A stretch of 64,000 nucleotides of DNA, from NCBI RefSeq assembly GCF_016623615.1, contig NZ_JAEHFX010000003.1, positions 372,001-436,000 of the forward strand, in the 5' to 3' direction. Positions 1 to 64,000 of this stretch are shown here, one piece after another. Below the pieces are notes generated by a model. It was not told the origin of the DNA. It was given only the letters and a program-made list of their open reading frames with translations, and did not search any database. How positions within the stretch are numbered: position 1 is the stretch's first letter; each line of letters starts with the position of its first letter. The position numbers and the translations under genes are program-made. Origin of the DNA: Adhaeribacter terrigena. Its GTDB lineage: Bacteria; Bacteroidota; Bacteroidia; Cytophagales; Hymenobacteraceae.

Positions 1-1798
1 TAAGTACGTTCAGGCGCATCCGGGCGTCTTCGCCGCGTTTGGTATCGTGGGTGGCCGTGGCGTTTTGGGCCAGCGGCCAGTGCCGTTGCCGTTCCAGCAT
101 TTCCTGGTGAAACCGGCTTACTGTAATGCCGAAAACTTCCGGATCGTCGCCTACTTCATTATGCGATATCAGGCGGTTATAATTATAAAACGTAGTATCT
201 TCCACGCCTTTGGCTGCCAGGGGGCCCGTGAATTGCTGGCAGCGCATCAGGAAGTGCAAACGATTTACTGCGGCATCCGGCTGGGCAAGATCAGTTTGTA
301 CAAAAAGCTGGTGAAAATACGTGAGCTCTTTTTTTAGATGCAAGGCAAATTTCCGGGCGCGGGCGAAGGCTTTTTCCAGAATGGCGGCATCCTGTCCTTC
401 CACCGGCAATTGGTTCGTATAGAGCCGGTAAACCGGGAAAGCTGCCAGCAGGATCTGCAACGCATCTTTCAATGATTTCTCCGTAAAGCCGGGGGTATCG
501 GGCAGCAGTTCCAGGTTTTTAAACAGGTTGAAAAGGTTATCGGTTTCGCCTCGCATGTGGTTTTCCAGCATATACATTTTCTTTTCAAAAACGAGCTGTT
601 CGTAATCGCTTTCGCGCGCTTCCGGCACATGCTTCCAGTAAATTTCATCGAAGGCTTTTTCTGCCTGCACACTCGTAGCGAGTTGATTGATAACGGCCAG
701 AAAAAAGTAACCCGTCGTGCCCTGCACCGGCCAGTTTACCGGCAGTTCTTCGCCCAGGTCCAGGATCTTTTCTACGGTTATATAGCAATCGTTTCCTACC
801 AGTTCGCGCAGGCGGTGCAAATAGGTTACCGGGTCGGCCAGACCGTCGATGTGGTCGATGCGGAGGCCCTGAAAATAGCCTTGCTGATATTGGCTGAATA
901 TGAATTGGTGGTACTTTTTAAATACCGTTTCGTCTTCCATACGCAGGCAGATCAGTTCGTTGATGGTAAAAAAACGGCGGTAATTTATTTGCTGATCCGA
1001 ATCACTCCAAAGGGTAAGCCGGAAGAATTGTTTGTCCAGGATTTGCTGCAGTTGCTCCGGACTTTTATTGACGATTTCGATACCGTTTTGCAGCCAATTT
1101 AGGGTTTCTGCATTTTGGAAATGCGTTAGAAGCTGCGTTTTTATTGCAGCTAATTCATCCTTATTATCCTCACTTTCGACAGCTTGAAGCAGCGAAGAAA
1201 TTTCCGGTTCCTGAAGAGTTTTTGGTGCGTTTTCCCTACCGTTTTCCGTTAATTTTTCCAGGATAAGCGGCCAGGAAGTAAAGCTGGCAGGAAACTGGTT
1301 TTCGTAGAATTGAATTTTAAAACCACCTTCCCCGAACACCAGTTTAACGTCGCCTTTTTCCAGCGCTTCTTCCAGCGTGGATCCGAGGAAAGGGGCCATG
1401 AGTTTTCCGGTTAATTCGGGGTTTTCATGTTCCCAGTTCACATCAAAGAAATTATAAAATTCCGAAGCCGGCCCGTGCTCGAAAATATCCATCAGCCACC
1501 CGTTATCCTGGTGAAAAGCCATGTGGTTCGGTACGATATCCTGCAGCCAGAACATCTGGTTTTCTTTGAGCAATTGCTGCAAAGCTTCAAAATCCTGGCG
1601 GCTGCCAATTTCCGGATTCAGCTCCTGCGCATTCGTAACGTCGTAGCCGTGCGTGCTACCCGGGCGGGCCTTAAAGATCGGTGAAGCATAAATGGTACCG
1701 ATTCCCAGCGCTTTCAAATAAGGAATTTGCGGCATCAGATCCCGGAACGTGAAATCTTTATGGAACTGAATACGGTACGTGGCAGCAGGTACAAACAT
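1..1798 (-). CDS. treY: Maltooligosyl trehalose synthase (partial, 3' end outside window)
   Basis: This GH13 enzyme isomerises the reducing-end alpha-1,4 bond of maltodextrins to alpha,alpha-1,1, giving maltooligosyl trehalose for TreZ. The frame is open from an ATG at 1798 to the window edge, so the C-terminal part is missing. The N-terminus begins MFVPAATYRIQFHKDF, matching the family's TYRLQ start. It continues with DIVPNHMAFHQDNGWLMDIF, the catalytic-region RIDHIDGLADP and, at the left edge, ATHDTKRGEDARMR, a signature of TreY rather than other GH13 enzymes. It lies 84 bases downstream of treZ on the same strand, the usual treZ-treY pairing. The coding sequence carries one exact copy of the dispersed A-tract/CGGTA motif at 1230-1247. 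Identification is secure; only the length is unknown. Confidence 0.95.
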   Translation of the reverse strand, partial: MFVPAATYRIQFHKDFTFRDLMPQIPYLKALGIGTIYASPIFKARPGSTHGYDVTNAQELNPEIGSRQDFEALQQLLKENQMFWLQDIVPNHMAFHQDNGWLMDIFEHGPASEFYNFFDVNWEHENPELTGKLMAPFLGSTLEEALEKGDVKLVFGEGGFKIQFYENQFPASFTSWPLILEKLTENGRENAPKTLQEPEISSLLQAVESEDNKDELAAIKTQLLTHFQNAETLNWLQNGIEIVNKSPEQLQQILDKQFFRLTLWSDSDQQINYRRFFTINELICLRMEDETVFKKYHQFIFSQYQQGYFQGLRIDHIDGLADPVTYLHRLRELVGNDCYITVEKILDLGEELPVNWPVQGTTGYFFLAVINQLATSVQAEKAFDEIYWKHVPEARESDYEQLVFEKKMYMLENHMRGETDNLFNLFKNLELLPDTPGFTEKSLKDALQILLAAFPVYRLYTNQLPVEGQDAAILEKAFARARKFALHLKKELTYFHQLFVQTDLAQPDAAVNRLHFLMRCQQFTGPLAAKGVEDTTFYNYNRLISHNEVGDDPEVFGITVSRFHQEMLERQRHWPLAQNATATHDTKRGEDARMRLNVL

Positions 1799-1846
1799 GG
1801 GAAATTATTTCAGAAGATAGTTAAATGAAGCTTCAGTTTTAAATGG

Positions 1847-1863
1847 AAAAACGGTAGCGTTTT
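1847..1863. repeat. Dispersed A-tract/CGSTA motif, perfect palindromic form
   Basis: The 84-base treZ-treY spacer holds AAAAACGGTAGCGTTTT, followed by GGCTAAAAAAAGTC. This is the most symmetrical copy of a motif found about 30 times in the window. Function unknown. Confidence 0.7.
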
Positions 1864-1882
1864 GGCTAAAAAAAGTCATTGG

Positions 1883-3697
1883 TCAGCTGATTGGTTTCTG
1901 CTCAATAATTATGACCGATTCCGGATCAAGTTTCAACTTCGCGGGTAAAGCATTTTCTGGAATTTCCGGATACGCACTATTGAGCAAAAGTTTCCAGCCG
2001 GCATTTTTCTCCAGCGCGATTTCTATTGGTTCTTTACTGAAATTGTAAAAGCACTTTACACCCAGATCTTTGTTCCATCGTTCAACCGTCAGCAGATTTT
2101 TAGTTTCGTCGGCACTTACCTGCAGCTGGGTTTTATCGGGGTTCCGGAAAATTTCGTGGCTTTTGCGCAGGGAAATCAGATGGCGGTAAAAATTCCAAAG
2201 TTCCTTTCCTTCGCCTTCCTGGTATTGCCAGGTTAAACTCGAATTCCGGAACGTTTCTTCGCTTTGCGGATCGGGAACTTGGCCTGCCCATTGAAAGCCT
2301 TTGAATTCTTCTTTACGGCCCTTTTGCACAGCTTCCACCAGGTTTTTATCGGTATGGCTGATGAAATATTGGAAAGGATTTTTCTCGCCGTATTCTTCGC
2401 CCATAAACAGCATCGGCAGGTAAGGCGATAAAATATAGGTTGCCGCCGCGAGTTTTAGGGCCCGGAAGGATAGCGGTTCCGTGAGCCGGTCGCCGCGCAT
2501 GCGGTTGCCCACCTGGTCGTGGTTTTGCAGGCAAACCACAAATTGCTTTCCCGGGTTTTCGTCGGCATTATTGCCGTAACTTTTCCGGCGGTGCGGCGCG
2601 TAATTCCCGTTAAAAACAAAAGTATGCTTAAATGCTTTTTCCAGGTCTTTCAAACTTCCGAAATCGGCGTAATAACCGGCGTTTTCCTTGGTAAGAACGG
2701 TGTGCAGGGCGTGGTGGAATTCGTCGTTCCATTGTGCGTGCAGGCCGTAGCCGCCTTTTTCCTGGGGATTTATCAAACGCACATCGTTGAGGTCACTTTC
2801 GGCAATGAGTAAAAATTCGCGTCCGGTTTCGGCAGAAAGTTTTTTGGTTTCATCGGCCAGTTCTTCCAGAAAATGCCTGGCACTGAAATCCATGATGGCA
2901 TGCACGGCATCCAGGCGCAGCGCATCGACGTGAAAGTCGCGGAACCACATCAGCGCGTTCTGAATAAAGAAATTCCGGACCCCGTCGGCGTGCGCATCGT
3001 CGAAATTGAGGGCGCTGCCCCAGGGCGTTTTGTATTTTTCGGTAAAGTAAGGACCAAAATCGCGCAGGTAATTTCCTTCCGGCCCCAGGTGGTTATACAC
3101 TACATCAAGTACCACCGCTATTCCTTTTTCGTGACAGGCATTTACCATTTTTTTCAGGCCATCGGGTCCGCCATAGGAATTTTGCACTGCAAACGGATAA
3201 ACGCCGTCGTAGCCCCAGTTTCTTTCGCCGGGAAACTGCGCCACCGGCATAATTTCGATGGCCGTAATACCCAGTTCCAGCAAATAATCGAGTTTCGAAA
3301 TAATGCCTTCGAACGTGTGTTCCGGAGTAAAAGTACCGGTATGCAACTCGTAGATGATGTAATCTTCCAGTTCCAGCCCGCGCCAGTTTTTATCGGTCCA
3401 GGCAAAATAGTTGTGATCTACCACCGCAGAACTTTCATGCACGCCTTCCGGCTGAAAATGCGAAGCCGGGTCGGGGCGTACTTCCTGGCCGTTCAGTTCA
3501 AAAAAGTATCTGGTTCCGGGCGTAATGTTTTCCTGCATGACCGACCAGTAACCGAAATCGGTTTTCTGCATGGCTACCGTTTTTGCTACCGGGTGGGTGA
3601 GTTTTAAAGCTACTTTTTCCAGTTCCGGCGCCCAGACGGTAAACGTGCAAAGGCCGTTCGGACTTAATTGGGCCCCGATCTTGCGCAGTATGCTCAT
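1883..3697 (-). CDS. treZ: Malto-oligosyltrehalose trehalohydrolase
   Basis: TreZ hydrolyses maltooligosyl trehalose, made by TreY, to release free trehalose. An N-terminal early-set/CBM48-like domain precedes a GH13 barrel with IYELHTGTFTPEHTFEG, DVVYNHLGPEGNY, the nucleophile region LRLDAVHAI, the acid/base stretch LIAESDLNDVR and CLQNHDQVGNR. The IAESDLND form is typical of TreZ. I chose the ATG at 3697 (MSILRKIGAQLSPNG) because it places the conserved N-terminus correctly; an in-frame ATG at 3832 would add 45 residues unlike the family. About 604 residues is normal. It is transcribed away from glgE across a shared control region and reads into treY. Confidence 0.95.
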   Translation of the reverse strand: MSILRKIGAQLSPNGLCTFTVWAPELEKVALKLTHPVAKTVAMQKTDFGYWSVMQENITPGTRYFFELNGQEVRPDPASHFQPEGVHESSAVVDHNYFAWTDKNWRGLELEDYIIYELHTGTFTPEHTFEGIISKLDYLLELGITAIEIMPVAQFPGERNWGYDGVYPFAVQNSYGGPDGLKKMVNACHEKGIAVVLDVVYNHLGPEGNYLRDFGPYFTEKYKTPWGSALNFDDAHADGVRNFFIQNALMWFRDFHVDALRLDAVHAIMDFSARHFLEELADETKKLSAETGREFLLIAESDLNDVRLINPQEKGGYGLHAQWNDEFHHALHTVLTKENAGYYADFGSLKDLEKAFKHTFVFNGNYAPHRRKSYGNNADENPGKQFVVCLQNHDQVGNRMRGDRLTEPLSFRALKLAAATYILSPYLPMLFMGEEYGEKNPFQYFISHTDKNLVEAVQKGRKEEFKGFQWAGQVPDPQSEETFRNSSLTWQYQEGEGKELWNFYRHLISLRKSHEIFRNPDKTQLQVSADETKNLLTVERWNKDLGVKCFYNFSKEPIEIALEKNAGWKLLLNSAYPEIPENALPAKLKLDPESVIIIEQKPIS

Positions 3698-4008
3698 AAA
3701 ATTAACCTGTTTGTTTCGTTGCTGAATATTTTGCCGCCGGTGGCTTGTCTGAATTTCGGGTAGAAATAAGAACCCGGGTTTTTCCGGAACAAAAAAAGCC
3801 GCGGCGCCTTGCATACCGTTTTCGGGCGGCAAAAGTTTAGGCCTTGGCTCAGAATAAATACGGAATCACGTTGCACAGACGCCAAAAAGAAAAAAAAATA
3901 CGCTTTTGTTCCGCCTGCAACACAACCCCAAACGCATTTTTCGGTAAAAACCATATCCTGTCCGAAGGATTATAAAACTGCATCTTACTGACCACAATTT
4001 TAAATTGC
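3698..4008. promoter_or_regulatory. Divergent treZ / glgE control region
   Basis: These 311 bases separate treZ (minus) from glgE (plus), so both promoters should lie here. I see one copy of the dispersed motif (ATACCGTTTT at 3813-3822) and A-rich runs near 3885-3900. No operator or clear TAnnTTTG box could be assigned with confidence. Confidence 0.5.
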
Positions 4009-6012
4009 ATGAAGCACCTCGAAGGAACCAAGCGCGTAGTGATAGACAATGTGAAACCGGAAATAAACGGCGGCCATTTTCCGGTGAAAAGGGTAGTAGG
4101 GGAGAAGTTAGTTGTTGAAGCCGATGTATTTACTGATGGCCACGATTCGGTGCGGGCCGTGATCATTTTCCGACAGGCCAGCAAAAAGAACTGGCAGGAA
4201 AAACCCATGGAATTTCTGGGCAACGACCGCTGGCAGGGTGAATTTACCCCTACGGCCATGGGCCGCTACGAATATTCCATCATTGGCTGGGTAGACCATT
4301 TTTTAACCTGGAAACTGGGTCTGCAAAAGAAATTCGAAGCCGGCCAGGAGCTTTCGGTCGAATTTCAGATCGGGGCGGAAATGCTCGAAGCCGCCGCTGC
4401 GCACGCCAAAACCGGCCCGGCCAAAAAACTGCAGAAATGGGCAGCGGCTTTTCGCCAGCCGCACAGCCCGGCTGCTGCCGTTTCCCTGGCCGAAAGTGAA
4501 GAGCTCGCCGACCTGATGTACCTATACGCCGACCGCAGCAATGCCAAACAATATTTCCTGACCTTAGCAGTAGAAGTAGAAAGGCAGAAAGCGCTTTTCA
4601 GTTCCTGGTACGAATTTTTCCCCAGATCTACGGCCGAAGAACCCGGCAAACACGGCACTTTTCAGGACGCCCTTAAGATCCTGCCGCGCATAGCTGAAAT
4701 GGGCTTCGATGTAATTTATCTGCCGCCCATTCATCCCATTGGGATCAGTTTCCGGAAGGGCTATAATAATACGCTTAATGCTGAAGAAGGCATGCCGGGC
4801 GTACCCTGGGCCATTGGCGGCGCAGAAGGCGGCCACAAAGCCATTCACCCGGACCTGGGCACGCTTGAGGATTTCCGGGAATTTGTAAAAGCGTCCAACG
4901 AACTGGGAATGGAAATCGCGCTCGATTTTGCCATTCAGTGCTCGCCGGATCACCCGTACGTAAAAGAGCACCCGGACTGGTTTAAATGGCGGCCCGACGG
5001 CACGGTACAATACGCTGAAAATCCGCCGAAAAAATACCAGGATGTGCTACCCGTTAATTTTGAAACGGAAGACTGGGAAAATCTGTGGCAGGAACTTAAA
5101 AGCATTGTGGTGTACTGGATCAAGCAAGGCGTTACCATTTTCCGGGTCGATAATCCGCATACCAAACCGTTCGTGTTCTGGGAATGGCTGATCCGGGAAG
5201 TACGGAATGTTTACCCGAACACTATTTTTCTGGCCGAAGCATTCACGCGGCCGCGCATCATGGAAAGGCTGGGCAAGATCGGTTTCAACCAAAGCTACAC
5301 CTATTTCACCTGGCGGAATACGGCCGAAGAATTGCGCGAATACATGGAAGAACTGACCAAAACCGACCTGCGCGAATTTTACCGACCGAATTTCTGGCCG
5401 AACACGCCCGATATTTTACCGGAACATTTACAACTAGGCGGCGAACCGATGTTCATCACGCGGTTGGTAATGGCTGCCACGATGTCTTCGAATTACGGCC
5501 TGTATGGTCCGGTTTACGAATTCGGCATCAACACGCCGCTGGCGCCGGGCAAAGAAGAATACCTCGATTCGGAAAAATACGAGATCAAGCATTGGGACTG
5601 GAACGCGCAGACCAAGATCCGCGACGTAATTACCAGGCTTAACCAGATCCGTAAAGAAAACCCCGCGCTGCAAACCACCTGGCACATTCACTTCGGCAAA
5701 ACCGATAATAGTAATTTACTCTGCTACGGCAAGCTCGATGAAACCGGAGAGAACCGCTTAATTATGGTGATCAACCTCGACCCGTTCAGCAAACACAACG
5801 GTTGGGTGGAAGTACCGGTAAAAGAACTGCTTATTGACCCAGACGAGCCATACCACGTACAAGACCTGATAACTGGCCACATGTATACCTGGCGCAATGC
5901 CTGGAACTACGTAGAGCTGCACCCGGAGCACATGCCGGTGCACGTTTTGCGGGTAGAAGCGCCGGTTTTCAAGCCCGAAAGAGAAGCGGCAGTAAACAAA
6001 TCGGTGCACTGA
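4009..6012 (+). CDS. glgE: Alpha-1,4-glucan:maltose-1-phosphate maltosyltransferase
   Basis: GlgE (GH13_3) extends linear alpha-1,4-glucan using maltose 1-phosphate as donor. An N-terminal beta domain (about 1-110) and a helical insert (about 120-200) precede the barrel. Barrel signatures include VIYLPPIHPIGISFRKGYNN, GTLEDFREF, LDFAIQCSPDHPY, the nucleophile segment FRVDNPHTKP and the acid/base segment FLAEAFTRP, all characteristic of GlgE. The 667 residues match the family. Downstream lies the treS-maltokinase fusion, which supplies maltose 1-phosphate, and then glgB, which branches the product. The neighbourhood therefore encodes the whole GlgE pathway. It starts at an ATG giving MKHLEGTKRVVI. 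Confidence 0.96.
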   Translation: MKHLEGTKRVVIDNVKPEINGGHFPVKRVVGEKLVVEADVFTDGHDSVRAVIIFRQASKKNWQEKPMEFLGNDRWQGEFTPTAMGRYEYSIIGWVDHFLTWKLGLQKKFEAGQELSVEFQIGAEMLEAAAAHAKTGPAKKLQKWAAAFRQPHSPAAAVSLAESEELADLMYLYADRSNAKQYFLTLAVEVERQKALFSSWYEFFPRSTAEEPGKHGTFQDALKILPRIAEMGFDVIYLPPIHPIGISFRKGYNNTLNAEEGMPGVPWAIGGAEGGHKAIHPDLGTLEDFREFVKASNELGMEIALDFAIQCSPDHPYVKEHPDWFKWRPDGTVQYAENPPKKYQDVLPVNFETEDWENLWQELKSIVVYWIKQGVTIFRVDNPHTKPFVFWEWLIREVRNVYPNTIFLAEAFTRPRIMERLGKIGFNQSYTYFTWRNTAEELREYMEELTKTDLREFYRPNFWPNTPDILPEHLQLGGEPMFITRLVMAATMSSNYGLYGPVYEFGINTPLAPGKEEYLDSEKYEIKHWDWNAQTKIRDVITRLNQIRKENPALQTTWHIHFGKTDNSNLLCYGKLDETGENRLIMVINLDPFSKHNGWVEVPVKELLIDPDEPYHVQDLITGHMYTWRNAWNYVELHPEHMPVHVLRVEAPVFKPEREAAVNKSVH

Positions 6013-6321
6013 ATACAACCGCTGGCTTCCTGAGTTTTCGTTGCATAAAAGATAGCGTTTTAGCTCCGGAAACTCACTAAAAATCCCAAGTTCTAAACCT
6101 TAAAGATTTCATAAATCTGTCAGATTATTCAATGTATAAAACGCTATTCTTTTAAGCTTAAAAAGTAGTACGAAATAAAATTTTCAGGCGGTAAACGCTA
6201 GGTTTTTCAGCCTGAAAACTATAAAAACAAGTTAGACCTCCAGGGTTTAAAAGCCGGAAAAGTCTAAAAAAAACGCTATCAATTTTCCCTGAAAAACTAA
6301 GAAAAAGCAAGAAACTTCCCC
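6013..6321. repeat. Non-coding gap with four copies of the dispersed motif
   Basis: The 309 bases between glgE and treS contain no gene but four copies of the A-tract/CGSTA motif: 6047-6061, 6138-6168, 6191-6220 and 6266-6298. The last three follow the extended form, A-tract, CGCTA, T-tract, spacer, second A-tract. This is the densest cluster in the window. The promoter of treS may also lie here, but I could not place it. Confidence 0.65.
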
Positions 6322-9647
<3,326 letters not shown>

Positions 9648-9648
<1 letters not shown>

Positions 9649-11681
9649 TGGCTAAAAGAACGAAAAAGGCTGAAATGCCCGAAAAAAAAGATCCGGCCGA
9701 AGTGCTGGCTGAAAAAGTGCTAGACGTAATAGTAAGCAAACCGCGCCGGAAAGCGGTACCAAAAGAACCTGAAACGCCCGCGCACTGCACCCGGTTCTCC
9801 GAATTTGATATTCATTTATTCCGCGAAGGCCGGCATTATAAACTCTACGAAAAGTTTGGCGCCCACCTGATGACCTATAACGGGGAAAAAGGCACTTATT
9901 TTGCCCTCTGGGCACCCAACGCCGAAGCCGTTTCCGTGATCGGGAATTTTAACGGCTGGCGCCCGGGCGAATATAAACTTAACCCCCGGTTTGACCATTC
10001 CGGGATCTGGGAAGGCTTTTTTCCGGGTATCGGCCATGGCGAGCTTTACAAATACCACATCCGGTCGCACCATAACGGTTTTGAAGTAGCCAAAGCCGAT
10101 CCGTTCGGGTATTTATGCGAAGAACCGCCTCGCACCGCATCCGTTGTCTGGGATATTGACTATACCTGGAACGATAAAAAGTGGCTCGAAAACCGTAGGG
10201 AAAATGCCGGAAAAAGTCAGCCTTACTCCGTTTACGAAATGCACCTGGGTTCCTGGAAACGGGTTCCGGAAGAAAATAACCGCCATTTAACCTACCTGGA
10301 GCTGGCCAAAGAACTGCCGGCTTACCTTAATGAACTGGGCTTTACCCACGTAGAATTCATGCCCGTTATGGAGCATCCGTTCTATGGGTCTTGGGGTTAC
10401 CAGGTAACCGGGTATTTTGCACCCAGCAGCCGTTTCGGTTCGCCGCAGGATTTTATGTACCTGGTAAACGCGTTGCACGAAGAAGGCATTGGTGTGATCC
10501 TGGACTGGGTGCCTTCGCATTTTCCTTCCGATGAACACGGTCTGGTTTATTTCGACGGCACGCATTTATACGAACATGCCGATCCGCGCAAAGGCTTCCA
10601 CCCGGACTGGCAAAGCTACATTTTTAACTACGGCCGCAACGAGGTAAAGGCCTTTCTGATCAGCAATGCCCTTTTCTGGCTCGAAAAATACCACGCCGAC
10701 GGCCTGCGGGTAGATGCCGTGGCTTCCATGCTTTACCTGGATTATTCCCGCAAAGCCGGCGAATGGATCCCGAATGAACATGGCGGCCGGGAAAACCTGG
10801 AAGCGATTGCCTTTATCCGCGAATTCAACGACGCCATCAGGGAAGCCCACCCGGATACAGTAACCATTGCCGAAGAATCTACTGCCTGGCCGGGCGTTTC
10901 GAAACCAACCTATCTGGGCGGCCTGGGCTTTGATATGAAATGGATGATGGGTTGGATGCACGACACGCTCAAATACCTGGAAATGGAGCCGATCTACCGG
11001 CAATATCACCAGGGCCAGATCACCTTCAGCATTATTTATGCTTTTGCCGAAAATTTCATGCTGCCGCTTTCGCACGACGAAGTGGTTTACGGCAAAAAAG
11101 CGCTGGTGAGGAAAATGCCCGGCGATGAATGGCAGCAGTTTGCCAATCTGCGTTTGCTTTACGGCTATATGTACGGGCACCCGGGCACCAAACTGCTTTT
11201 TATGGGCGGCGAATTCGGGCAAACCAGCGAGTGGGCGCATGAAAGCAGCCTGGAGTGGCATTTAACCCAATACCCGATCCATGCGGGGGTACAAAAAATG
11301 CTGCAGAAGCTCAACCACCTTTATAAACACGAAAAAGCGCTTTACGAAAGAAGTTTTGAGGCCGGAGGATTTGAATGGATCGATCTGCACGATGCAGCCA
11401 ACAGCGTGATCAGTTTTCTGCGGAAAGGAAATTCCGAAGAAGATCAGCTCATAGTAGTTTGCAATTTCACGCCGGTGCCGCGCGAAAACTACCGCATTGG
11501 CTTACCCGAAAATGGTATCTGGGATGAGATCTTTAACAGCGATTCCAGCGAATTCGGGGGTAGTGATCTGCAAAACGGTATCGGTTTGGAGGCTGAAAGT
11601 CTGACCGCACACGGGCGCGATTTTTCGATCAGTCTGGCGTTGCCGCCGCTCGGGGTGATCTACCTTAAACTCCGGAGATAA
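9648..11681 (+). CDS. glgB: 1,4-alpha-glucan branching enzyme
   Basis: GlgB cuts alpha-1,4 chains and re-attaches them as alpha-1,6 branches. After a Lys-rich extension of about 45 residues, not part of the family core, comes a CBM48 domain (about 85-180: YFALWAPNAEAVSVIGNFNG). The GH13_9 barrel follows with SVYEMHLGSWKR, VILDWVPSHFPSDEHGL, the nucleophile region LRVDAVASMLYLDYSR, the acid/base region TIAEESTAWPGVS and LPLSHDEVVYGK. The start codon overlaps the treS stop. In this locus it most likely branches the glucan made by GlgE. The extension is translated from the only plausible start and looks disordered. Confidence 0.96.
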
Positions 11682-11920
11682 GCCCGGTTTTTAAGCCAGA
11701 ATTCATAGCGTTTTTTATCCGGCACGTGTAAGGTAAACTTTCAGAAAAGCAATTCATAATTTGTTTTTGCAATTTGAAACCTTTAAACCAGGGGTATTTT
11801 ACTCATATATTTAACACGTTTACCAATAAATTTTTAGCAAATCATTCATTCTTAATAACTTCTAATTCTTATTCAGAAAACCTAAGAAAAACCACTTAAC
11901 AAAATCGATCCGCTTGCAGT

Positions 11921-11939
11921 ATTGTGTAAACTTCACAAT
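11921..11939. promoter_or_regulatory. Possible operator dyad upstream of otsAB
   Basis: ATTGTG and CACAAT flank a 7-base centre 30 bases before the otsAB start. The TGTG...CACA layout resembles CRP/FNR-family sites, but the spacing is one base short of the E. coli consensus. The rest of the 287-base gap holds only a weak copy of the dispersed motif (CATAGCGTTTTTT at 11704). Confidence 0.3.
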
Positions 11940-11968
11940 CATCAGGCACTCACCTAAGCTCTTACACT

Positions 11969-14179
11969 ATGCCAAGAACCATTATTGTTTCAAACAGGCT
12001 TCCGGTAACGGTTCTGAAAAAGAACCAAACTATTGAATACAAGACCAGCGAAGGCGGACTCGCCACTGGTCTGGGCAGCGTTTATAAACAAGGCGCTAAC
12101 CGCTGGATCGGCTGGCCGGGAATTTATCTGGAAGAAGAAAGCGACCAGTTACAGGTTGCCGCCGACCTGCAGGCCGATCACATGCATCCGGTTTTTTTAA
12201 CCAAGACCGAGATCAAGGAATTTTACGAAGGCTTCAGCAACGAAACCCTGTGGCCTACCTTTCATTACTTTCTGCAATACACGGTCTACGACCAGAAGAT
12301 GTGGGAAACCTACCGGCGCGTGAATCAGAAATTTTGCAACGAAGTAATGAAAATTGCCAAACCCGGCGATACCATCTGGATCCACGATTACCAGTTGCTG
12401 CTTTTACCCCAGATGCTCCGCGAAAATTTACCGGACAGCAGCATCGGGTTTTTCCAGCACATTCCGTTTCCGTCGTACGAAGTTTTCCGTTTACTGCCCT
12501 GGCGCGAAGAATTGCTGAACGGCATGCTGGGCGCCGACCTTTTAGGTTTCCATACTTACGACGATGCCCGCCATTTCCTGAGTTCGGTGAGCCGCATTGT
12601 AGGCTTTAACAACCAGCAGGGCTTAATAGATACCGGCAAACGTACCGTAATGGTAGATGCTTTCCCGATGGGGATTGACTTCGACAAATACGCCGAAGTG
12701 GCAGAAAGTGAAGAAACGCTCAAGCGTGAACAAACTTTCCGCAAAGCCATCCACGATCAGAAGATCATTTTGTCTATAGACCGGCTCGATTATTCCAAAG
12801 GCATACCGCAACGGCTCGAGGCATACGAATCTTTTTTGCAAAAATATCCTGAATTCAACGAGAAAGTAACTTTGCTCATGATCGTGGTTCCTTCGCGCGA
12901 TCAGGTGGGCAAGTATAAAGAACTGAAAGAGGAAGTAGATGAACTGGTAGGCCGCATAAACGGTACTTACGGCAACATGAACTGGCGCCCGATCAATTAT
13001 TTCTACCGGTCTTTCCCGCTCGAATCGCTTTCGGCGTTTTACCGCATGGCCGATGTGGGTCTGGTAACCCCCATGCGCGACGGCATGAACCTGGTGGCCA
13101 AAGAATACATTGCCAGCAAAACCAATCAGCTGGGTGTATTGATCCTGAGCGAAATGGCCGGCGCAAGCCGCGAACTTTCCGATGCCATTCTCATAAACCC
13201 CAACGACCAGAACCAACTGGTAAATGCCTTATACGAAGCGCTTACCATGCCCGATGAGCAGCAGCAATTCCATATGGAACAGATGCAGGAACTGGTGAAA
13301 CGCTACAACATTAACCACTGGGTAAACCTGTTTATGGACCGCCTCAGTTACATTAAAATAAAGCAAATGGCTATGGCAACCACTCCACTCGATACCCATG
13401 AATCAGAAATTTTACATAACGAATACAGCCAGGCCGGCAGCCGCCTCATTTTCCTGGATTACGATGGCACGCTGGTAGGATTTCAGGATGCGCCGCAAAA
13501 AGCCCGCCCGGATCAGGAGCTAATTGGTTTGCTGCAGAAAATTACGGCCGACCATAAAAACCGGGTGGTAATTATCAGCGGCCGCGACCGGAAAACCCTG
13601 CAGGACTGGCTCGGAAAACTCGACGTGGATATAATTGCCGAACATGGCGTATGGCTCAAAGAAGGCTCCGAAGACTGGCAAATGATCCGGAACCTGAGCA
13701 GCGACTGGAAAAAAGATATCCGCCCGATGATGGAATTGCACGTAAGCCGCACCCCGGGATCGTTTATTGAGGAAAAAGATTATTCGCTGGTGTGGCATTA
13801 CCGCAAAGTTGAAAAAGGCCTGGGTGAATTGCGCGCTCGCGAACTCAATACGCATTTATCTTACCTGGCTTCGAACATAAACCTGCAGGTAATGGAAGGC
13901 AACATGGTAATTGAAATTAAGAACACCGAAGTAAACAAAGGCGCCGCTGCATCGCGCTGGCTCGAAAAATATCCGGCCGAATTTGTAATGGCCATCGGCG
14001 ACGACCGCACCGACGAAGATACCTTCCGCGCCATGCCCGATAAGGCTTTTACCATAAAAGTGGGCAACACGCGGTCTTCAGCCCGGTATTATTTAGATTC
14101 GGTGAAAGATGTGCGTTTGCTCATGCAGGAAATTCTTACGGATAGCAAAGCCAATTCAAAGCTGCGCATCAGCGCTTAA
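11969..14179 (+). CDS. otsA-otsB: Bifunctional trehalose-6-phosphate synthase / phosphatase
   Basis: A fused OtsA-OtsB enzyme of 736 residues. The N-terminal GT20 domain (about 1-475) makes trehalose 6-phosphate from a nucleotide-glucose and glucose 6-phosphate: IIVSNRLPVTV, SEGGLATGLGSV, WIHDYQLLLLPQ, FQHIPFPSYEVFRLLPWR and DGMNLVAKEYIA. The C-terminal HAD-type phosphatase (about 495-725) removes the phosphate: IFLDYDGTLVGF, VIISGRDRK, and GDDRTDEDTFRAM. Fusions of this kind are common in Bacteroidota. It has its own upstream gap with a possible operator and ends in a strong terminator, so it is probably a separate transcription unit. It is the third route to trehalose in the locus. Confidence 0.96.
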   Translation: MPRTIIVSNRLPVTVLKKNQTIEYKTSEGGLATGLGSVYKQGANRWIGWPGIYLEEESDQLQVAADLQADHMHPVFLTKTEIKEFYEGFSNETLWPTFHYFLQYTVYDQKMWETYRRVNQKFCNEVMKIAKPGDTIWIHDYQLLLLPQMLRENLPDSSIGFFQHIPFPSYEVFRLLPWREELLNGMLGADLLGFHTYDDARHFLSSVSRIVGFNNQQGLIDTGKRTVMVDAFPMGIDFDKYAEVAESEETLKREQTFRKAIHDQKIILSIDRLDYSKGIPQRLEAYESFLQKYPEFNEKVTLLMIVVPSRDQVGKYKELKEEVDELVGRINGTYGNMNWRPINYFYRSFPLESLSAFYRMADVGLVTPMRDGMNLVAKEYIASKTNQLGVLILSEMAGASRELSDAILINPNDQNQLVNALYEALTMPDEQQQFHMEQMQELVKRYNINHWVNLFMDRLSYIKIKQMAMATTPLDTHESEILHNEYSQAGSRLIFLDYDGTLVGFQDAPQKARPDQELIGLLQKITADHKNRVVIISGRDRKTLQDWLGKLDVDIIAEHGVWLKEGSEDWQMIRNLSSDWKKDIRPMMELHVSRTPGSFIEEKDYSLVWHYRKVEKGLGELRARELNTHLSYLASNINLQVMEGNMVIEIKNTEVNKGAAASRWLEKYPAEFVMAIGDDRTDEDTFRAMPDKAFTIKVGNTRSSARYYLDSVKDVRLLMQEILTDSKANSKLRISA

Positions 14180-14200
14180 GCAGTTTCCAAAGCAATATTC

Positions 14201-14244
14201 AGCACCTTCTTCCGGATATGTTTTCCGGAAGAAGGTGCTGTTTT
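14201..14244 (+). terminator. Rho-independent terminator of otsAB
   Basis: A perfect 15-bp stem (14201-14215 with 14225-14239), a 9-base loop, then GTTTT. It lies 21 bases after the otsAB stop. Confidence 0.85.
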
Positions 14245-14246
14245 GG

Positions 14247-14278
14247 TTAAAAACGGTAGGGTTTTAGGGGTAAAAACC
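14247..14278 (+). repeat. Dispersed motif, extended form
   Basis: A-tract, CGGTAGGG, TTTT, AGGGG, then TAAAAACC: a full extended copy directly behind the otsAB terminator. Confidence 0.7.
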
Positions 14279-14336
14279 AAGGGCGGTCTTTATTTTGAAT
14301 ACCTGATGAAGAAGGCTGCAGCTAACCGCATTCCGG

Positions 14337-14344
14337 TAATTTTG
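14337..14344 (+). promoter_or_regulatory. Predicted -7 box (TAATTTTG)
   Basis: TAATTTTG fits the Bacteroidota TAnnTTTG consensus. It lies 60 bases before the DUF6728 start and the downstream leader hairpin. No convincing -33 element was found at the right spacing. Confidence 0.35.
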
Positions 14345-14378
14345 CAGTTAAACAAATCTTTTTCTACCTTGTATTGTT

Positions 14379-14400
14379 CTCCTGAAAACAGGAGCTTTTT
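14379..14400 (+). terminator. Terminator-like hairpin abutting the DUF6728 start codon
   Basis: CTCCTG-AAAA-CAGGAG followed by CTTTTT ends 3 bases before the ATG at 14404. The shape is an intrinsic terminator, but its position is inside a leader. It could be an attenuator, an RBS-masking hairpin, or the end of a short RNA starting near 14350. Confidence 0.45.
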
Positions 14401-14403
14401 ATT

Positions 14404-14574
14404 ATGAAAAATCTATTTGATTTCTCGGAAGTACTCACGTATTTTTTCCGTAAACCCGACCCGAACCGTAAATCTACCTTCAACCTGCGCGTAATGCACG
14501 GCATTAACAAAGTATCTATCCTGATATTTCTGGTTTGTCTGATCGTAATGGCCGTGCGCCTGTTTACGCGCTGA
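14404..14574 (+). CDS. DUF6728 family small membrane protein
   Basis: A 56-residue protein beginning MKNLFDFSEVLTYFFRK and ending in a single hydrophobic helix (about 38-53) and VRLFTR. Sequence and length match the DUF6728 family of Bacteroidota as I know it; its function is unknown. The N-terminal half is amphipathic and basic (KPDPNRKSTFNLR). It ends one base before the ATG of the MmcQ/YjbR gene, so the two are probably co-transcribed. The gene is short but its frame, length and family match make it convincing. Confidence 0.8.
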   Translation: MKNLFDFSEVLTYFFRKPDPNRKSTFNLRVMHGINKVSILIFLVCLIVMAVRLFTR

Positions 14575-14575
14575 T

Positions 14576-14962
14576 ATGAACATTGAAGAATACCGCGAAT
14601 ATTGCCTGGCCAAAAAAGGGGTAACCGAAGGCTTTCCTTTCGATGCCGATACCCTGGTATTTAAAGTGGGAGGGAAGATGATTGCGCTCGCAAATCTTTC
14701 TGATTTTGACGCGGGCATTGCCTTAAAATGCGACCCGGAACACGCTATTCAACTGCGCGAACAATTCCCGGATGATATTACTGGTGCCTACCACATGAAT
14801 AAAAAGCACTGGAATAATGTAAAACCTAATGGCAGCGTTCCTTACATGCTTTTAAAAGAGCTGATCGACCAAAGTTACCTGCTGGTGTATAATTCCTTAA
14901 CGCGTTCGCAAAAACTGGAAGTAGATATCGAAAATGAAAAACCACCAGGACTTTTGCATTAA
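14576..14962 (+). CDS. MmcQ/YjbR family protein
   Basis: A 128-residue protein of the MmcQ/YjbR fold (CyaY-like, putative DNA-binding). Typical family sequence is visible: EEYREYCLAKKGVTEGFPFD near the start, FKVGGKMIALANL in the centre, and GAYHMNKKHWNNVKPNGSVP followed by LLKELIDQSYLLV at the end. The biological role of the family is unclear. It follows the DUF6728 gene by one base and ends in front of a terminator. Confidence 0.88.
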   Translation: MNIEEYREYCLAKKGVTEGFPFDADTLVFKVGGKMIALANLSDFDAGIALKCDPEHAIQLREQFPDDITGAYHMNKKHWNNVKPNGSVPYMLLKELIDQSYLLVYNSLTRSQKLEVDIENEKPPGLLH

Positions 14963-14967
14963 ATTCC

Positions 14968-15023
14968 GATACCGTTTTCCGTAGTTTTGTCCCGAAAAAC
15001 GCTATACTTTTTAACCTGAAAAG
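14968..15023. repeat. Inverted pair of dispersed motifs
   Basis: GATACCGTTTT (14968-14978, minus orientation) and GAAAAACGCTATACTTTTT with its second A-tract (14994-15023, plus orientation) face each other. The second copy runs into the terminator stem at 15021. Confidence 0.6.
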
Positions 15024-15054
15024 TCCGGTTTCTTAAGCCGGACTTTATTTTTTT
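15021..15054 (+). terminator. Terminator between convergent genes
   Basis: AAGTCCGG and CCGGACTT (15021-15028, 15038-15045) form an 8-bp stem followed by a T-run. It closes the MmcQ gene and may also serve the convergent serine hydrolase. Confidence 0.8.
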
Positions 15055-15067
15055 CAGGATAGCTTTA

Positions 15068-16348
15068 CTAGATATGTTCCCGCTGATCTTCCTGCAGTGT
15101 GATCGCCGGTTCCAGGAGGTTAATTTCGGGCCAGGTTTCCACATCGGCTGTGGCGTTCCACATCAGGCGGTCCAGTTCTTTGTAAAAGTCCGGGTGTTCG
15201 GGGCGGGCATTCATGAGCAAAACCCATTTCATACCATCTTGTAGATGCGCCATTAAAGTAGATGAACCAATTAAAGCGCCGGAGTGCCACCAGTTGCCTT
15301 TTTTATTTACGAACCAGCCTTTGGCGTAACCATAATCCGGGTTAGAAGGCGTGGTCATGCGGGCAATGGTTTCCCGGGAAAGCAAGGCGTTCTCTCCCGT
15401 CGGGTCCAGCCCCATCAATAGTTTGATCAGGTCGGGCGCAGATGCGATCCAGCCGCCGTGGGCATCCATGGCTTCCAGGTTAAAACCACCGTAAGGGAAA
15501 GGCACTTTTTTATTCTCGCCGGATACCGTTTTTACCTGGCGCGCTTTCAGATCGAAATATTTTACTTCCCGCTCAGATTTATTTTCATAGAGGTTGCGGC
15601 CCAAAACCATCCCGGTAATGCCTAATGGCTGCAAAATAGCCTGCTGCACATACGTTTCATATGGTAGTTCGGTGATCTGCTCAATTACCCGGCCCAGAAT
15701 ATTGTAACCGATATTAGAATAAGCAACGCGGGAACCGGGTGCAAAATCGAGGGGCTGCTGCAGTACGTACCTTATAACCGAAACGGCATCTGCGGGAGCA
15801 GGCACCTGCATGGCTTCCGCAATTTTTACCGGGTTGAACATCGGGTCGCCTTCGGGACTGATATGGCGGTCCCAGCCGGCGGTGTGTTCCAGGAGGTGCT
15901 TAATGGTAATTTCCTGCATGCGCGGGTCCCGAAGATCGGCGTATAACTCCGAATTCAGGATGCCTTCCGGACCGAAAACTTTTTGCTCCAGATCTAGGCC
16001 ATTGTCCTGGTTCAGTTTCATAATAGCCATAGCGGTAATGGGCTTGGAAAGGCTGGCGATCCGGAAAAGGTGGTCGGCCTGCATCAGTTGATCTTCGTCG
16101 GCTTTGCCAAAACCGCGGGCATAAAGCAGTTTATCGTCTTTGGCTAAAGCCACCGTTGCGCCCGGAATATTCCAGCGCGCCATAAATTCCAGCACTTTCT
16201 GATCGATCACCAACAATTCGGGTGCCGTAGTCGAACCAACCTGTGTGGTCGCCGGGTCTTCGGCCGAAACCGGCGCAGTAAGCAGAAAAGTAGCAAAAAA
16301 TGAAAAGAAAACCTGAAAAACAGTGTGCGGAAGCAACGAAAAAAACAT
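15068..16348 (-). CDS. Serine hydrolase, beta-lactamase class C / penicillin-binding fold
   Basis: A secreted 426-residue protein of the beta-lactamase / D-Ala-D-Ala carboxypeptidase-like family. An N-terminal hydrophobic signal (about 5-25, ending APVSA) points to export. Active-site motifs are in order: SLSK at 99-102 (nucleophile Ser99, Lys102), YSN at 210-212, and HSG at 355-357, replacing KTG as in class C and esterase-like members. The substrate cannot be told from sequence: peptidase, esterase or lactamase are all possible. No LmrA-like or regulatory partner is adjacent. Confidence 0.88.
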   Translation of the reverse strand: MFFSLLPHTVFQVFFSFFATFLLTAPVSAEDPATTQVGSTTAPELLVIDQKVLEFMARWNIPGATVALAKDDKLLYARGFGKADEDQLMQADHLFRIASLSKPITAMAIMKLNQDNGLDLEQKVFGPEGILNSELYADLRDPRMQEITIKHLLEHTAGWDRHISPEGDPMFNPVKIAEAMQVPAPADAVSVIRYVLQQPLDFAPGSRVAYSNIGYNILGRVIEQITELPYETYVQQAILQPLGITGMVLGRNLYENKSEREVKYFDLKARQVKTVSGENKKVPFPYGGFNLEAMDAHGGWIASAPDLIKLLMGLDPTGENALLSRETIARMTTPSNPDYGYAKGWFVNKKGNWWHSGALIGSSTLMAHLQDGMKWVLLMNARPEHPDFYKELDRLMWNATADVETWPEINLLEPAITLQEDQREHI

Positions 16349-16701
16349 AACTCAAACCCTTAAAACGCCAAAGCGTGCCCAACAATAACTACATACCATT
16401 TCCAGCCGCAAAGAAAATCGGAACCGGAAAACTTCAGCCACCGGATTCAGTGCAAAAGCTTAAAAACAGCAGTTTTGCACTTTGATGCGATAAGATAATG
16501 GTAATGTAAAGGTTTAAGCTATATAATAAATGTTTAAAATAGTGATAATAATGAATCTCAGACGGTATTAAGCATGAACTGCTAATTGATGTACCAACAT
16601 ATAATATTGTACTTTAATTCCCGATAACGCTTAAGCGGTAAAGTGGAATTGTTTCATTATTTAAAAATTCCGGTTCAAGAAGAGTGCCAGGAATCGGGTT
16701 T
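16349..16701. other. A+T-rich non-coding gap
   Basis: 353 bases upstream of the serine hydrolase and downstream of the reductase gene. The promoter of the hydrolase should be here. I see no repeat, hairpin or small gene I can support. Confidence 0.5.
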
Positions 16702-17220
16702 TTAAGGTTTGTCGAAATAAAACAGCGTTACCCCGTTTTCATAAACCTGATGTTTGCTCAGATTCAGGTTTTCCTGTCTTTTAATGCCGGGAAACAATTC
16801 AATGCCTTCACCCAAAATTACCGGAATATAAGCCAGGATATATGCATCGATCAGGCCGGCATCATGCAGCAAGGCAATAATTTCGCCGCCGCCCAAAAGC
16901 CAGATGGCTTTGCCATCGGTTTGCTTTAATTGCTTTATAAACTCCACCGGATCCTGGGTAATTAATTGCGCTTCCGGAATAAGTTTACGGTCCGGATTGC
17001 GGGAAAAAACGCACGACGCTTTATCTTTATAAGGCCATTCGCCCAGACCGATGCAAACTTCGTAGGTTTTGTAACCCATCACGATGGCATCTACGCTTTC
17101 CATAAATTCCGCATAGCCATAATCGTATTCTTCCAGAGGCGGCAGCCAGTCGATCGCATCGTTGGGCCGGGCAATTTTCCCATCTAAGCTGGTGGCAATG
17201 TAAAGTTTTAACTGGCGCAT
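16702..17220 (-). CDS. Dihydrofolate reductase family protein (RibD C-terminal fold)
   Basis: A 172-residue reductase of the DHFR-like/RibD-C family. The start LKLYIATSLDGKIARPNDAIDWL, VMGYKTYEV, and the NADPH-loop region KAIWLLGGGEIIALLHDAGLIDAYI followed by IPVILGEGIELFP are standard family signatures. Members are distinct from FolA, and most are uncharacterised NADPH-dependent reductases. It stands alone on the minus strand. Confidence 0.88.
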   Translation of the reverse strand: MRQLKLYIATSLDGKIARPNDAIDWLPPLEEYDYGYAEFMESVDAIVMGYKTYEVCIGLGEWPYKDKASCVFSRNPDRKLIPEAQLITQDPVEFIKQLKQTDGKAIWLLGGGEIIALLHDAGLIDAYILAYIPVILGEGIELFPGIKRQENLNLSKHQVYENGVTLFYFDKP

Positions 17221-17280
17221 ATTATCCGGACTTTTATAGTGAAACGCAGAACGGTTGATTAAAAATAATCATAAATGCTG

Positions 17281-17313
17281 AAAAAACGCTAGGATTTTGC
17301 GGTTAAAAAGTGC
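17281..17313 (+). repeat. Dispersed motif, extended form
   Basis: AAAAAACGCTAGGATTTT then GCGG and TTAAAAAGTGC. The right half is almost identical to the copy at 20614-20646. Confidence 0.7.
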
Positions 17314-17338
17314 TTTTTCATTTCCCTGCTATTTGGCG

Positions 17339-17346
17339 TACCTTTG
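17339..17346 (+). promoter_or_regulatory. Predicted -7 box (TACCTTTG)
   Basis: An exact TAnnTTTG match 22 bases before the start of the small membrane protein gene. No clear -33 box. Confidence 0.4.
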
Positions 17347-17368
17347 CTAAAATATTCAGTTCAGTTTC

Positions 17369-17596
17369 ATGCGCCGCAAAATAATCGTTAAATACATCCA
17401 GGTTTTCTTTTTCATCCTTTTCGGTTCCCTTAATTTTATTAACGCCATTAAAACCGGTAACCTGGTAGATTGGCTCGTCTATGCTGCGTGTATGGTAGGT
17501 TTAATGGTAGTGGCTTTTTCCATTAAAAAACTGCGCGACGAACAAAAAGGTATTGTAGATACCCCTGTTCTGAAAAGCTCGAAAACGAAAAAGTAA
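17369..17596 (+). CDS. Small two-helix membrane protein
   Basis: A 75-residue protein of unknown function. Two hydrophobic helices (about 9-27 and 34-51) are separated by a short loop, and the tail is basic and Lys-rich (KSSKTKK). It has a well-matched -7 box 22 bases upstream and is followed by a repeat element and a bidirectional terminator, so it looks like a one-gene unit. I do not recognise a family. Confidence 0.6.
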   Translation: MRRKIIVKYIQVFFFILFGSLNFINAIKTGNLVDWLVYAACMVGLMVVAFSIKKLRDEQKGIVDTPVLKSSKTKK

Positions 17597-17606
17597 TTAT
17601 CATTTC

Positions 17607-17746
17607 TGTCATCCTTTTAGCCAGAGAAGGAACTTGTCGGCGAGTTGCAGACATGATTATTGCAAAGTAGATTTCTTAAAACTGTTTTCATAGCTAATGG
17701 CACTGCTGTTCGCCAACAATGTCCTTCGCTGGCTAACAGGATGACA
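17607..17746. repeat. Inverted-repeat intergenic element (TGTCATCC type)
   Basis: Arms of about 37 bases, 17607-17643 and 17710-17746, are inverted copies with five or six mismatches. Both begin TGTCATCC and contain GAAGGA. Related sequence recurs at 38339-38414. It looks like a non-autonomous intergenic repeat of a type widespread in Bacteroidota; no transposase is present. Confidence 0.7.
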
Positions 17747-17749
17747 ATA

Positions 17750-17791
17750 AAAAAAGGTAGCATAGGGGTTAAACCTTACGCTACCTTTTTT
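17750..17791. terminator. Bidirectional terminator
   Basis: AAAAAAGGTAGC and GCTACCTTTTTT form a perfect 12-bp stem around an 18-base loop. It separates the small membrane protein gene from the convergent leuS. Confidence 0.8.
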
Positions 17792-17828
17792 ATTTTACAT
17801 CCAGTGCTGTCTGCTTTAGCTAACGGAT

Positions 17829-20597
17829 TTACACCACCACGTTCACGATCTTATTCGGAACTACGATAATTTTCTTCGGCGTTTTACCTTCCAGGTATTT
17901 CTGAATAATATCCGATTCCAGTACTTCTTTTTCGATCTCTTCTTTCGGTTTGTTTACCGGGAAGGTGATCTTGCCGCGCATTTTACCATTCACCGAAACC
18001 GGGTATTCGAATTCGTTTTCCGTCAGGAATTTCTCTTCCCAAACCGGGAACGGCGCATAGGCTACGCTTTCGTTGTGGCCCAGCAGTTTCCAGAGTTCTT
18101 CCGAAATATGGGGCGCGTATGGCGACAGCGTAATTACCAACGGCTCCAGAATGGCGCGTTTGTTCGTTTTGAAAGCCATCAGTTCGTTCACGCAGATCAT
18201 GAACGTACTTACCGAGGTGTTGAACGAAAAGCGCTCAATATCTTCCTCGACTTTTTTGATGGTTTTGTGTAGCGTTTTTAGTTCGCCGGAAGTCGGTTCT
18301 TCGTTACTCACGTTGAAGTTGCCTGCTTCGTCGTGGAATAAGCGCCAGAAACGTTTCAGGAATTTATGCACGCCATCCATGCCGGCCGTATTCCAGGGCT
18401 TGAACTGCTCCAGCGGACCGAGGAACATTTCGTACATCCGCAGCGTGTCGGCGCCGAATTTCTCAACCAGATCATCCGGACTAACAACATTGTATTTCGA
18501 TTTGGACATCTTTTCAACTTCCCAGCCGCAGATGTATTTTCCATCCTCTAAAACGAATTCGGCATTTGAAAAATCATCTCTCCATTTCTTAAACGCTTCA
18601 ATATCCAAAACGTCATTCTCTACTATATTTACATCAACATGGAGAGGCGTCGTTTCAAATTGATCTTTAATGCCAAAAGAAACGAACTTGCTACTTTCTT
18701 TTACCCGGTATACAAAATTAGACCGGCCCTGGATCATGCCCTGGTTAATCAGTTTCTTGAACGGCTCTTTTTCCGGCACCAAACCCAAGTCAAACAGGAA
18801 CTGGTTCCAGAAGCGGGAGTAAAGCAGGTGACCGGTTGCGTGTTCTGAACCACCTATATACAAGTCCACATTCTGCCAGTAATCGATGGCACTTTTGGAG
18901 GCAAATTCGGTATCGTTTTTCGGATCCATGTAACGGTACCAGTACCAGCTAGAACCCGCCCAGCCCGGCATGGTGCTTAATTCATATTCGTACTGGTTTT
19001 CATATTTCCAGTCTTTGGCACGGCCCAGCGGCGGTTCGCCGGTTTCGGTTGGTTTGTATTCGTCAATCTCCGGAAGTACCAGCGGCAATTCTTCGTCTTT
19101 CAGCAAATGTGGCACGCCGTCTTTGAAATAAACCGGCACCGGTTCGCCCCAGTACCGCTGACGGCTGAAAACTGCGTCGCGCATCCGGTAATTTACTTTT
19201 CCTTTGCCCACACCCAGTTCTTCCGCTTTCTGGATACCCGCCGTGATCGCATCTTTCACGTTCAAGCCGTTCAGGAAACCGGAGTTGATGATGGTACCGT
19301 CCTTAGCCGCATACGCTTCTTTGGAAATATCGCCGCCTGAAACTACTTCCAGAATGGGTAAACCAAAATGCTTGGCAAACGCATAATCGCGGGTATCGTG
19401 CGCCGGAACGGCCATTACTGCCCCGGTTCCGTAGCCCGCCAATACGTAGTCAGCTACCCAGATCGGCACGCGTTCTCCCGAGATCGGATTAATAGCATAA
19501 GAACCTGTAAACGCTCCGGAAATGGTTTTCACATCGGTCATGCGGTCGCGCTCGGAACGGTTTTTGGCCATTTCCACGTAGGCTTCCACCTCAGCTTTGC
19601 GGTCTTCGGTAATTAAGGAAGCCACGTGGTCGTGCTCCGGTGCCAGCACCACGAAAGTCGCGCCAAAAACAGTATCGATCCGGGTCGTAAAAACGGTGAT
19701 GTGGTGCAGGGAGTTTTCGATTGGAAAATGCAGTTCCGCGCCAATAGATTTCCCGATCCAGTTGCGTTGCATTTCCTTCACCGGCTCCGGCCAGTCGATG
19801 GTGTCCAGGCCTTGCAGCAACCGTTCGGCATACGCCGTGATGCGCATGCTCCACTGCCGCATTTTTTTGCGTTCTACCGGGAAACCGCCGCGCTCCGATA
19901 AACCATCTTTCACTTCGTCGTTCGCCAATACGGTTCCCAAAGCTGGACACCAGTTCACCATCGCTTCGGAAAGGAAAGTCAGGCGGTATTGCAGCAATAG
20001 TTCCTGTTTCTGTTTTTCATCAATTCGGGCCCAGGCATCGGCGGTTACGTGCGGGGTATCTTCGTCGCAGGCCGCTTTTACGAAACTGTTGCCTTCTTTT
20101 TCGAAGATCGCGATCAGCTTTTCAATGGGTTCAGCTTTGTCGGTTTCGTAATTGTACCACGAGTTGAAAAGCTGCTTGAAGATCCACTGGGTCCACTTGT
20201 AATAGTTCGGATCGGAAGTGCGCACTTCACGGTCCCAGTCAAACGAAAACCCGATCTGCTGCAACTGCTCAATGTAGCGCGTAATATTCTGTTCAGTAGT
20301 AATAGCGGGATGCTGACCGGTTTGAATGGCGTATTGTTCGGCCGGCAATCCAAAAGAATCGAAGCCCATCGGGTGCAGCACGTTATAGCCTTTATGGCGC
20401 TTGTAACGGCTCACGATATCGGAAGCAATGTAGCCCAGCGGGTGACCCACGTGCAAACCGGCGCCTGACGGATACGGGAACATATCCAGGGAATAATATT
20501 TCGGTTTGCTGCTTTGGTTTTCGGCGCGGAAAGTTTTGTTTGCCTTCCAGTATTGCTGCCAGGTTTGCTCTATTTCTTTAAAGTTATATTCGGCCAT
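17829..20597 (-). CDS. leuS: Leucyl-tRNA synthetase
   Basis: Class I leucyl-tRNA synthetase, which charges tRNA-Leu with leucine. The HIGH-type motif is [12 protein letters not shown] near the N-terminus. The CP1 editing domain lies in the middle ([39 protein letters not shown]), and the KMSKS loop is [17 protein letters not shown]. The C-terminus ends in [14 protein letters not shown] prefer the ATG at 20597 ([17 protein letters not shown]), giving about 922 residues; an in-frame ATG at 20666 would add 23 residues that do not look like the family. Confidence 0.97.
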
Positions 20598-20613
20598 GGG
20601 CGTAAATTTCCTC

Positions 20614-20646
20614 TTAAAAAGGGTAGGGTTTGCGGTTAAAAAGTGG
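20614..20646 (+). repeat. Dispersed motif, extended form
   Basis: TTAAAAAGGGTAGGGTTT then GCGG and TTAAAAAGTGG, 17 bases upstream of the leuS start, probably within its leader or promoter. Confidence 0.65.
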
Positions 20647-20838
20647 TTAAAAGAACCAACCTGCAAATTAAGCGAATTTTGCGGAAATGCGGCAGGATTG
20701 CCGTTTAGAGTTTATATCTGAATTTGGATTCGTCCGACTTAAGAATTAGAGGAATAATGCTTGTGTTGTTATTTGTTAAGATTAAGTATATTCGTTAACA
20801 GTTCAGGCAGATCATTTGAATTTTAATCGTCAATCTTT

Positions 20839-20940
20839 TTGTCGGAATTGGGATTCGTCTGATTAGAGGATTAATCAGATTAAAATTTAATAATCCTAAA
20901 TCCCTGAATCGGACGAATCCAAATTCCGACAATTAATCAG
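20839..20940. repeat. Long inverted-repeat element, copy 1
   Basis: The ends form an inverted repeat of about 26 bases with two mismatches, beginning TTGTCGGAATT and ending AATTCCGACAA. The centre is rich in GGATTAATC-like pieces. A single truncated arm (CTGAATTTGGATTCGTCCGA, 20719-20738) lies just upstream. Related elements occur at 21337-21455 and 30821-30914. The gap from leuS to the GxxExxY gene contains nothing else. Confidence 0.75.
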
Positions 20941-20953
20941 GCGTAAATAATAT

Positions 20954-21331
20954 ATGGAAAAAGCGGAAGATCAATTAACCTACCGCATTATTGGTTGCGC
21001 CATGAAAGTGCATGCAACGCTGGGAAACGGTTTTCAGGAAGTAATTTACCAACGTGCCCTGGCCATAGAAATGGAGAAAGCAGGTTTGAAATTTGCCCGG
21101 GAATTGGAAATGCCGATCTTTTATGATAACATTGAAATCGGAAGCAGAAGGGTAGATTTCCTGGTCGAAAACAAGGTGTTGGTAGAATTGAAAGGCCTAA
21201 CTAAACTGGAAGATGTGCATCTGGCGCAAGGCTTAAACTACCTGGTAGCTTATAAATTAGACAAAGGCCTGCTCCTGAATTTCGGCGCCAGAAGTCTGGA
21301 AATAAAAAGATTGCGCCACCCGCTGAATTAG
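20954..21331 (+). CDS. GxxExxY family protein (PD-(D/E)XK-like)
   Basis: A 125-residue protein of the GxxExxY family (PDDEXK_3 superfamily), named for the motif seen here in LGNGFQEVIYQRAL. The nuclease-like core follows: RRVDFLVENKVLVELKGLTKLEDVH, with Asp, Glu and Lys in the D-x(n)-ExK layout, and ends LLLNFGARSLEIKRLRHP. The family's function is not established; a nuclease role is inferred from the fold. The gene sits between two long inverted-repeat elements, a setting I associate with this family in Bacteroidota, which suggests it moves with them. Confidence 0.88.
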   Translation: MEKAEDQLTYRIIGCAMKVHATLGNGFQEVIYQRALAIEMEKAGLKFARELEMPIFYDNIEIGSRRVDFLVENKVLVELKGLTKLEDVHLAQGLNYLVAYKLDKGLLLNFGARSLEIKRLRHPLN

Positions 21332-21336
21332 AAGAA

Positions 21337-21455
21337 TGTCTGAATTGATTGTCTGAATTCGGATTCGTCAGATTTTAGGATTAAAGGATTTTAAATTTTT
21401 AATCTGATTAATCCCTGAATCCAATAAATCCAAATTCAGACAATCAATTCAGACA
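21337..21455. repeat. Long inverted-repeat element, copy 2
   Basis: Ends 21337-21359 and 21433-21455 are inverted copies, each made of TGTCTGAATT twice in tandem. It lies directly between the GxxExxY gene and hsdM. Confidence 0.8.
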
Positions 21456-21469
21456 AAAACAAAAACGCT

Positions 21470-23089
21470 ATGCCTAAACCACAAAAAACTATAACTACTA
21501 AACCCAAAGGCGACATCGATTTTGAGAAAGAGCTCTGGGATGTAGCCAACGAACTGCGCGGCGCGGTAGCCGAGAACCAGTACAAAGATTACGTGCTGTC
21601 TTTGCTATTTTTAAAGCACCTCTCTGAACGGTATGAGATCCGGCGGCAGGAGATCCAGCTTTCCTTTTTCGAACCAAGCTCCGATTATTACAACATCGAT
21701 AAAGAGGAGCAGAGTTACGTGCTGGAAGACGAACTGGAATACCAGGTAAAGAACGTTTACAAACTGCCCAGAGAAGCTACCTGGACCTACCTCCGCGAAA
21801 ACGCCGAACAGGACGACATAAAAGTAAAGGTAGACAAAGCTTTTGTGCTGATCGATGAGATCCTGGCGCAGCGCAACCCCGACTACAAAGGCGTGCTCGA
21901 ACCCATCTTCGTAAAAAGCCAGCTTTCGCCTACGCAGGTGGCCGGGCTCATAAACCTGTTCAGCGACGACAAGTTCTCCGAAATAAACAACCCCGAATCC
22001 GACATTTACGGGCGGGTGTACGAATACTACATCGGCAAATTTGCGATGGCCGAAGGCTCCGGCGCGGGGCAGTTCTTTACGCCCGGCTCGGTGGTGCGCC
22101 TGCTCGTGGAAATGATCGAGCCGCTCAAAGGCCGCATCATGGACCTGGCTTGCGGCAGCGGCGGCATGTTCGTGCAAAGCCTTAAATTCGGGCTGGCCCA
22201 CGGCGGCGACAAAAACGACATCAGCATTTACGGGCAGGAGCGCTACGAAGGCACCCTGCGCCTCTGCAAAATGAACCTGCTGCTCCGCAACCTTTCCTTC
22301 GATGTAAAGCTCGGCGACTCGCTGCTCCAGGACCGCTTCCCGCACCTGAAAGCCGATTACGCCCTCATGAACCCGCCGTTCAACATCAGCAATTGGCACC
22401 CCGAGCTGCTGCCCGACAACGACCCGCGTTTGTTCGGCCCCAAAGACAGCTTTACCACCGCCGGCAACGCCAACTACATGTGGTTCCAGACGCTGTGGCA
22501 TCACCTCTCCGAACGCGGCACGGCCGGCGTGGTAATGGCCAACGGCGCCATGACCACGGGCAGCGCCGGCGAAAAGAACGTGCGCGAATACATGATCCAA
22601 AACGGCATGGTAGACTGCATTGTGCAGATGCCCGACAAGCTGTTCCTGACCACCGGCATACCCGCCTGCCTTTTTATTTTAAGCCGCAACCGCAACGGCC
22701 GCGACGGCGAACACCGCAAACGCCTGAACGAGATCCTGTTTATAGATGCCCGCAAACTGGGCCACATGGTTAACCGCCGCCTGCGGGTTTTTGCCGACAC
22801 CGACGTAGCCCGCATTGCCAACACCTACCACCAGTGGCGCAACCTGAACGGTACCTACGCCGATGCCGAAGGCTTCTGCAAAGCCTCCACCCTGGCCGAA
22901 GTTGCCGCCAGCAATTACGTGCTCTCGCCAGGCCGCTACGTGGGCACCGAAGCTGAAGAAACCGATGGAGTGCCCTTTGAAGAAAAAATGAAAACCCTGA
23001 CTACCGAACTGGCAAACCAGTTTGCCGAAAGCGCCCTGCTGGAAAAGAAGATCCGAGAGAATCTGGCTGAGATTGGCTTTGAATTGTAG
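21470..23089 (+). CDS. hsdM: Type I restriction-modification methyltransferase subunit
   Basis: HsdM methylates adenine in the target chosen by HsdS. The N-terminal helical domain (about 20-160) is followed by the N6-adenine methyltransferase core: GQFFTPGSVVRLLVEM, the SAM-binding DLACGSGGMFVQS (motif I), and the catalytic NPPF (motif IV, in ALMNPPFNIS). The C-terminal tail, ending EKKIRENLAEIGFEL, should form the helical contact with HsdS. The 539 residues are normal. The start codon overlaps a copy of the dispersed motif (AAAAACGCTATG, 21461-21472). The gene is G+C-rich compared with the next three. Its last 35 codons are duplicated in decayed form at 23884-23991. Confidence 0.96.
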   Translation: MPKPQKTITTKPKGDIDFEKELWDVANELRGAVAENQYKDYVLSLLFLKHLSERYEIRRQEIQLSFFEPSSDYYNIDKEEQSYVLEDELEYQVKNVYKLPREATWTYLRENAEQDDIKVKVDKAFVLIDEILAQRNPDYKGVLEPIFVKSQLSPTQVAGLINLFSDDKFSEINNPESDIYGRVYEYYIGKFAMAEGSGAGQFFTPGSVVRLLVEMIEPLKGRIMDLACGSGGMFVQSLKFGLAHGGDKNDISIYGQERYEGTLRLCKMNLLLRNLSFDVKLGDSLLQDRFPHLKADYALMNPPFNISNWHPELLPDNDPRLFGPKDSFTTAGNANYMWFQTLWHHLSERGTAGVVMANGAMTTGSAGEKNVREYMIQNGMVDCIVQMPDKLFLTTGIPACLFILSRNRNGRDGEHRKRLNEILFIDARKLGHMVNRRLRVFADTDVARIANTYHQWRNLNGTYADAEGFCKASTLAEVAASNYVLSPGRYVGTEAEETDGVPFEEKMKTLTTELANQFAESALLEKKIRENLAEIGFEL

Positions 23090-23112
23090 ATGTATTACTG
23101 TTAACGAAATAA

Positions 23113-23868
23113 ATGGATTTACATAATATAAGTGAGAAAACAGGACTTGATATTTCTATTATAAAGTTAATTTATCAGGATTGCCTTATTGCAGCTATTA
23201 AAAGACAAAACCCCAATGCTATAGATTATAAATTAAATTTAGAAGAAGGAACCTATATTACAAAATATACAAAAGGCACTGGTAATTTGCTTAAAATAAA
23301 GCATTTAGAAATCCGTGAAGGATTAGGCTTTAGAATTTCTTTTATAAATACAGTCAATACTTATTTAAAAACTGGAAATATTTTAGTTTCATCAATCGAG
23401 GAGCTTGAAATTTTTAATAAGAGTATCTTTAATTTAAACGACATTAATTTTATTAAACACAAAAAGCTGATAGATGACTTAAAGGAATTCTTTGCACAAA
23501 ATACAATGCATAATGAACTGAATAAATTATTAAGAGATGTAGATACAATTTTTAGTGATAAACCGGCTTCCACGCATGAGGAAACAGTAGAATCCATTAG
23601 TGCTATTGATGAACTTTTAAATCTAGTTATTTTACATAACAGTTTAATTAAGCTGGATAAAGAATTAGAGGACGAAGATTTTTCTGATTTAGAAGAAGAT
23701 TATAATGATGATTATTTAGTTGAGGAGGAGGAAGAGGAAGAGGATTATGATGAAGTAACCTATGATAAGGAATATGATTATGATGAAAGTCCTTATTGCT
23801 CTTCATGTCAGATGAGTCCCTGCATGTGTTCAGATAGAGAAAGGACAAGTACTGTTTTTGATTTTTAA
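23113..23868 (+). CDS. Unknown acidic protein inserted after hsdM
   Basis: A 251-residue protein I do not recognise. The first 170 residues are mixed and Asn/Ile/Lys-rich without signal peptide or membrane helix. Residues 190-225 are extremely acidic (runs of Glu and Asp with Tyr), and the tail has a four-Cys cluster, CSSCQMSPCMC, that could bind a metal. The acidic segment could mimic DNA, as in some anti-restriction proteins, but that is only a guess. The gene begins 23 bases after hsdM on the same strand, is markedly A+T-rich unlike hsdM and hsdR, and is followed by a decayed copy of the hsdM 3' end. This suggests it arrived by recombination with another hsd operon. Confidence 0.8.
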   Translation: MDLHNISEKTGLDISIIKLIYQDCLIAAIKRQNPNAIDYKLNLEEGTYITKYTKGTGNLLKIKHLEIREGLGFRISFINTVNTYLKTGNILVSSIEELEIFNKSIFNLNDINFIKHKKLIDDLKEFFAQNTMHNELNKLLRDVDTIFSDKPASTHEETVESISAIDELLNLVILHNSLIKLDKELEDEDFSDLEEDYNDDYLVEEEEEEEDYDEVTYDKEYDYDESPYCSSCQMSPCMCSDRERTSTVFDF

Positions 23869-23883
23869 TCAGGTAACATTAAA

Positions 23884-23991
23884 ATGAAAGTCCTGACTAC
23901 AAAACTGGCCGGCCAGTTTGAAGAAAGCACGCTGCTGGAAAAGAAGATCAAGGAGAATCTACTGGGGATTGGGTTTGGATTTAAAATGTAG
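23884..23991 (+). pseudogene. Decayed duplicate of the hsdM 3' end
   Basis: Thirty-five codons and a stop (MKVLTTKLAGQFEES..., LLEKKIKENLLGIGFGFKM) align along their whole length with the last codons of the intact hsdM at 22987-23089. About two thirds of the residues are identical. It has no upstream hsdM sequence, so it is a remnant. It marks the right border of the acidic-protein insertion. Confidence 0.85.
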
Positions 23992-24031
23992 AAAAAAGTA
24001 AGGAGTAAACCATTTATTACCTCCTTACTTT
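23992..24031. terminator. Bidirectional terminator between hsd remnant and RT gene
   Basis: AAAGTAAGGAG (23995-24005) pairs perfectly with CTCCTTACTTT (24021-24031). On the minus strand the RT stop codon lies in the loop and the stem is followed by a T-run. Confidence 0.8.
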
Positions 24032-25651
24032 AGCTAATTTCTTTTTTCTTGCCTTAACTCTTATTCTTTGATTTGTTTTAGTTTTTAATTCTTTTAATAA
24101 AATATCAAAGTGTCTGGAAATTTGGCCTTTAATTTCAGGTGAATCCATTCCTTCCTTAATATCCCCTTTATTATTCGTATAATGCTTCTTTGAAGAGTTA
24201 ATGGCATAGGTTAAAAAATTCCGTTTTCCTAAATGGCTATACCTTTCAAATAATTGTTTTTTGAAAATCTTATCCCCATGAGCGTTATCACTGTAAGACA
24301 TATAGACAGTTTTCAGAATCCGCTTATGCATTTTTACAAAATACCTAGATAAACTCGTGCTTCGGATAAAGGTTTTATGACCATTAAATTCGAAACCTAG
24401 ATACTGTAAATTTTTAAAATAATCTGCTTCTTTAATTGTTTCGTCAAATCCAATAACTCTACCTAATTTATCTTGATCAAATCCCCTCAGTTTACCTAAA
24501 CTATCCTTAGCAAACCTAATTGTTTCAGTTTTTTTTGTTTGGATTTTTAGGTGATGTTTTCCTATTAAATCGGAAAGTAGTTTTTGGTAATATTTAACTT
24601 TATGATCAGGAACTACAATAATTAAATCATCACAATATCTCCTGTAAAAGAAGTTTTCATTTTGGCTTAACTCATAAATTTCCTGATCAAAATCTATTAA
24701 AAATATATTAGAAAGTAAAGCACTTATAGGCGAGCCTTGAGGTATTCCATAATATCTTTTAAAACCATAATCTAATTCTTCATGTGAATTGTTTTGTACA
24801 ATTAGATTTTTACTTCGAATTTGTTCAAACTTATCTTTAAAATTTAATCCTGGAATTAAGTCTGTAAGAGTAGGGTTCTTTTTGGTGCTTTTTCTATACT
24901 GTTCAAGGTTAACATTGAAATGCTTTAAAACAGTATTGTTATTTACATAGCTATATCTTGTAAGGGATCTATAAATATTATATTGATCTAAAGGAAGTTC
25001 ATTATTTTTAACACCTAAAATTTTGCACCATTTTTCTTTTAATAGTAAGTGATCTATACTATCAAAGTAACCTTTAACGTCAAGGGCAACAGCTGTGCAA
25101 GGCCCAACATTTTTTATATAATCAAAAACCTCTTTTGCAAATTGTATATTACACTTTTCATTTAAATCATTTCTGTAAGCATAAACGCAATCTCCAAAAC
25201 CTTTACTCTTAATATAATTTTGGTATTTTTCAGTTAAGCAAAAAGAATAGAATCCATAAATAAACCTATCCATATGTGAAGCAAATGAAATAGGACGAAC
25301 CTTTGTTTCTAGCCCGTAATTTTTTTTCCTTTCTTTGGCTGACAAATATGGCCCACCAGCTATTTCATCTTGGTATTTATAGCGTGGCGTTTTTAATAAA
25401 ATCTTTACTAGGGGTTTAAAAGGATGAGAGGCAACTTTTGCTTGAGAACTAACTATTGATTTGATTTCATCTTTTGATTTAAGGAAATTGACAGGATGAT
25501 CAAAATGCCGGTATTTCTTTATCTCAAACTTTTTCTCCGTTTTATTTTCCCACTTTGTCCAAAGCTCTTCAGTAAACATCATTAGGTAATTTCTAAAGTT
25601 AATGGGAGCTTGGGCTGACGGACATTCTTCAGAATCTGAATCCATGCACAT
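24017..25651 (-). CDS. Reverse transcriptase, defence-associated (unknown-group / DRT type)
   Basis: A 544-residue RT. Visible motifs: ALDVKGYFDSID (motif A, catalytic Asp191), YGIPQGSPISALLSN (motif B, 301-315), YCDD at 339-342 (motif C, catalytic Asp pair), LKIQTKKTE (motif D) and LQYLGFEFNG (motif E). About 100 residues are inserted between motifs A and B, and the tail is strongly basic (RIRVKARKKKLAKVRR). There is no retron-type VTG, no maturase X or HNH endonuclease domain of group II intron proteins, and the QGSP box excludes a diversity-generating RT. That leaves the unknown-group RTs, many of which are antiphage (DRT). YCDD and a structured RNA just upstream recall DRT2, but the class is not proven. 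It is A+T-rich, sits between hsdM and hsdS and reads against them. Start may be 25651 or the ATG at 25645. Confidence 0.85.
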   Translation of the reverse strand: MCMDSDSEECPSAQAPINFRNYLMMFTEELWTKWENKTEKKFEIKKYRHFDHPVNFLKSKDEIKSIVSSQAKVASHPFKPLVKILLKTPRYKYQDEIAGGPYLSAKERKKNYGLETKVRPISFASHMDRFIYGFYSFCLTEKYQNYIKSKGFGDCVYAYRNDLNEKCNIQFAKEVFDYIKNVGPCTAVALDVKGYFDSIDHLLLKEKWCKILGVKNNELPLDQYNIYRSLTRYSYVNNNTVLKHFNVNLEQYRKSTKKNPTLTDLIPGLNFKDKFEQIRSKNLIVQNNSHEELDYGFKRYYGIPQGSPISALLSNIFLIDFDQEIYELSQNENFFYRRYCDDLIIVVPDHKVKYYQKLLSDLIGKHHLKIQTKKTETIRFAKDSLGKLRGFDQDKLGRVIGFDETIKEADYFKNLQYLGFEFNGHKTFIRSTSLSRYFVKMHKRILKTVYMSYSDNAHGDKIFKKQLFERYSHLGKRNFLTYAINSSKKHYTNNKGDIKEGMDSPEIKGQISRHFDILLKELKTKTNQRIRVKARKKKLAKVRR

Positions 25652-25890
25652 TTAGACCTAAAGAAAATGCGTTTGCACTCTCCCCAGTCCGCTGAGGACT
25701 TTCACCTCTACGAGCCCTATCTCCACCCTTGGTAGAACATCTCTGTCCTACACTTCCGATTCCCAATCTTTCACTTTTCCTCTTCAACTTTTGTCTAAGA
25801 AAATTTATCTAGACAAAAGCACATTTCTTCGGCGTTGAGGTCTGATGATTCAAACCTCTGGGGAATTTTAACAACGATAAGATCATGAAA
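25652..25890 (-). ncRNA. Probable structured ncRNA upstream of the RT
   Basis: Read on the RT strand, this leader is full of hairpins. GAGGTTTGA/TCAGACCTC (25857-25836, 9 bp with one G-U, 4-base loop); CTTTTGTCTA/TAGACAAAAG (25820-25789, perfect 10 bp); GAGG/CCTC around TGAAAGT (near 25707-25693); and CCTCAG/CTGGGG with loop CGGA (about 25697-25682). A leader this structured directly before a non-retron RT matches the ncRNA-RT layout of DRT systems, where the RNA is template and cofactor. Ends are not determinable here; paired sequence continues upstream to about 26100 (GGAGATA/TATCTCC near 25965-25941). A purely regulatory 5' leader is the alternative. Confidence 0.6.
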
Positions 25891-26100
25891 GCAGTAAACT
25901 TAGTCCTCAACATCACATCCCTGGTAATCAGCCTTGCCGCTGGAGATATATATTCAAGTATCTCCGCCATGCTTGGAACGATTAGCGCGGGTTTGGAATT
26001 AAGTAGTAAGTTCCGTACCTTTAACCTTACACCCTTGGATCAACACCAAGGCAACCACAATACGGCTAAATATATGCCGAGTTTAATATCCAAAGGTTAA
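25885..26100 (+). CDS. Doubtful 71-residue ORF opposite the RT leader
   Basis: The frame encodes MKAVNLVLNITSLVISLAAG then a second hydrophobic stretch and a polar tail. It would be a small membrane-seeking peptide, in the same direction as hsdS, and its stop codon lies exactly at the end of a hairpin followed by a T-run. It is antisense to the possible upstream part of the RT-associated RNA. It could be a toxin-like small protein, or simply a chance frame across structured RNA. No family is recognised. Confidence 0.3.
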   Translation: MKAVNLVLNITSLVISLAAGDIYSSISAMLGTISAGLELSSKFRTFNLTPLDQHQGNHNTAKYMPSLISKG

Positions 26101-26105
26101 TTTTT
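26021..26105 (+). terminator. Compound hairpin with T-run
   Basis: TTAACCTT...TTGGAT (26021-26040) pairs with ATCCAAAGGTTAA (26088-26100) with a bulge. An inner CGGC/GCCG hairpin lies at 26063-26079, and TTTTTA follows. It can act as a terminator on the plus strand or as the 5' domain of an RNA on the minus strand. Confidence 0.5.
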
Positions 26106-26266
26106 ATAATTTCTTCGAATAATACATTCTATCTTAGAAGAATATAATCTAACCTGTATATTTTATGCCAATTTTACTGACAGTTTAACATGGTCTTTAT
26201 TTTAGAATCAAGTAATTTTTGTCATATGTTAATTTGGCAGGTATTAATTGATAATATCTTAATCTA

Positions 26267-27454
26267 ATGGCTACTTGGCAAACATATAAATTAGGAGAAC
26301 TAATTGACGTTCAGAATGGCTTTGCGTTTAAATCAGGCGATTTACAAAACACTGGTACTCCTGTAATTAAGATCAAAAATATCCAGCCACCAAATATTTC
26401 TTTAAAAGAAGCTGATTATTATCCTCATGAATTAATTTTAAAAATGGAACAGTTCATAGTTGAGAAGAAGGATATTCTGATTTCTATGACTGGTTCTCAC
26501 GTAAGCCAAATTGCGTCAGCGGTTGGTAAAGTTGGAAGATATGGTTTTGATAAACCAGCCTTACTAAATCAACGTGTTGGAAAGCTGTATTCAAAGGATC
26601 TAAACCAACTTGACAATGACTTTTTATACTACCTGATTTCAAGACCTGAAATTCAATTTGAACTTGCAACAAATGCAGGAGGAAGTGCAAACCAAGCTAA
26701 TATTTCTCCCCAAAACATAAAAGATTTAGAAGTCGAAGTACCTGACCTTCCTGCACAGAAGAAAATAGCCGAAATCTTATCTGCGCTGGATGATAAAATA
26801 GAACTCAACCGCCGCATGAACCAAACGTTGGAGCAAATGGCGCAAACGCTTTTCATGCAATATTTCGTGGATGGAATTGATGCGGATAATTTACCTGAAG
26901 GTTGGAGGGTTGGTAGTATTGGAGATTTGTTCACCCTACAAAGAGGTTTTGACTTGCCTTCTACCATAAGGGCAGGAGGTAATGTTCCAATATTTTCAGC
27001 AAGTGGCCTAAATGGGTTTCACAATGAAGTAATGGTTAAAGGTCCAGGAATTACAACTGGCCGAAGCGGAATTATTGGCAATGTGTATTATGTAGATGAA
27101 GATTTTTGGCCTTTAAATACTTCATTATTCATAAAGGAATTTAAAGCGTCAACGCCACTCCACAGTTTTTATGTGCTAAAGCATACCGATTTAAAAGGCT
27201 TGAATACTGGTTCAGCTGTTCCAACATTAAACAGAAATGATGTTCACAGTTTAGAAGCAATAATTCCTGATAGAAAAACGGTATTAGATTTTGAAGAAAA
27301 AGTCAAATTGCTTTTCAATAAAATCAGACAAAACGAAAAAGAAAACCAATCTTTAATAAACCTCCGCGACACCCTTCTCCCCAAGCTCATGTCCGGAGAA
27401 ATAGACGTGATGCAAACCCAAACGGCCGGGCAATATGAAGAAGTACTTAGCTGA
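26267..27454 (+). CDS. hsdS: Type I restriction-modification specificity subunit
   Basis: HsdS recognises the bipartite DNA target for HsdM and HsdR. Two target-recognition domains are visible. TRD1 (about 1-165) starts MATWQTYKLGELIDVQNGFAF. TRD2 (about 205-350) starts LPEGWRVGSIGDLFTLQRGF. Each is followed by a conserved helical spacer (QKKIAEILSALDDKIELNRR; NLRDTLLPKLMSGEIDV). The 395 residues are normal. TRD sequences are A+T-rich compared with the spacers, as expected for exchangeable TRDs. The end overlaps the hsdR start by 20 bases. It is separated from hsdM by about 3.2 kb of inserted cargo, so it needs its own promoter, probably in the A+T-rich gap 26106-26266. Confidence 0.95.
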   Translation: MATWQTYKLGELIDVQNGFAFKSGDLQNTGTPVIKIKNIQPPNISLKEADYYPHELILKMEQFIVEKKDILISMTGSHVSQIASAVGKVGRYGFDKPALLNQRVGKLYSKDLNQLDNDFLYYLISRPEIQFELATNAGGSANQANISPQNIKDLEVEVPDLPAQKKIAEILSALDDKIELNRRMNQTLEQMAQTLFMQYFVDGIDADNLPEGWRVGSIGDLFTLQRGFDLPSTIRAGGNVPIFSASGLNGFHNEVMVKGPGITTGRSGIIGNVYYVDEDFWPLNTSLFIKEFKASTPLHSFYVLKHTDLKGLNTGSAVPTLNRNDVHSLEAIIPDRKTVLDFEEKVKLLFNKIRQNEKENQSLINLRDTLLPKLMSGEIDVMQTQTAGQYEEVLS

Positions 27455-30400
27455 ACAGGATATTGAAGAAGCCGCCATCGACTGGCTGCTAGAGCAACCG
27501 CTTTACCAGTATCAGCACGGTTCGGAGCTAAAGCGTCCGTTCAGCAAAACCATCCTTGAAGACCGCTTCGAAGCCTACCTGGGCCGCCGCTATCCGCACG
27601 TACCCGAAAAGATCCGCGCCGAGGTCATGCAGGAATTCCTTTTCAACCGGGGCGCCGACCTGCACCATCGAAACCACGATTTTCACCTCAAGCTCAGCAA
27701 AGGCCTCAGCAAAACCTGGAAAGACGCCGCCGGCAAAGACCACTTCGAGCACTTTTACGCCCTCAACTTCGATGCTCCCGCCCAAAACGAATTCCTGGTC
27801 GTAAACCAGTTCAACATCCACGGCAAAAGCAACCGCCGCCCCGACCTGCTCATTTTCGTAAACGGCCTGCCGCTGGTGCTCTTCGAATTCAAAAACCTCT
27901 TCGATACCGAAGCCACCGTAGATGCCGCCTACAACCAGGTGCAGCACTACCTCCAGGATATTCCGCAGGTTTTTGAAACCAACGCCCTCACCATCATCTC
28001 CGACGGACTTACCACGCTGCACGGCATGTTCAGCAGCAGCCGCGAGTGGTTCGCCGCCTGGAAAAGCACCGACGGCCGCACCGTAACCGACGGCTTCGCC
28101 CTCGAAACCCTCATTAAAGGCCTGCTGGTACCGGAACGCCTGCTGTTTTACATCCGCCATTTCATTTTCCACGAACTCGATAACGGTCAGCTTTTAAAGA
28201 AAGGCGCCAAGTACCACCAGTTCTTCGGCGTACAGCATGCCCTGGCGCAAACCCTCAAATCGGTGCGCCCTTTCGGCGACGGCCGCATCGGCGTGATCTG
28301 GCATACCACCCGTTCCGGCAAAAGCATAACCATGGCCATTTACGCCGGCATCCTGCGCCAGCTGCCGGCCCTTAAAAACCCCACCATCGTGGTACAGGTA
28401 GACCGGTTCGACCTGAACCGCCAGCTTTTCGAGGATTTTGTAGCCGCCAAAGACTTGGTCGGCGACGTAGCCATTGCCAACACCACCGATGAACTGCGGC
28501 AACTGCTCAGCGGCGAAGGCGGCGGCGTGGTGTTCAGCACCGTCCAGAAATTTAACCTGAAAGAAACCGCCGCCGGCAAAGAAGCTGCGCACCCCATCCT
28601 CAGCACCCGCGACAACGTGATCGTGATTGCCGACGAGTGCCACCGCACCCAGTACGGCCTGGTGCAGGGCTTTGCCAGCAACCTACGCACCGCCTTGCCA
28701 AACGCCTCCTTCATCGGCTTCACCGGCACCCCCGTAGATACCAAAGACGCCGATACCATAGCCGTTTTCGGCGATATCATCCACACTTACGACATCCGCC
28801 AGGCCACCGCCGACCACGCCGTGGTGCCGATCTACTACGAGCCCCGCCTGGCCAAACTGCACCTGGCCAACGAGCAGCTGGAAGAGCAAGCCGAAGAAAT
28901 AACCGAAGGCCTGGAAGAAAGCGACAAAAACAAAATAATGTGGGCCGCCATAGAAGATGCCGCCGGCTCCAAAGAACGGGTAGAAGCCATTGCCCGCGAC
29001 ATCCTGAAGCACTACCAGAGCCGCACCGCCAGCCTGGAAGGAAAGGCTATGATCGTGTGCATGAGCCGCCGCAACTGCGTAAAGCTCTACGACGCCCTCA
29101 CCGCCCTGGAAGGCTGCCCCGAAGTTTCGGTGATCATGACCGGCAACATCGCCAAAGACCCCGTGGAATGGAACCCGCACATCCGCACCAAAGAAGCCAT
29201 GGAAGCCGTTAAAACCCGCTTCAAAAACCCAACCGATGATCTGAAGATTGTGATCGTGCGCGACATGTGGCTTACCGGTTTTGATAACCCCAGCCTGCAC
29301 ACGCTCTACGTAGATAAAGTAATGAGCGGCCACAACCTGATCCAGGCCGTAAACCGCGTCGCCACCGTTTTCAAAGACAAACCCAGCGGCCTCATCGTAG
29401 ATTACATCGGTATCGGCGACAAGCTCCGCGACGCCACCAAAAAATACACAGGTGCCGGCGGTAAAGGTGATGTTGCTATAAATGTAGAAGAAGCTTTTGA
29501 TCTGGCGCTGGAAGTAATTTCGGATCTGCAGCAGCAATTACCGGTTAGTTTTTATGCCGAAAAGGATAGCGTTTCTGGAACTGCGGATACGCATATTGCA
29601 GACTCCCCCTTTGAAGGGGGCAGGGGGATGTTAACAGGCGCTACGGAAAATCGCAATAACGTGCAAACACCCCTGTGGTCCCCTCAAGGGGACAGTCTGG
29701 TCAACGACGAAAAGCAGGAAACTGGCGCTGCGGCAAAGTCCCCCTTTGGAGGGGGTAGGGGGAGGACATCACGCATTCCTAAAAATCCGGATAATGGAAA
29801 AATCCTCCCCCCAACCCCCTCCGAAGGGGGACAGACCGGGAATGCTTCACAGGAAAATGAGCAAGGCACTTTTTCGGGCCAAAACCCTACCGTTTTCAAA
29901 TACCAGAACTGGCCTTATTTGAGTAAAGGCGATAAATTAAAATTGGTTTGGGATACCGCCAACTTTTTCGTTTCCGACGATACCGTTTGCAAAACCTTTA
30001 TGCTGAACGAAAAGAAGCTAAGCAGTCTGGTGCCGGTGATCAAAAACCACGAAAGGGTAAAGGAAATCGCGCTGGAAATTATCTTCTTCCAGCATGTTGG
30101 CGCAGCCGTCCGCAAAGTAAAATTCCCGACCACCAACATCCGCAAAAAGGAAGGCCAGATCAAAGAGCTTATTCACCGCAGCATCGAAAGCGAAGATGTG
30201 GTAGACGTTTTTGAAATGGCCGGCATCGAACGCTTCGACATCTCCATCATCAACGACGATTTCCTGGCTACCGCCAAAGAAAAGAAATCGGGCAACGAAC
30301 TGAAGCTGGAACTCATCCGCCAGATCCTGAACGACGAAATAAAAGTCCGGGTAAGCCGCAACCTGGTAAAATACCGCAAGCTGAAAGAAGAAGTAGAAAA

Positions 30401-30800
30401 GATCATCCAGGATTATCATAACCACTTTTTCGACAGCCTAATAGCCCTTCAAAAACTTCGCGATGTGGCTAGGGAAATGCAGGAAGAAGACCAGCGCCGC
30501 CAGCAACTCGGCTTAACCGAAGAGGAGGAAGCCTTCTACGAGATCCTGGCCAAGCATCAAACTGCCCAGCAGGATTTTGAACTGATAAAGCAATTGGTAA
30601 AAGAGCTGACTGCTTTGATCAAGAAAAACGTCGCCCAACCCGATTGGTACAAAAAGCCAGATACCAAAGCTCAAATAATGCTGTCGGTAAAAAGTATGCT
30701 GCGCCGCAAAGGCGTAGGAGCGGAGCTGCAGGAGATCCTGAATGAAATTATGGAACAGGCGGAGGAGCGGTATAAGGAGTGGAATTATGAGGTGGCGTAG
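27435..30800 (+). CDS. hsdR: Type I restriction endonuclease, motor and nuclease subunit
   Basis: HsdR translocates and cleaves unmethylated DNA. The N-terminal PD-(D/E)XK nuclease shows [21 protein letters not shown]. The SF2 motor follows: motif I [11 protein letters not shown] (about 293-303), DECH box in [21 protein letters not shown], and the C-terminal lobe [20 protein letters not shown]. Two positions look atypical: Arg where most relatives have Gly in motif I, and [10 protein letters not shown] where QAIARVNRVF is usual in motif VI. Residues about 709-821 are an extra segment made of in-frame G-rich intergenic-type repeats, bounded by two copies of the dispersed motif. The rest is intact, at 1121 residues. 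A decayed copy of its 3' end lies at 31938-32153. Confidence 0.95.
   Translation: [1121 protein letters not shown]
29560..29896. repeat. In-frame repeat insertion inside hsdR
   Basis: Four short G/C-run repeats (29601-29630, 29669-29696, 29737-29766, 29799-29833) each pair CCCCCTT- and AAGGGGG-like arms. They are translated as [29 protein letters not shown] and PPTPSEGGQ. Such sequence is usually intergenic in Bacteroidota. The block starts at AAAAGGATAGCGTTT (29560-29574) and ends at AAAACCCTACCGTTTT (29881-29896), two copies of the dispersed motif. Reading frame is kept throughout. Confidence 0.85.
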
Positions 30801-30820
30801 CTTGTAGCTCAGGCAGAATA

Positions 30821-30914
30821 GGTCTGAATTGGGATTCGTCCGATTATGGGATTTCCGGATTTCACAATTTTTAATCTGATTAATCCTTTAATCGGACAAA
30901 TCCCAATTCAGACA
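30821..30914. repeat. Long inverted-repeat element, copy 3
   Basis: Arms 30821-30846 and 30889-30914 are inverted copies with two mismatches, ending CAATTCAGACA. The element begins 20 bases after the hsdR stop, so copies 2 and 3 bracket the hsd operon and its cargo. Confidence 0.8.
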
Positions 30915-30969
30915 AGTTAATGCGTACCCAGGTTTACCTAAACCGGCTATCGGGCTTTTTTAAACAAAG

Positions 30970-31024
30970 CATAGCCTATATCGGGATCAAACATGCACTG
31001 TATTTGATCCCGATATAGGCTATG
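30970..31024. terminator. Perfect 22-bp hairpin between hsdR and a convergent gene
   Basis: 30970-30991 (CATAGCCTATATCGGGATCA...) and 31003-31024 are exact inverted copies around an 11-base loop. The position between convergent genes suggests a bidirectional terminator, although there is no long T-run directly after the stem on the plus strand. A protein-binding or transposon-end palindrome is also possible. Confidence 0.6.
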
Positions 31025-31041
31025 TATGGACTCAAAAAAAA

Positions 31042-31740
31042 TCAGACAACGGTTAGCGTAGCAGGAAGAGAAGCTTCTTTCAGTTCAGCGGTATCTTTGT
31101 AGCGTGTACGCACCAGAAGCTGATAACTCCCGGATCCCAGCCCTGAAGGCACTATAAAGAGCAATTCTTTAGGTTTGTTGGTCATGACGCGCTGTACTTG
31201 CGTAGTTGCCCCGGTAGATTTGCGCAGAAAAATGCCCGTTGCCGTATCGGCCGGATCGAATTTAAGACGGTCGCCGGTTAAGCGGGCAGTGCCGCCGGGG
31301 GTAAGTTTATCGTTTACAGTATCAGAAGTAAAATCTTCGAGGCGCTCAAGAAATGGCAGCGCCTTGCTGGCCTGCACGCGCTCAACCCTGATAACGGGCT
31401 CAATTTTACGAAGCCGCGTTCCGGGGCTGATTCGTATCTTAACCTGGTGCCGCGCCGGGTCAAAGCCATCGGTGGCCGAAGTAAAAACGCCGGTCATACC
31501 CAGGCCAAGTTGAAACAGGTCGGATTTAATGCGGTTGCCACTTTCCAGTTCCTGTAAGATCGCCTGGCTCAGTTCTTCCCAGAAAGCCAACGCTTCGGCT
31601 ACGGTTACCGTAGAGCCAGGCCGGGCAATATTCTGAATAATTTCTTCGATGGTAACGCTGCGGTTATGCTCGATCTGCCCCCGGAAATCGTTCGGATCGG
31701 GCGTAAGTTTGTTGTCGATCAATGAATAATAAACTGGCAT
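31042..31740 (-). CDS. HU-like DNA-binding domain / DUF4469 protein
   Basis: A 232-residue protein of a Bacteroidota family that joins an HU/IHF-like DNA-binding domain (about 1-125: SVTIEEIIQNIARPGSTVTVAEALAFWEEL and IKSDLFQLGLGMTGVF) to a C-terminal DUF4469, IPT/TIG-like beta domain (about 135-232: LTPGGTARLTGDRLKFDP and the ending SLPATLTVV). The HU-like part may bind DNA; the C-terminal role is unknown. It is convergent with hsdR and normal in base composition, so it is probably not part of the defence cargo. Confidence 0.85.
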   Translation of the reverse strand: MPVYYSLIDNKLTPDPNDFRGQIEHNRSVTIEEIIQNIARPGSTVTVAEALAFWEELSQAILQELESGNRIKSDLFQLGLGMTGVFTSATDGFDPARHQVKIRISPGTRLRKIEPVIRVERVQASKALPFLERLEDFTSDTVNDKLTPGGTARLTGDRLKFDPADTATGIFLRKSTGATTQVQRVMTNKPKELLFIVPSGLGSGSYQLLVRTRYKDTAELKEASLPATLTVV

Positions 31741-31937
31741 GATTCAGAAGTTTTAGTTTGAAAATTATTCGTTTATTCGACGTTATACTAAGTTCTGAAT
31801 TTTTGGTTGAGTTTAGTGAAGGGAAAATTTGTGATTCTTGTTATAATGTGTTTTGTTGTATATAAATAAAAGGAATTAATAATTTTGTTTAGCAGAAGAG
31901 GAAGTTACCATTTATGAAATTCTTATTACTTCTGAAT

Positions 31938-32153
31938 TTTAAAGAGATCCAGGCAGTGGTAAAAGAACGAACCGCCGTAATCCGCAAAAACGTAGCCCGA
32001 CATGATTGGCATAAGAAATCAGATGTAAAGGCGCAGGTCATGCTCCCTGTGTGAAGGACCTTAATGCGATAGGGTGTAGGAGCGGAGCTACAGGATATTT
32101 TGAATGAGATTATGGAGCAGGCGGAGGAACGGTATCAGAAGATAGCGGCGTGA
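31938..32153 (+). pseudogene. Decayed duplicate of the hsdR 3' end
   Basis: Seventy-two codons align without gaps with the last part of HsdR (30577-30800). It reads FKEIQAVVKERTAVIRKNVA, then DWHKKSDVKAQVMLPV, two in-frame stops, and [20 protein letters not shown]. The stop-bearing stretch keeps the length of its counterpart. It is a relic of a second type I operon or of a tandem duplication. The rest of the 31741-32161 gap is A+T-rich and holds the promoter side of the DUF4469 gene. Confidence 0.85.
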
Positions 32154-32161
32154 TTTAGTAA

Positions 32162-32566
32162 TTATTTGGTATCAACAGGAAATTTAACTTCACCATGAAG
32201 TTCTATACTATGGCCGTATTTTAAAAAAAGTGTAGCCTTAATAGGGTAAAAACCATACGACCAAACCTTAATTTCAAATTTATTGTCTGCGTTTTGAGCA
32301 ACTCTTATTGGCTCATGATAACTCTTATGTAAATGATATATAACTTTCTTAATATCACCTAAATTAATAATATTTTGAATATTAGATGTTGAACCAGAGA
32401 TTTGAGAAAAAACAGAAGAGTCAATGTCAATAAAAATTCTAATATAATAGTTCAAGTATTTTCCACCTGGAAACGTTTTGGGTTTTACAGTAAAATCACG
32501 TTCAACACGTATGATAAAAGCATTTTGCTTTTTAGAAAACTCTTCATACTTTTTGATGAATTGCAT
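32162..32566 (-). CDS. Prokaryotic YEATS-domain (pYEATS-like) protein
   Basis: A 134-residue protein whose C-terminal half carries YEATS-family features: IKKVIYHLHKSYHEPIRV, FEIKVWSYGFYPIKATLFLK and a final IELHGEVKFP, matching the pattern V-Y-LHxSF...PxR...F-x-GWGxFxI of YEATS beta-sandwiches. In the bacterial versions (pYEATS) the domain is thought to be a binding or sensor module in conflict and signalling systems. No signal peptide is present. It is the last gene of an A+T-rich seven-gene operon, 12 bases after a two-helix membrane protein, and the pair looks like a split 2TM-pYEATS receptor. The ligand is unknown. Confidence 0.7.
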   Translation of the reverse strand: MQFIKKYEEFSKKQNAFIIRVERDFTVKPKTFPGGKYLNYYIRIFIDIDSSVFSQISGSTSNIQNIINLGDIKKVIYHLHKSYHEPIRVAQNADNKFEIKVWSYGFYPIKATLFLKYGHSIELHGEVKFPVDTK

Positions 32567-32578
32567 AATATAGTAAAG

Positions 32579-33148
32579 TTATTGTGGAGGTATAACAATT
32601 CCATCGTCCGTTTCTTGAGAAGGAGATTGATTAGAAAATGGATTTTCATTTTCGGGCTTTACAAATTCTTTCAAGACTTGATCAACTTGCTTCTGTTGAT
32701 TTTTTACGACATCTTCAGCTTTTTGATTGATTATTTCTATTTTGTCTACTGCATCTTTTTCCTTTTTCTCTGCTTCTTCAGCTTTTAGTGCGCCTGCCCG
32801 TTGACCAAAGTAGTATCCAATGACAGTAGTTAAAGCGGTTCCTAATAAAACTAAAGCATTTTTTAACAAGTCAAACCACCCTTTTCTCATTTCTATATCC
32901 ACTAATGAGGGATCGGGCTTTTTTGCTCCATATTGAAATGCATCGTAATTTATATAAAAGAGTAAAGCAACTGAAATAATAAACGCGAATAAAAGGACAT
33001 ATGCTATCCGCTTAGTCGTATTATTATGGTCAATTGGGATATTGTTAGACCCATCTGAATCGGTTTCCATTTGCTCTCCTTTCATTTCAGATGGTGTATT
33101 TTTAGTATCATCTCTCTTAGGTGTGAATACTTTTGAAAGCCAACTCAT
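32579..33148 (-). CDS. Two-helix membrane protein with coiled coil
   Basis: A 189-residue membrane protein of unknown function. A polar N-terminal segment (1-45) is followed by a first helix (about 47-68), a 25-residue loop, a second helix (about 93-113), a Lys/Glu-rich coiled coil (about 115-160, KAEEAEKKEKDAVDKIE) and a Pro/Ser-rich tail. No signal peptide, so the termini are probably cytoplasmic. Its place directly before the pYEATS gene suggests the two proteins act together. Confidence 0.75.
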   Translation of the reverse strand: MSWLSKVFTPKRDDTKNTPSEMKGEQMETDSDGSNNIPIDHNNTTKRIAYVLLFAFIISVALLFYINYDAFQYGAKKPDPSLVDIEMRKGWFDLLKNALVLLGTALTTVIGYYFGQRAGALKAEEAEKKEKDAVDKIEIINQKAEDVVKNQQKQVDQVLKEFVKPENENPFSNQSPSQETDDGIVIPPQ

Positions 33149-33207
33149 TTAAGGTACATTGTTAAAGTAAATTGTTAGAAAAAATTTAGATATAGCAAAT
33201 GTTTTCC

Positions 33208-33693
33208 TTAAACTTGAGCTCCTATATCTAAGCTATCGATTTGAATTAACACCTCATCCTCAATACTATTCCTCCTAATGGAAACCCAAAGGGTACAATT
33301 GTAATCTGAAATAGTTGAAGTTAAGTCTAATTGAAAATCTATAAGCTTATGGTCATTGTAATCTGTCCCATATCCAATTTCAAACTGAGTCTTTTGTCCG
33401 GCTACATCAAAAGTGATTTTTACAGAGCAGTCCTTATTTTTTACAATAAAACTTCTGAGGTGGTTTATAAAATGAATCTTAGGATTCAAGTCGTTTATTT
33501 TAATAGGTATATTTATTGTGAACATCCATTCTTGATGAAGCCTTGAATTATTTTTACGCATACTAAACTCCATCGAATCGAAAATAATCGATATGTATTG
33601 CCCAGCTCCAGTACCTGAAAAACCAGAAACAAGTAAACCTGTTGAATGGTCAATTATGTGAGGATCTCCCCAAATTGATGATAGTTTTGCCAT
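33208..33693 (-). CDS. Unknown beta-rich protein of the pYEATS operon
   Basis: A 161-residue protein with no signal peptide and no membrane helix. Alternating hydrophobic patterns (FTINIPIKIND, CSVKITFDVAG, CTLWVSIRRN, VLIQIDSLDIG) suggest a beta-sandwich. I recognise no family. It starts 12 bases after the lipoprotein gene and precedes the 2TM-pYEATS pair, so it is part of the same unit. Confidence 0.7.
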   Translation of the reverse strand: MAKLSSIWGDPHIIDHSTGLLVSGFSGTGAGQYISIIFDSMEFSMRKNNSRLHQEWMFTINIPIKINDLNPKIHFINHLRSFIVKNKDCSVKITFDVAGQKTQFEIGYGTDYNDHKLIDFQLDLTSTISDYNCTLWVSIRRNSIEDEVLIQIDSLDIGAQV

Positions 33694-33705
33694 AATAATT
33701 AGGTT

Positions 33706-34434
33706 TTATTCGAATGTAATTTTTATTGTTTTTGCTATGGTGCCTCCAATATTATTTTGTGTTTCAGCCTTAACAAAAAACTCACCTGTATCATTGCTAT
33801 AACGCCTTAAAGTTGCATTGGCCATCTGATTTTTAGATAATGAAAAAGGAGTAATGTCTGCCTGCACTTTAGATGAATCGGTTGTGATGATAGAAAAATT
33901 TACTTTTGAAGAATTGGTTACTTTTCCTGATTGCCGAAATAAGCTGACTTTTATAATAGTGGAATCCTTCGAAGTGCCTGATGCAAACTTTACTTTCCTG
34001 GCAGTAAGAATCATATCTTCGGGATATGCCCATTTCACAGGAATTTTAATTGAACAGCTATTATTGCCTATAAAGGCGGTAATAAAAGCATTCTCGGTAA
34101 AGTTGGTTTCGGATTTCAGAATTACCTTTACAACCCGGTTTTTAGCATTAATTGCTAACTCTTTAACCGGCGTATCTCCAAAATTATAAGTAGAATCTAA
34201 ATACCCGAAATTAGTTCCGAACTTCACTTTTTTGGGCTGGCCCACATTCTCGTTTATGTGGACGGTTATAGCCATTTGTGAACTGCTGTCTGCTAAAATA
34301 CTTTCTGAATCGGTACTAAAGGAAAACATGTCGCAACCATCAACTGGAGCAACGGGGTTTTCTAATTCGCATCCCATAAATGAAAGGGCTGGAAACAAAA
34401 AAACAACTCGGTATTTTAATAATTTGCTATACAT
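33706..34434 (-). CDS. Lipoprotein with Ig-like domains
   Basis: A 242-residue predicted lipoprotein. The signal peptide ends in a lipobox, LSFMGC, with Cys22 as the lipid attachment site. The mature part looks like two beta-sandwich (bacterial Ig / invasin-like) repeats of about 105 residues, SSSQMAITVHINENVGQPKKV and later KDSTIIKVSLFRQSGKVTN, ending AKTIKITFE. It is A+T-rich and overlaps the preceding small gene by 8 bases. It is probably an envelope component of the system. Confidence 0.75.
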   Translation of the reverse strand: MYSKLLKYRVVFLFPALSFMGCELENPVAPVDGCDMFSFSTDSESILADSSSQMAITVHINENVGQPKKVKFGTNFGYLDSTYNFGDTPVKELAINAKNRVVKVILKSETNFTENAFITAFIGNNSCSIKIPVKWAYPEDMILTARKVKFASGTSKDSTIIKVSLFRQSGKVTNSSKVNFSIITTDSSKVQADITPFSLSKNQMANATLRRYSNDTGEFFVKAETQNNIGGTIAKTIKITFE

Positions 34435-34744
34435 GGATAAATAATCTTTTTTTCGGACTTTGTTTGCTCAACGCGTCAATTAATTCAACATTTACTACAA
34501 CTGTTAATCCTTTGATAGGACAATTTAAGCCTAAGTTGAATGAGAAGTCGAACCTTTGATTAGTAACAGAACAATTATGAGTTTCGCAATAAACTTTACT
34601 TTGATCGTGAAATACACAAGATGAACTCTTTATTTTGAAACAAATGGTAAAGGGTCCTATTGCTTCGACAATTGCTATTACATTTATAATGAAGGAAGAA
34701 GAACCTATTAAGGTGATTTCCTGAGGATTAATTAAAATACTCAT
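34427..34744 (-). CDS. Small unknown protein of the pYEATS operon
   Basis: A 105-residue protein with four or five Cys residues (CFKIKSSSC, YCETHNC, LNC) and alternating beta-like hydrophobicity. No signal peptide is obvious. It lies 11 bases after the 506-residue secreted protein and overlaps the lipoprotein gene by 8 bases. No family recognised. Confidence 0.65.
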   Translation of the reverse strand: MSILINPQEITLIGSSSFIINVIAIVEAIGPFTICFKIKSSSCVFHDQSKVYCETHNCSVTNQRFDFSFNLGLNCPIKGLTVVVNVELIDALSKQSPKKRLFIHV

Positions 34745-34755
34745 AGTTCTTTTGT

Positions 34756-36276
34756 TTAAGGGTTAATTGCTCTAATTCTGTTAAGTAAGTTAAAATCGAA
34801 ACTTACGCTCACGAAAGGCAAGACCACTTGTTTTTTTCTTATTGGATCTGCCTCAGAATTTGTAAATTTTTGCGTTACCCAAACTCCTCCAATATTAACG
34901 CCAAGATATTTATTAATATCAATTCCAACGGCTGAAACTAGTTTTAAAGTAAGAGATGATGTATCTAAGAGATCCTGACCTTTATAATCGATTTGCCCAG
35001 TAGTAGAATAACCTAGAATTCCAGAAAGCCTTTTTTTAAAATTATGCTTGTAAGGCTGCCGAACAGATTTGTCTAGCGGACTAAAATAGAACCTTAAAGC
35101 TGCATATTGAAATAGCTTCGGATCTGCACTTTCGAGATTATATAAGGGACTTAATGGGGTAAAAGCAAGACTATAATCTGTGTGAATACTTAACTGATCG
35201 ACATTAGTCTTTATATCATAGGCATAATGATACATTTGATAATCAGCTAAGAGAACTACTTTTCTTGAAAAGAGCTCTTTTGCTTTAATATTAATCTCTG
35301 TTTCATTTTTTGTTAAATCTTCTTTCTTTTTGTTAATCTTTGACGATAGCTCTAAAGCAAAATTGATTTTATTTGCATATCCTTTAAGAGGCTCTTCTAA
35401 ACCTTCTGTTCGGATAATTTCAGGTACATTAGTATTTCGATTTTCTATAAAATTCAAAATCCTAATTTTATCCTTACAAATTAAATCTTCTTTTCCACCA
35501 CAATTATTTAAGTATTCTTTTAAAGGAACATTACCATTTAAATCTTCTTTCTGTTTAAATAAATCTTTATCATCATCTTCTAAAATGAGTATTTTTGAGG
35601 CCCTAATTCTAACCAGAGGCATCAGTTCTACAGGAATATTAACGGTTGACTTTAAAGCATTTTTTAACTCAAGAGATTTAAAATTTACTACATCTGAATT
35701 ATCTTGATGTTTTCTTTTTAATTCATCATTTATTTTTTCTTCTACTTCCTCGTTCGACAATTCCCCATTAATAGTTAGTTGGTTAACTGAAAAGCCTATT
35801 ACTGAATTTATATCTTTAAGGGAATTCGTTTTAATATCTAAAAAATATAAATTAACGTTATAATCCGTATCAAATTCCAAAACCCGATCTACCCTTATTG
35901 AAAAATCTTCAGCAGATTTTGGCGTCCTTTTCCAAAAATATTCATAATCGTAGGGTTCTCCTTTAATTTTAGTTATATAAATAGTATCTTTTTTAACCTC
36001 TCTGGTATAACTTTTAGTAGTTTTTTCACCTCTTTGATACCAAGGGTCCTTAATAATTTTCTTTATTATTTCAACTTCCTTTTTAATTTTTAAAACTACT
36101 AGGTCCGCCGTATCACCATTAGCCATAATTGGAGAACCTTTAATTACAAAAGATTTATTATAAGGCAAGTATTTTGCTTTTAAGTTACCGTTTTGGTAAC
36201 TAATCTCGACTGGTTCATCCTGCGCAAATGCGAAAATTGAAGGACATAAAAGCGTCAAAAACAGAAATATCTTCAT
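34756..36276 (-). CDS. Secreted protein with barrel-like C-terminus, unknown function
   Basis: A 506-residue protein with a clear signal peptide (MKIFLFLTLLCPSIFAFAQ, cleavage after AFA). The middle (about 160-340) is Lys/Glu/Asn-rich and partly helical. The last 130 residues have alternating strands and aromatic ends (LFQYAALRFYFSPLDKS; LVSAVGIDINKYLGVNIGGV; VVLPFVSVSFDFNLLNR), like a small outer-membrane barrel. No family recognised. As the largest protein of the A+T-rich operon it may be its outer-membrane component. Confidence 0.7.
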   Translation of the reverse strand: MKIFLFLTLLCPSIFAFAQDEPVEISYQNGNLKAKYLPYNKSFVIKGSPIMANGDTADLVVLKIKKEVEIIKKIIKDPWYQRGEKTTKSYTREVKKDTIYITKIKGEPYDYEYFWKRTPKSAEDFSIRVDRVLEFDTDYNVNLYFLDIKTNSLKDINSVIGFSVNQLTINGELSNEEVEEKINDELKRKHQDNSDVVNFKSLELKNALKSTVNIPVELMPLVRIRASKILILEDDDKDLFKQKEDLNGNVPLKEYLNNCGGKEDLICKDKIRILNFIENRNTNVPEIIRTEGLEEPLKGYANKINFALELSSKINKKKEDLTKNETEINIKAKELFSRKVVLLADYQMYHYAYDIKTNVDQLSIHTDYSLAFTPLSPLYNLESADPKLFQYAALRFYFSPLDKSVRQPYKHNFKKRLSGILGYSTTGQIDYKGQDLLDTSSLTLKLVSAVGIDINKYLGVNIGGVWVTQKFTNSEADPIRKKQVVLPFVSVSFDFNLLNRIRAINP

Positions 36277-36321
36277 TTGAATTCGATAGAATAGCGTGAG
36301 GAAATCAAGAAGTTAAATTTT

Positions 36322-37035
36322 TTAATAAGGTAACTTTATTCCAAGAGCGGCTGCAGTCTGCGGCCCAACTTCCCCATCTGCTACCAAACCGGCAAATCTT
36401 TGAAATCGAAGAACTGATGCTATCGTTTCTTTACCGTAAATACCATCTAAACTGCCCGGATCAAATCCTTCTCTTGAAAGAGCAAGCTGTATCTTGTAAA
36501 CAGCTTCTCCTCGCATAAGCGGATTTGAAAGTTTGAATATTAAGGTTGGAGGGGTAACAATTACAGTTGCTCCTCGGGTAGTGTAATCGATTCCTGGAAT
36601 TAGAATTCCGGTATCCCATCTCCGTCCTGTCAGGGTATCAAATCTAACACCATCCCGAGCTGATTTAGCTTCAACTGTTCCGCCTGTACCATCGGATAAA
36701 ACAATATGACCGATAGTTTGTGGATTACTGATTGGGTAACGCAACACAATTGCACCAACCGTTTTTGCTGCAAGTGCCACGTCTATTTTTATCCCTAACC
36801 TATTCACATCATTTCTCCAATATCCTGTATATGCTTCGGCCGTTGCTGGGTTACCATTATTATTTGCGCATCCATAGAGAATTCCAGAAGTTTGATAAAC
36901 ACACCATGAGATATATTCCGCGCAATCCCAAGGGCCATTCCAATTAGGGTTGTTTTTAGGAACTAGTGCTCCAAGTCTATAATTTTGTCCAACACGAGTG
37001 GTCGCAATTCTTATTAGGTCATGTCCTGTTGCCAT
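36322..37035 (-). CDS. NlpC/P60 or CHAP-like cysteine peptidase with PG-binding domain
   Basis: A 237-residue protein. Residues 1-150 resemble a papain-fold peptidoglycan hydrolase: GPWDCAEYISWCVYQTSG supplies the likely catalytic Cys (WDCAE), and TIGHIVLSDGTGG the His. Residues 165-237 are a PG_binding_1 domain (LMRGEAVYKIQLALSREG, GIYGKETIASVLRFQ, DGEVGPQTAAALGI). There is no signal peptide, so it may act after lysis, be exported another way, or function as an effector. It is the first gene of the operon leading to the pYEATS pair and is less A+T-rich than the others. Confidence 0.8.
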   Translation of the reverse strand: MATGHDLIRIATTRVGQNYRLGALVPKNNPNWNGPWDCAEYISWCVYQTSGILYGCANNNGNPATAEAYTGYWRNDVNRLGIKIDVALAAKTVGAIVLRYPISNPQTIGHIVLSDGTGGTVEAKSARDGVRFDTLTGRRWDTGILIPGIDYTTRGATVIVTPPTLIFKLSNPLMRGEAVYKIQLALSREGFDPGSLDGIYGKETIASVLRFQRFAGLVADGEVGPQTAAALGIKLPY

Positions 37036-37119
37036 ATCTATTAATGGTTATATGCTTAAAAGATTAAAGTAAAAGAGACTTTTTTCCATACCTCATACAA
37101 TACTGAAATTTCATTAAAA

Positions 37120-37965
37120 TCAAATCAACCCATTCCCAATCGCGAACTGCACAAACTCCCCGGTATTTCGCGTATTCGTTTTCCGGATAATGTTTTGGCG
37201 ATGCGTATTCACTGTACTAAATCCTATACATAATTTATCCGCAATGAGCTTGCTGCTGTAGCCTTCCGCGATCAGCTTTACAATTTCCAGTTCGCGTTTG
37301 CTTAGAACATCCTGCGGGTTAATACCATCAGTTTCCGGCGTAAAAAAAATGCAGGAATTATCTCCGGTAGAAATTAAAGAGGCAGTAAGCGTTTCGTTCT
37401 TTTTCAGGTGAGTAATATCGGAGCAGACGCCCATTACGTGGGTAATATTGCCGTTGCTGTCCTGCTGCAGAATGGAGCTTTGTTCCAGTACCCGGATATA
37501 ACTGCCATCCACTTTGGCCATTCGGTAATCGTGGTTGAATTGGTATTGCTTTCTTTTACTGGCTGGTTGCGCTAAAAGGAAATCCCAAATCTTTTTGATC
37601 AGGCCCCAGGTTTTGGGAAGATCATCGGGGTGGGTTATTTCGTTTACAAACGCTATGCCCTTAGTAGTGAAAAGGCATGCATCGTACCCTAAAGCTGCTT
37701 TTACATTGCTGCTCATGAATAAGTATTGCATGCGCCGCACATCGATGATCCAGGTAACGCAGGGGCCAAGATTCAATACGTTTACCAGGGCCGGGTTTTC
37801 CTTTGCAAAATCCAGGTAATCGGTTGCTACGTCGCCGTAATCCTGCATTTCCCAAAGGGCGCACATTTCCAGGTATAGCTTTTCATAAGCTTTTCGGGAA
37901 TCAGGTTTTATCGTTTGAAAGGGCGGTGCAGCGTAGTTCATTTCTTTATAAAAAATAGAAAGCAT
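37120..37965 (-). CDS. PAS-LuxR transcriptional regulator
   Basis: A 281-residue regulator. A PAS domain (about 65-190: CVTWIIDVRRMQYLFMSSNV, FVNEITHPDDLPKTW, YRMAKVDGSYIRVLEQSSIL, GVCSDITHLKK) precedes a LuxR/GerE helix-turn-helix (about 218-281: LSKRELEIVKLIAEGYSSKL, IGFSTVNTHRQNIIRKTN). It reads toward the peptidase/pYEATS operon with an 84-base gap, so it could regulate that operon or read into it. Its base composition is like the chromosome rather than the island. Confidence 0.88.
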   Translation of the reverse strand: MLSIFYKEMNYAAPPFQTIKPDSRKAYEKLYLEMCALWEMQDYGDVATDYLDFAKENPALVNVLNLGPCVTWIIDVRRMQYLFMSSNVKAALGYDACLFTTKGIAFVNEITHPDDLPKTWGLIKKIWDFLLAQPASKRKQYQFNHDYRMAKVDGSYIRVLEQSSILQQDSNGNITHVMGVCSDITHLKKNETLTASLISTGDNSCIFFTPETDGINPQDVLSKRELEIVKLIAEGYSSKLIADKLCIGFSTVNTHRQNIIRKTNTRNTGEFVQFAIGNGLI

Positions 37966-38476
37966 GAAAGTAAGCCCAATACCTATTCTAATTAACTGAA
38001 AAATACAGTTATCAAACGGCTATCAGGAAAGCGCTTTGAACTCTTAATTTAATAAAGGAATGATTTGCGTAGGCTGTTAGGATGCGGCAGATGTGTAAAT
38101 ATAACAGCTATTACTTTGCAAGAAGCCTTATGTTGTAATAATATGGTGAGTGGTGTATTTTTATCGTGTGAACTTAAATATTTCTGGAGGTAATATTTAC
38201 ACCTTTAAAAACCATTTTTTTAACCCGAAGCAATTTTTTGTACAGTAGGTACATTGAATAAGTTAAAGTGAAAATTAAGTGCGTACTTTTAAAACAACTC
38301 GTGGGCTAATAGTATTACCGTTGCATCTGGCTTTTCTTCCGGGAGCCGACGAGTTCCTTCAGAGCTACGCTCGCAATCTTCGTGCTCCCGCGCTCAATTG
38401 TGTTCAGGATGACAGGTGTATTTATAATGCTAAATGTATTTAAGAAGGTAGTTGTATTTAAGAAGGAGTTTTCCAT
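37966..38476. other. Non-coding gap with a TGTCATCC-type repeat
   Basis: The left half (37966-38330) is A+T-rich and should hold the promoter of the PAS-LuxR gene; I see no site I can place. At 38339-38414 lies a repeat with CGGGAGC...GCTCCCG ends and a CAGGATGACAGG edge, related to the element at 17607. At 38437-38468 TGTATTTAAGAAGG occurs twice in tandem. Confidence 0.6.
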
Positions 38477-38509
38477 AAAAAAAGCCCCGCAATTGCAGGG
38501 CCTTTTTTT
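38477..38509 (-). terminator. Terminator of the M3 peptidase gene
   Basis: A stem GCCCcGC/GCaGGGC around AATT is flanked by A7 and T7 runs, so it can work on both strands. It lies 25 bases after the peptidase stop. Confidence 0.8.
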
Positions 38510-38533
38510 ATTCATGTATGTCCGGAAATAAAC

Positions 38534-40765
38534 TTACTTCTTCTTCGGTTTTGCCGGAGCAGTTTTTTTAGCCGGAGCAGTTGGTTTGCTGAAGCCGCGT
38601 TTCTGCATCAGGGCTTCGGTTTTCGGGTCGCGGCCGCGGAAGGCGCGGTAGGCTTCGGCAGGGTCGAGGGTGTTGCCAACCGAGAAAATATGCTGCTTTA
38701 AATTATGGCCTACCGTTTTGTCGTAAGGGCCGCTGCCTTCGGTGAATGCGCCATAGGCATCGGCGGTTAGTACATCCGACCACAGGTAGCTGTAATAACC
38801 GGCCGAGTAACCGTCGCCGGAGAACACGTGGGCGAATTGCGGGGTGCGGTGGCGCATCACAATCTCGTTCGGCATGCCCAAAGCGGTTAAGGTTTCACGT
38901 TCGAATTTATCGGGATCGATTTTCTGGTCGCCGGCCAAATGCAGTTTCATGTCTATTAAAGCACTGGCTAAATATTCGGTGGTTTCGAAGCCTTCGTTAA
39001 ACGTGCCGGCTTTTTCGATGCGGTCTACCAGGCTCTTCGGAATGGGTTTGCCGGTCTGGTAATGCAGCGCAAAGCGGTTCAGCACTTCCGGGGTAGAAAG
39101 CCAATGCTCCAGTAACTGCGACGGGAACTCCACGTAATCGCGTACCACTGAGGTTCCGGCCAATGACGGATAGGTTACGTTGGAAGACAGCCCGTGCAGC
39201 GCGTGGCCGAATTCGTGGAAAAGGGTAGAAGCATCGTCCCAGGAGATCAGCACCGGTTCGCCGGGTTTGCCTTTCACGAAGTTAGAGTTATTCGATACGA
39301 TGGTGGTGATCTCGCCGTTCATGCGTTGCTGGTCGCGGTAAGAATTCATCCAGGCGCCGGAGCGTTTGCCTTCCCGGGCGTAGGCATCGAAGTACCACAG
39401 CCCGATGTGCTGGCCGCTGGTTTTATCTTTCACTTCCCATACGCGCACATCTTCGTGGAAAACGGGCACGTTGGTTACCGGCGTAAAGCTGAAATTGAAA
39501 AGCTCGCCGGCTACCCAGAACATGCCTTCGCGCAGGTTTTCGAGTTGTAAATACTGCTTCACTTCGTTCTGGTCGAGGTCGTATTTGGCTTTACGCACTT
39601 TCTCGGCGTAATAGCGGTAATCCCATGGCTCGATCTTGATGTTCTGGCCTTCTTTTTTTGCCATGGCCTGCATATCGGCTACTTCTTCTTTTACGCGGGC
39701 GGTAGCCGGTTTCCAAACCGATTCCATGAGTTGCACGGCATTTTCCGGGGTTTTCGCCATGGTGTTTTCCAGGCGCCAGTGGGCGTGCGTTTGGTAGCCT
39801 AATAATTTGGCGCGTTCGGCCCGCAGTTGCAGAATATCGGTAATGAGGGTGTTGTTGTCGTGCGCGCCGCCGTTATCGCCGCGGTTCACGAACATGCGCC
39901 AGGCTTTTTCGCGAAGACCGCGGTTATCGGAATACGTCAGGAAAGGATCTACCGAAGAACGAGTGTTGGAAATAACCCATTTGCCCGGCATTTTCTTCGC
40001 GGTAGCGGCGTTGGCGGCAGCATCTTTCAGCGATTGCGGCAAACCGGCCAGGTCGCTTTCTTTCTCGATCACCACAATTTCGTTCATTTCGTCGGCCAGC
40101 AGGTTTTGCCCGAAATTGGTGTAAAGCCCGGCCAGTTTCTGGTTGATTTCCGAAAGGCGTTTTTTCTGATCGGCGTTTAATTTAGCGCCCGCGCGCACGA
40201 AATTGGTATAGGTTTTCCAGGTCAGGCGTTGCTGTTCGGGCGTGAGTTTTACTTTTTCCGGCGAATTGTATACCGTTTCGATACGCTTGAACAGGGCTTC
40301 GTTTTGGGTGATCTGGTCGGAGAAAGCCGAAAGTTTCGGGGCCATTTCGCGTTCCACTTCTTGGAACTGGGCGTTGTTTTTATTCGAGCTCCAGATGCCG
40401 TAAATAGTCAGCACGCGGTCTAAAGTCTGGCCGGTTTTTTCCAGGGCGGCTATTGTGTTTTCGAAAGTAGCCGGTTCGGTTTGCGCGGCAATTTTAGCGA
40501 TCTCAGCCAGGTTTTCGTTCATGGCCGTTTCCATGGCTGGCTTGAAATCGGCGATCTGCACTTTGTCGAATGGAGGAATGCCGCCGTAAGGTCCGGTCCA
40601 GGCCTGAAGCAACGGATTAGGCGCGGCTGCCGGGGGCGTTACCGGAGTGGCAGTTGCAGCTGCTGCGGGTTGGTTTTTATTGGAATTCACGCAGTTGGTT
40701 AACGATAAAAGGGTTAAAGCCGAAGCCAGCGGAAGGACTCCGAAGTAAGAAAAAGAGTTACGCAT
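38534..40765 (-). CDS. M3 family zinc metallopeptidase, Dcp-like lipoprotein
   Basis: A 743-residue peptidyl-dipeptidase / oligopeptidase of family M3A. The N-terminus has a lipobox (LLSLTNC, Cys26), then an Ala/Pro linker (about 30-55), so it should be anchored to the envelope. Start of the mature enzyme is GPYGGIPPFDKVQIADFKPA, typical of Dcp. The zinc site is TLFHEFGHALHGL (HExxH, about residues 515-523), followed by SQLLEHW as the third ligand region. The C-terminal extension is Lys/Pro-rich. It probably degrades peptides in the periplasm. Confidence 0.92.
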   Translation of the reverse strand: MRNSFSYFGVLPLASALTLLSLTNCVNSNKNQPAAAATATPVTPPAAAPNPLLQAWTGPYGGIPPFDKVQIADFKPAMETAMNENLAEIAKIAAQTEPATFENTIAALEKTGQTLDRVLTIYGIWSSNKNNAQFQEVEREMAPKLSAFSDQITQNEALFKRIETVYNSPEKVKLTPEQQRLTWKTYTNFVRAGAKLNADQKKRLSEINQKLAGLYTNFGQNLLADEMNEIVVIEKESDLAGLPQSLKDAAANAATAKKMPGKWVISNTRSSVDPFLTYSDNRGLREKAWRMFVNRGDNGGAHDNNTLITDILQLRAERAKLLGYQTHAHWRLENTMAKTPENAVQLMESVWKPATARVKEEVADMQAMAKKEGQNIKIEPWDYRYYAEKVRKAKYDLDQNEVKQYLQLENLREGMFWVAGELFNFSFTPVTNVPVFHEDVRVWEVKDKTSGQHIGLWYFDAYAREGKRSGAWMNSYRDQQRMNGEITTIVSNNSNFVKGKPGEPVLISWDDASTLFHEFGHALHGLSSNVTYPSLAGTSVVRDYVEFPSQLLEHWLSTPEVLNRFALHYQTGKPIPKSLVDRIEKAGTFNEGFETTEYLASALIDMKLHLAGDQKIDPDKFERETLTALGMPNEIVMRHRTPQFAHVFSGDGYSAGYYSYLWSDVLTADAYGAFTEGSGPYDKTVGHNLKQHIFSVGNTLDPAEAYRAFRGRDPKTEALMQKRGFSKPTAPAKKTAPAKPKKK

Positions 40766-41054
40766 AGCGGTTTCTTTGAGTTTTTAAGTGGAAAAGGATA
40801 GCGTTTTAATTGCCTAATTTAGAGCTTATTTCCAAAGGAAACAATCAGGGTTGTAACGCGAAGTCTGTTATTTATCTTGCATTAGCAACCGTAAATTGTT
40901 GAGATCCAATTCTGCTGTCAAGTAAGAATAATGAGTATATGTCAGTTTTCCAGTGGAAAAGCATAGCGTTTCTGCCGGAAATATTTGCATTCCGGGCAGT
41001 GCTTCCGCAGGCATTTGTCGTATATTTGCAGCCCGAAATTCCCCTGTTGCGTTT
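40766..41054. other. Divergent gap with two motif copies
   Basis: 289 bases between the peptidase (minus) and SGNH gene (plus). Two copies of the dispersed motif, AAAAGGATAGCGTTTT (40792-40807) and AAAAGCATAGCGTTT (40958-40972). Promoters for both genes should be here. An in-frame ATG at 40953 upstream of the SGNH gene overlaps the second motif and is not the likely start. Confidence 0.6.
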
Positions 41055-42548
41055 ATGATCAAGCCGTACCGGTCTTTGCTTTTGTTGGTTTACGTGGGTG
41101 TGCTGCTGGCCGTAGCTTTGTTTTTTCTGCCCGCCAGTATTCCGCTGCCGAACGGTTATTCCTTGCGTTTTTTCACCCTGGAAAGCCTGCTCGATACCAA
41201 AGGAAAACAATACGCGGACATTTCGGATATTGAGAAAAAATTTACGCCGGCCGAAGAAAAAGCAACCACCGCGAAAAACGGTAGGGTTTCCGGTCCAAAA
41301 ACTGCGCAGGCCGATACGCTCGAAAGCCGTTTTAAAATTCAGTTCCCGGCCGGCAACGACACCGCGCTTTTCAGTTTCTTCCGCCATTTGCAAAACCTAA
41401 GAAACTCCGAAGAACTGGTGCGGGCACTGCATTACGGCGACTCCCAGATCGAAGGTGACCGGATCACGGCTTTCCTGCGAAACAAGTTTCAAAACCGGTT
41501 TGGCGGGTGCGGCGTGGGCTTGGTGCCGTTGCAGGACGCCCTCGGCAACCGCACTTCCATCCAGATCAACAGCGACGATGCCTGGAAAAGAATGCGCGCC
41601 TACGGGCCCGATTACCGCAAAAAAGCGCCGCATCATTACGGCATTCTGGGCAGTTACTTTAATTTTTCCTTTAGCTACACCCAAACCATTCCCGGCGATA
41701 CCGCGGCCACCGACAGCCTGCGCCGCCAACCGAAATATATTACCAAAAAACGTTCGAATATCTGGGTAGAATACGCCAAAGCACCCGGCGCCTACGCCCG
41801 CGACAGCCGTTTCGAGAATTTCAAATTGCTATATTCCAATCCGGGGGCGCCGGTTAAACTGAACGTTCAAATCCGGAAAGACAGCATCAAAACCTATGAA
41901 CTGCCGGTAACCACCGAGCCCTCCGTTTTTGAAATGCCTTTCACGGGAAATTTCAAGAAAATCAGGCTCAGTTTTGAAGGCACCCAAAGTCCGGAATTTT
42001 ACGGCGCGGCGCTCGACTGCAATTCGGGCGTGGTGATCGATAACATGCCTTTCCGGGGAAGTTCGGGAACGGAATTCGTGCGGATGAACAAAGAAACGCT
42101 GCGCGTGCAATTTCAGCAGCTCAACGTGAAATTCATCATTTTGCAATACGGCGTAAACGTAGTGCCGCACGTGATCAAAGATTACGGTTATTACGAAAAA
42201 CAATTCTATACACAGCTGAAACTATTGCGGGAGCTGGCGCCCGAAGCCAGCATTCTGGTAGTAGGCGTTTCGGACGTTTCCCGGAAAGAAGGCGAAGTTT
42301 ACACCACGTATCCGAACGTAGAAAAGATCCGCGATGCGCAGCGCAACGCTGCCTTTAAAGCTGGTTGCGCGTTCTGGGACCTGTATACGGCTATGGGCGG
42401 TAAAGATTCCATGCCGAGCTGGGTGTTTGCCAAACCGGCCCTGGCCAACAAAGATTTTACCCACTTCACCCCGAAAGGAGCCCAACTGGTAGCCGAAATG
42501 CTGTTTAAAAGCCTGATGTACGAATATGAGCAATTCAGCCGCAAGTAA
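41055..42548 (+). CDS. SGNH-hydrolase-like membrane-anchored protein 1
   Basis: A protein of 497 residues from the ATG at 41055 (MIKPYRSLLLLVYVGVLL), which gives an N-terminal membrane anchor. Block I is ALHYGDSQIEGDRI (GDS, nucleophile Ser) and block V is KDFTHFTPKGAQLVAEM (Asp-x-x-His), the SGNH/GDSL pattern; a beta domain lies between. SGNH proteins next to MBOAT acyltransferases usually move or remove acetyl groups on surface polysaccharide. The linker after the anchor encodes a dispersed motif copy (41273-41301, read as KNGRVSG). The gene overlaps the next by 23 bases. Confidence 0.85.
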   Translation: MIKPYRSLLLLVYVGVLLAVALFFLPASIPLPNGYSLRFFTLESLLDTKGKQYADISDIEKKFTPAEEKATTAKNGRVSGPKTAQADTLESRFKIQFPAGNDTALFSFFRHLQNLRNSEELVRALHYGDSQIEGDRITAFLRNKFQNRFGGCGVGLVPLQDALGNRTSIQINSDDAWKRMRAYGPDYRKKAPHHYGILGSYFNFSFSYTQTIPGDTAATDSLRRQPKYITKKRSNIWVEYAKAPGAYARDSRFENFKLLYSNPGAPVKLNVQIRKDSIKTYELPVTTEPSVFEMPFTGNFKKIRLSFEGTQSPEFYGAALDCNSGVVIDNMPFRGSSGTEFVRMNKETLRVQFQQLNVKFIILQYGVNVVPHVIKDYGYYEKQFYTQLKLLRELAPEASILVVGVSDVSRKEGEVYTTYPNVEKIRDAQRNAAFKAGCAFWDLYTAMGGKDSMPSWVFAKPALANKDFTHFTPKGAQLVAEMLFKSLMYEYEQFSRK

Positions 42549-43788
42549 GGTTTTTGGTATTGTACTGGCTGTCCGTTTGCTTATGGCCGGCATGGTTTTC
42601 GGTTTGCCGGCCGATTCGGTAAAGCGGAAAACGGTAGGGTTTGAGCCACCGAAACTCGCGCAGCAATATGGTTTTATAAAATACGGTCTGAATAAAATTG
42701 AAGTAAAAGATTCGCTGGCTATGCAAACTTTTTACCGCGCCCTGGATTCTTTGAGAGCCGGTACACGGCAAAAAGTGAACGTGGTGCACATCGGCGATTC
42801 GCATATTCAGGCCGATATTTTTTCGGGTAGAATGCGTTCGCTTTTACAGGATCCTGAAGCTTTGGGAAATGGTGGCCGGGGTTTTGTATTTCCGTATCCG
42901 CTGGCCCGAACCAATAATCCCTGGAATTATAAGGTAACATTTACAGGTGTTTGGGACGGCTGTAAAAATGTGCAATACGCGCAAAATTGCAACTGGGGCC
43001 TGGCCGGCATCGTGGCTGAAACCGTGGACAGCAGCGCGACTTTTACGATTCAAAACAATAGCGTTCCGGTTAGCAAGGTACGCGTTTTTTATCCGGTGCA
43101 AGACCTGACCCAGTTTGCGGTAATGGTGCAGGCTGCGGGCGTAAATTATCAACCCGTGAGGACCGATACGCTTGGTTTTGCCGAATTCATTTTGCCCGAA
43201 GAAGTTACAGAAATACAAGTGTTGCTTCTGAAAAAGTTTACACGCCAGAAGCATTTTACCTTGCAGGGCATCAGCCTGGAAAATGAAAGGCCGGGTCTGG
43301 TTTATTCGAGCCTGGGCGTGAACGGGGCAGAGGTTATTTCTTTTTTGCGGAGCAGCAATGCTTTCGAAAAAAACCTGGCGGCCATTAAACCTGACCTGAT
43401 CATAGTTTCTTTGGGAACGAACGATGCGTACGGCAAGATCTTCAACCCGGAAAAATTCAAGCAAAATTACGGCACCTTGCTGCAGCGCATTCAGAAAGCC
43501 GCGCCGCACGCTTCGGTGTTGCTCACCACGCCCGGCGATAATTACCGGCAGCGCAAATACCCGAATTACAACAACGTAAAAGCTGCCGCTAAAATTTACG
43601 AACTGGCCGAAGAAACCGGCAGCGCCGTCTGGAATTTTTACCACGTCATGGGTGGTTTGCGCTCGGTAGTAAAATGGCAATTGAACGGCCTGGCCGCCAA
43701 AGACAAAGTTCATTTAACCGGCAAAGGCTACCGCCTGCAGGGCGATCTTTTATTTGAGGCGCTGATGGAAGGATATAAAAATGATTAA
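42526..43788 (+). CDS. SGNH-hydrolase-like secreted protein 2
   Basis: A 420-residue protein with an N-terminal signal or anchor (about 8-27). SGNH motifs are complete: VVHIGDSHIQADIFSGR (block I), LGVNGAEVISFLR (block II), IVSLGTNDAYG (block III, GxND) and KDKVHLTGKGYRLQGD (block V). A paralogue of the preceding gene with which it overlaps. A dispersed motif copy (42626-42647) is read here as RKTVGFE, a different frame from the one in the first SGNH gene. It probably acts on acylated envelope glycans with the downstream MBOAT protein. Confidence 0.87.
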   Translation: MSNSAASKVFGIVLAVRLLMAGMVFGLPADSVKRKTVGFEPPKLAQQYGFIKYGLNKIEVKDSLAMQTFYRALDSLRAGTRQKVNVVHIGDSHIQADIFSGRMRSLLQDPEALGNGGRGFVFPYPLARTNNPWNYKVTFTGVWDGCKNVQYAQNCNWGLAGIVAETVDSSATFTIQNNSVPVSKVRVFYPVQDLTQFAVMVQAAGVNYQPVRTDTLGFAEFILPEEVTEIQVLLLKKFTRQKHFTLQGISLENERPGLVYSSLGVNGAEVISFLRSSNAFEKNLAAIKPDLIIVSLGTNDAYGKIFNPEKFKQNYGTLLQRIQKAAPHASVLLTTPGDNYRQRKYPNYNNVKAAAKIYELAEETGSAVWNFYHVMGGLRSVVKWQLNGLAAKDKVHLTGKGYRLQGDLLFEALMEGYKND

Positions 43789-44143
43789 AATCAAAAGCGC
43801 TTTTTCAATGTTAGAAGAATTTGGAAGCACATTCGCTTTCATTCTTTTGATACTGCTTTTAGTCATTAATACTTCTGATGCCTATGATTTTTTACAAAAG
43901 CCCGAAGATTATATAAATTTTTATCACTTAGATATTACCAAAAAGAATTGGAAATGGGACTATCTTCAAAATGGTATTAAAGTAACAGCACTGTCCACAG
44001 TAGGAATATTTATTTATCTCCATTCCTTTCTTAAAAAGGATAACAAAGTTTTGAAAATCCTTCGGTCCATATGTACTATAATATTATTTGGAAACTTAGC
44101 TTATGGCTATTATCAGTGGTATTTAACAGGTTTCGACCATTAA
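43781..44143 (+). CDS. Small three-helix membrane protein
   Basis: A 120-residue protein with three predicted membrane helices (about 15-32, 67-85, 95-115) and no recognised family. It overlaps the SGNH gene by 8 bases and lies 39 bases before the MBOAT gene, so it is part of the same transcript. It is clearly more A+T-rich than its neighbours, which suggests later acquisition. Confidence 0.65.
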   Translation: MIKIKSAFSMLEEFGSTFAFILLILLLVINTSDAYDFLQKPEDYINFYHLDITKKNWKWDYLQNGIKVTALSTVGIFIYLHSFLKKDNKVLKILRSICTIILFGNLAYGYYQWYLTGFDH

Positions 44144-44182
44144 TTATTTCACGACTTTTTATCGCAAAAATTATAGCATTTT

Positions 44183-45715
44183 ATGCTTGAAAATATACTT
44201 GAAAATTTAAAGGAACTGCTGAAATTCCAGCCCGAGCATCCGATGATCTTTACTACGGCCTTGTTCTGGTTTTTCTTCGGACTGGTGCTGGTGGTTTTTC
44301 AGTTTACGTATCGCAAATTCACCGCACGGAATTTATTTTTGTTCGCGTTCAGTTTGTTTTTTTATTACAAATCGAGCGGGTATTTCTTTGTGCTCTTGCT
44401 GCTTACCACCGTGATCGATTACGTGATGGGCTGGCAGATTTTCCGGGCAAACTCAAAAGCTTCCAAAAAGTTTTTCGTCTTCATCAGTTTGTGCATGAAC
44501 CTGGGCTTGCTTTGTTATTTTAAGTATTCCTATTTTCTTTCCGGGTTTTTCAATGCACTTTTCGGCACTACGTATCAGCCGGTAGATTACCTGGCTTACA
44601 TGACCAACTATTTCACCAGCTCTAACCTGGATATTACGCACATCATTCTGCCGGTCGGTATTTCGTTTTACACGTTTCAGAGCATCAGTTATTCCATCGA
44701 TATTTACCGCGGCATTATTAAACCCGTAGATCGGTTCCTGGATTTTGCCTTTTTCGTGAGCTTTTTCCCGCAGCTCGTAGCCGGCCCCATTGTGCGCGCT
44801 TCGGAATTTGTGCCGCAGATCTACAAGCCATACGACCTGACGAAAGACGAATTTAACCGCGCCATTTTCCTGATCCTGGCCGGCCTGATCAAAAAGATCC
44901 TGATCTCCGATTATATTTCCAGCAACTTTGTAGACCGGGTTTTTGAGTCGCCGGTCAGCTACACGGGCTTCGAGAACCTGATGAGCGTTTATGGCTATAC
45001 CATCCAGATCTACTGCGATTTTTCGGGATATACCGATATTGCCATTGGGGTAGCATTGCTGCTTGGCTTCCGGCTATCCATCAATTTTAATTCCCCGTAT
45101 ATTTCGCAGAATATCACTGAGTTCTGGCGCCGCTGGCACATTTCGCTTTCAACCTGGCTCAAAGATTATCTCTATATTTCTTTGGGCGGTAATCGGAAAG
45201 GCAAAGTGCGGCAATACGTAAATTTGTTTATTACCATGCTGCTAGGAGGCCTTTGGCACGGGGCCCACATCAAATTCATTATCTGGGGCGCTTTGCACGG
45301 CGTGGCGCTGGCTTTACATAAAGGCTGGATGGAAATTACCGGCAGCGATGGTAAAGGAAAATCGTTTTTCAGCCGGTTATGGGCAAGAGTTTTAACCTTC
45401 CATTTCGTAGCGTTTTGCTGGATCTTTTTCCGGGCCGATAACCTCGATATTGTGAACCAGGTTTTAAGCCAGATCGCCTACCATTTCGAGCCGCACCTGA
45501 TCCCGCAAATGCTGGTTGCCTATAAAGAAGTTTTCCTGCTGATGCTGATCGCCTATATCGTGCATTTTATTCCGGTACCGCAGAAAACCCGCCTGGGCGA
45601 CTGGTTCGGTTATCTTCCCGATCTGGCCAAAGCGGCAATGATCGTACTCATTATTCTGGGGCTTTACCAGGTAAAAACCGCCGCCATTCAGCCTTTCATT
45701 TACTTTCAGTTCTAA
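44183..45715 (+). CDS. MBOAT-family O-acyltransferase (AlgI/DltB-like)
   Basis: A 510-residue polytopic membrane protein of the MBOAT family, which transfers acyl groups from the cytoplasm to extracellular acceptors. Typical sequence includes HIILPVGISFYTFQSISYSI, FFPQLVAGPIVRASEFVPQ, YCDFSGYTDIAIG, NITEFWRRWHISLSTWLKDY and MLLGGLWHGAHIKFIIWG, where the His of LWHG is the catalytic residue. With two SGNH proteins it forms an alginate/cellulose-type acetylation module. The modified polymer is not identifiable here. Confidence 0.93.
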   Translation: MLENILENLKELLKFQPEHPMIFTTALFWFFFGLVLVVFQFTYRKFTARNLFLFAFSLFFYYKSSGYFFVLLLLTTVIDYVMGWQIFRANSKASKKFFVFISLCMNLGLLCYFKYSYFLSGFFNALFGTTYQPVDYLAYMTNYFTSSNLDITHIILPVGISFYTFQSISYSIDIYRGIIKPVDRFLDFAFFVSFFPQLVAGPIVRASEFVPQIYKPYDLTKDEFNRAIFLILAGLIKKILISDYISSNFVDRVFESPVSYTGFENLMSVYGYTIQIYCDFSGYTDIAIGVALLLGFRLSINFNSPYISQNITEFWRRWHISLSTWLKDYLYISLGGNRKGKVRQYVNLFITMLLGGLWHGAHIKFIIWGALHGVALALHKGWMEITGSDGKGKSFFSRLWARVLTFHFVAFCWIFFRADNLDIVNQVLSQIAYHFEPHLIPQMLVAYKEVFLLMLIAYIVHFIPVPQKTRLGDWFGYLPDLAKAAMIVLIILGLYQVKTAAIQPFIYFQF

Positions 45716-46012
45716 GGTTCGCTTTAAAATAAACTTCGGAATATTTTTTACTTCCCAGACTTTTTGAGGCTGCAACCCTACCGTTTGGTAAATTCCAATC
45801 GGAGCCTTATCGGAGCCAATTAAAACCGGAAAGAAAATTGGTAGCCTTTGGGCCTGTAAAACTGCCCGTTCTTTTGATTGGTGCCTGACTTTTTTTGTAG
45901 TGCGCAACGCTCTTTTACGCGCCATTTCGTATAAATAAAAGCCTGGTTTTCAATTCAAAGCATTTGGATATTCCGGATTGTAGCATGAAGGCAGCGCATA
46001 AAAGAGGGGCGT
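45716..46012. other. Non-coding gap before the receptor genes
   Basis: 297 bases. Contains one reverse-oriented extended motif copy (45760-45788: CTTTTTGAGGCTGC then AACCCTACCGTTTGG). The promoter of the receptor pair should lie near the right end. No supported gene. Confidence 0.5.
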
Positions 46013-48151
46013 ATGGATATTCGGTCTGCGCATGGTTTTATTTCGGGCAGAAAGCAGGTTTGGTTTCTGGTTGGCGCAGCTGCAACGGTACTGATCGGGG
46101 TTCTTTATTTCCGGTATTTTCGGCCGCTTTACAAACCAACTTACCAGATTGGCATCATTGTAAATTCGGTTGAACTGGAGCCGGCCGATCTAAGAGCGAT
46201 CCAATACATAGTAGGTGAAAAAATTAAAAGTGTGAATGCTGAAGGTGGGATAAACGGCCACTCCGTAGAAGCAATTTATTTAGACGATAAAGGCAGTCCC
46301 GGATTATTAAAAAAACAGGTAAGGCAAACCATTCAGAATAAAAAACTGATCGCTTATATTGGTTGCAAAAGTTCCCTGCGCACGCTGGCAATTGCCCCGA
46401 TCCTGGCGCAGCATCAGGTAGCTTTCATTGGTTCTTTTTCCCTCACAAACCTCACTACCGCTTATCCGAATATTTACAGTTCTGAAGTGGGCATGCGGGA
46501 TGTGCGGTTTGTTTTACAGGAGCTTCTGAAGAAAAAATCCGGATCAGCTGCATTTATCGGAAAAAAGGGCGATCTGTATTCGGAAGCGCTTCTTAAAGTA
46601 ATGGAAGCGCTGGCTGCCAAAGAACCCGGTTTTAAGGTTACCTCCCGGTTTTGGTACCCGGAAGGCTACCGTTTTACGGCAGCCGAAACCCGGAAACTTG
46701 CCAGCGAACTCAAAGAGAAAAATGATTTCCTGATGCTTTCCCTGGAGCAGCGCAGTTCAAACCGCCTGCTGCCTGCGCTGTGGAAAGAAGGCTTGCGGAT
46801 ACCGGTTTTTTGCGGTCTTACCGATATTACGCAGATCAATTCCCAAAGCCCTTTTTACCGGCAAGCCGAACTGTACGACATCAACCCGGTGGGTATTCCG
46901 GGGGTGCTGAACATGCATTTACAGCAGCAACATGCCGCTTTTCGAGGCAAGATCCCTGAGGGGCCTAAGCTGGAATTTCAGCTCGGGTTTGGCGGACGCC
47001 TGGCCGATGAGATCGGTTTGTTGCAACAGGCGGCTTCTAAATCAGATTTGCCACCCGAAGCCAATATTCGGGAAAAGATCGTTGCGGGATTAAAAGCCTT
47101 TATGCCCGGCCAGCAGATTTACCGGGGCTGGTTTGCCGATTGGTATTTTTCTTCGGAACGGGCCTTTGGCGGAGAACCCTTGCTGGCCTGGAAACCGCCC
47201 CGGTTTCTTTACCCTTTGCTGGCCCCCGAGCAATACCTGCGCACCGATTCTGACAGCGGTTACCGCAAAGCGCCCGTACTTTATGCCAACCTCGACCTGC
47301 TTGATATCAGTCAGATAAACGACGAACAAGGAAGCTTCTACGCCACTTTTTACCTCGAACTAAGTTCGGTGCGCGATCTGAACATTAAAAACATTGATTT
47401 TACGAACGCCGAACGCAACAAAATAAACCAGCAGCCGCTGATAGAAGCCAAAGTAGTGCGGCGGAAAAAAGACCAGGGCGGCAACAACTTTCAACATTAC
47501 CTCTATAAAGTTTCGGGAAAATTTACCTTTAACCCCGACCTGAAAAAATACCCCTTCGATGAACAGAAGTTTCCAATAACCCTGCAAACCAGCGACGCGC
47601 TGAAAACCTTCCTGGTTCAGCCGCCAGACAAAGCCTTCCGGGACACGATTTTTGAAGTTTCCGGCTGGAATTACAAGTACAATTACGTGGGCTACGACCA
47701 GGATATTATCACCGTAGACCGCAATTTCGGCAGCATGCAAAGGAATATTCCATCCTACAAATTCAGTTATGTTTACGAAATGCAGCGGGCCCGCATCGAC
47801 TTCAGCTTAAAAACCCTGGTGCCTTTGCTGGCCATTCTTATTATTTCCTACCTCTCGGCTTTTATTCCACCGCGTGAATTCGAAACGCTCTGCGCAATTC
47901 AGGTTACGGCTTTACTTTCTTCCATTGCCCTTTACTTTTCTACCTATAAACCCGAAATGCAGTATGCCACCACTTCCGATAAAATCTTCATTTTCACGTA
48001 TGTCATGATCACCACGTTGCTGGCTACCTCGATCCTGAAATACGTGATGTACCGGCGCAATTATTTCATCAAACGCCTCGCGTTGGTTTATCAGCGTTTG
48101 CTTTTCCCGCTCATTGTGCTGGGATTTTCCATTTTTATTCGCTGGTTATAG
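46013..48151 (+). CDS. PBP1-domain / pentameric ligand-gated ion channel fusion 1
   Basis: A 712-residue receptor-channel. An N-terminal hydrophobic helix (17-34) leads to a type-1 periplasmic binding domain (about 44-400: YQIGIIVNSVELEPADLRAI, INAEGGINGH-like VNAEGGINGHSVEAIYLDD, YIGCKSS). A Cys-loop-superfamily ligand-binding beta domain (about 420-595) follows, with YKVSGKFTFNPDLKKYPFDE, the Pro-loop PFD at 514-516, and GWNY. Four channel helices end it: M1 598-618, M2 about 623-643 (REFETLCAIQVTALL), M3 655-680, M4 692-711. As in other prokaryotic channels the loop lacks the Cys pair. It probably opens an ion pore in the inner membrane on binding a small periplasmic ligand. Ion selectivity and ligand are unknown. 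Confidence 0.87.
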   Translation: MDIRSAHGFISGRKQVWFLVGAAATVLIGVLYFRYFRPLYKPTYQIGIIVNSVELEPADLRAIQYIVGEKIKSVNAEGGINGHSVEAIYLDDKGSPGLLKKQVRQTIQNKKLIAYIGCKSSLRTLAIAPILAQHQVAFIGSFSLTNLTTAYPNIYSSEVGMRDVRFVLQELLKKKSGSAAFIGKKGDLYSEALLKVMEALAAKEPGFKVTSRFWYPEGYRFTAAETRKLASELKEKNDFLMLSLEQRSSNRLLPALWKEGLRIPVFCGLTDITQINSQSPFYRQAELYDINPVGIPGVLNMHLQQQHAAFRGKIPEGPKLEFQLGFGGRLADEIGLLQQAASKSDLPPEANIREKIVAGLKAFMPGQQIYRGWFADWYFSSERAFGGEPLLAWKPPRFLYPLLAPEQYLRTDSDSGYRKAPVLYANLDLLDISQINDEQGSFYATFYLELSSVRDLNIKNIDFTNAERNKINQQPLIEAKVVRRKKDQGGNNFQHYLYKVSGKFTFNPDLKKYPFDEQKFPITLQTSDALKTFLVQPPDKAFRDTIFEVSGWNYKYNYVGYDQDIITVDRNFGSMQRNIPSYKFSYVYEMQRARIDFSLKTLVPLLAILIISYLSAFIPPREFETLCAIQVTALLSSIALYFSTYKPEMQYATTSDKIFIFTYVMITTLLATSILKYVMYRRNYFIKRLALVYQRLLFPLIVLGFSIFIRWL

Positions 48152-48215
48152 CTTTTCCAACAGTTTCAGTCCGGCTCTATAAACCACGAATATTCAGAAA
48201 GAAAACGGTACCCAA

Positions 48216-50351
48216 ATGCATCTGAAAACGCCCCGGCATCTTACCCAGTTTACCGCATTCCTGTTGCTGGGAATTGCGCTTTTGGTGTTGGCCGGTACGG
48301 GTGTTTACCAGTTTTTAAAAGGCCGTTTCCGCCAGACATATACCATTGGCGTGCTTTACAATGCCATAAACCTTTCGCCGGAAGACCTGAAAGTGGTAAA
48401 ATTCATGATCGATAAACAGGTAAAAGAAATTAACGACCAAGGCGGATTTGCCGGCGGCACTTTAAAGATCAAATACCTGAACGATGGGGGCAGCCGGAAA
48501 ACTGCTTATAAAGTAGTACGTGAAACCATAAACGACGAAAACCTGGTGGCTTATCTGGGGTGCTGGAGTTCTACGCGAGTGCAGGCCCTGACAGAGCTGG
48601 TGGGCAAGGCCGGCGTTGCATTTATCGGGGGATATTCGGTGCCGGAAGTTGCTAAAGGCTATAACAACATGTTTAGCTATGAAACCGGGGTAAAACAAAA
48701 CGCTTTTATTCTGCACGGCCTGCTTCAGGCAAAGGCCCGAAGGGTAATGGTAATTGCCAATTCTGGTGATGTTTATTCCGAAGCTTTGCTGGACGAATTG
48801 AAATTAATGCATAGATCGGATACCAGATACACCATAGTGCAGGAAAAATGGTATCCCTTGCGCTTTAAACTCTCACCAGACACGCTGCAGGCGCTGGCAG
48901 AGGCAGTAAAAGCCACTAAAACCGATTTTGTCATCATTTCGGCATACCCGGTTCATACCAGTAAAGTACTGCAAACCCTGGCCGATCATCAGCTTTACAT
49001 TCCGGCTTTCTCCGCTTTTGTAGATATTCCTGAAATTGAAATGGAACCCGATGCTTATAAGCAAACTGAACTGTACGATATCAGCGTGTTCGGTATTCCG
49101 AGCGTGTTGAATTTACGGCAGCAGCTTTACCGTTCTAAGAATAAACTGGAAATGAAGCCTGACCGGAAAAGCGAATTCAGGCTGGGGCTGGGCGGTTTGC
49201 ACGCCGACGCGATCGGGTTGCTGAAAGAAGCTGCCGAATTGGAAAATCACGGCGACCCGGTTGACATGCGGAAAAAGATCACCCGGGGTTTGCAGCACTA
49301 CATTAACGGAGAACGGATCTACCACGGGTGGTTTTCGGATTGGTATTTTAATGAAGAACATGTTTTAGTAAGCGAAATTTTGCTTGGCTGGAAACCGGCC
49401 GGCTCCATGAACCTGCTTTTGGCGCCCCAGCAGTATGTGATCTCCGATTCTGCTTACCAACCCGCTCAGGTGCTTTATACCAACATCGATATGGTGGAGC
49501 TGAACCAGGTAAATGATGTAGATAAAACCTTCGCAGCCAGGTTCTTTCTCAGCTTGAGCTCCGTTTCGCCGGTTAACATTTCGCAGCTCGATTTTTCGAA
49601 TACGGTTCGTAACGAGAACAACCATCAGCCTATTCTGGCCCTGAAACTGCTAAAAGCGGACTCTGTATCAGGAAAACCAACTATCTACAATTACCTTTAC
49701 CAGGTTTCGGGCAATTTTCATTTTAAACCCGATCTGCGCCGGTACCCGTTCGATGAGCAGCAATTTACGATTTCACTGCAAACCAACAGTGCCTACAAAC
49801 CTCTTCTGATGCAACCGGCCAGCCGACCTCGCCGCGATACGGTATTTGATTCGCCGGGCTGGCTTTACCAGAGTAATTACGTTGGCTCAGAAGAAGCCCT
49901 GATCGTATCCAGCAACAAATTCATAAACACACACCGGTACATTCCGAATTACCAGTTTAATTTCACCTATGTACTGAAACGCGCCAAGGTAGATTTTTTC
50001 CTGAAAACGCTTACCCCGTTGCTGGCTATTCTCATGATCACTTATTTATCGGCGTTTATTCCCATCCGGGAGTTCGAAGCTTTGGCTGCTATTCAGGTTA
50101 CGGCTCTTTTGTCTGCTATTGCCCTTTATTTTTCGGCTTATAAACCGCCCAGCCAGTTTGCCAGTATTTCCGACAATATTTTCATTTTCACTTACATCAT
50201 GATCACCACGCTTATTGCTTCATCTATTCTGCAATACTGGCTTTATAGCAAGCAAACGGGCCGCCGCGAAATAGCCCAGGCAGTCGGCATTTACGAACGC
50301 CTGCTTTTCCCGCTGATCGTGGTGGTTTATACGGTTTTCTTTATTTTATAA
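48216..50351 (+). CDS. PBP1-domain / pentameric ligand-gated ion channel fusion 2
   Basis: A 711-residue paralogue with the same layout: N-terminal helix (about 13-33), PBP1 domain (about 40-395: YTIGVLYNAINLSPEDLKVV, VKEINDQGGFAGG, YLGCWSS), channel beta domain (about 415-595: YQVSGNFHFKPDLRRYPFDE) and four helices (M2 region REFEALAAIQVTALLSAIAL). The channel halves of the two proteins are much more alike than the binding domains, so they may co-assemble while sensing different ligands. It starts 64 bases after the first gene, and a dispersed motif copy lies right before its ATG (48202-48213). Confidence 0.87.
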   Translation: MHLKTPRHLTQFTAFLLLGIALLVLAGTGVYQFLKGRFRQTYTIGVLYNAINLSPEDLKVVKFMIDKQVKEINDQGGFAGGTLKIKYLNDGGSRKTAYKVVRETINDENLVAYLGCWSSTRVQALTELVGKAGVAFIGGYSVPEVAKGYNNMFSYETGVKQNAFILHGLLQAKARRVMVIANSGDVYSEALLDELKLMHRSDTRYTIVQEKWYPLRFKLSPDTLQALAEAVKATKTDFVIISAYPVHTSKVLQTLADHQLYIPAFSAFVDIPEIEMEPDAYKQTELYDISVFGIPSVLNLRQQLYRSKNKLEMKPDRKSEFRLGLGGLHADAIGLLKEAAELENHGDPVDMRKKITRGLQHYINGERIYHGWFSDWYFNEEHVLVSEILLGWKPAGSMNLLLAPQQYVISDSAYQPAQVLYTNIDMVELNQVNDVDKTFAARFFLSLSSVSPVNISQLDFSNTVRNENNHQPILALKLLKADSVSGKPTIYNYLYQVSGNFHFKPDLRRYPFDEQQFTISLQTNSAYKPLLMQPASRPRRDTVFDSPGWLYQSNYVGSEEALIVSSNKFINTHRYIPNYQFNFTYVLKRAKVDFFLKTLTPLLAILMITYLSAFIPIREFEALAAIQVTALLSAIALYFSAYKPPSQFASISDNIFIFTYIMITTLIASSILQYWLYSKQTGRREIAQAVGIYERLLFPLIVVVYTVFFIL

Positions 50352-50366
50352 TCCCTTAGTTTTGTG

Positions 50367-50394
50367 CCTCAAAAGGCTACCGTTTTGGGGCTGC
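50367..50394. repeat. Dispersed motif, palindromic copy
   Basis: CCTCAAAAGGCTACC-GTTTTGGGGCTGC lies 15 bases after the second receptor stop, in the 156-base gap before a small lipoprotein gene. Confidence 0.6.
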
Positions 50395-50507
50395 AAGGGA
50401 GCTTTAAAAGGGTGGGGAATGAAGCAAAATAATATAAAGCAGCAGATAAGAAAACAAGCCGGAATTCGTTATTATTTAGTACTTTCGCGCATATTTAAAG
50501 CAGTTGC

Positions 50508-50765
50508 ATGGCATTTCTCATTCATTCCCGCCCGGTACTTTTCGGGGTAATTTTCCTAGCGTTTTCAGGCTTTCTGTTCACAGGCTGTAAGCCAATGTGC
50601 CCGATTTCGAGTTGCGAAGTGCGGATGGTACACCGCCACGGCAAAGGCGAATTCCGGGGTTCGAAATGGCACAAAAAGCAGAACCCGCGCATAGGAGAGA
50701 AGCTGCCAAAGCCAACCAAAGACGGCGTGGCACCGCACCGGGATGAAAGCAAAATGCGCAAATAA
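50508..50765 (+). CDS. Small lipoprotein
   Basis: An 85-residue protein with a signal peptide and lipobox (GFLFTGC, Cys27), then a short Cys-containing and very basic, His/Lys/Arg-rich mature part (MVHRHGKGEFRGSKWHKKQN). The pattern, CKPMCPISSC followed by an RGSKWHKKQNPR-like stretch, is one I associate with small conserved lipoproteins of Cytophagales, but I cannot name a family. It lies 81 bases before gyrA on the same strand. Confidence 0.7.
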   Translation: MAFLIHSRPVLFGVIFLAFSGFLFTGCKPMCPISSCEVRMVHRHGKGEFRGSKWHKKQNPRIGEKLPKPTKDGVAPHRDESKMRK

Positions 50766-50846
50766 AGTAGGCTAAACGTATATTTTTAGCTAACTTGCCC
50801 TCTATTACAAAACAAAGATTTACAACAAATAGCTATATCAAATTCC

Positions 50847-53411
50847 ATGGCCGAAGGCGAACGAATAATACCTATCAATATTGAGGATGAAATGCGGGGC
50901 GCCTACATCGACTACTCGATGTCCGTAATCATTTCCCGCGCCCTTCCTGATGTCCGCGACGGACTGAAACCGGTTCACCGCCGCGTACTTTACGGGATGA
51001 GTGAATTGGGCGTATCTTACAACAAAGCATATAAAAAATCGGCGCGTATCGTAGGGGAGGTGCTCGGTAAGTATCACCCGCACGGCGACTCTTCCGTTTA
51101 CGAAACCATGGTACGCATGGCCCAGGACTGGTCATTACGCTACCCGTTAGTAGATGGTCAGGGTAACTTTGGTTCTATAGACGGCGACTCTGCGGCGGCT
51201 ATGCGTTATACCGAAGCCCGCTTAAAACGGATTGCCGACGAACTGCTCGCAGATCTGGAAAAAGATACCGTAGATTTTCAGTCGAACTTTGATGATTCGC
51301 TGGAAGAGCCGAGCGTAATGCCGGCCAAACTGCCGAACTTATTAATTAACGGTACTTCCGGTATTGCAGTAGGTATGGCCACCAACATGGCGCCGCACAA
51401 CTTAACCGAAGTAGTGAACGGCATTCATGCTTACATCGATAACCCTGAGATCGAGATCAGTGAACTGATGCAGTACATAACCGCCCCTGATTTCCCGACC
51501 GGTGGCATTATTTACGGCTACGAAGGCGTGCGCTCAGCATTTGAAACCGGCCGCGGCCGCGTAATTCTGCGGGCCAAAGCTTCTTTCGAAACCTTGCCAA
51601 GCGGTAAAGAGCAGATCATTATTACCGAGATTCCTTTCATGGTGAACAAAGCCGCCATGATCGAGAAAACGGCTGCCCTGATTAACGAGAAAAAGATAGA
51701 AGGTATTTCGGATTTACGCGATGAATCGGACCGTGACGGTTTGCGCATTGTGTACGATCTGAAACGCGATGCCATGCCAAACGTGGTATTGAATAACCTC
51801 TTTAAATACACGCAGTTACAGTCTTCTTTCGGGGTAAACAACGTGGCGCTGGTAAAAGGCCGCCCGATGACGCTGAACCTGAAAGAGCTGATCAAATATT
51901 TTGTTGAGCACCGCCACGAAGTGGTGATCCGCCGTACAGAATTTGAACTGGCTGAAGCCCGGAAACGCGCACATATCTTAGAAGGTTTACTGATCGCGCT
52001 CGATAACCTGGACGAAGTAATTAACCTGATCCGCAGCTCGCGCGACCCGGAGATTGCCCGTAATGGTCTGATCGAACGTTTCAATTTATCGGATATTCAG
52101 GCCCGTGCCATTCTGGATATGCGTCTGCAGCGCCTTACAGGTCTGGAACGCGATAAGATCCAGAAAGAATTCGACGAGATCATGACCCTGATCGATCGCC
52201 TGACTGAAATTCTGGGCAGCGAGGAACTCCGGATGCAGATCATTAAAGACGAACTGAAAGAGATCCAGGACCGTTACGGCGATGCCCGTCGCACTTCCAT
52301 CGAAATGTCTTCGGCTGATTTCAGCATGGAAGACATGATCCCGGATGAGCACATGGTTATTACCATTTCGCACGAAGGCTATATTAAACGTACGGCGCTG
52401 GTTGAATACCGGAGCCAGAGTAGAGGAGGAGTTGGTTCCCGTGGCGTTTCCACGTCTAAGGAAACCGATTTTACCGAGCACCTGTTCATCGCCAGCACCC
52501 ATAATTACCTATTGTTATTTACGGAGCTCGGGCGTTTATTCTGGATGAAAGTTTACGAAGTTCCGGAAGGAGCGAAGACTTCCAAAGGCCGCGCCATTCA
52601 AAACCTGATCAACATTCCGAAAGATGATAAGATCCGGGCGGTACTGAACGTACACAACCTGAAAAACCCGGATTATATTCTGAATAACTACCTGATCTTC
52701 TGCACCGAACAGGGCGTTATTAAAAAGACTCCTTTAGAATCGTATTCCCGCCCGAGAACCAATGGCATTAATGCGATTACGATTAACGAAGGCGACCGTT
52801 TGTTAGACGTGCAAATGACCAGCGGTTCCGACGATATTGTGTTAGCATTGCGTTCAGGCCGCGCAGTTCGTTTCAACGAAGGCAAAGTGCGTTCCATGGG
52901 CCGTAACGCCGCCGGTGTGCGCGGGGTAACTTTAGCCGATGAAACCGACAAAGTGGTAGGCATGGTTTGTATCAATAACGATCAGATGAACCTGCTGGTG
53001 GTTTCGGAAAAAGGCTTCGGGAAACGTTCGCCAATTGAGGAATACCGGATCACGAACCGTGGTGGTAAAGGGGTGAAAACGCTGAACATTACCGAGAAAA
53101 CCGGTAAACTGGTGGCAATTCACGGCGTGGTAGATTCCGACGATCTGATGATCATCAACAAATCGGGCATTACCATCCGTTTGCGGGTTGCAGATCTGCG
53201 CGTGATCGGCCGGGCTACGCAAGGCGTGCGCTTACTGAAACTGAATGAAGGCGACGAAATTACTTCGGTAGCTAAAATTGACGTGGAAGATAAGGCTGAG
53301 GACCTGGAAGAAGCAGTTTTGGATCAGTCGGAGCTGCCGGCCGATCAGTCGCTGAACCCGGAAGTGAACGATCCGGAGTTGTTAAATCCGGATGCGATCA
53401 GTGAAAATTAA
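50847..53411 (+). CDS. gyrA: DNA gyrase subunit A
   Basis: GyrA is the DNA-breaking subunit of gyrase, which introduces negative supercoils. The N-terminus has [20 protein letters not shown]. The catalytic Tyr lies in [14 protein letters not shown], and the quinolone region is [17 protein letters not shown], with Ser82 at the E. coli Ser83 position and Glu86 where E. coli has Asp87. The C-terminal beta-pinwheel blades start near 500, with a GyrA-box-like [13 protein letters not shown]. The acidic tail ([12 protein letters not shown]) is normal. The stop codon sits inside a dispersed motif copy (53408-53439). Confidence 0.97.
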
Positions 53412-53464
53412 AAAACGGTACGATTTTTAAGTATAAAACTCAACTAACCAACATAACTCTAAAA

Positions 53465-54616
53465 ATGAAAAAAGTTGTTTTGACTCTTGTTGCCGGTTTA
53501 AGCATGCAGGTAGCTTTCGCTCAAAAAGCTATGCTTACCAGCGCTATTCTCGATTACCGCAACGGTCGTCTGGATAAAGCTAAAACGGAGATCGACCAGG
53601 CCAGCACCAACGAGAAATCGGCGGCCATGCCTAAAACCTGGTTCTACAAAGGTGAAATTTATACCGGCCTGATGGAAAGCCCGGTTTATAAGAAAAACGC
53701 CCCGGCTGATGCTTCTAAAATTGCCTATGATGCTTACGACAAATACCTGAAAATGGAGCCGAATGGTGAGTTTTCTAAAACTGCAACCACCAAACGCGAT
53801 GGTCTTTACGGGGTGATCGTAAACGAAGGGGTAGCTTTTTATAACGATAAAATGTACGACAAAGCACTGGAAACGTACATGACAGCTGCCCAGATGCGTC
53901 CGAACGATACCACGGCTTACGTTTATGCCGTTTATGCGGCCGAAGCGAAAGAAGATTATCCGAAAGCCAAGGAAACGTATCGCAAACTGATCAGCCTGAA
54001 CCACAAGCCGCTGGCGCATTACAAGCGCATGATCGATATCACGCAGCAGGTTGAAAAGAATAATCCCGAAACGCTGAAGATATTAGAAGAAGCCCGCGCC
54101 AAATTCCCGAACGATAAAGATCTGATGGTTTCTGAAGCAAGCCTTTTAATTTCTTCAGGCCGTGGTAAAGAAGCGATTTCTAAATTAGATGCCGCCATTG
54201 CCGCTGAAACCGACCCGAAGAAAAAATCGAACCTGTACGCAGTTTTAGGTACGCTGCACGATCAGAACAAAAGCCCGGAGAATGCCCTTGCCAACTACAA
54301 AAAAGCCGTAGAAGCCGATCCAAGCAATTTCGATGCCCAGTATAACCTAGGCGTTTACCAGTTCAACAAAGGCGCTGAGATCTACAACAGAACCACGAAA
54401 ATGGATTATGCCACTTACCAGAAGCAGGGTCCTAAATTAGAAGCGCAGGCCAAAGGCATGTTCCAGCAGGCACTTCCGTATTTCGAAGCCGCGCATAAAC
54501 TTGAACCAACTGACCGCGCCACCATGAACTCACTTTCTCAGATCTACATGAAACTTGGCCGGATGGCTGACGTGGAGAAAATGAACAAGAAAATGGACGA
54601 AACGAAAAAGAAATAA
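53465..54616 (+). CDS. Secreted TPR-repeat protein
   Basis: A 383-residue protein with a signal peptide (ending MQVAFAQ) and at least four tetratricopeptide-type repeats. Examples are AFYNDKMYDKALETYMTAAQ, ALANYKKAVEADPSNFDAQ and ALPYFEAAHKLEPTDRATM. It should act as a periplasmic scaffold; the partner is unknown. It lies 53 bases after gyrA and ends in a strong terminator. Confidence 0.85.
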   Translation: MKKVVLTLVAGLSMQVAFAQKAMLTSAILDYRNGRLDKAKTEIDQASTNEKSAAMPKTWFYKGEIYTGLMESPVYKKNAPADASKIAYDAYDKYLKMEPNGEFSKTATTKRDGLYGVIVNEGVAFYNDKMYDKALETYMTAAQMRPNDTTAYVYAVYAAEAKEDYPKAKETYRKLISLNHKPLAHYKRMIDITQQVEKNNPETLKILEEARAKFPNDKDLMVSEASLLISSGRGKEAISKLDAAIAAETDPKKKSNLYAVLGTLHDQNKSPENALANYKKAVEADPSNFDAQYNLGVYQFNKGAEIYNRTTKMDYATYQKQGPKLEAQAKGMFQQALPYFEAAHKLEPTDRATMNSLSQIYMKLGRMADVEKMNKKMDETKKK

Positions 54617-54632
54617 TTTCTGAATTTAAATG

Positions 54633-54666
54633 AAAAAAAGGGAAGCCCAAAAGGCTTCCTTTTTTT
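54633..54666 (+). terminator. Terminator of the TPR gene
   Basis: A7 then GGGAAGCC pairs with GGCTTCC then T7 (one-base bulge). It lies 16 bases after the stop. Confidence 0.85.
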
Positions 54667-54679
54667 ATGCCTGCTTTTT

Positions 54680-54751
54680 GTAAACGCTATGTTTTTTGGT
54701 CTGAAAAATAGTTAACCCACAAAAACGCTATGTTTTAAGCGTTAAAAGTGC
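54680..54751 (+). repeat. Tandem direct pair of dispersed motifs
   Basis: Two extended copies, 54680-54711 (AAACGCTATGTTTTTT, then CTGAAAAATAG) and 54721-54751 (AAAAACGCTATGTTTT, then GTTAAAAGTGC), in the same direction with a 9-base spacer. Confidence 0.7.
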
Positions 54752-54796
54752 TGGTAGCTTTGCTCGAAAATCCTTGAAAACCGGCAAAGCGTTGGT

Positions 54797-56008
54797 TTAT
54801 TTTACCGTAGCGGCCAGCGTAATTATATTCGCCTGTAAACCATTGGTGCGGCTGTAATGGCCATAACGCAATTCCAGTGTATTCAGATGATTGATGCCTA
54901 AAATGCCGTTCGCAGAATTGAAACGCACGTTAGTGCCAATAAAATGACTGTCGAAAGCCGATAGATCGAAATCGGAAGTATAAAATTCCTCGCTGGCCTG
55001 GTGTTGTCTGTATGGTGCAAAATAATCGGCAGCTGTCTGGGTGAAATACCGGTAAAAAGGGCTGACAGAGAAGAACGGCGAGAATTTATAGGGAACTTCC
55101 AGTTCCAGCGTATGCGCACTTATACCCCAGTCGTCAGTATAATACCTGTAAAAGCTTCGGAAGACGATCTTATCGCCGAGGAAATAATTGGACCGCAAAC
55201 CGACTGGTAATTTAAAGCGGCTTTCCGGCAAACGTTCTACGTTGTGGCTCCCGTCGGTAAAATAAACCCGCTGGTACAAGGTCCCCAATTGCCCGGATTG
55301 GTACGCCACATCAGCCAGCAGAGCCACTTGCAGCCTTTTACTGATCACTTGAAGGAGCGAAAATGAGCCGTTGTAAGTATTGCGGGGTTTGGTGCCACGG
55401 GCGGCCGGGTTTTCAATCCTTCCCGTGGGCGTGTCAAAACCGCGCAATTCCACCGGATAGATCACTTTCCAGGAATCCAGAAAAACGTTGAATTTCAACC
55501 CCAGTTCCCTGTTATTATCTTCCGAAAACTTAGAATAGCTCACAAACGCGCCGGAAGAAAAATAATCGTATTCGGTCGAAAATAAAAGCCCGACACCTAC
55601 GGTATAATGTTTCGGTTCGTCGTGCATGCTCCAGGATAGCGACGGATAATAACGCGTATCGGCGCTGGAAGCAGAGGAAATGGTGGTAGAATCGATTTTA
55701 TCGGAAGAAGCCGAGGTGTAATGATCGATCCCCAGTTCAAGGCCAAAAGTATGCAGGCGCTGCCGGGAATCCGTTCTTAAAAAATTAAGTTGCAGCGCGT
55801 TGGCAAAATCCGTTAAATGTTCGTCGCCTTTGCCGCCCGTTACCGCCGAATGGTTGCCGTCCTGCACGTAATAACTCGATACAAAATCCACTTCGTCCAG
55901 TTTCAGTTTGCGGGATTGGTAAGCAGCAGAATCGGGCGCAGGACTTTGGGCGAAACTGCAGACAATAGAGAGGTAAAAAGCGCTGGCGCCCAGGAAAAGT
56001 TTTTGCAT
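54797..56008 (-). CDS. DUF3570 protein, probable outer-membrane barrel
   Basis: A 403-residue exported protein (signal MQKLFLGASAFYLSIVCSFAQ) of the DUF3570 family. The body has many alternating aromatic strands (VVSSYYVQDGNH-like FVSSYYVQDGNHSAV, FYRYYTDDWGISAHTLELEV, LELRYGHYSRTNGL), consistent with an outer-membrane barrel. It is the last gene of a thioredoxin-ApbE-DUF4266-DUF3570 operon. DUF3570 regularly pairs with DUF4266; a role in a flavin-dependent envelope redox pathway is inferred from ApbE. Confidence 0.88.
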   Translation of the reverse strand: MQKLFLGASAFYLSIVCSFAQSPAPDSAAYQSRKLKLDEVDFVSSYYVQDGNHSAVTGGKGDEHLTDFANALQLNFLRTDSRQRLHTFGLELGIDHYTSASSDKIDSTTISSASSADTRYYPSLSWSMHDEPKHYTVGVGLLFSTEYDYFSSGAFVSYSKFSEDNNRELGLKFNVFLDSWKVIYPVELRGFDTPTGRIENPAARGTKPRNTYNGSFSLLQVISKRLQVALLADVAYQSGQLGTLYQRVYFTDGSHNVERLPESRFKLPVGLRSNYFLGDKIVFRSFYRYYTDDWGISAHTLELEVPYKFSPFFSVSPFYRYFTQTAADYFAPYRQHQASEEFYTSDFDLSAFDSHFIGTNVRFNSANGILGINHLNTLELRYGHYSRTNGLQANIITLAATVK

Positions 56009-56031
56009 GGTTTCCGATACCGTTTTATAGA

Positions 56032-56250
56032 TTAATTACAACCGCAGCCACCACCTGTTTTTCCACCGTTCGCACCTGAAGCGCCTTCGCGGTAGAGCAT
56101 AAAATTCATCTCCGATTTCTGGGTTTTGCGCGCTGTGAGGGCCATTTCTGAATCGTTGAGATACATTTTATTATATTCCTTTACCGACTGGCAGGAAGAA
56201 AGCCCCAGTAAAATTGCGCCCGAAAAAAGCAAAGCGATCCGGTTTTTCAT
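56032..56250 (-). CDS. DUF4266 lipoprotein
   Basis: A 72-residue lipoprotein with lipobox LGLSSC (Cys20). It has the family pattern VKEYNKMYLNDSEMALTA and a C-terminal GGKTGGGCGCN, whose Cys pair could bind a metal or form a disulfide. It overlaps apbE by 4 bases and is followed by the DUF3570 gene. Function unknown. Confidence 0.87.
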   Translation of the reverse strand: MKNRIALLFSGAILLGLSSCQSVKEYNKMYLNDSEMALTARKTQKSEMNFMLYREGASGANGGKTGGGCGCN

Positions 56251-57221
56251 GGTGTTTTTGGGTTGTTTACGGTAATAATGGCCGAAGTGTGTACCCTGTC
56301 CTGTTCATCGATGTAAATGCAGGCAATGTGTTTCATTTGGTTTACCAGGTGCAGGCCTTTTTTTAAACCCAAAACCAGCAGGGGAGTAGCCATCGCATCG
56401 GCCAGTTCGGCGTTGGGGCAAATAACCGTAACACTTTTCAATCCCGAAACCGGCAAGCCCGTTTTAGGATCGATGGTGTGCGAATAGCGCTTGCCACCGA
56501 TCATCACAAATTTTTCATAATCGCCGGAAGTTGCCACAGCGGCGTTGGTTAGCTGAAAGGAAGAAAAGGGCAGGTGCTTGGCGTTCGGATCGGCAATGCC
56601 GATGGTCCAAGGTTGGTTGTTGGGTTGCTTTCCCCAGACACAAAGGTCGCCGGCTGCGTTTACCACGCCGCTTTTTATGCCCATGGCCACCAAAACGGCT
56701 TTCGCTTTTTCGGCGGCAAAACCTTTGCCAATACCGCCAAAGCCTATGCGCATGCCTTTCTCTTTCAAAAAAACGGTATGGTTTTGCGGGTCTAAAATCA
56801 TGTTGCGGTAGTTCACCAGTTTCACCATTTCGCGGGCAGTTGCCGGATCGGGGAGGGCGGTAAGGGAAGTATCGAAATTCCAGAGCCGTTTATCTACCGA
56901 ACCATACGTGATATCGAACGCGCCCTGAGTCAGTTCTGAAATGCGGATGGAGCGGGCAATCAGGTCAAAAACTTCCGGATCTACTTTTACTGGTTTTATT
57001 CCAGCCATGGCATTGATCTGCGAGGTTTGGCTGGTTTCAGAAAAGGTGGTTAGCAGTTTTTCCAGGTGCTGCACTTCGGTTACGGCCGCATCGAGGCAGG
57101 TTTGGGCAAAAGTGGGATCTTCGTGCGCAACGCTGAATTCGAACCGGTTGCCCATGAGTTTAAGTACCCGCTTGTGCAGCGTGGTTTCTGTAACCGGAGA
57201 AAGCAACTGAACACCCGGCAT
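56247..57221 (-). CDS. apbE: FAD:protein FMN transferase
   Basis: ApbE transfers FMN from FAD to a Thr or Ser of an exported target protein. The 324 residues include the core RIGFGGIGKGFAAEKAKAVL, the conserved GVVNAAGDLCVWG and the metal/substrate region MIGGKRYSHTIDPKTGLPV, where the His-Thr-Ile-Asp of SHTIDPKTG is typical. It lies 4 bases after a thioredoxin-like gene. A full extended copy of the dispersed motif (56767-56799) lies inside the coding sequence, read as the QNHTVFLKEK region. Confidence 0.93.
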   Translation of the reverse strand: MPGVQLLSPVTETTLHKRVLKLMGNRFEFSVAHEDPTFAQTCLDAAVTEVQHLEKLLTTFSETSQTSQINAMAGIKPVKVDPEVFDLIARSIRISELTQGAFDITYGSVDKRLWNFDTSLTALPDPATAREMVKLVNYRNMILDPQNHTVFLKEKGMRIGFGGIGKGFAAEKAKAVLVAMGIKSGVVNAAGDLCVWGKQPNNQPWTIGIADPNAKHLPFSSFQLTNAAVATSGDYEKFVMIGGKRYSHTIDPKTGLPVSGLKSVTVICPNAELADAMATPLLVLGLKKGLHLVNQMKHIACIYIDEQDRVHTSAIITVNNPKTP

Positions 57222-57225
57222 TTTT

Positions 57226-57657
57226 TTACTTTTTAACTTGCTTGATCGCCTCTACAAATTGCTGCGGCTGTAAGCCCGGATTGCCTTCCCATTTTTTCAA
57301 CACCTTGCCGTACTCGTCAAGCAGCAAGGTTAACGGAAACATGCCAGCTTTGTTATATTGATCAGCGAGGGCTTCGTTGTGTTTGGTTTGTTCTTTGCTG
57401 AGCTGGTTCTTCTTTTGCCGCGGAAAATCGGCATTTACCCGCACTAAATTCGCATCGGCATAAACATCGAAGGTTTGGCTTTCAAAAACTTCCCGCGTTA
57501 GCTTAATGCAGGGGCCACACCAGTCAGACCCGGAAAAATTAAGCAGGATAAGTTTATGGGATGCTTTGGCTTCGGTTTTGGCTTTTTCAAAATTGGTAAG
57601 CCAGTCCGGATTGGTGAGCAACAACAAACCGGATAGTAATATGGTGAGCAAATTCAT
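57226..57657 (-). CDS. Exported thioredoxin-fold protein
   Basis: A 143-residue thioredoxin-like protein with a short N-terminal signal (about 1-16) and active site SDWCGPCIK (CGPC), within a DUF255/thioredoxin_7-like fold (KLILLNFSGSDWCGPC; FPLTLLLDEYGKVL). It probably reduces or isomerises disulfides in the periplasm. It is the first gene of the ApbE-DUF4266-DUF3570 operon, whose DUF4266 partner carries a Cys pair that could be its substrate. Confidence 0.9.
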   Translation of the reverse strand: MNLLTILLSGLLLLTNPDWLTNFEKAKTEAKASHKLILLNFSGSDWCGPCIKLTREVFESQTFDVYADANLVRVNADFPRQKKNQLSKEQTKHNEALADQYNKAGMFPLTLLLDEYGKVLKKWEGNPGLQPQQFVEAIKQVKK

Positions 57658-58133
57658 AAGGCAGTTTTAGATGGTAAAACCATAGTGTTTCAGCGGTTCG
57701 AATGTAAAGCTTTTCTCGAGAAAGGGCTATATTCCGAAAGGCTATATTTAAAACTGATTCACTCTGAAAAAGATTCAGGAAAGGATAGAATTAGTTCAGG
57801 AGAGAATAGTTAAAATTTCTATTTATCATAATATAAATTATAGGACTTAAATATTCGGAAAACATTGCCGCTGAAAAGGCTTGAACATTTACCAATTAAG
57901 GCTATATCTTAATAAAAGTTCCAACCGCATTGAACATACTTTTGAAGCTTAAAAGGATACCGTTTTTAGTTTGCAGAAATTTCCGGTGAACTATATTCTT
58001 GCCAGATTAAAATTTAAATCAAGCTTAGAACCTACGCGCCAATTCATTAAAAATATCGGGAACAAAACCTTTTATTAAAAAATAGCTATTAAAGAGATAT
58101 TCCGTTGCTGCTTCAAAAGCCGGTATTTCTTTT
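57658..58133. other. Divergent non-coding region with two motif copies
   Basis: 476 A+T-rich bases between the thioredoxin operon (minus) and the PAS gene (plus). Two dispersed motifs: AAAACCATAGTGTTT near 57675-57690 and AAAAGGATACCGTTTTT at 57951-57967. Promoters are expected on both sides. No small gene or stable RNA is evident. Confidence 0.55.
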
Positions 58134-60647
58134 ATGGAACTAACAGAGTATACTTCTCCTACTCCCAAAACCTACCGGCGGCTCCGTCTGGTATCCCGGA
58201 TTTTATGCGTACTGGTAGTGTTAATTGCCTGCCTGACCCTGATCGGATGGCTGGTTGATCTCGATTTCCTGAAGCGCCGGCCAGATAGCGTAGCCATGAA
58301 CCCTTTTACAGCACTGGGGCTTATTGCAGCGGCAATAGCTTTATATCTGAGGCAGGAACGGAATCTGAACCGCTACAACAAACAGGCCAACATGCTGGCT
58401 TATTTCATGATCGGGCTGGGAGCGCTGAAATTACTTGTATTGGTGACCGGCCTAAATTTTCCTTTCGACCAGATTCTTTTCAGCAACGAACTTTATGAAT
58501 CGCGTTTCAAAATTACCAACAGCATCCCGCCCAATACCGCGATCAATTTTATTCTTCTTGGATCGGCGCTGATTTTTATTAACTATGAAACCAACGGCGG
58601 ACGTCGGCCTTCGCAGTACCTGGCCATTTTATCGAGCTTGCTTGCCCTGATTTCCCTTTATGGTTACGTTTATGGAATTTCAACTTTATACACGGTTACC
58701 ACCTATTTACCCATGACGCCGCAAACGGCAGCCTGTTTCCTTTTTTTAAGCGCTGGTATTTTATTTGCCCGCCCCGATAAAGGTTCCATGGCCATTGTGA
58801 TCGGGGAAAGTTCCAGCCAGATCATTTTTATGCGGTTCCTGGCTTTGGTGCTGCCGCTTATTCTGGGCTGGCTGAAACTGAAGGGCGAAGAGGCTGGTTA
58901 TTATTCCAAGGAAGCCGGAACTGCTATGTTTGCCGTACTGGCTTACGTTTTTGCCATGTATTTGCTTGCCCGCCGATCCGTTCTGCAGCATAAGATCCGG
59001 GAAACCAAGCGGATCGCGATGGATAAAATAAAAGAAAATGAACGCCGGTTACAGGAAATCCTGGATCATTCGGGAGCCAATATTTCCGTTAAAACAACGC
59101 TCGGGAAGTATACGTTGGTAAACAAGCATTTTGAAAAAGATTTCGGGCGCACATCCGGCAATATCCTGGGCAAAACCGACTACGATCTTTTTCCCAAAGA
59201 AATTGCCCGCGAACTGAATCAATACGACCACCAGATCATAAAAACCGGCCAGCCCGCCAGCTTCGAAGAAAAATACCTGCAACAGGACGGTATTCACACC
59301 TACATTACGGTGAAATTCCCTCTTTTTACCCAGGACCAGAAGATCTATGCGCTGGGAGCTGTTTCTACCGACATTACTCATCGCAAAAAACTGGAAGAAG
59401 AACTCCGCATCAGCGAAGAACGCTACGCCCTTGCCCTGCATGGTACAAACGACGGCCTCTGGGACTGGGACCTCAACAACAATTATCTTTTTTTATCTAC
59501 CCGGTGGAAACAAATGCTTGGTTATGGCGCAGAAGAGATACCGCATACCATTGAAGCCTGGGAAGGCCTGATACACCCCGATGACCGCGAAAAAACGCTG
59601 AAAGTAATTGAGGATTATTTTGAAAAAAAGCTCCCGGTATATGAAGTGGAATTCCGGATGCGGCATAAAGATGGCTCCTACCGCTGGATGCTGGACCGCG
59701 GAATGGCCATTTGGGATGAGGCGGAGAAACCCTACCGCATGGTTGGATATCAGACCGATCTTACCGAACGCAAACGACTGGAAGAAGAACTCCGGAAAAG
59801 TCACCAGCGTTTATTCAGCATTTTAGATAACGTAGGCGAAGGCGTAATTGTGGTAGATAAAGACGGAAACCTGCTCATATTTAACCGCCAGGCCGAAGAA
59901 ATTCTGGGCACCGGCGCGGTAAACGTTCCGCTGGAAGAATGGCATCATACTTACGGTTTTTATAAATCGGAGGCCCTCACCTATTTTTCATTGGAAGAGA
60001 ATCCCCTGTTCAAAGCCCTGAAGGGCGAAACGGCCGATAACGTGGAAATGCTGGTGAAGAATTCCTATTTTAAAGAAGGAAAATGGATCGCAGTAACCGG
60101 CCGGCCGGTAATCGATATTTATAATGAAGTGATTGCGGGCGTGATCGTTTTCCGGGAAATTACCCAGCGCAAAAAACTGGAAAAACGCTTCCAGGAAAAT
60201 GAAAAACGCCTGAAGCTGATATTAACCAGTATTGGTGAAGGCGTGATCATTATGAATACGGAAGAACAAATACTGCTCTTTAACAAAAAAGCCGAAGAAC
60301 TTTTAGGAACCGGTCCCTGGGATTTACCGCTCAAACAGTGGCCCGGATTTTATGGCATTTACGAAGCGGACGGTTCTACCCTTTTCCCGGCTGAAAACCT
60401 GCCTTTAGCAAGGGCGCTTCAGGGCTTTGCCGAAGAAGAAACCGAAGTGCTGATTCGCAATAAACAATTCCCCGAAGGCCGGCATATTTTTTTAAGCGGA
60501 AAACCGATACGGGATAATAACGGCAAAATAACCGGCGCCATCCTGGACCTGAAAGATATAACCGAACAACGGAAGCTGGAAGAATACCTGAAAGAAATTC
60601 AGGACCAGTTTTATGAATTGCTAAACCAGCAAAAGCCTCCCAGGTAA
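58134..60647 (+). CDS. Eight-helix membrane sensor with four PAS domains, no output domain
   Basis: An 837-residue protein. About eight hydrophobic helices (between residues 18 and 282) form a membrane sensor. Four PAS domains follow at about 300-415, 425-550, 555-675 and 680-800, each ending in the typical D-T/L-T-x-R-K-K-L-E-E linker (VSTDITHRKKLEEEL, QTDLTERKRLEEEL, REITQRKKLEKRF, KDITEQRKLEEYL). The protein stops soon after the fourth linker (FYELLNQQKPPR) with no histidine kinase, GGDEF or phosphatase domain. It may signal through a separate partner or be a truncated kinase. PAS3 and PAS4 are close relatives of each other, suggesting internal duplication. Confidence 0.85.
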   Translation: MELTEYTSPTPKTYRRLRLVSRILCVLVVLIACLTLIGWLVDLDFLKRRPDSVAMNPFTALGLIAAAIALYLRQERNLNRYNKQANMLAYFMIGLGALKLLVLVTGLNFPFDQILFSNELYESRFKITNSIPPNTAINFILLGSALIFINYETNGGRRPSQYLAILSSLLALISLYGYVYGISTLYTVTTYLPMTPQTAACFLFLSAGILFARPDKGSMAIVIGESSSQIIFMRFLALVLPLILGWLKLKGEEAGYYSKEAGTAMFAVLAYVFAMYLLARRSVLQHKIRETKRIAMDKIKENERRLQEILDHSGANISVKTTLGKYTLVNKHFEKDFGRTSGNILGKTDYDLFPKEIARELNQYDHQIIKTGQPASFEEKYLQQDGIHTYITVKFPLFTQDQKIYALGAVSTDITHRKKLEEELRISEERYALALHGTNDGLWDWDLNNNYLFLSTRWKQMLGYGAEEIPHTIEAWEGLIHPDDREKTLKVIEDYFEKKLPVYEVEFRMRHKDGSYRWMLDRGMAIWDEAEKPYRMVGYQTDLTERKRLEEELRKSHQRLFSILDNVGEGVIVVDKDGNLLIFNRQAEEILGTGAVNVPLEEWHHTYGFYKSEALTYFSLEENPLFKALKGETADNVEMLVKNSYFKEGKWIAVTGRPVIDIYNEVIAGVIVFREITQRKKLEKRFQENEKRLKLILTSIGEGVIIMNTEEQILLFNKKAEELLGTGPWDLPLKQWPGFYGIYEADGSTLFPAENLPLARALQGFAEEETEVLIRNKQFPEGRHIFLSGKPIRDNNGKITGAILDLKDITEQRKLEEYLKEIQDQFYELLNQQKPPR

Positions 60648-60941
60648 TAAACCATTCCGGCAAGCTCAACTTTAAAGCCAAAAACGGTATGGTTCGGGCG
60701 TTAAAAAGTATAGGCTCCGGCGGAAAAAGATTCCCGAAAATTAAGTGGCCAACGCGGTTTAATTAGCAGGTTTAACCAACTGCCGGGTAAAAAATTAAGC
60801 ATGCTTGGCAGTAAAAAGTAACAGGTTTTAATTTTTGATCGTAATTCATATATAAAAATATTTAACAATTTAAATAAGGTCTGGTATTTTTTTTGCTTTA
60901 AACAAAATTCAAGTATTCATGCATCAGAAAAAATACTGCCT
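60648..60941. other. Non-coding gap with one extended motif
   Basis: 294 bases. An extended dispersed motif at 60680-60714 (AAAAACGGTATGGTT, then GGGCG and TTAAAAAGTATAGG) follows the PAS gene. The right half is very A+T-rich and should contain the promoter of the next gene. Confidence 0.55.
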
Positions 60942-61364
60942 ATGATACTGCACGCTGACCGTTATTTCGAACACCATTACGACGTTAAAAACGACCTGGT
61001 AAGCATAAACTGGCCTACCATCGAAACAATATATCTGCCCGAAATTCTTCATTCCGTAAGTATTCTGGTAGAAAACGTGGTAAATTACAACATCCGCAAT
61101 TTATTGATAGATGCCAGCGAAGCAGATCTGCACGCCAGTCATGAAGAAGCCAACGAAGTGGTATTTTTACTTACCAATGGCCTGGCAAAAAGCCGGCTTG
61201 AAAAACTGGGGCGGGTAGAATCCAGTAATGCGAGCCGCGAAATAATACTCCGCCAGATGGTGTTGGAAATGAATCAACGGTATCAGTATCAGACGCGGTT
61301 TTTTCGGGATACGGCTTCGGCCCGAAGGTGGCTGGAAGCTGGTAATTCCTTTATGAACTACTAA
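60942..61364 (+). CDS. Small SpoIIAA-like (STAS-related) protein
   Basis: A 140-residue soluble protein. The hydrophobic pattern (LVSINWPTIETIYLPEILHS; NIRNLLIDASEADLHASHEE; GRVESSNASREIILRQMVLE; FRDTASARRWLEAG) resembles the SpoIIAA-like/STAS proteins common in Bacteroidota. The closing DTASARRWL is typical of that family. Function is unknown. Being next to an outputless PAS sensor makes it a possible signalling partner, but they are separated by 294 bases. Confidence 0.65.
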   Translation: MILHADRYFEHHYDVKNDLVSINWPTIETIYLPEILHSVSILVENVVNYNIRNLLIDASEADLHASHEEANEVVFLLTNGLAKSRLEKLGRVESSNASREIILRQMVLEMNQRYQYQTRFFRDTASARRWLEAGNSFMNY

Positions 61365-61376
61365 AGAAAATCAATA

Positions 61377-61411
61377 AAAAAAGCCTGACTTTTGAAAGCC
61401 AGACTTTTTGG
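61377..61411. terminator. Terminator between convergent genes
   Basis: AAAAAGCCTGAC and GCCAGACTTTTT form a stem (with wobbles) flanked by A- and T-runs on the two strands. A dispersed motif copy (AAAACCATAGCGTTT, 61416-61430) follows directly. Confidence 0.7.
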
Positions 61412-61431
61412 TTTTAAAACCATAGCGTTTA

Positions 61432-62241
61432 TTATGGCACCACAATGCCGGCACTCGTTTCAGCATGTGCACTGAAATAACCCAGAGCGCCGTTCGTAAA
61501 AGTAGATTTAGGGTTAGCTGGCGAAGAACTTTGAGAATTGTCTAAACGGGATTGTTCCCGGTGAAACCGGAAAACGTATTCATCTATAGCCTGCAGTTTA
61601 ACATTTACAGAATCTCCGGGGTCAAGTTCCAGGTCCATATCAATCAGGATTTCATCCACATATTTCCCGTCGTTAAATTCATCTGAAAAAACGTTTATTT
61701 GGGTAGATAGCGTATCGTTTACCCGGTACATGGCCCGGTAATAATTTTTTATCCCACCGGGCTCCTGAAACTCAAATTTCACGGCTGTCCGGCTTGGTTC
61801 AAACTGAAAAGGCTCGGTGGAGATTTTAAGAATAGGAACGGGTTGCGGCATTACAGAAATTGCGCTATAGGTAACCCCATCGATCAGCACGTTTAACACG
61901 TAGGTACGGCCGGGTACACCCATAAAATTGCTGGTCTGGTATATGCCTGGTTTGGTTTCTAAGAGATCTTCTGAATTTCCGGCGTTATCGGTGAGCGTAA
62001 CTTTTGCACCGCGTACCATTGGAAAATCGTTCAGATCATTAAAACCCACGCTGCGGGAAATAATCACCGAGTGAGGCCCTGGCTGATCGCTCAGATTGGC
62101 TTCTATAATAATTCTTGGTTCGGCATCCTTCAGGTCAATATCCAGCACTTTTTCGCAGGCCGATAGCCCGAGAAAAAGCGCTAATAAAACAAAGCGCAAA
62201 ACTATATGGTTTTGCTTAAAAAAAGTCAGGTTCGGTATCAT
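61432..62241 (-). CDS. DUF4249 lipoprotein
   Basis: A 269-residue lipoprotein (lipobox LGLSAC, Cys29) of the DUF4249 family. Family marks include ACEKVLDIDLKDAEPRIIIE and GPHSVIISRSVGFNDLNDFP, then VRGAKVTLTDNAGN and GVPGRTYVLNV. DUF4249 proteins are encoded directly after TonB-dependent receptors, as here, where the start codon overlaps the receptor stop by one base. They are thought to be surface partners of the receptor; the substrate is unknown. Confidence 0.9.
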   Translation of the reverse strand: MIPNLTFFKQNHIVLRFVLLALFLGLSACEKVLDIDLKDAEPRIIIEANLSDQPGPHSVIISRSVGFNDLNDFPMVRGAKVTLTDNAGNSEDLLETKPGIYQTSNFMGVPGRTYVLNVLIDGVTYSAISVMPQPVPILKISTEPFQFEPSRTAVKFEFQEPGGIKNYYRAMYRVNDTLSTQINVFSDEFNDGKYVDEILIDMDLELDPGDSVNVKLQAIDEYVFRFHREQSRLDNSQSSSPANPKSTFTNGALGYFSAHAETSAGIVVP

Positions 62242-64000
62242 TAGAATTTAAAGTTATAGCTGAAAGATGGCACCATTTTAAACAAGGCGACCTGTTTGGC
62301 TTCGGTGCGGCTTGGGTCGGTTTCCGAAGGCTCGAACTGAATGACGTAAGCATTTTCGCGGCCATAAACGTTATAAATCGAAAAACTCCAGCTCGATTCA
62401 AATTTCTCGGTTTTCTTCCGGATCCAGGTTGCGCCAATATCCAGCCGGTGATAAGCGGGCATGCGATATGCGTTGCGTTCGGTATACAGGTTTTCTATGC
62501 GCCCGTTTATCATGTATTTACCGCCCGGAAACGTAATGGCATTGCCCGTGTAATAAACGAAAGTTGAAGAAAATGTCCATTTTTCGTTCAGGTTATAGAT
62601 CCCAACTATTGAAATATCGTGCGTCCGGTCTTGTTTGGCCGGGTAATAGTTTCCGCTGTTTATTTCATCAAATTGGCGCTCGGAGCGGGATAAGGTATAA
62701 CCCAGCCAGCCGTTGAATTTACCGTATTTCTTTTTCAGGAAAAATTCTACGCCGTAGGCCCGGCCCTCCCCGATCAGCAATTCGGCTTCCACGTTTTCGT
62801 TGAAGGTCAGCTGGGCGCCGTCGCGGTAATCGAGTTGGTTTTTCAGGCTTTTGTAATAAACTTCGGTTGAGAATTCGTAGTGGTTATCTTTAAAATTCCG
62901 GAAATAACCCAGGGAAACCTGATCGGCGATGCCCGGTTTTACGAACGTACCGGATGGCAGCCACAGGTCGGTCGGGCTGCCGGCGGTGGTATTGGAAAGC
63001 AAATGCAGGTATTGCGCGTTCCGCCCGTAAGACGCTTTTACCGAATGCACTTCGCTTAAGATATAACTCAGTGCCAGGCGTGGTTCCGGCACCACGTAGG
63101 TTTTTACAAATTTCCCGGCACCATGCACGGTTGTATCGATCGGTTCGCCTTCAGCGTTGTTGGTATAAAATGTACCCGGCCCTAAAACGCTGAAGCTGGA
63201 AACCCGCAGGCCGTAAGCCAGGTTCAGGTTTTCGGTAAACTTATAGTCGTGCGAAACATACGCCGCATTTTCCAGGGAATACCGGTTTGGCAGTTTCCGA
63301 CTGTTGATGCTGCTCGATTCGCCGGCAGAGATTGCGCCCGGTACAATTTCGTGGTGAATAGCATTTAAGCCGAATTTAACGATGCTGCGCGCATTCGGGT
63401 AATATTCAAAATCCTGCTTCAGGTTCAGATCGTTGATGCGGGAAATGATGTTGAATTTAGAAGTACCTGCATTTATGTTTACGTTATAATAGTAATTGCT
63501 GTAAATAAGCGAGGTGTTCGAAAACATTTTTTCGCTGAACAGGTGGTTCCAGCGCAGCGTACCGGTAGCATTTCCCCAATCAAAGCCGAATAGTTTCCGA
63601 AAGCCGAGCATATCTTTGCCGAAATAACCCGATAAATAGAGGCGGTTGTTTTCGTTCAGCCGGTAATTGGCTTTGGCATTGATGTCGTAGAAATAAAGCT
63701 GGGAATCGCGGATCGAGCTGTCGGATGAAAGTTTCAGGAAAATATCGGCATAGGAACGGCGCGCCGAGATCATGAACGAACCTTTATCTTTTACGATCGG
63801 ACCCTCCAGACTTAGCCGCGACGAAATTAAACCAATGCCGCCGCTCACGCCAAACTTCTGGTTATTGCCATCGTTCATTTTAATATCGAGCACCGACGAT
63901 AAACGCCCGCCGTATTCCGCCGGCATACCGCCTTTAAAAACCGTTACGTTCTTGATCGCATCGGAATTAAAAACCGAGAAAAAGCCCAGCAAATGCGAAG
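62241..64000 (-). CDS. TonB-dependent receptor (partial, 5' end outside window)
   Basis: The C-terminal part of an outer-membrane receptor. At the right edge the plug domain is visible (SHLLGFFSVFNSDAIKNV, FKGGMPAEYGGRLSSVLDI). The rest is barrel strands ending in MVPSFSYNFKF, with a terminal Phe as outer-membrane signal. The frame is open through position 64000; no start belongs inside the window, since an apparent TTG at 63992 is mid-plug. The companion DUF4249 lipoprotein follows. Confidence 0.92.
   Translation of the reverse strand, partial: SHLLGFFSVFNSDAIKNVTVFKGGMPAEYGGRLSSVLDIKMNDGNNQKFGVSGGIGLISSRLSLEGPIVKDKGSFMISARRSYADIFLKLSSDSSIRDSQLYFYDINAKANYRLNENNRLYLSGYFGKDMLGFRKLFGFDWGNATGTLRWNHLFSEKMFSNTSLIYSNYYYNVNINAGTSKFNIISRINDLNLKQDFEYYPNARSIVKFGLNAIHHEIVPGAISAGESSSINSRKLPNRYSLENAAYVSHDYKFTENLNLAYGLRVSSFSVLGPGTFYTNNAEGEPIDTTVHGAGKFVKTYVVPEPRLALSYILSEVHSVKASYGRNAQYLHLLSNTTAGSPTDLWLPSGTFVKPGIADQVSLGYFRNFKDNHYEFSTEVYYKSLKNQLDYRDGAQLTFNENVEAELLIGEGRAYGVEFFLKKKYGKFNGWLGYTLSRSERQFDEINSGNYYPAKQDRTHDISIVGIYNLNEKWTFSSTFVYYTGNAITFPGGKYMINGRIENLYTERNAYRMPAYHRLDIGATWIRKKTEKFESSWSFSIYNVYGRENAYVIQFEPSETDPSRTEAKQVALFKMVPSFSYNFKF

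Follow-up and report, generated by a model that had tools for sequence, protein, structure and literature searches.

Tandem genes of Adhaeribacter terrigena joining a type I periplasmic-binding sensor to a predicted pentameric channel

Do two adjacent bacterial genes, each of which seems to fuse a periplasmic sensor to a ligand-gated channel, encode two separate receptors or the subunits of a single one? The question is raised by genes A and B, found in a 64,000-nt window of Adhaeribacter terrigena contig NZ_JAEHFX010000003.1 (372,001 to 436,000), which is the whole stretch of DNA analysed and the one to which all coordinates refer (Table 1). An earlier reading made from the sequence alone had described them as tandem paralogues, and they are indeed intact neighbouring ORFs, 64 bp apart, co-directional, with ATG starts and without internal stops, whose products are 43% identical over 684 columns. 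Both follow a common plan, consisting of an N-terminal hydrophobic anchor, a type I periplasmic-binding sensor, a Pro-loop domain with the YPFDEQ motif and four pore helices; in each protein the hydropathy profile showed a single hydrophobic segment at the N-terminus and, towards the C-terminus, a cluster interpreted as four helices. Taken as a whole, our explanation is that A and B are probably subunits of an inner-membrane, ligand-gated cation channel that is gated by a membrane-tethered sensor and encoded by a duplicated gene pair.

Table 1. Positions of the features of genes A and B within the window
Feature	Position	Strand	Basis
Gene A, PBP type I sensor plus pentameric channel subunit (predicted)	46013..48151	+	712 aa; ORF call, Pfam, phmmer, family profile
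A hydrophobic N-terminal stretch (residues 15-33), membrane anchor predicted to stay uncleaved	46055..46111	+	hydropathy; simple patterns find neither lipobox nor cleavage motif
A type I periplasmic-binding-protein sensor (about residues 41-405)	46133..47227	+	Peripla_BP_6 and profile; outer bounds inferred
A Pro-loop beta-sandwich domain (about residues 420-595)	47270..47797	+	model strands, GLIC match; bounds approximate
A Pro-loop YPFDEQ (513-518)	47549..47566	+	letters; YPFD and Q518 invariant in 13/13 rows
A four pore helices M1-M4 (about residues 596-712)	47798..48148	+	hydropathy, model, fold search
A M2 pore helix stretch 622-647: E624 (-2'), T632 (6'), L635 (9'), P647	47876..47953	+	alignments to GLIC chain and to GABA-A alpha1 TMD of chimera
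Spacer, 64 bp, A stop codon (48149-48151) to B start	48152..48215	+	ORF calls
Gene B, paralogue with the architecture of A	48216..50351	+	711 aa; ORF call, Pfam, A-B alignment
B N-terminal hydrophobic segment (residues 12-30)	48249..48305	+	hydropathy; motif patterns
B type I periplasmic-binding-protein sensor (about residues 39-404)	48330..49427	+	Peripla_BP_6; ANF_receptor below cut-off
B Pro-loop beta-sandwich domain (about residues 417-592)	49464..49991	+	alignment to A
B Pro-loop YPFDEQ, same place as in A	49743-49760	+	alignment to A, letters
B four pore helices (about residues 593-711)	49992..50348	+	alignment to A, hydropathy
B M2 stretch	50070-50147	+	alignment to A

Upstream of A lie MBOAT/GDSL genes, homologues of which were absent from the loci of the 13 relatives compared. 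The promoter pattern TANNTTTG occurred 49 times in the window, against 60 copies expected by chance, and was absent between 45227 and 46013.

The binding protein was the sole part of A and B named by Pfam and NCBIfam. By the Peripla_BP_6 profile both are type I periplasmic binding proteins, with matches above the curated Pfam cut-off of 31.7 bits in A (E 1.2e-15, 58.5 bits, residues 71-229) and B (E 3.9e-15, 56.8 bits, residues 69-272); ANF_receptor also matched B, at 3.2e-5, which is under the cut-off of that family. The search for homologues gave 18 matches, and the 13 full-length ones were aligned (alignment A1), leaving out a broken gene of genome G188 (L011), three fragments (L014, L015 and L018) and one match at chance level (L016). 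All 13 rows matched Peripla_BP_6, and the family profile matched binding proteins of the Leu/Ile/Val type (4mpt, 6.7e-9; 4gnr, 4e-8). Residues S120, S121, R123 and D271 of the sensor were invariant, S120 and S121 aligning with the ligand-side loop of binding-protein structures. The classical amino-acid backbone pocket of type I binding proteins consists of Ser, Thr and an acid; the serines (120/121) and Asp271 are invariant here, with the alignment of the acid uncertain, and the position of the Thr that holds the ligand backbone in binding proteins for branched-chain amino acids is occupied by Leu in A and Val in B.

The channel half was approached through its motifs, through profile searches and through structure prediction. 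Every row of A1 carried YPFDxQ, in agreement with the [YF]PFDxQ pattern of the Cys/Pro-loop, and Arg592, located just before M1, was invariant as well. A phmmer search with A alone found GLIC chains over residues 494-710 (about 1e-3 for the wild type and 1.6e-4 for a GLIC/GABA-A chimera), and the 13-row profile matched GLIC at about 1e-5 (profile positions 475-690), the sequence matches thus reaching from midway in the ECD through the TMD. The Pfam families Neur_chan_LBD and Neur_chan_memb had no match in the channel halves; 14 control genomes were likewise silent, so this silence says little about A and B. The AlphaFold model of the channel half of A (pLDDT 59) contained nine strands followed by four long helices; its input alignment and the one for the full-length model had three rows each (A, B and the homologue L019). 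Structure predictions without a channel fold in this half had been named beforehand as the result that would speak against the sequence-only reading. A Foldseek search with the channel-half model placed GLIC first (best E 3.4e-14, TM-score 0.58), and each of the best 50 of the 1349 matches (E <= 10) was a pentameric ligand-gated channel or a chimera made from such channels. The 50 matches listed for the full-length model, which was too poor (pLDDT 51) for statements on the packing of sensor and channel, again gave the channel match only. The C-terminal half is a pentameric (Cys-loop/Pro-loop) channel fold according to these predictions, at modest model confidence, and the fusion of a sensor to a Pro-loop channel is borne out by the Peripla_BP_6 and GLIC matches, the YPFDEQ motif and the channel-half model together.

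That annotation libraries recognise the binding protein only would also suit membrane-bound substrate-binding proteins of an ABC transporter, with the C-terminal half as a mere anchor; we consider this highly improbable, given the invariant Pro-loop, Arg592 and M2 residues and the predicted GLIC-like fold. Genes like A and B are probably filed as transporter subunits in annotation.

E624, T632 and L635 of M2 were invariant in the 13 rows, and over residues 622-647 A and B differed at positions 625, 627, 637 and 644 only. In the alignments E624 falls on the -2' Glu of GLIC, and T632 and L635 on 6' and 9' of GABA-A in the usual prime numbering. Placing E624 at -2' requires a two-residue gap in the outer part of M2 and, when the reference is GLIC instead of GABA-A, a further two-residue gap before M2, whereas gap-free anchoring on P647 puts E624 at 0'.

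In all 13 aligned rows the sensor is preceded, at a distance of 10-13 residues (10 in both A and B), by the end of a hydrophobic stretch lacking a clear cleavage motif, and so the sensor probably has two ties to the membrane, an uncleaved N-terminal helix and the channel that follows its C-terminus. Simple patterns found neither a lipobox nor an AXA motif in the N-terminal segments of the 13 rows, and the weak small-x-small motif was absent from 11 of them. Nine of 75 control proteins, among which homologues from different loci were counted apart, lacked both the lipobox and the weak motif; of these nine, three are apparently genuine signal peptides or a lipoprotein that the patterns missed, and six resemble anchored proteins. 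With an anchor ending only 10 residues before it, the sensor probably does not stand free atop the channel, and being held at both ends it would more probably stand beside the Pro-loop ring. The tether is our own addition to the sequence-only reading.

The fusion itself has been known since 2004, as the sequence-only reading had rightly noted. Among ART-LGICs, Tasneem et al. (2004, PMC549065) describe a PBP-I domain followed by a ligand-binding domain and a four-helix channel in Bradyrhizobium japonicum and Magnetospirillum magnetotacticum, with a signal peptide predicted for all their cases. A and B have the same domain order and differ in forming a tandem pair, in their probable uncleaved anchor and in belonging to another phylum. 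The layout had also been compared with that of animal glutamate receptors; the order of sensor and then channel holds, but the likeness does not extend beyond it, since the C-terminal half of A and B matches the pentameric fold and a probable anchor lies 10 residues before the sensor, whereas ionotropic glutamate receptors are described in PMC549065 as having the channel inserted within a PBP-II domain. GLIC and ELIC share with A and B the Pro-loop ECD and four TM helices, with significant profile and fold matches (for ELIC, to the second family described below), and GLIC also a Glu at the aligned -2' position; both lack a sensor domain and are two residues longer from -2' to the M2-M3 proline. 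DeCLIC, which was among the Foldseek matches listed, is a prokaryotic channel whose added N-terminal domain lies against the periphery of the ECD and consists, unlike a Venus flytrap, of two jelly-roll lobes (PMC9897478).

In the mechanism that we propose, each gene would give one subunit of a pentameric (Cys-loop/Pro-loop) channel to which a periplasmic Venus flytrap, of the type that binds branched-chain amino acids and amides, has been added as a sensor. Closure of the sensor would be brought about by a small, probably amino-acid-like metabolite; a short linker would carry the movement to the Pro-loop domain, and the pore, with E -2', T 6' and L 9' along its lining, would open and let cations in. 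The sensor could instead be passive or modulatory, only concentrating ligand, while the Pro-loop domain itself responds to protons, divalent cations or amines as in GLIC, ELIC and DeCLIC. In DeCLIC the N-terminal domain influences gating kinetics and calcium acts at the ECD (PMC9897478), and Tasneem et al. (PMC549065) proposed preliminary concentration or sensing of the ligand; the four invariant sensor residues, two of them at the aligned ligand-side loop, and the fact that the sensor is the most diverged part between A and B argue against such a role, which we hold to be unlikely.

The comparison of A with B by parts gave identities of 65% for the TMD (75% for M1-M3), 44% for the Pro-loop domain and 36% for the sensor. 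The claim that conserved channel halves are joined to diverged sensors thus stands for the pore and the sensor; it fails for the Pro-loop domain, which has diverged nearly like the sensor, and the whole channel half is 52% identical. A and B were sisters in the full-length tree (100/100), with the TMD alone (100/98), with the channel half (95/98) and, at 81/89 only, with the sensor alone. In the full-length tree their end branches were the longest (0.77 and 1.02), so that long-branch attraction could help to pair A with B. That A and B are products of a duplication, after which the pore was kept alike and the sensor and Pro-loop domain diverged, is well supported by these sequence comparisons. 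Recent gene conversion was considered as the source of the alike pores and set aside, there being no clear homogenised block at the pore in 40-residue windows (3-17 sites each). Identity at fourfold sites of shared codons was 38% (21/55) in the sensor, 50% (15/30) in the Pro-loop domain and 52% (17/33) in the TMD, against a random expectation of 27%; older gene conversion between A and B may have occurred.

Two PBP-channel fusion families were found in Cytophagales, and of the genomes searched that of the window alone had such genes as neighbours. Nine of the ten Pontibacter-type genomes had a single intact match, and the other (G187) had two unlinked genes. A contig scan with one protein as query found one relative only, and none appeared in the viral and plasmid collections. 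Of 12 Pontibacter-type channel loci (the 11 intact genes and the broken one), 8 had DUF1622 immediately upstream; it was rejected as a needed operon partner, as in 9 of 13 channel-less Pontibacter-type genomes it is found, with no channel present, in one or other of the two settings it has in the channel loci, and in a tenth of these 13 the setting is kept in part. The second family comprised 12 loci (L027-L038) of PBP1-like channels of about 710 aa, one in each of 12 genomes, five of which also had an unlinked lone channel of 325-378 aa. It showed a weak Peripla_BP_6 match in the 11 scanned and an ELIC match by profile, and its own profile aligned with A1 over residues 64-678 (E 9.6e-14). In contrast to A and B, it is without the M2 gap and has a lipobox in 5 of 12 instead of a plain hydrophobic anchor. 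Its alignment (A3) held 11 of the 12 loci, leaving out L034, which is close to L033; the full-length tree and the N-terminal count used all 12.

Whether A and B co-assemble in mixed pentamers seems to us evenly balanced. Their tandem arrangement, alike M2 and diverged sensors are circumstantial pointers to a heteropentamer. Separate homopentamers with different ligands, resulting from plain duplication and diverged specificity, with pores alike through ordinary constraint, come slightly short of an even prospect in our judgement. The nine genomes with a single intact match would need to make homomers unless a partner escaped the search, and the pore domain was the most conserved part in every comparison, including that of Pontibacter with Pontibacter (81%, sensor 60%). 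The Pro-loop domain, which makes many subunit contacts, has diverged to 44%. On the other side stand the close, co-directional adjacency of A and B and a pore identity between them that exceeds that of A or B to Pontibacter, which the sensor identity does not: when the mean identity of A or B to Pontibacter is subtracted from that between A and B, +6.3 (-1.3 to 14.1) is left for the TMD and -3.3 (-6.7 to 0.7) for the sensor, and in 10 of 400 column bootstraps the excess of the TMD over the sensor was zero or below. On assembly, Tasneem et al. (2004, PMC549065) favour homopentamers, most genomes having one gene. The fullest version of the mixed reading, in which a heteropentamer with a shared pore and two differently tuned, membrane-tethered flytrap sensors beside the ring integrates two signals in one current, is a tentative and rather doubtful proposal; if true, it would make a nicotinic-type scaffold the basis of a coincidence or ratio detector.

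The solved prokaryotic pentameric channels (GLIC, ELIC, DeCLIC and sTeLIC) have, to our knowledge, been studied as homomers, and we know of no animal use of a flytrap sensor paired with a Cys-loop-type gate. This pairing was absent among the matches listed (60 of 86 from the profile search and 50 of 1349 from Foldseek). A and B would provide a flytrap sensor coupled to a gate of this type, and the membrane-tethered sensor, if true, would make the gating geometry directly testable. With diverged sensors and alike pores side by side, the two copies suggest themselves as candidate partners in a mixed bacterial channel, and the tandem would offer a compact natural test of the origin of mixed pentamers and of split ligand specificity outside animals.

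The two-ORF location given for A and B in the sequence-only reading was borne out, and the feature is real: both genes are intact, encoding a periplasmic binding protein (PBP) type I sensor, a Pro-loop domain and four pore helices (TMD, M1-M4). They are separated by 64 bp, their products are 43% identical over 684 columns, and they were the sole matches to A in the window's genome (4.4 Mb, 24 contigs; E <= 0.001). Upstream of A lies a co-directional group of genes that, in our reading, is like a polymer O-acetylation cassette; the long gene downstream of B reads to us like DNA gyrase subunit A.

Coordinates of the sensor-channel genes and of features near them or their relatives (window positions, or locus where named)
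Feature	Location	Strand	Basis
Gene A, intact ORF, 712 aa	46013-48151	+	ORF reading
Gene B, intact ORF, 711 aa	48216-50351	+	ORF reading
M2 stretch of A (residues 622-647)	47876-47953	+	alignment
M2 stretch of B (same columns)	50070-50147	+	alignment
Two GDSL-lipase-family genes, small hydrophobic ORF, MBOAT gene	40953-45715		
Long gene downstream of B	50847-53411		
DUF1622 gene directly upstream of channel	L079, L080, L081, L082, L085, L087, L088, L091		
Cyanophycin-synthetase-like gene directly downstream of channel	L019:10670-13327		

The channel half was named by no model in Pfam or NCBIfam, and the silence of PF02931 and PF02932 in a profile search of the window's genome says little, because 14 control genomes were equally silent. 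In sequence searches, residues 494-710 of A alone matched chains of GLIC (from 3.2e-4 through about 1e-3 to weaker values) and, at 1.6e-4, a GLIC/GABA-A chimera, and the profile of A1, a 13-row full-length alignment of the A/B family (numbered here as A), matched GLIC at about 1e-5. The AlphaFold model of residues 408-712 of A, built from a three-row alignment, contained nine strands and, after them, four long helices at a mean pLDDT of 59 (the full-length model, pLDDT 51, was too poor for use). The best 50 of its 1349 Foldseek matches were all pentameric ligand-gated channels or chimeras thereof, with GLIC at the top (3.4e-14, TM-score 0.58). The channel fold, on which the earlier proposal had made itself depend, was thus recovered for the C-terminal half, with the modest confidence that such a model allows.

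Peripla_BP_6 of Pfam was found above cut-off in the sensors of A (1.2e-15) and B (3.9e-15), and B also had a sub-threshold match to ANF_receptor; across A1 the former was found in all 13 rows and the latter in seven (E <= 0.01). Among solved structures, the A1 profile matched binding proteins of the Leu/Ile/Val and amide types (4mpt, 6.7e-9; 4gnr, 4e-8; 4nqr, 5e-8), and S120, S121, R123 and D271 were invariant in the 13 rows. In branched-chain amino-acid binding proteins a Thr helps to hold the backbone of the ligand; A has Leu and B has Val in this column, so that the ligand can be assigned no further than amino-acid-like, an assignment that is itself unproven.

Matches were found in 15 of 204 genomes of the taxonomic family (E <= 0.001): the window's genome, ten Pontibacter-type genomes (genus code g5) that together hold eleven genes intact over their full length, G188 with a broken gene, G168 and G177 with fragments, and G063 at chance level; G009, the other genome of the window's genus, had none in this search. 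Broken or fragmentary channel genes occur in three Pontibacter-type genomes (L011/L088 in G188, L014/L018/L089 in G168 and L015/L090 in G177), so that the sensor-channel gene has decayed repeatedly and is apparently dispensable. Order-wide, 31 of 390 genomes had matches, and 12 of the 31 bore a second family (L027-L038), whose members are about 710 aa long, PBP1-like in the N-terminal half and ELIC-like in the channel half; Peripla_BP_6 was weakly detected in all 11 members scanned, and the profile of this family could be aligned with A1 across residues 64-678 (hhalign E 9.6e-14). Across the phylum 34 of 395 genomes had matches, and those listed outside the window's genome were open frames of 156-551 aa, corresponding to binding proteins or channels on their own, or to pieces.

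Several neighbours recurred beside the relatives. In eight of the 12 channel loci of Pontibacter type, a small DUF1622 membrane-protein gene directly preceded the channel, in one or other of two genomic settings; in channel-less genomes this gene was found in one of those settings in 9/13 and partly in a tenth, and in the window's genome it is on a different contig from A and B. One paper in the open-licence literature mentions DUF1622. The cyanophycin-synthetase-like gene adjoining the channel in L019 has members of its cluster within about 10 kb of the channel in L080 and L085 as well. In genus code g179, genes for lone channels about 369 aa long (L092, L094) adjoin a gene from one shared cluster; in L094 this neighbour is a cation-efflux transporter.

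An uncharged run of 16-20 residues ended 10-13 residues ahead of the first sensor strand in every A1 row; none of the 13 had a lipobox or AXA motif, and a weak small-x-small motif occurred in B and L017 only. Among 75 controls from the fetched loci with one N-terminal hydrophobic stretch, nine had a lipobox, 57 a weak or strong cleavage motif and nine neither, six of these last looking anchored and three looking like signal sequences missed by the patterns. The A/B-family sensor is predicted from these features to be tethered to the membrane at both ends, with an uncleaved helix as the probable N-terminal anchor. Tasneem et al. (PMC549065) ascribe a signal peptide to every one of their cases. 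In the second family, five of 12 members, forming one tree group (85/98), had a lipobox that stops 9-12 residues short of the sensor, which we read as a putative lipid tether in place of the helix; two of the other seven had an AXA motif and may be cleaved. With so short a leash in the A/B family, the sensor is expected beside the channel ring rather than on top of it, a placement like that of the unrelated N-terminal lobes of DeCLIC, which pack on the ECD periphery (PMC9897478).

Both HMMER alignments placed E624 at -2' (Glu in GLIC, Pro in GABA-A alpha1), T632 at 6' and L635 at 9' of the prime numbering, with the reservation that the GLIC alignment also requires two extra residues before M2 and that gapless anchoring on P647 would place E624 at 0'. 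These three residues were invariant in the 13 rows, as was the length of the E624-P647 stretch, which is shorter by two residues than its counterparts in GLIC, GABA-A alpha1 and the second family, the alignments placing the gap in the outer half of M2. Within 622-647, A and B differed only at 625, 627, 637 and 644. The other nearby acidic residue, E622, was not conserved in Pontibacter, favouring E624 as the candidate ring residue. A Glu ring at -1' or -2' goes with cation selectivity, and with E624 at -2' the pore should pass cations. A Glu tied to cation selectivity is marked in a figure legend of Tasneem et al. (PMC549065).

The full-length tree made A and B sisters (100/100), on the longest end branches (0.77 and 1.02), whose placement the tree tool warned to be unsure; the pairing recurred with the TMD (100/98), the channel half (95/98) and the sensor (81/89). 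Identity between A and B rose from 36% (sensor) through 44% (Pro-loop domain) to 65% (TMD) and 75% (M1-M3), and the mean identities of A and of B to the Pontibacter-type rows were, in the same order of domains, 41 and 37%, 47 and 44%, 60 and 57%, and 68 and 66%. The sensor of A thus resembles its Pontibacter counterparts at least as much as it resembles that of B, whereas the pores of A and B are mutually closest. Of 400 column bootstraps, 10 lacked the contrast of TMD against sensor and 28 that of TMD against the Pro-loop domain; the single-domain intervals all reached zero. This pattern fits diversifying sensors on a common pore, as mixed pentamers would favour; ordinary constraint on pores accounts for it nearly as well. 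Shared fourfold sites of A and B showed no clear homogenised block. Many subunit contacts fall in the Pro-loop domain, and this domain was not specially conserved between A and B. Mixed A/B pentamers are plausible as a hypothesis.

Among all genome sets searched (family, order and phylum), an adjacent sensor-channel pair was found in the window's genome only, the order- and phylum-wide searches scoring at most two candidates per genome, so that second copies could escape there; G187 had two copies on separate contigs. When the second-family genomes were re-searched with all candidates scored, each of the 12 had one sensor-channel gene, and in five a lone channel (325-378 aa) was also present elsewhere in the genome. 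Genomes with more than one channel are thus not rare, and adjacent twins are a once-seen trait. Homopentamers were favoured by Tasneem et al. (PMC549065) because most genomes had one gene.

The sensor-channel fusion is, as a kind, already known: the same paper (Genome Biol, December 2004) reports fusions with a PBP-I domain from M. magnetotacticum and B. japonicum and likens them to animal receptors. Among the open-licence papers listed by literature searches (DeCLIC, GLIC and ELIC work and reviews), none described a tandem pair or studied the function of a channel fused to a PBP, and the main text of a 2016 survey (PMC4795631) lacks the terms periplasmic, PBP, Bacteroid, fused and tandem. Taken as a whole, A and B are likely to be duplicated subunits of a cation channel gated by flytrap sensors, a confidence slightly lowered by the reservation on the M2 alignment and by the warning about long branches. 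The tandem arrangement, the uneven divergence of its domains, the probable tether at both ends and the shorter M2 set the pair apart from the known kind and merit experiment.
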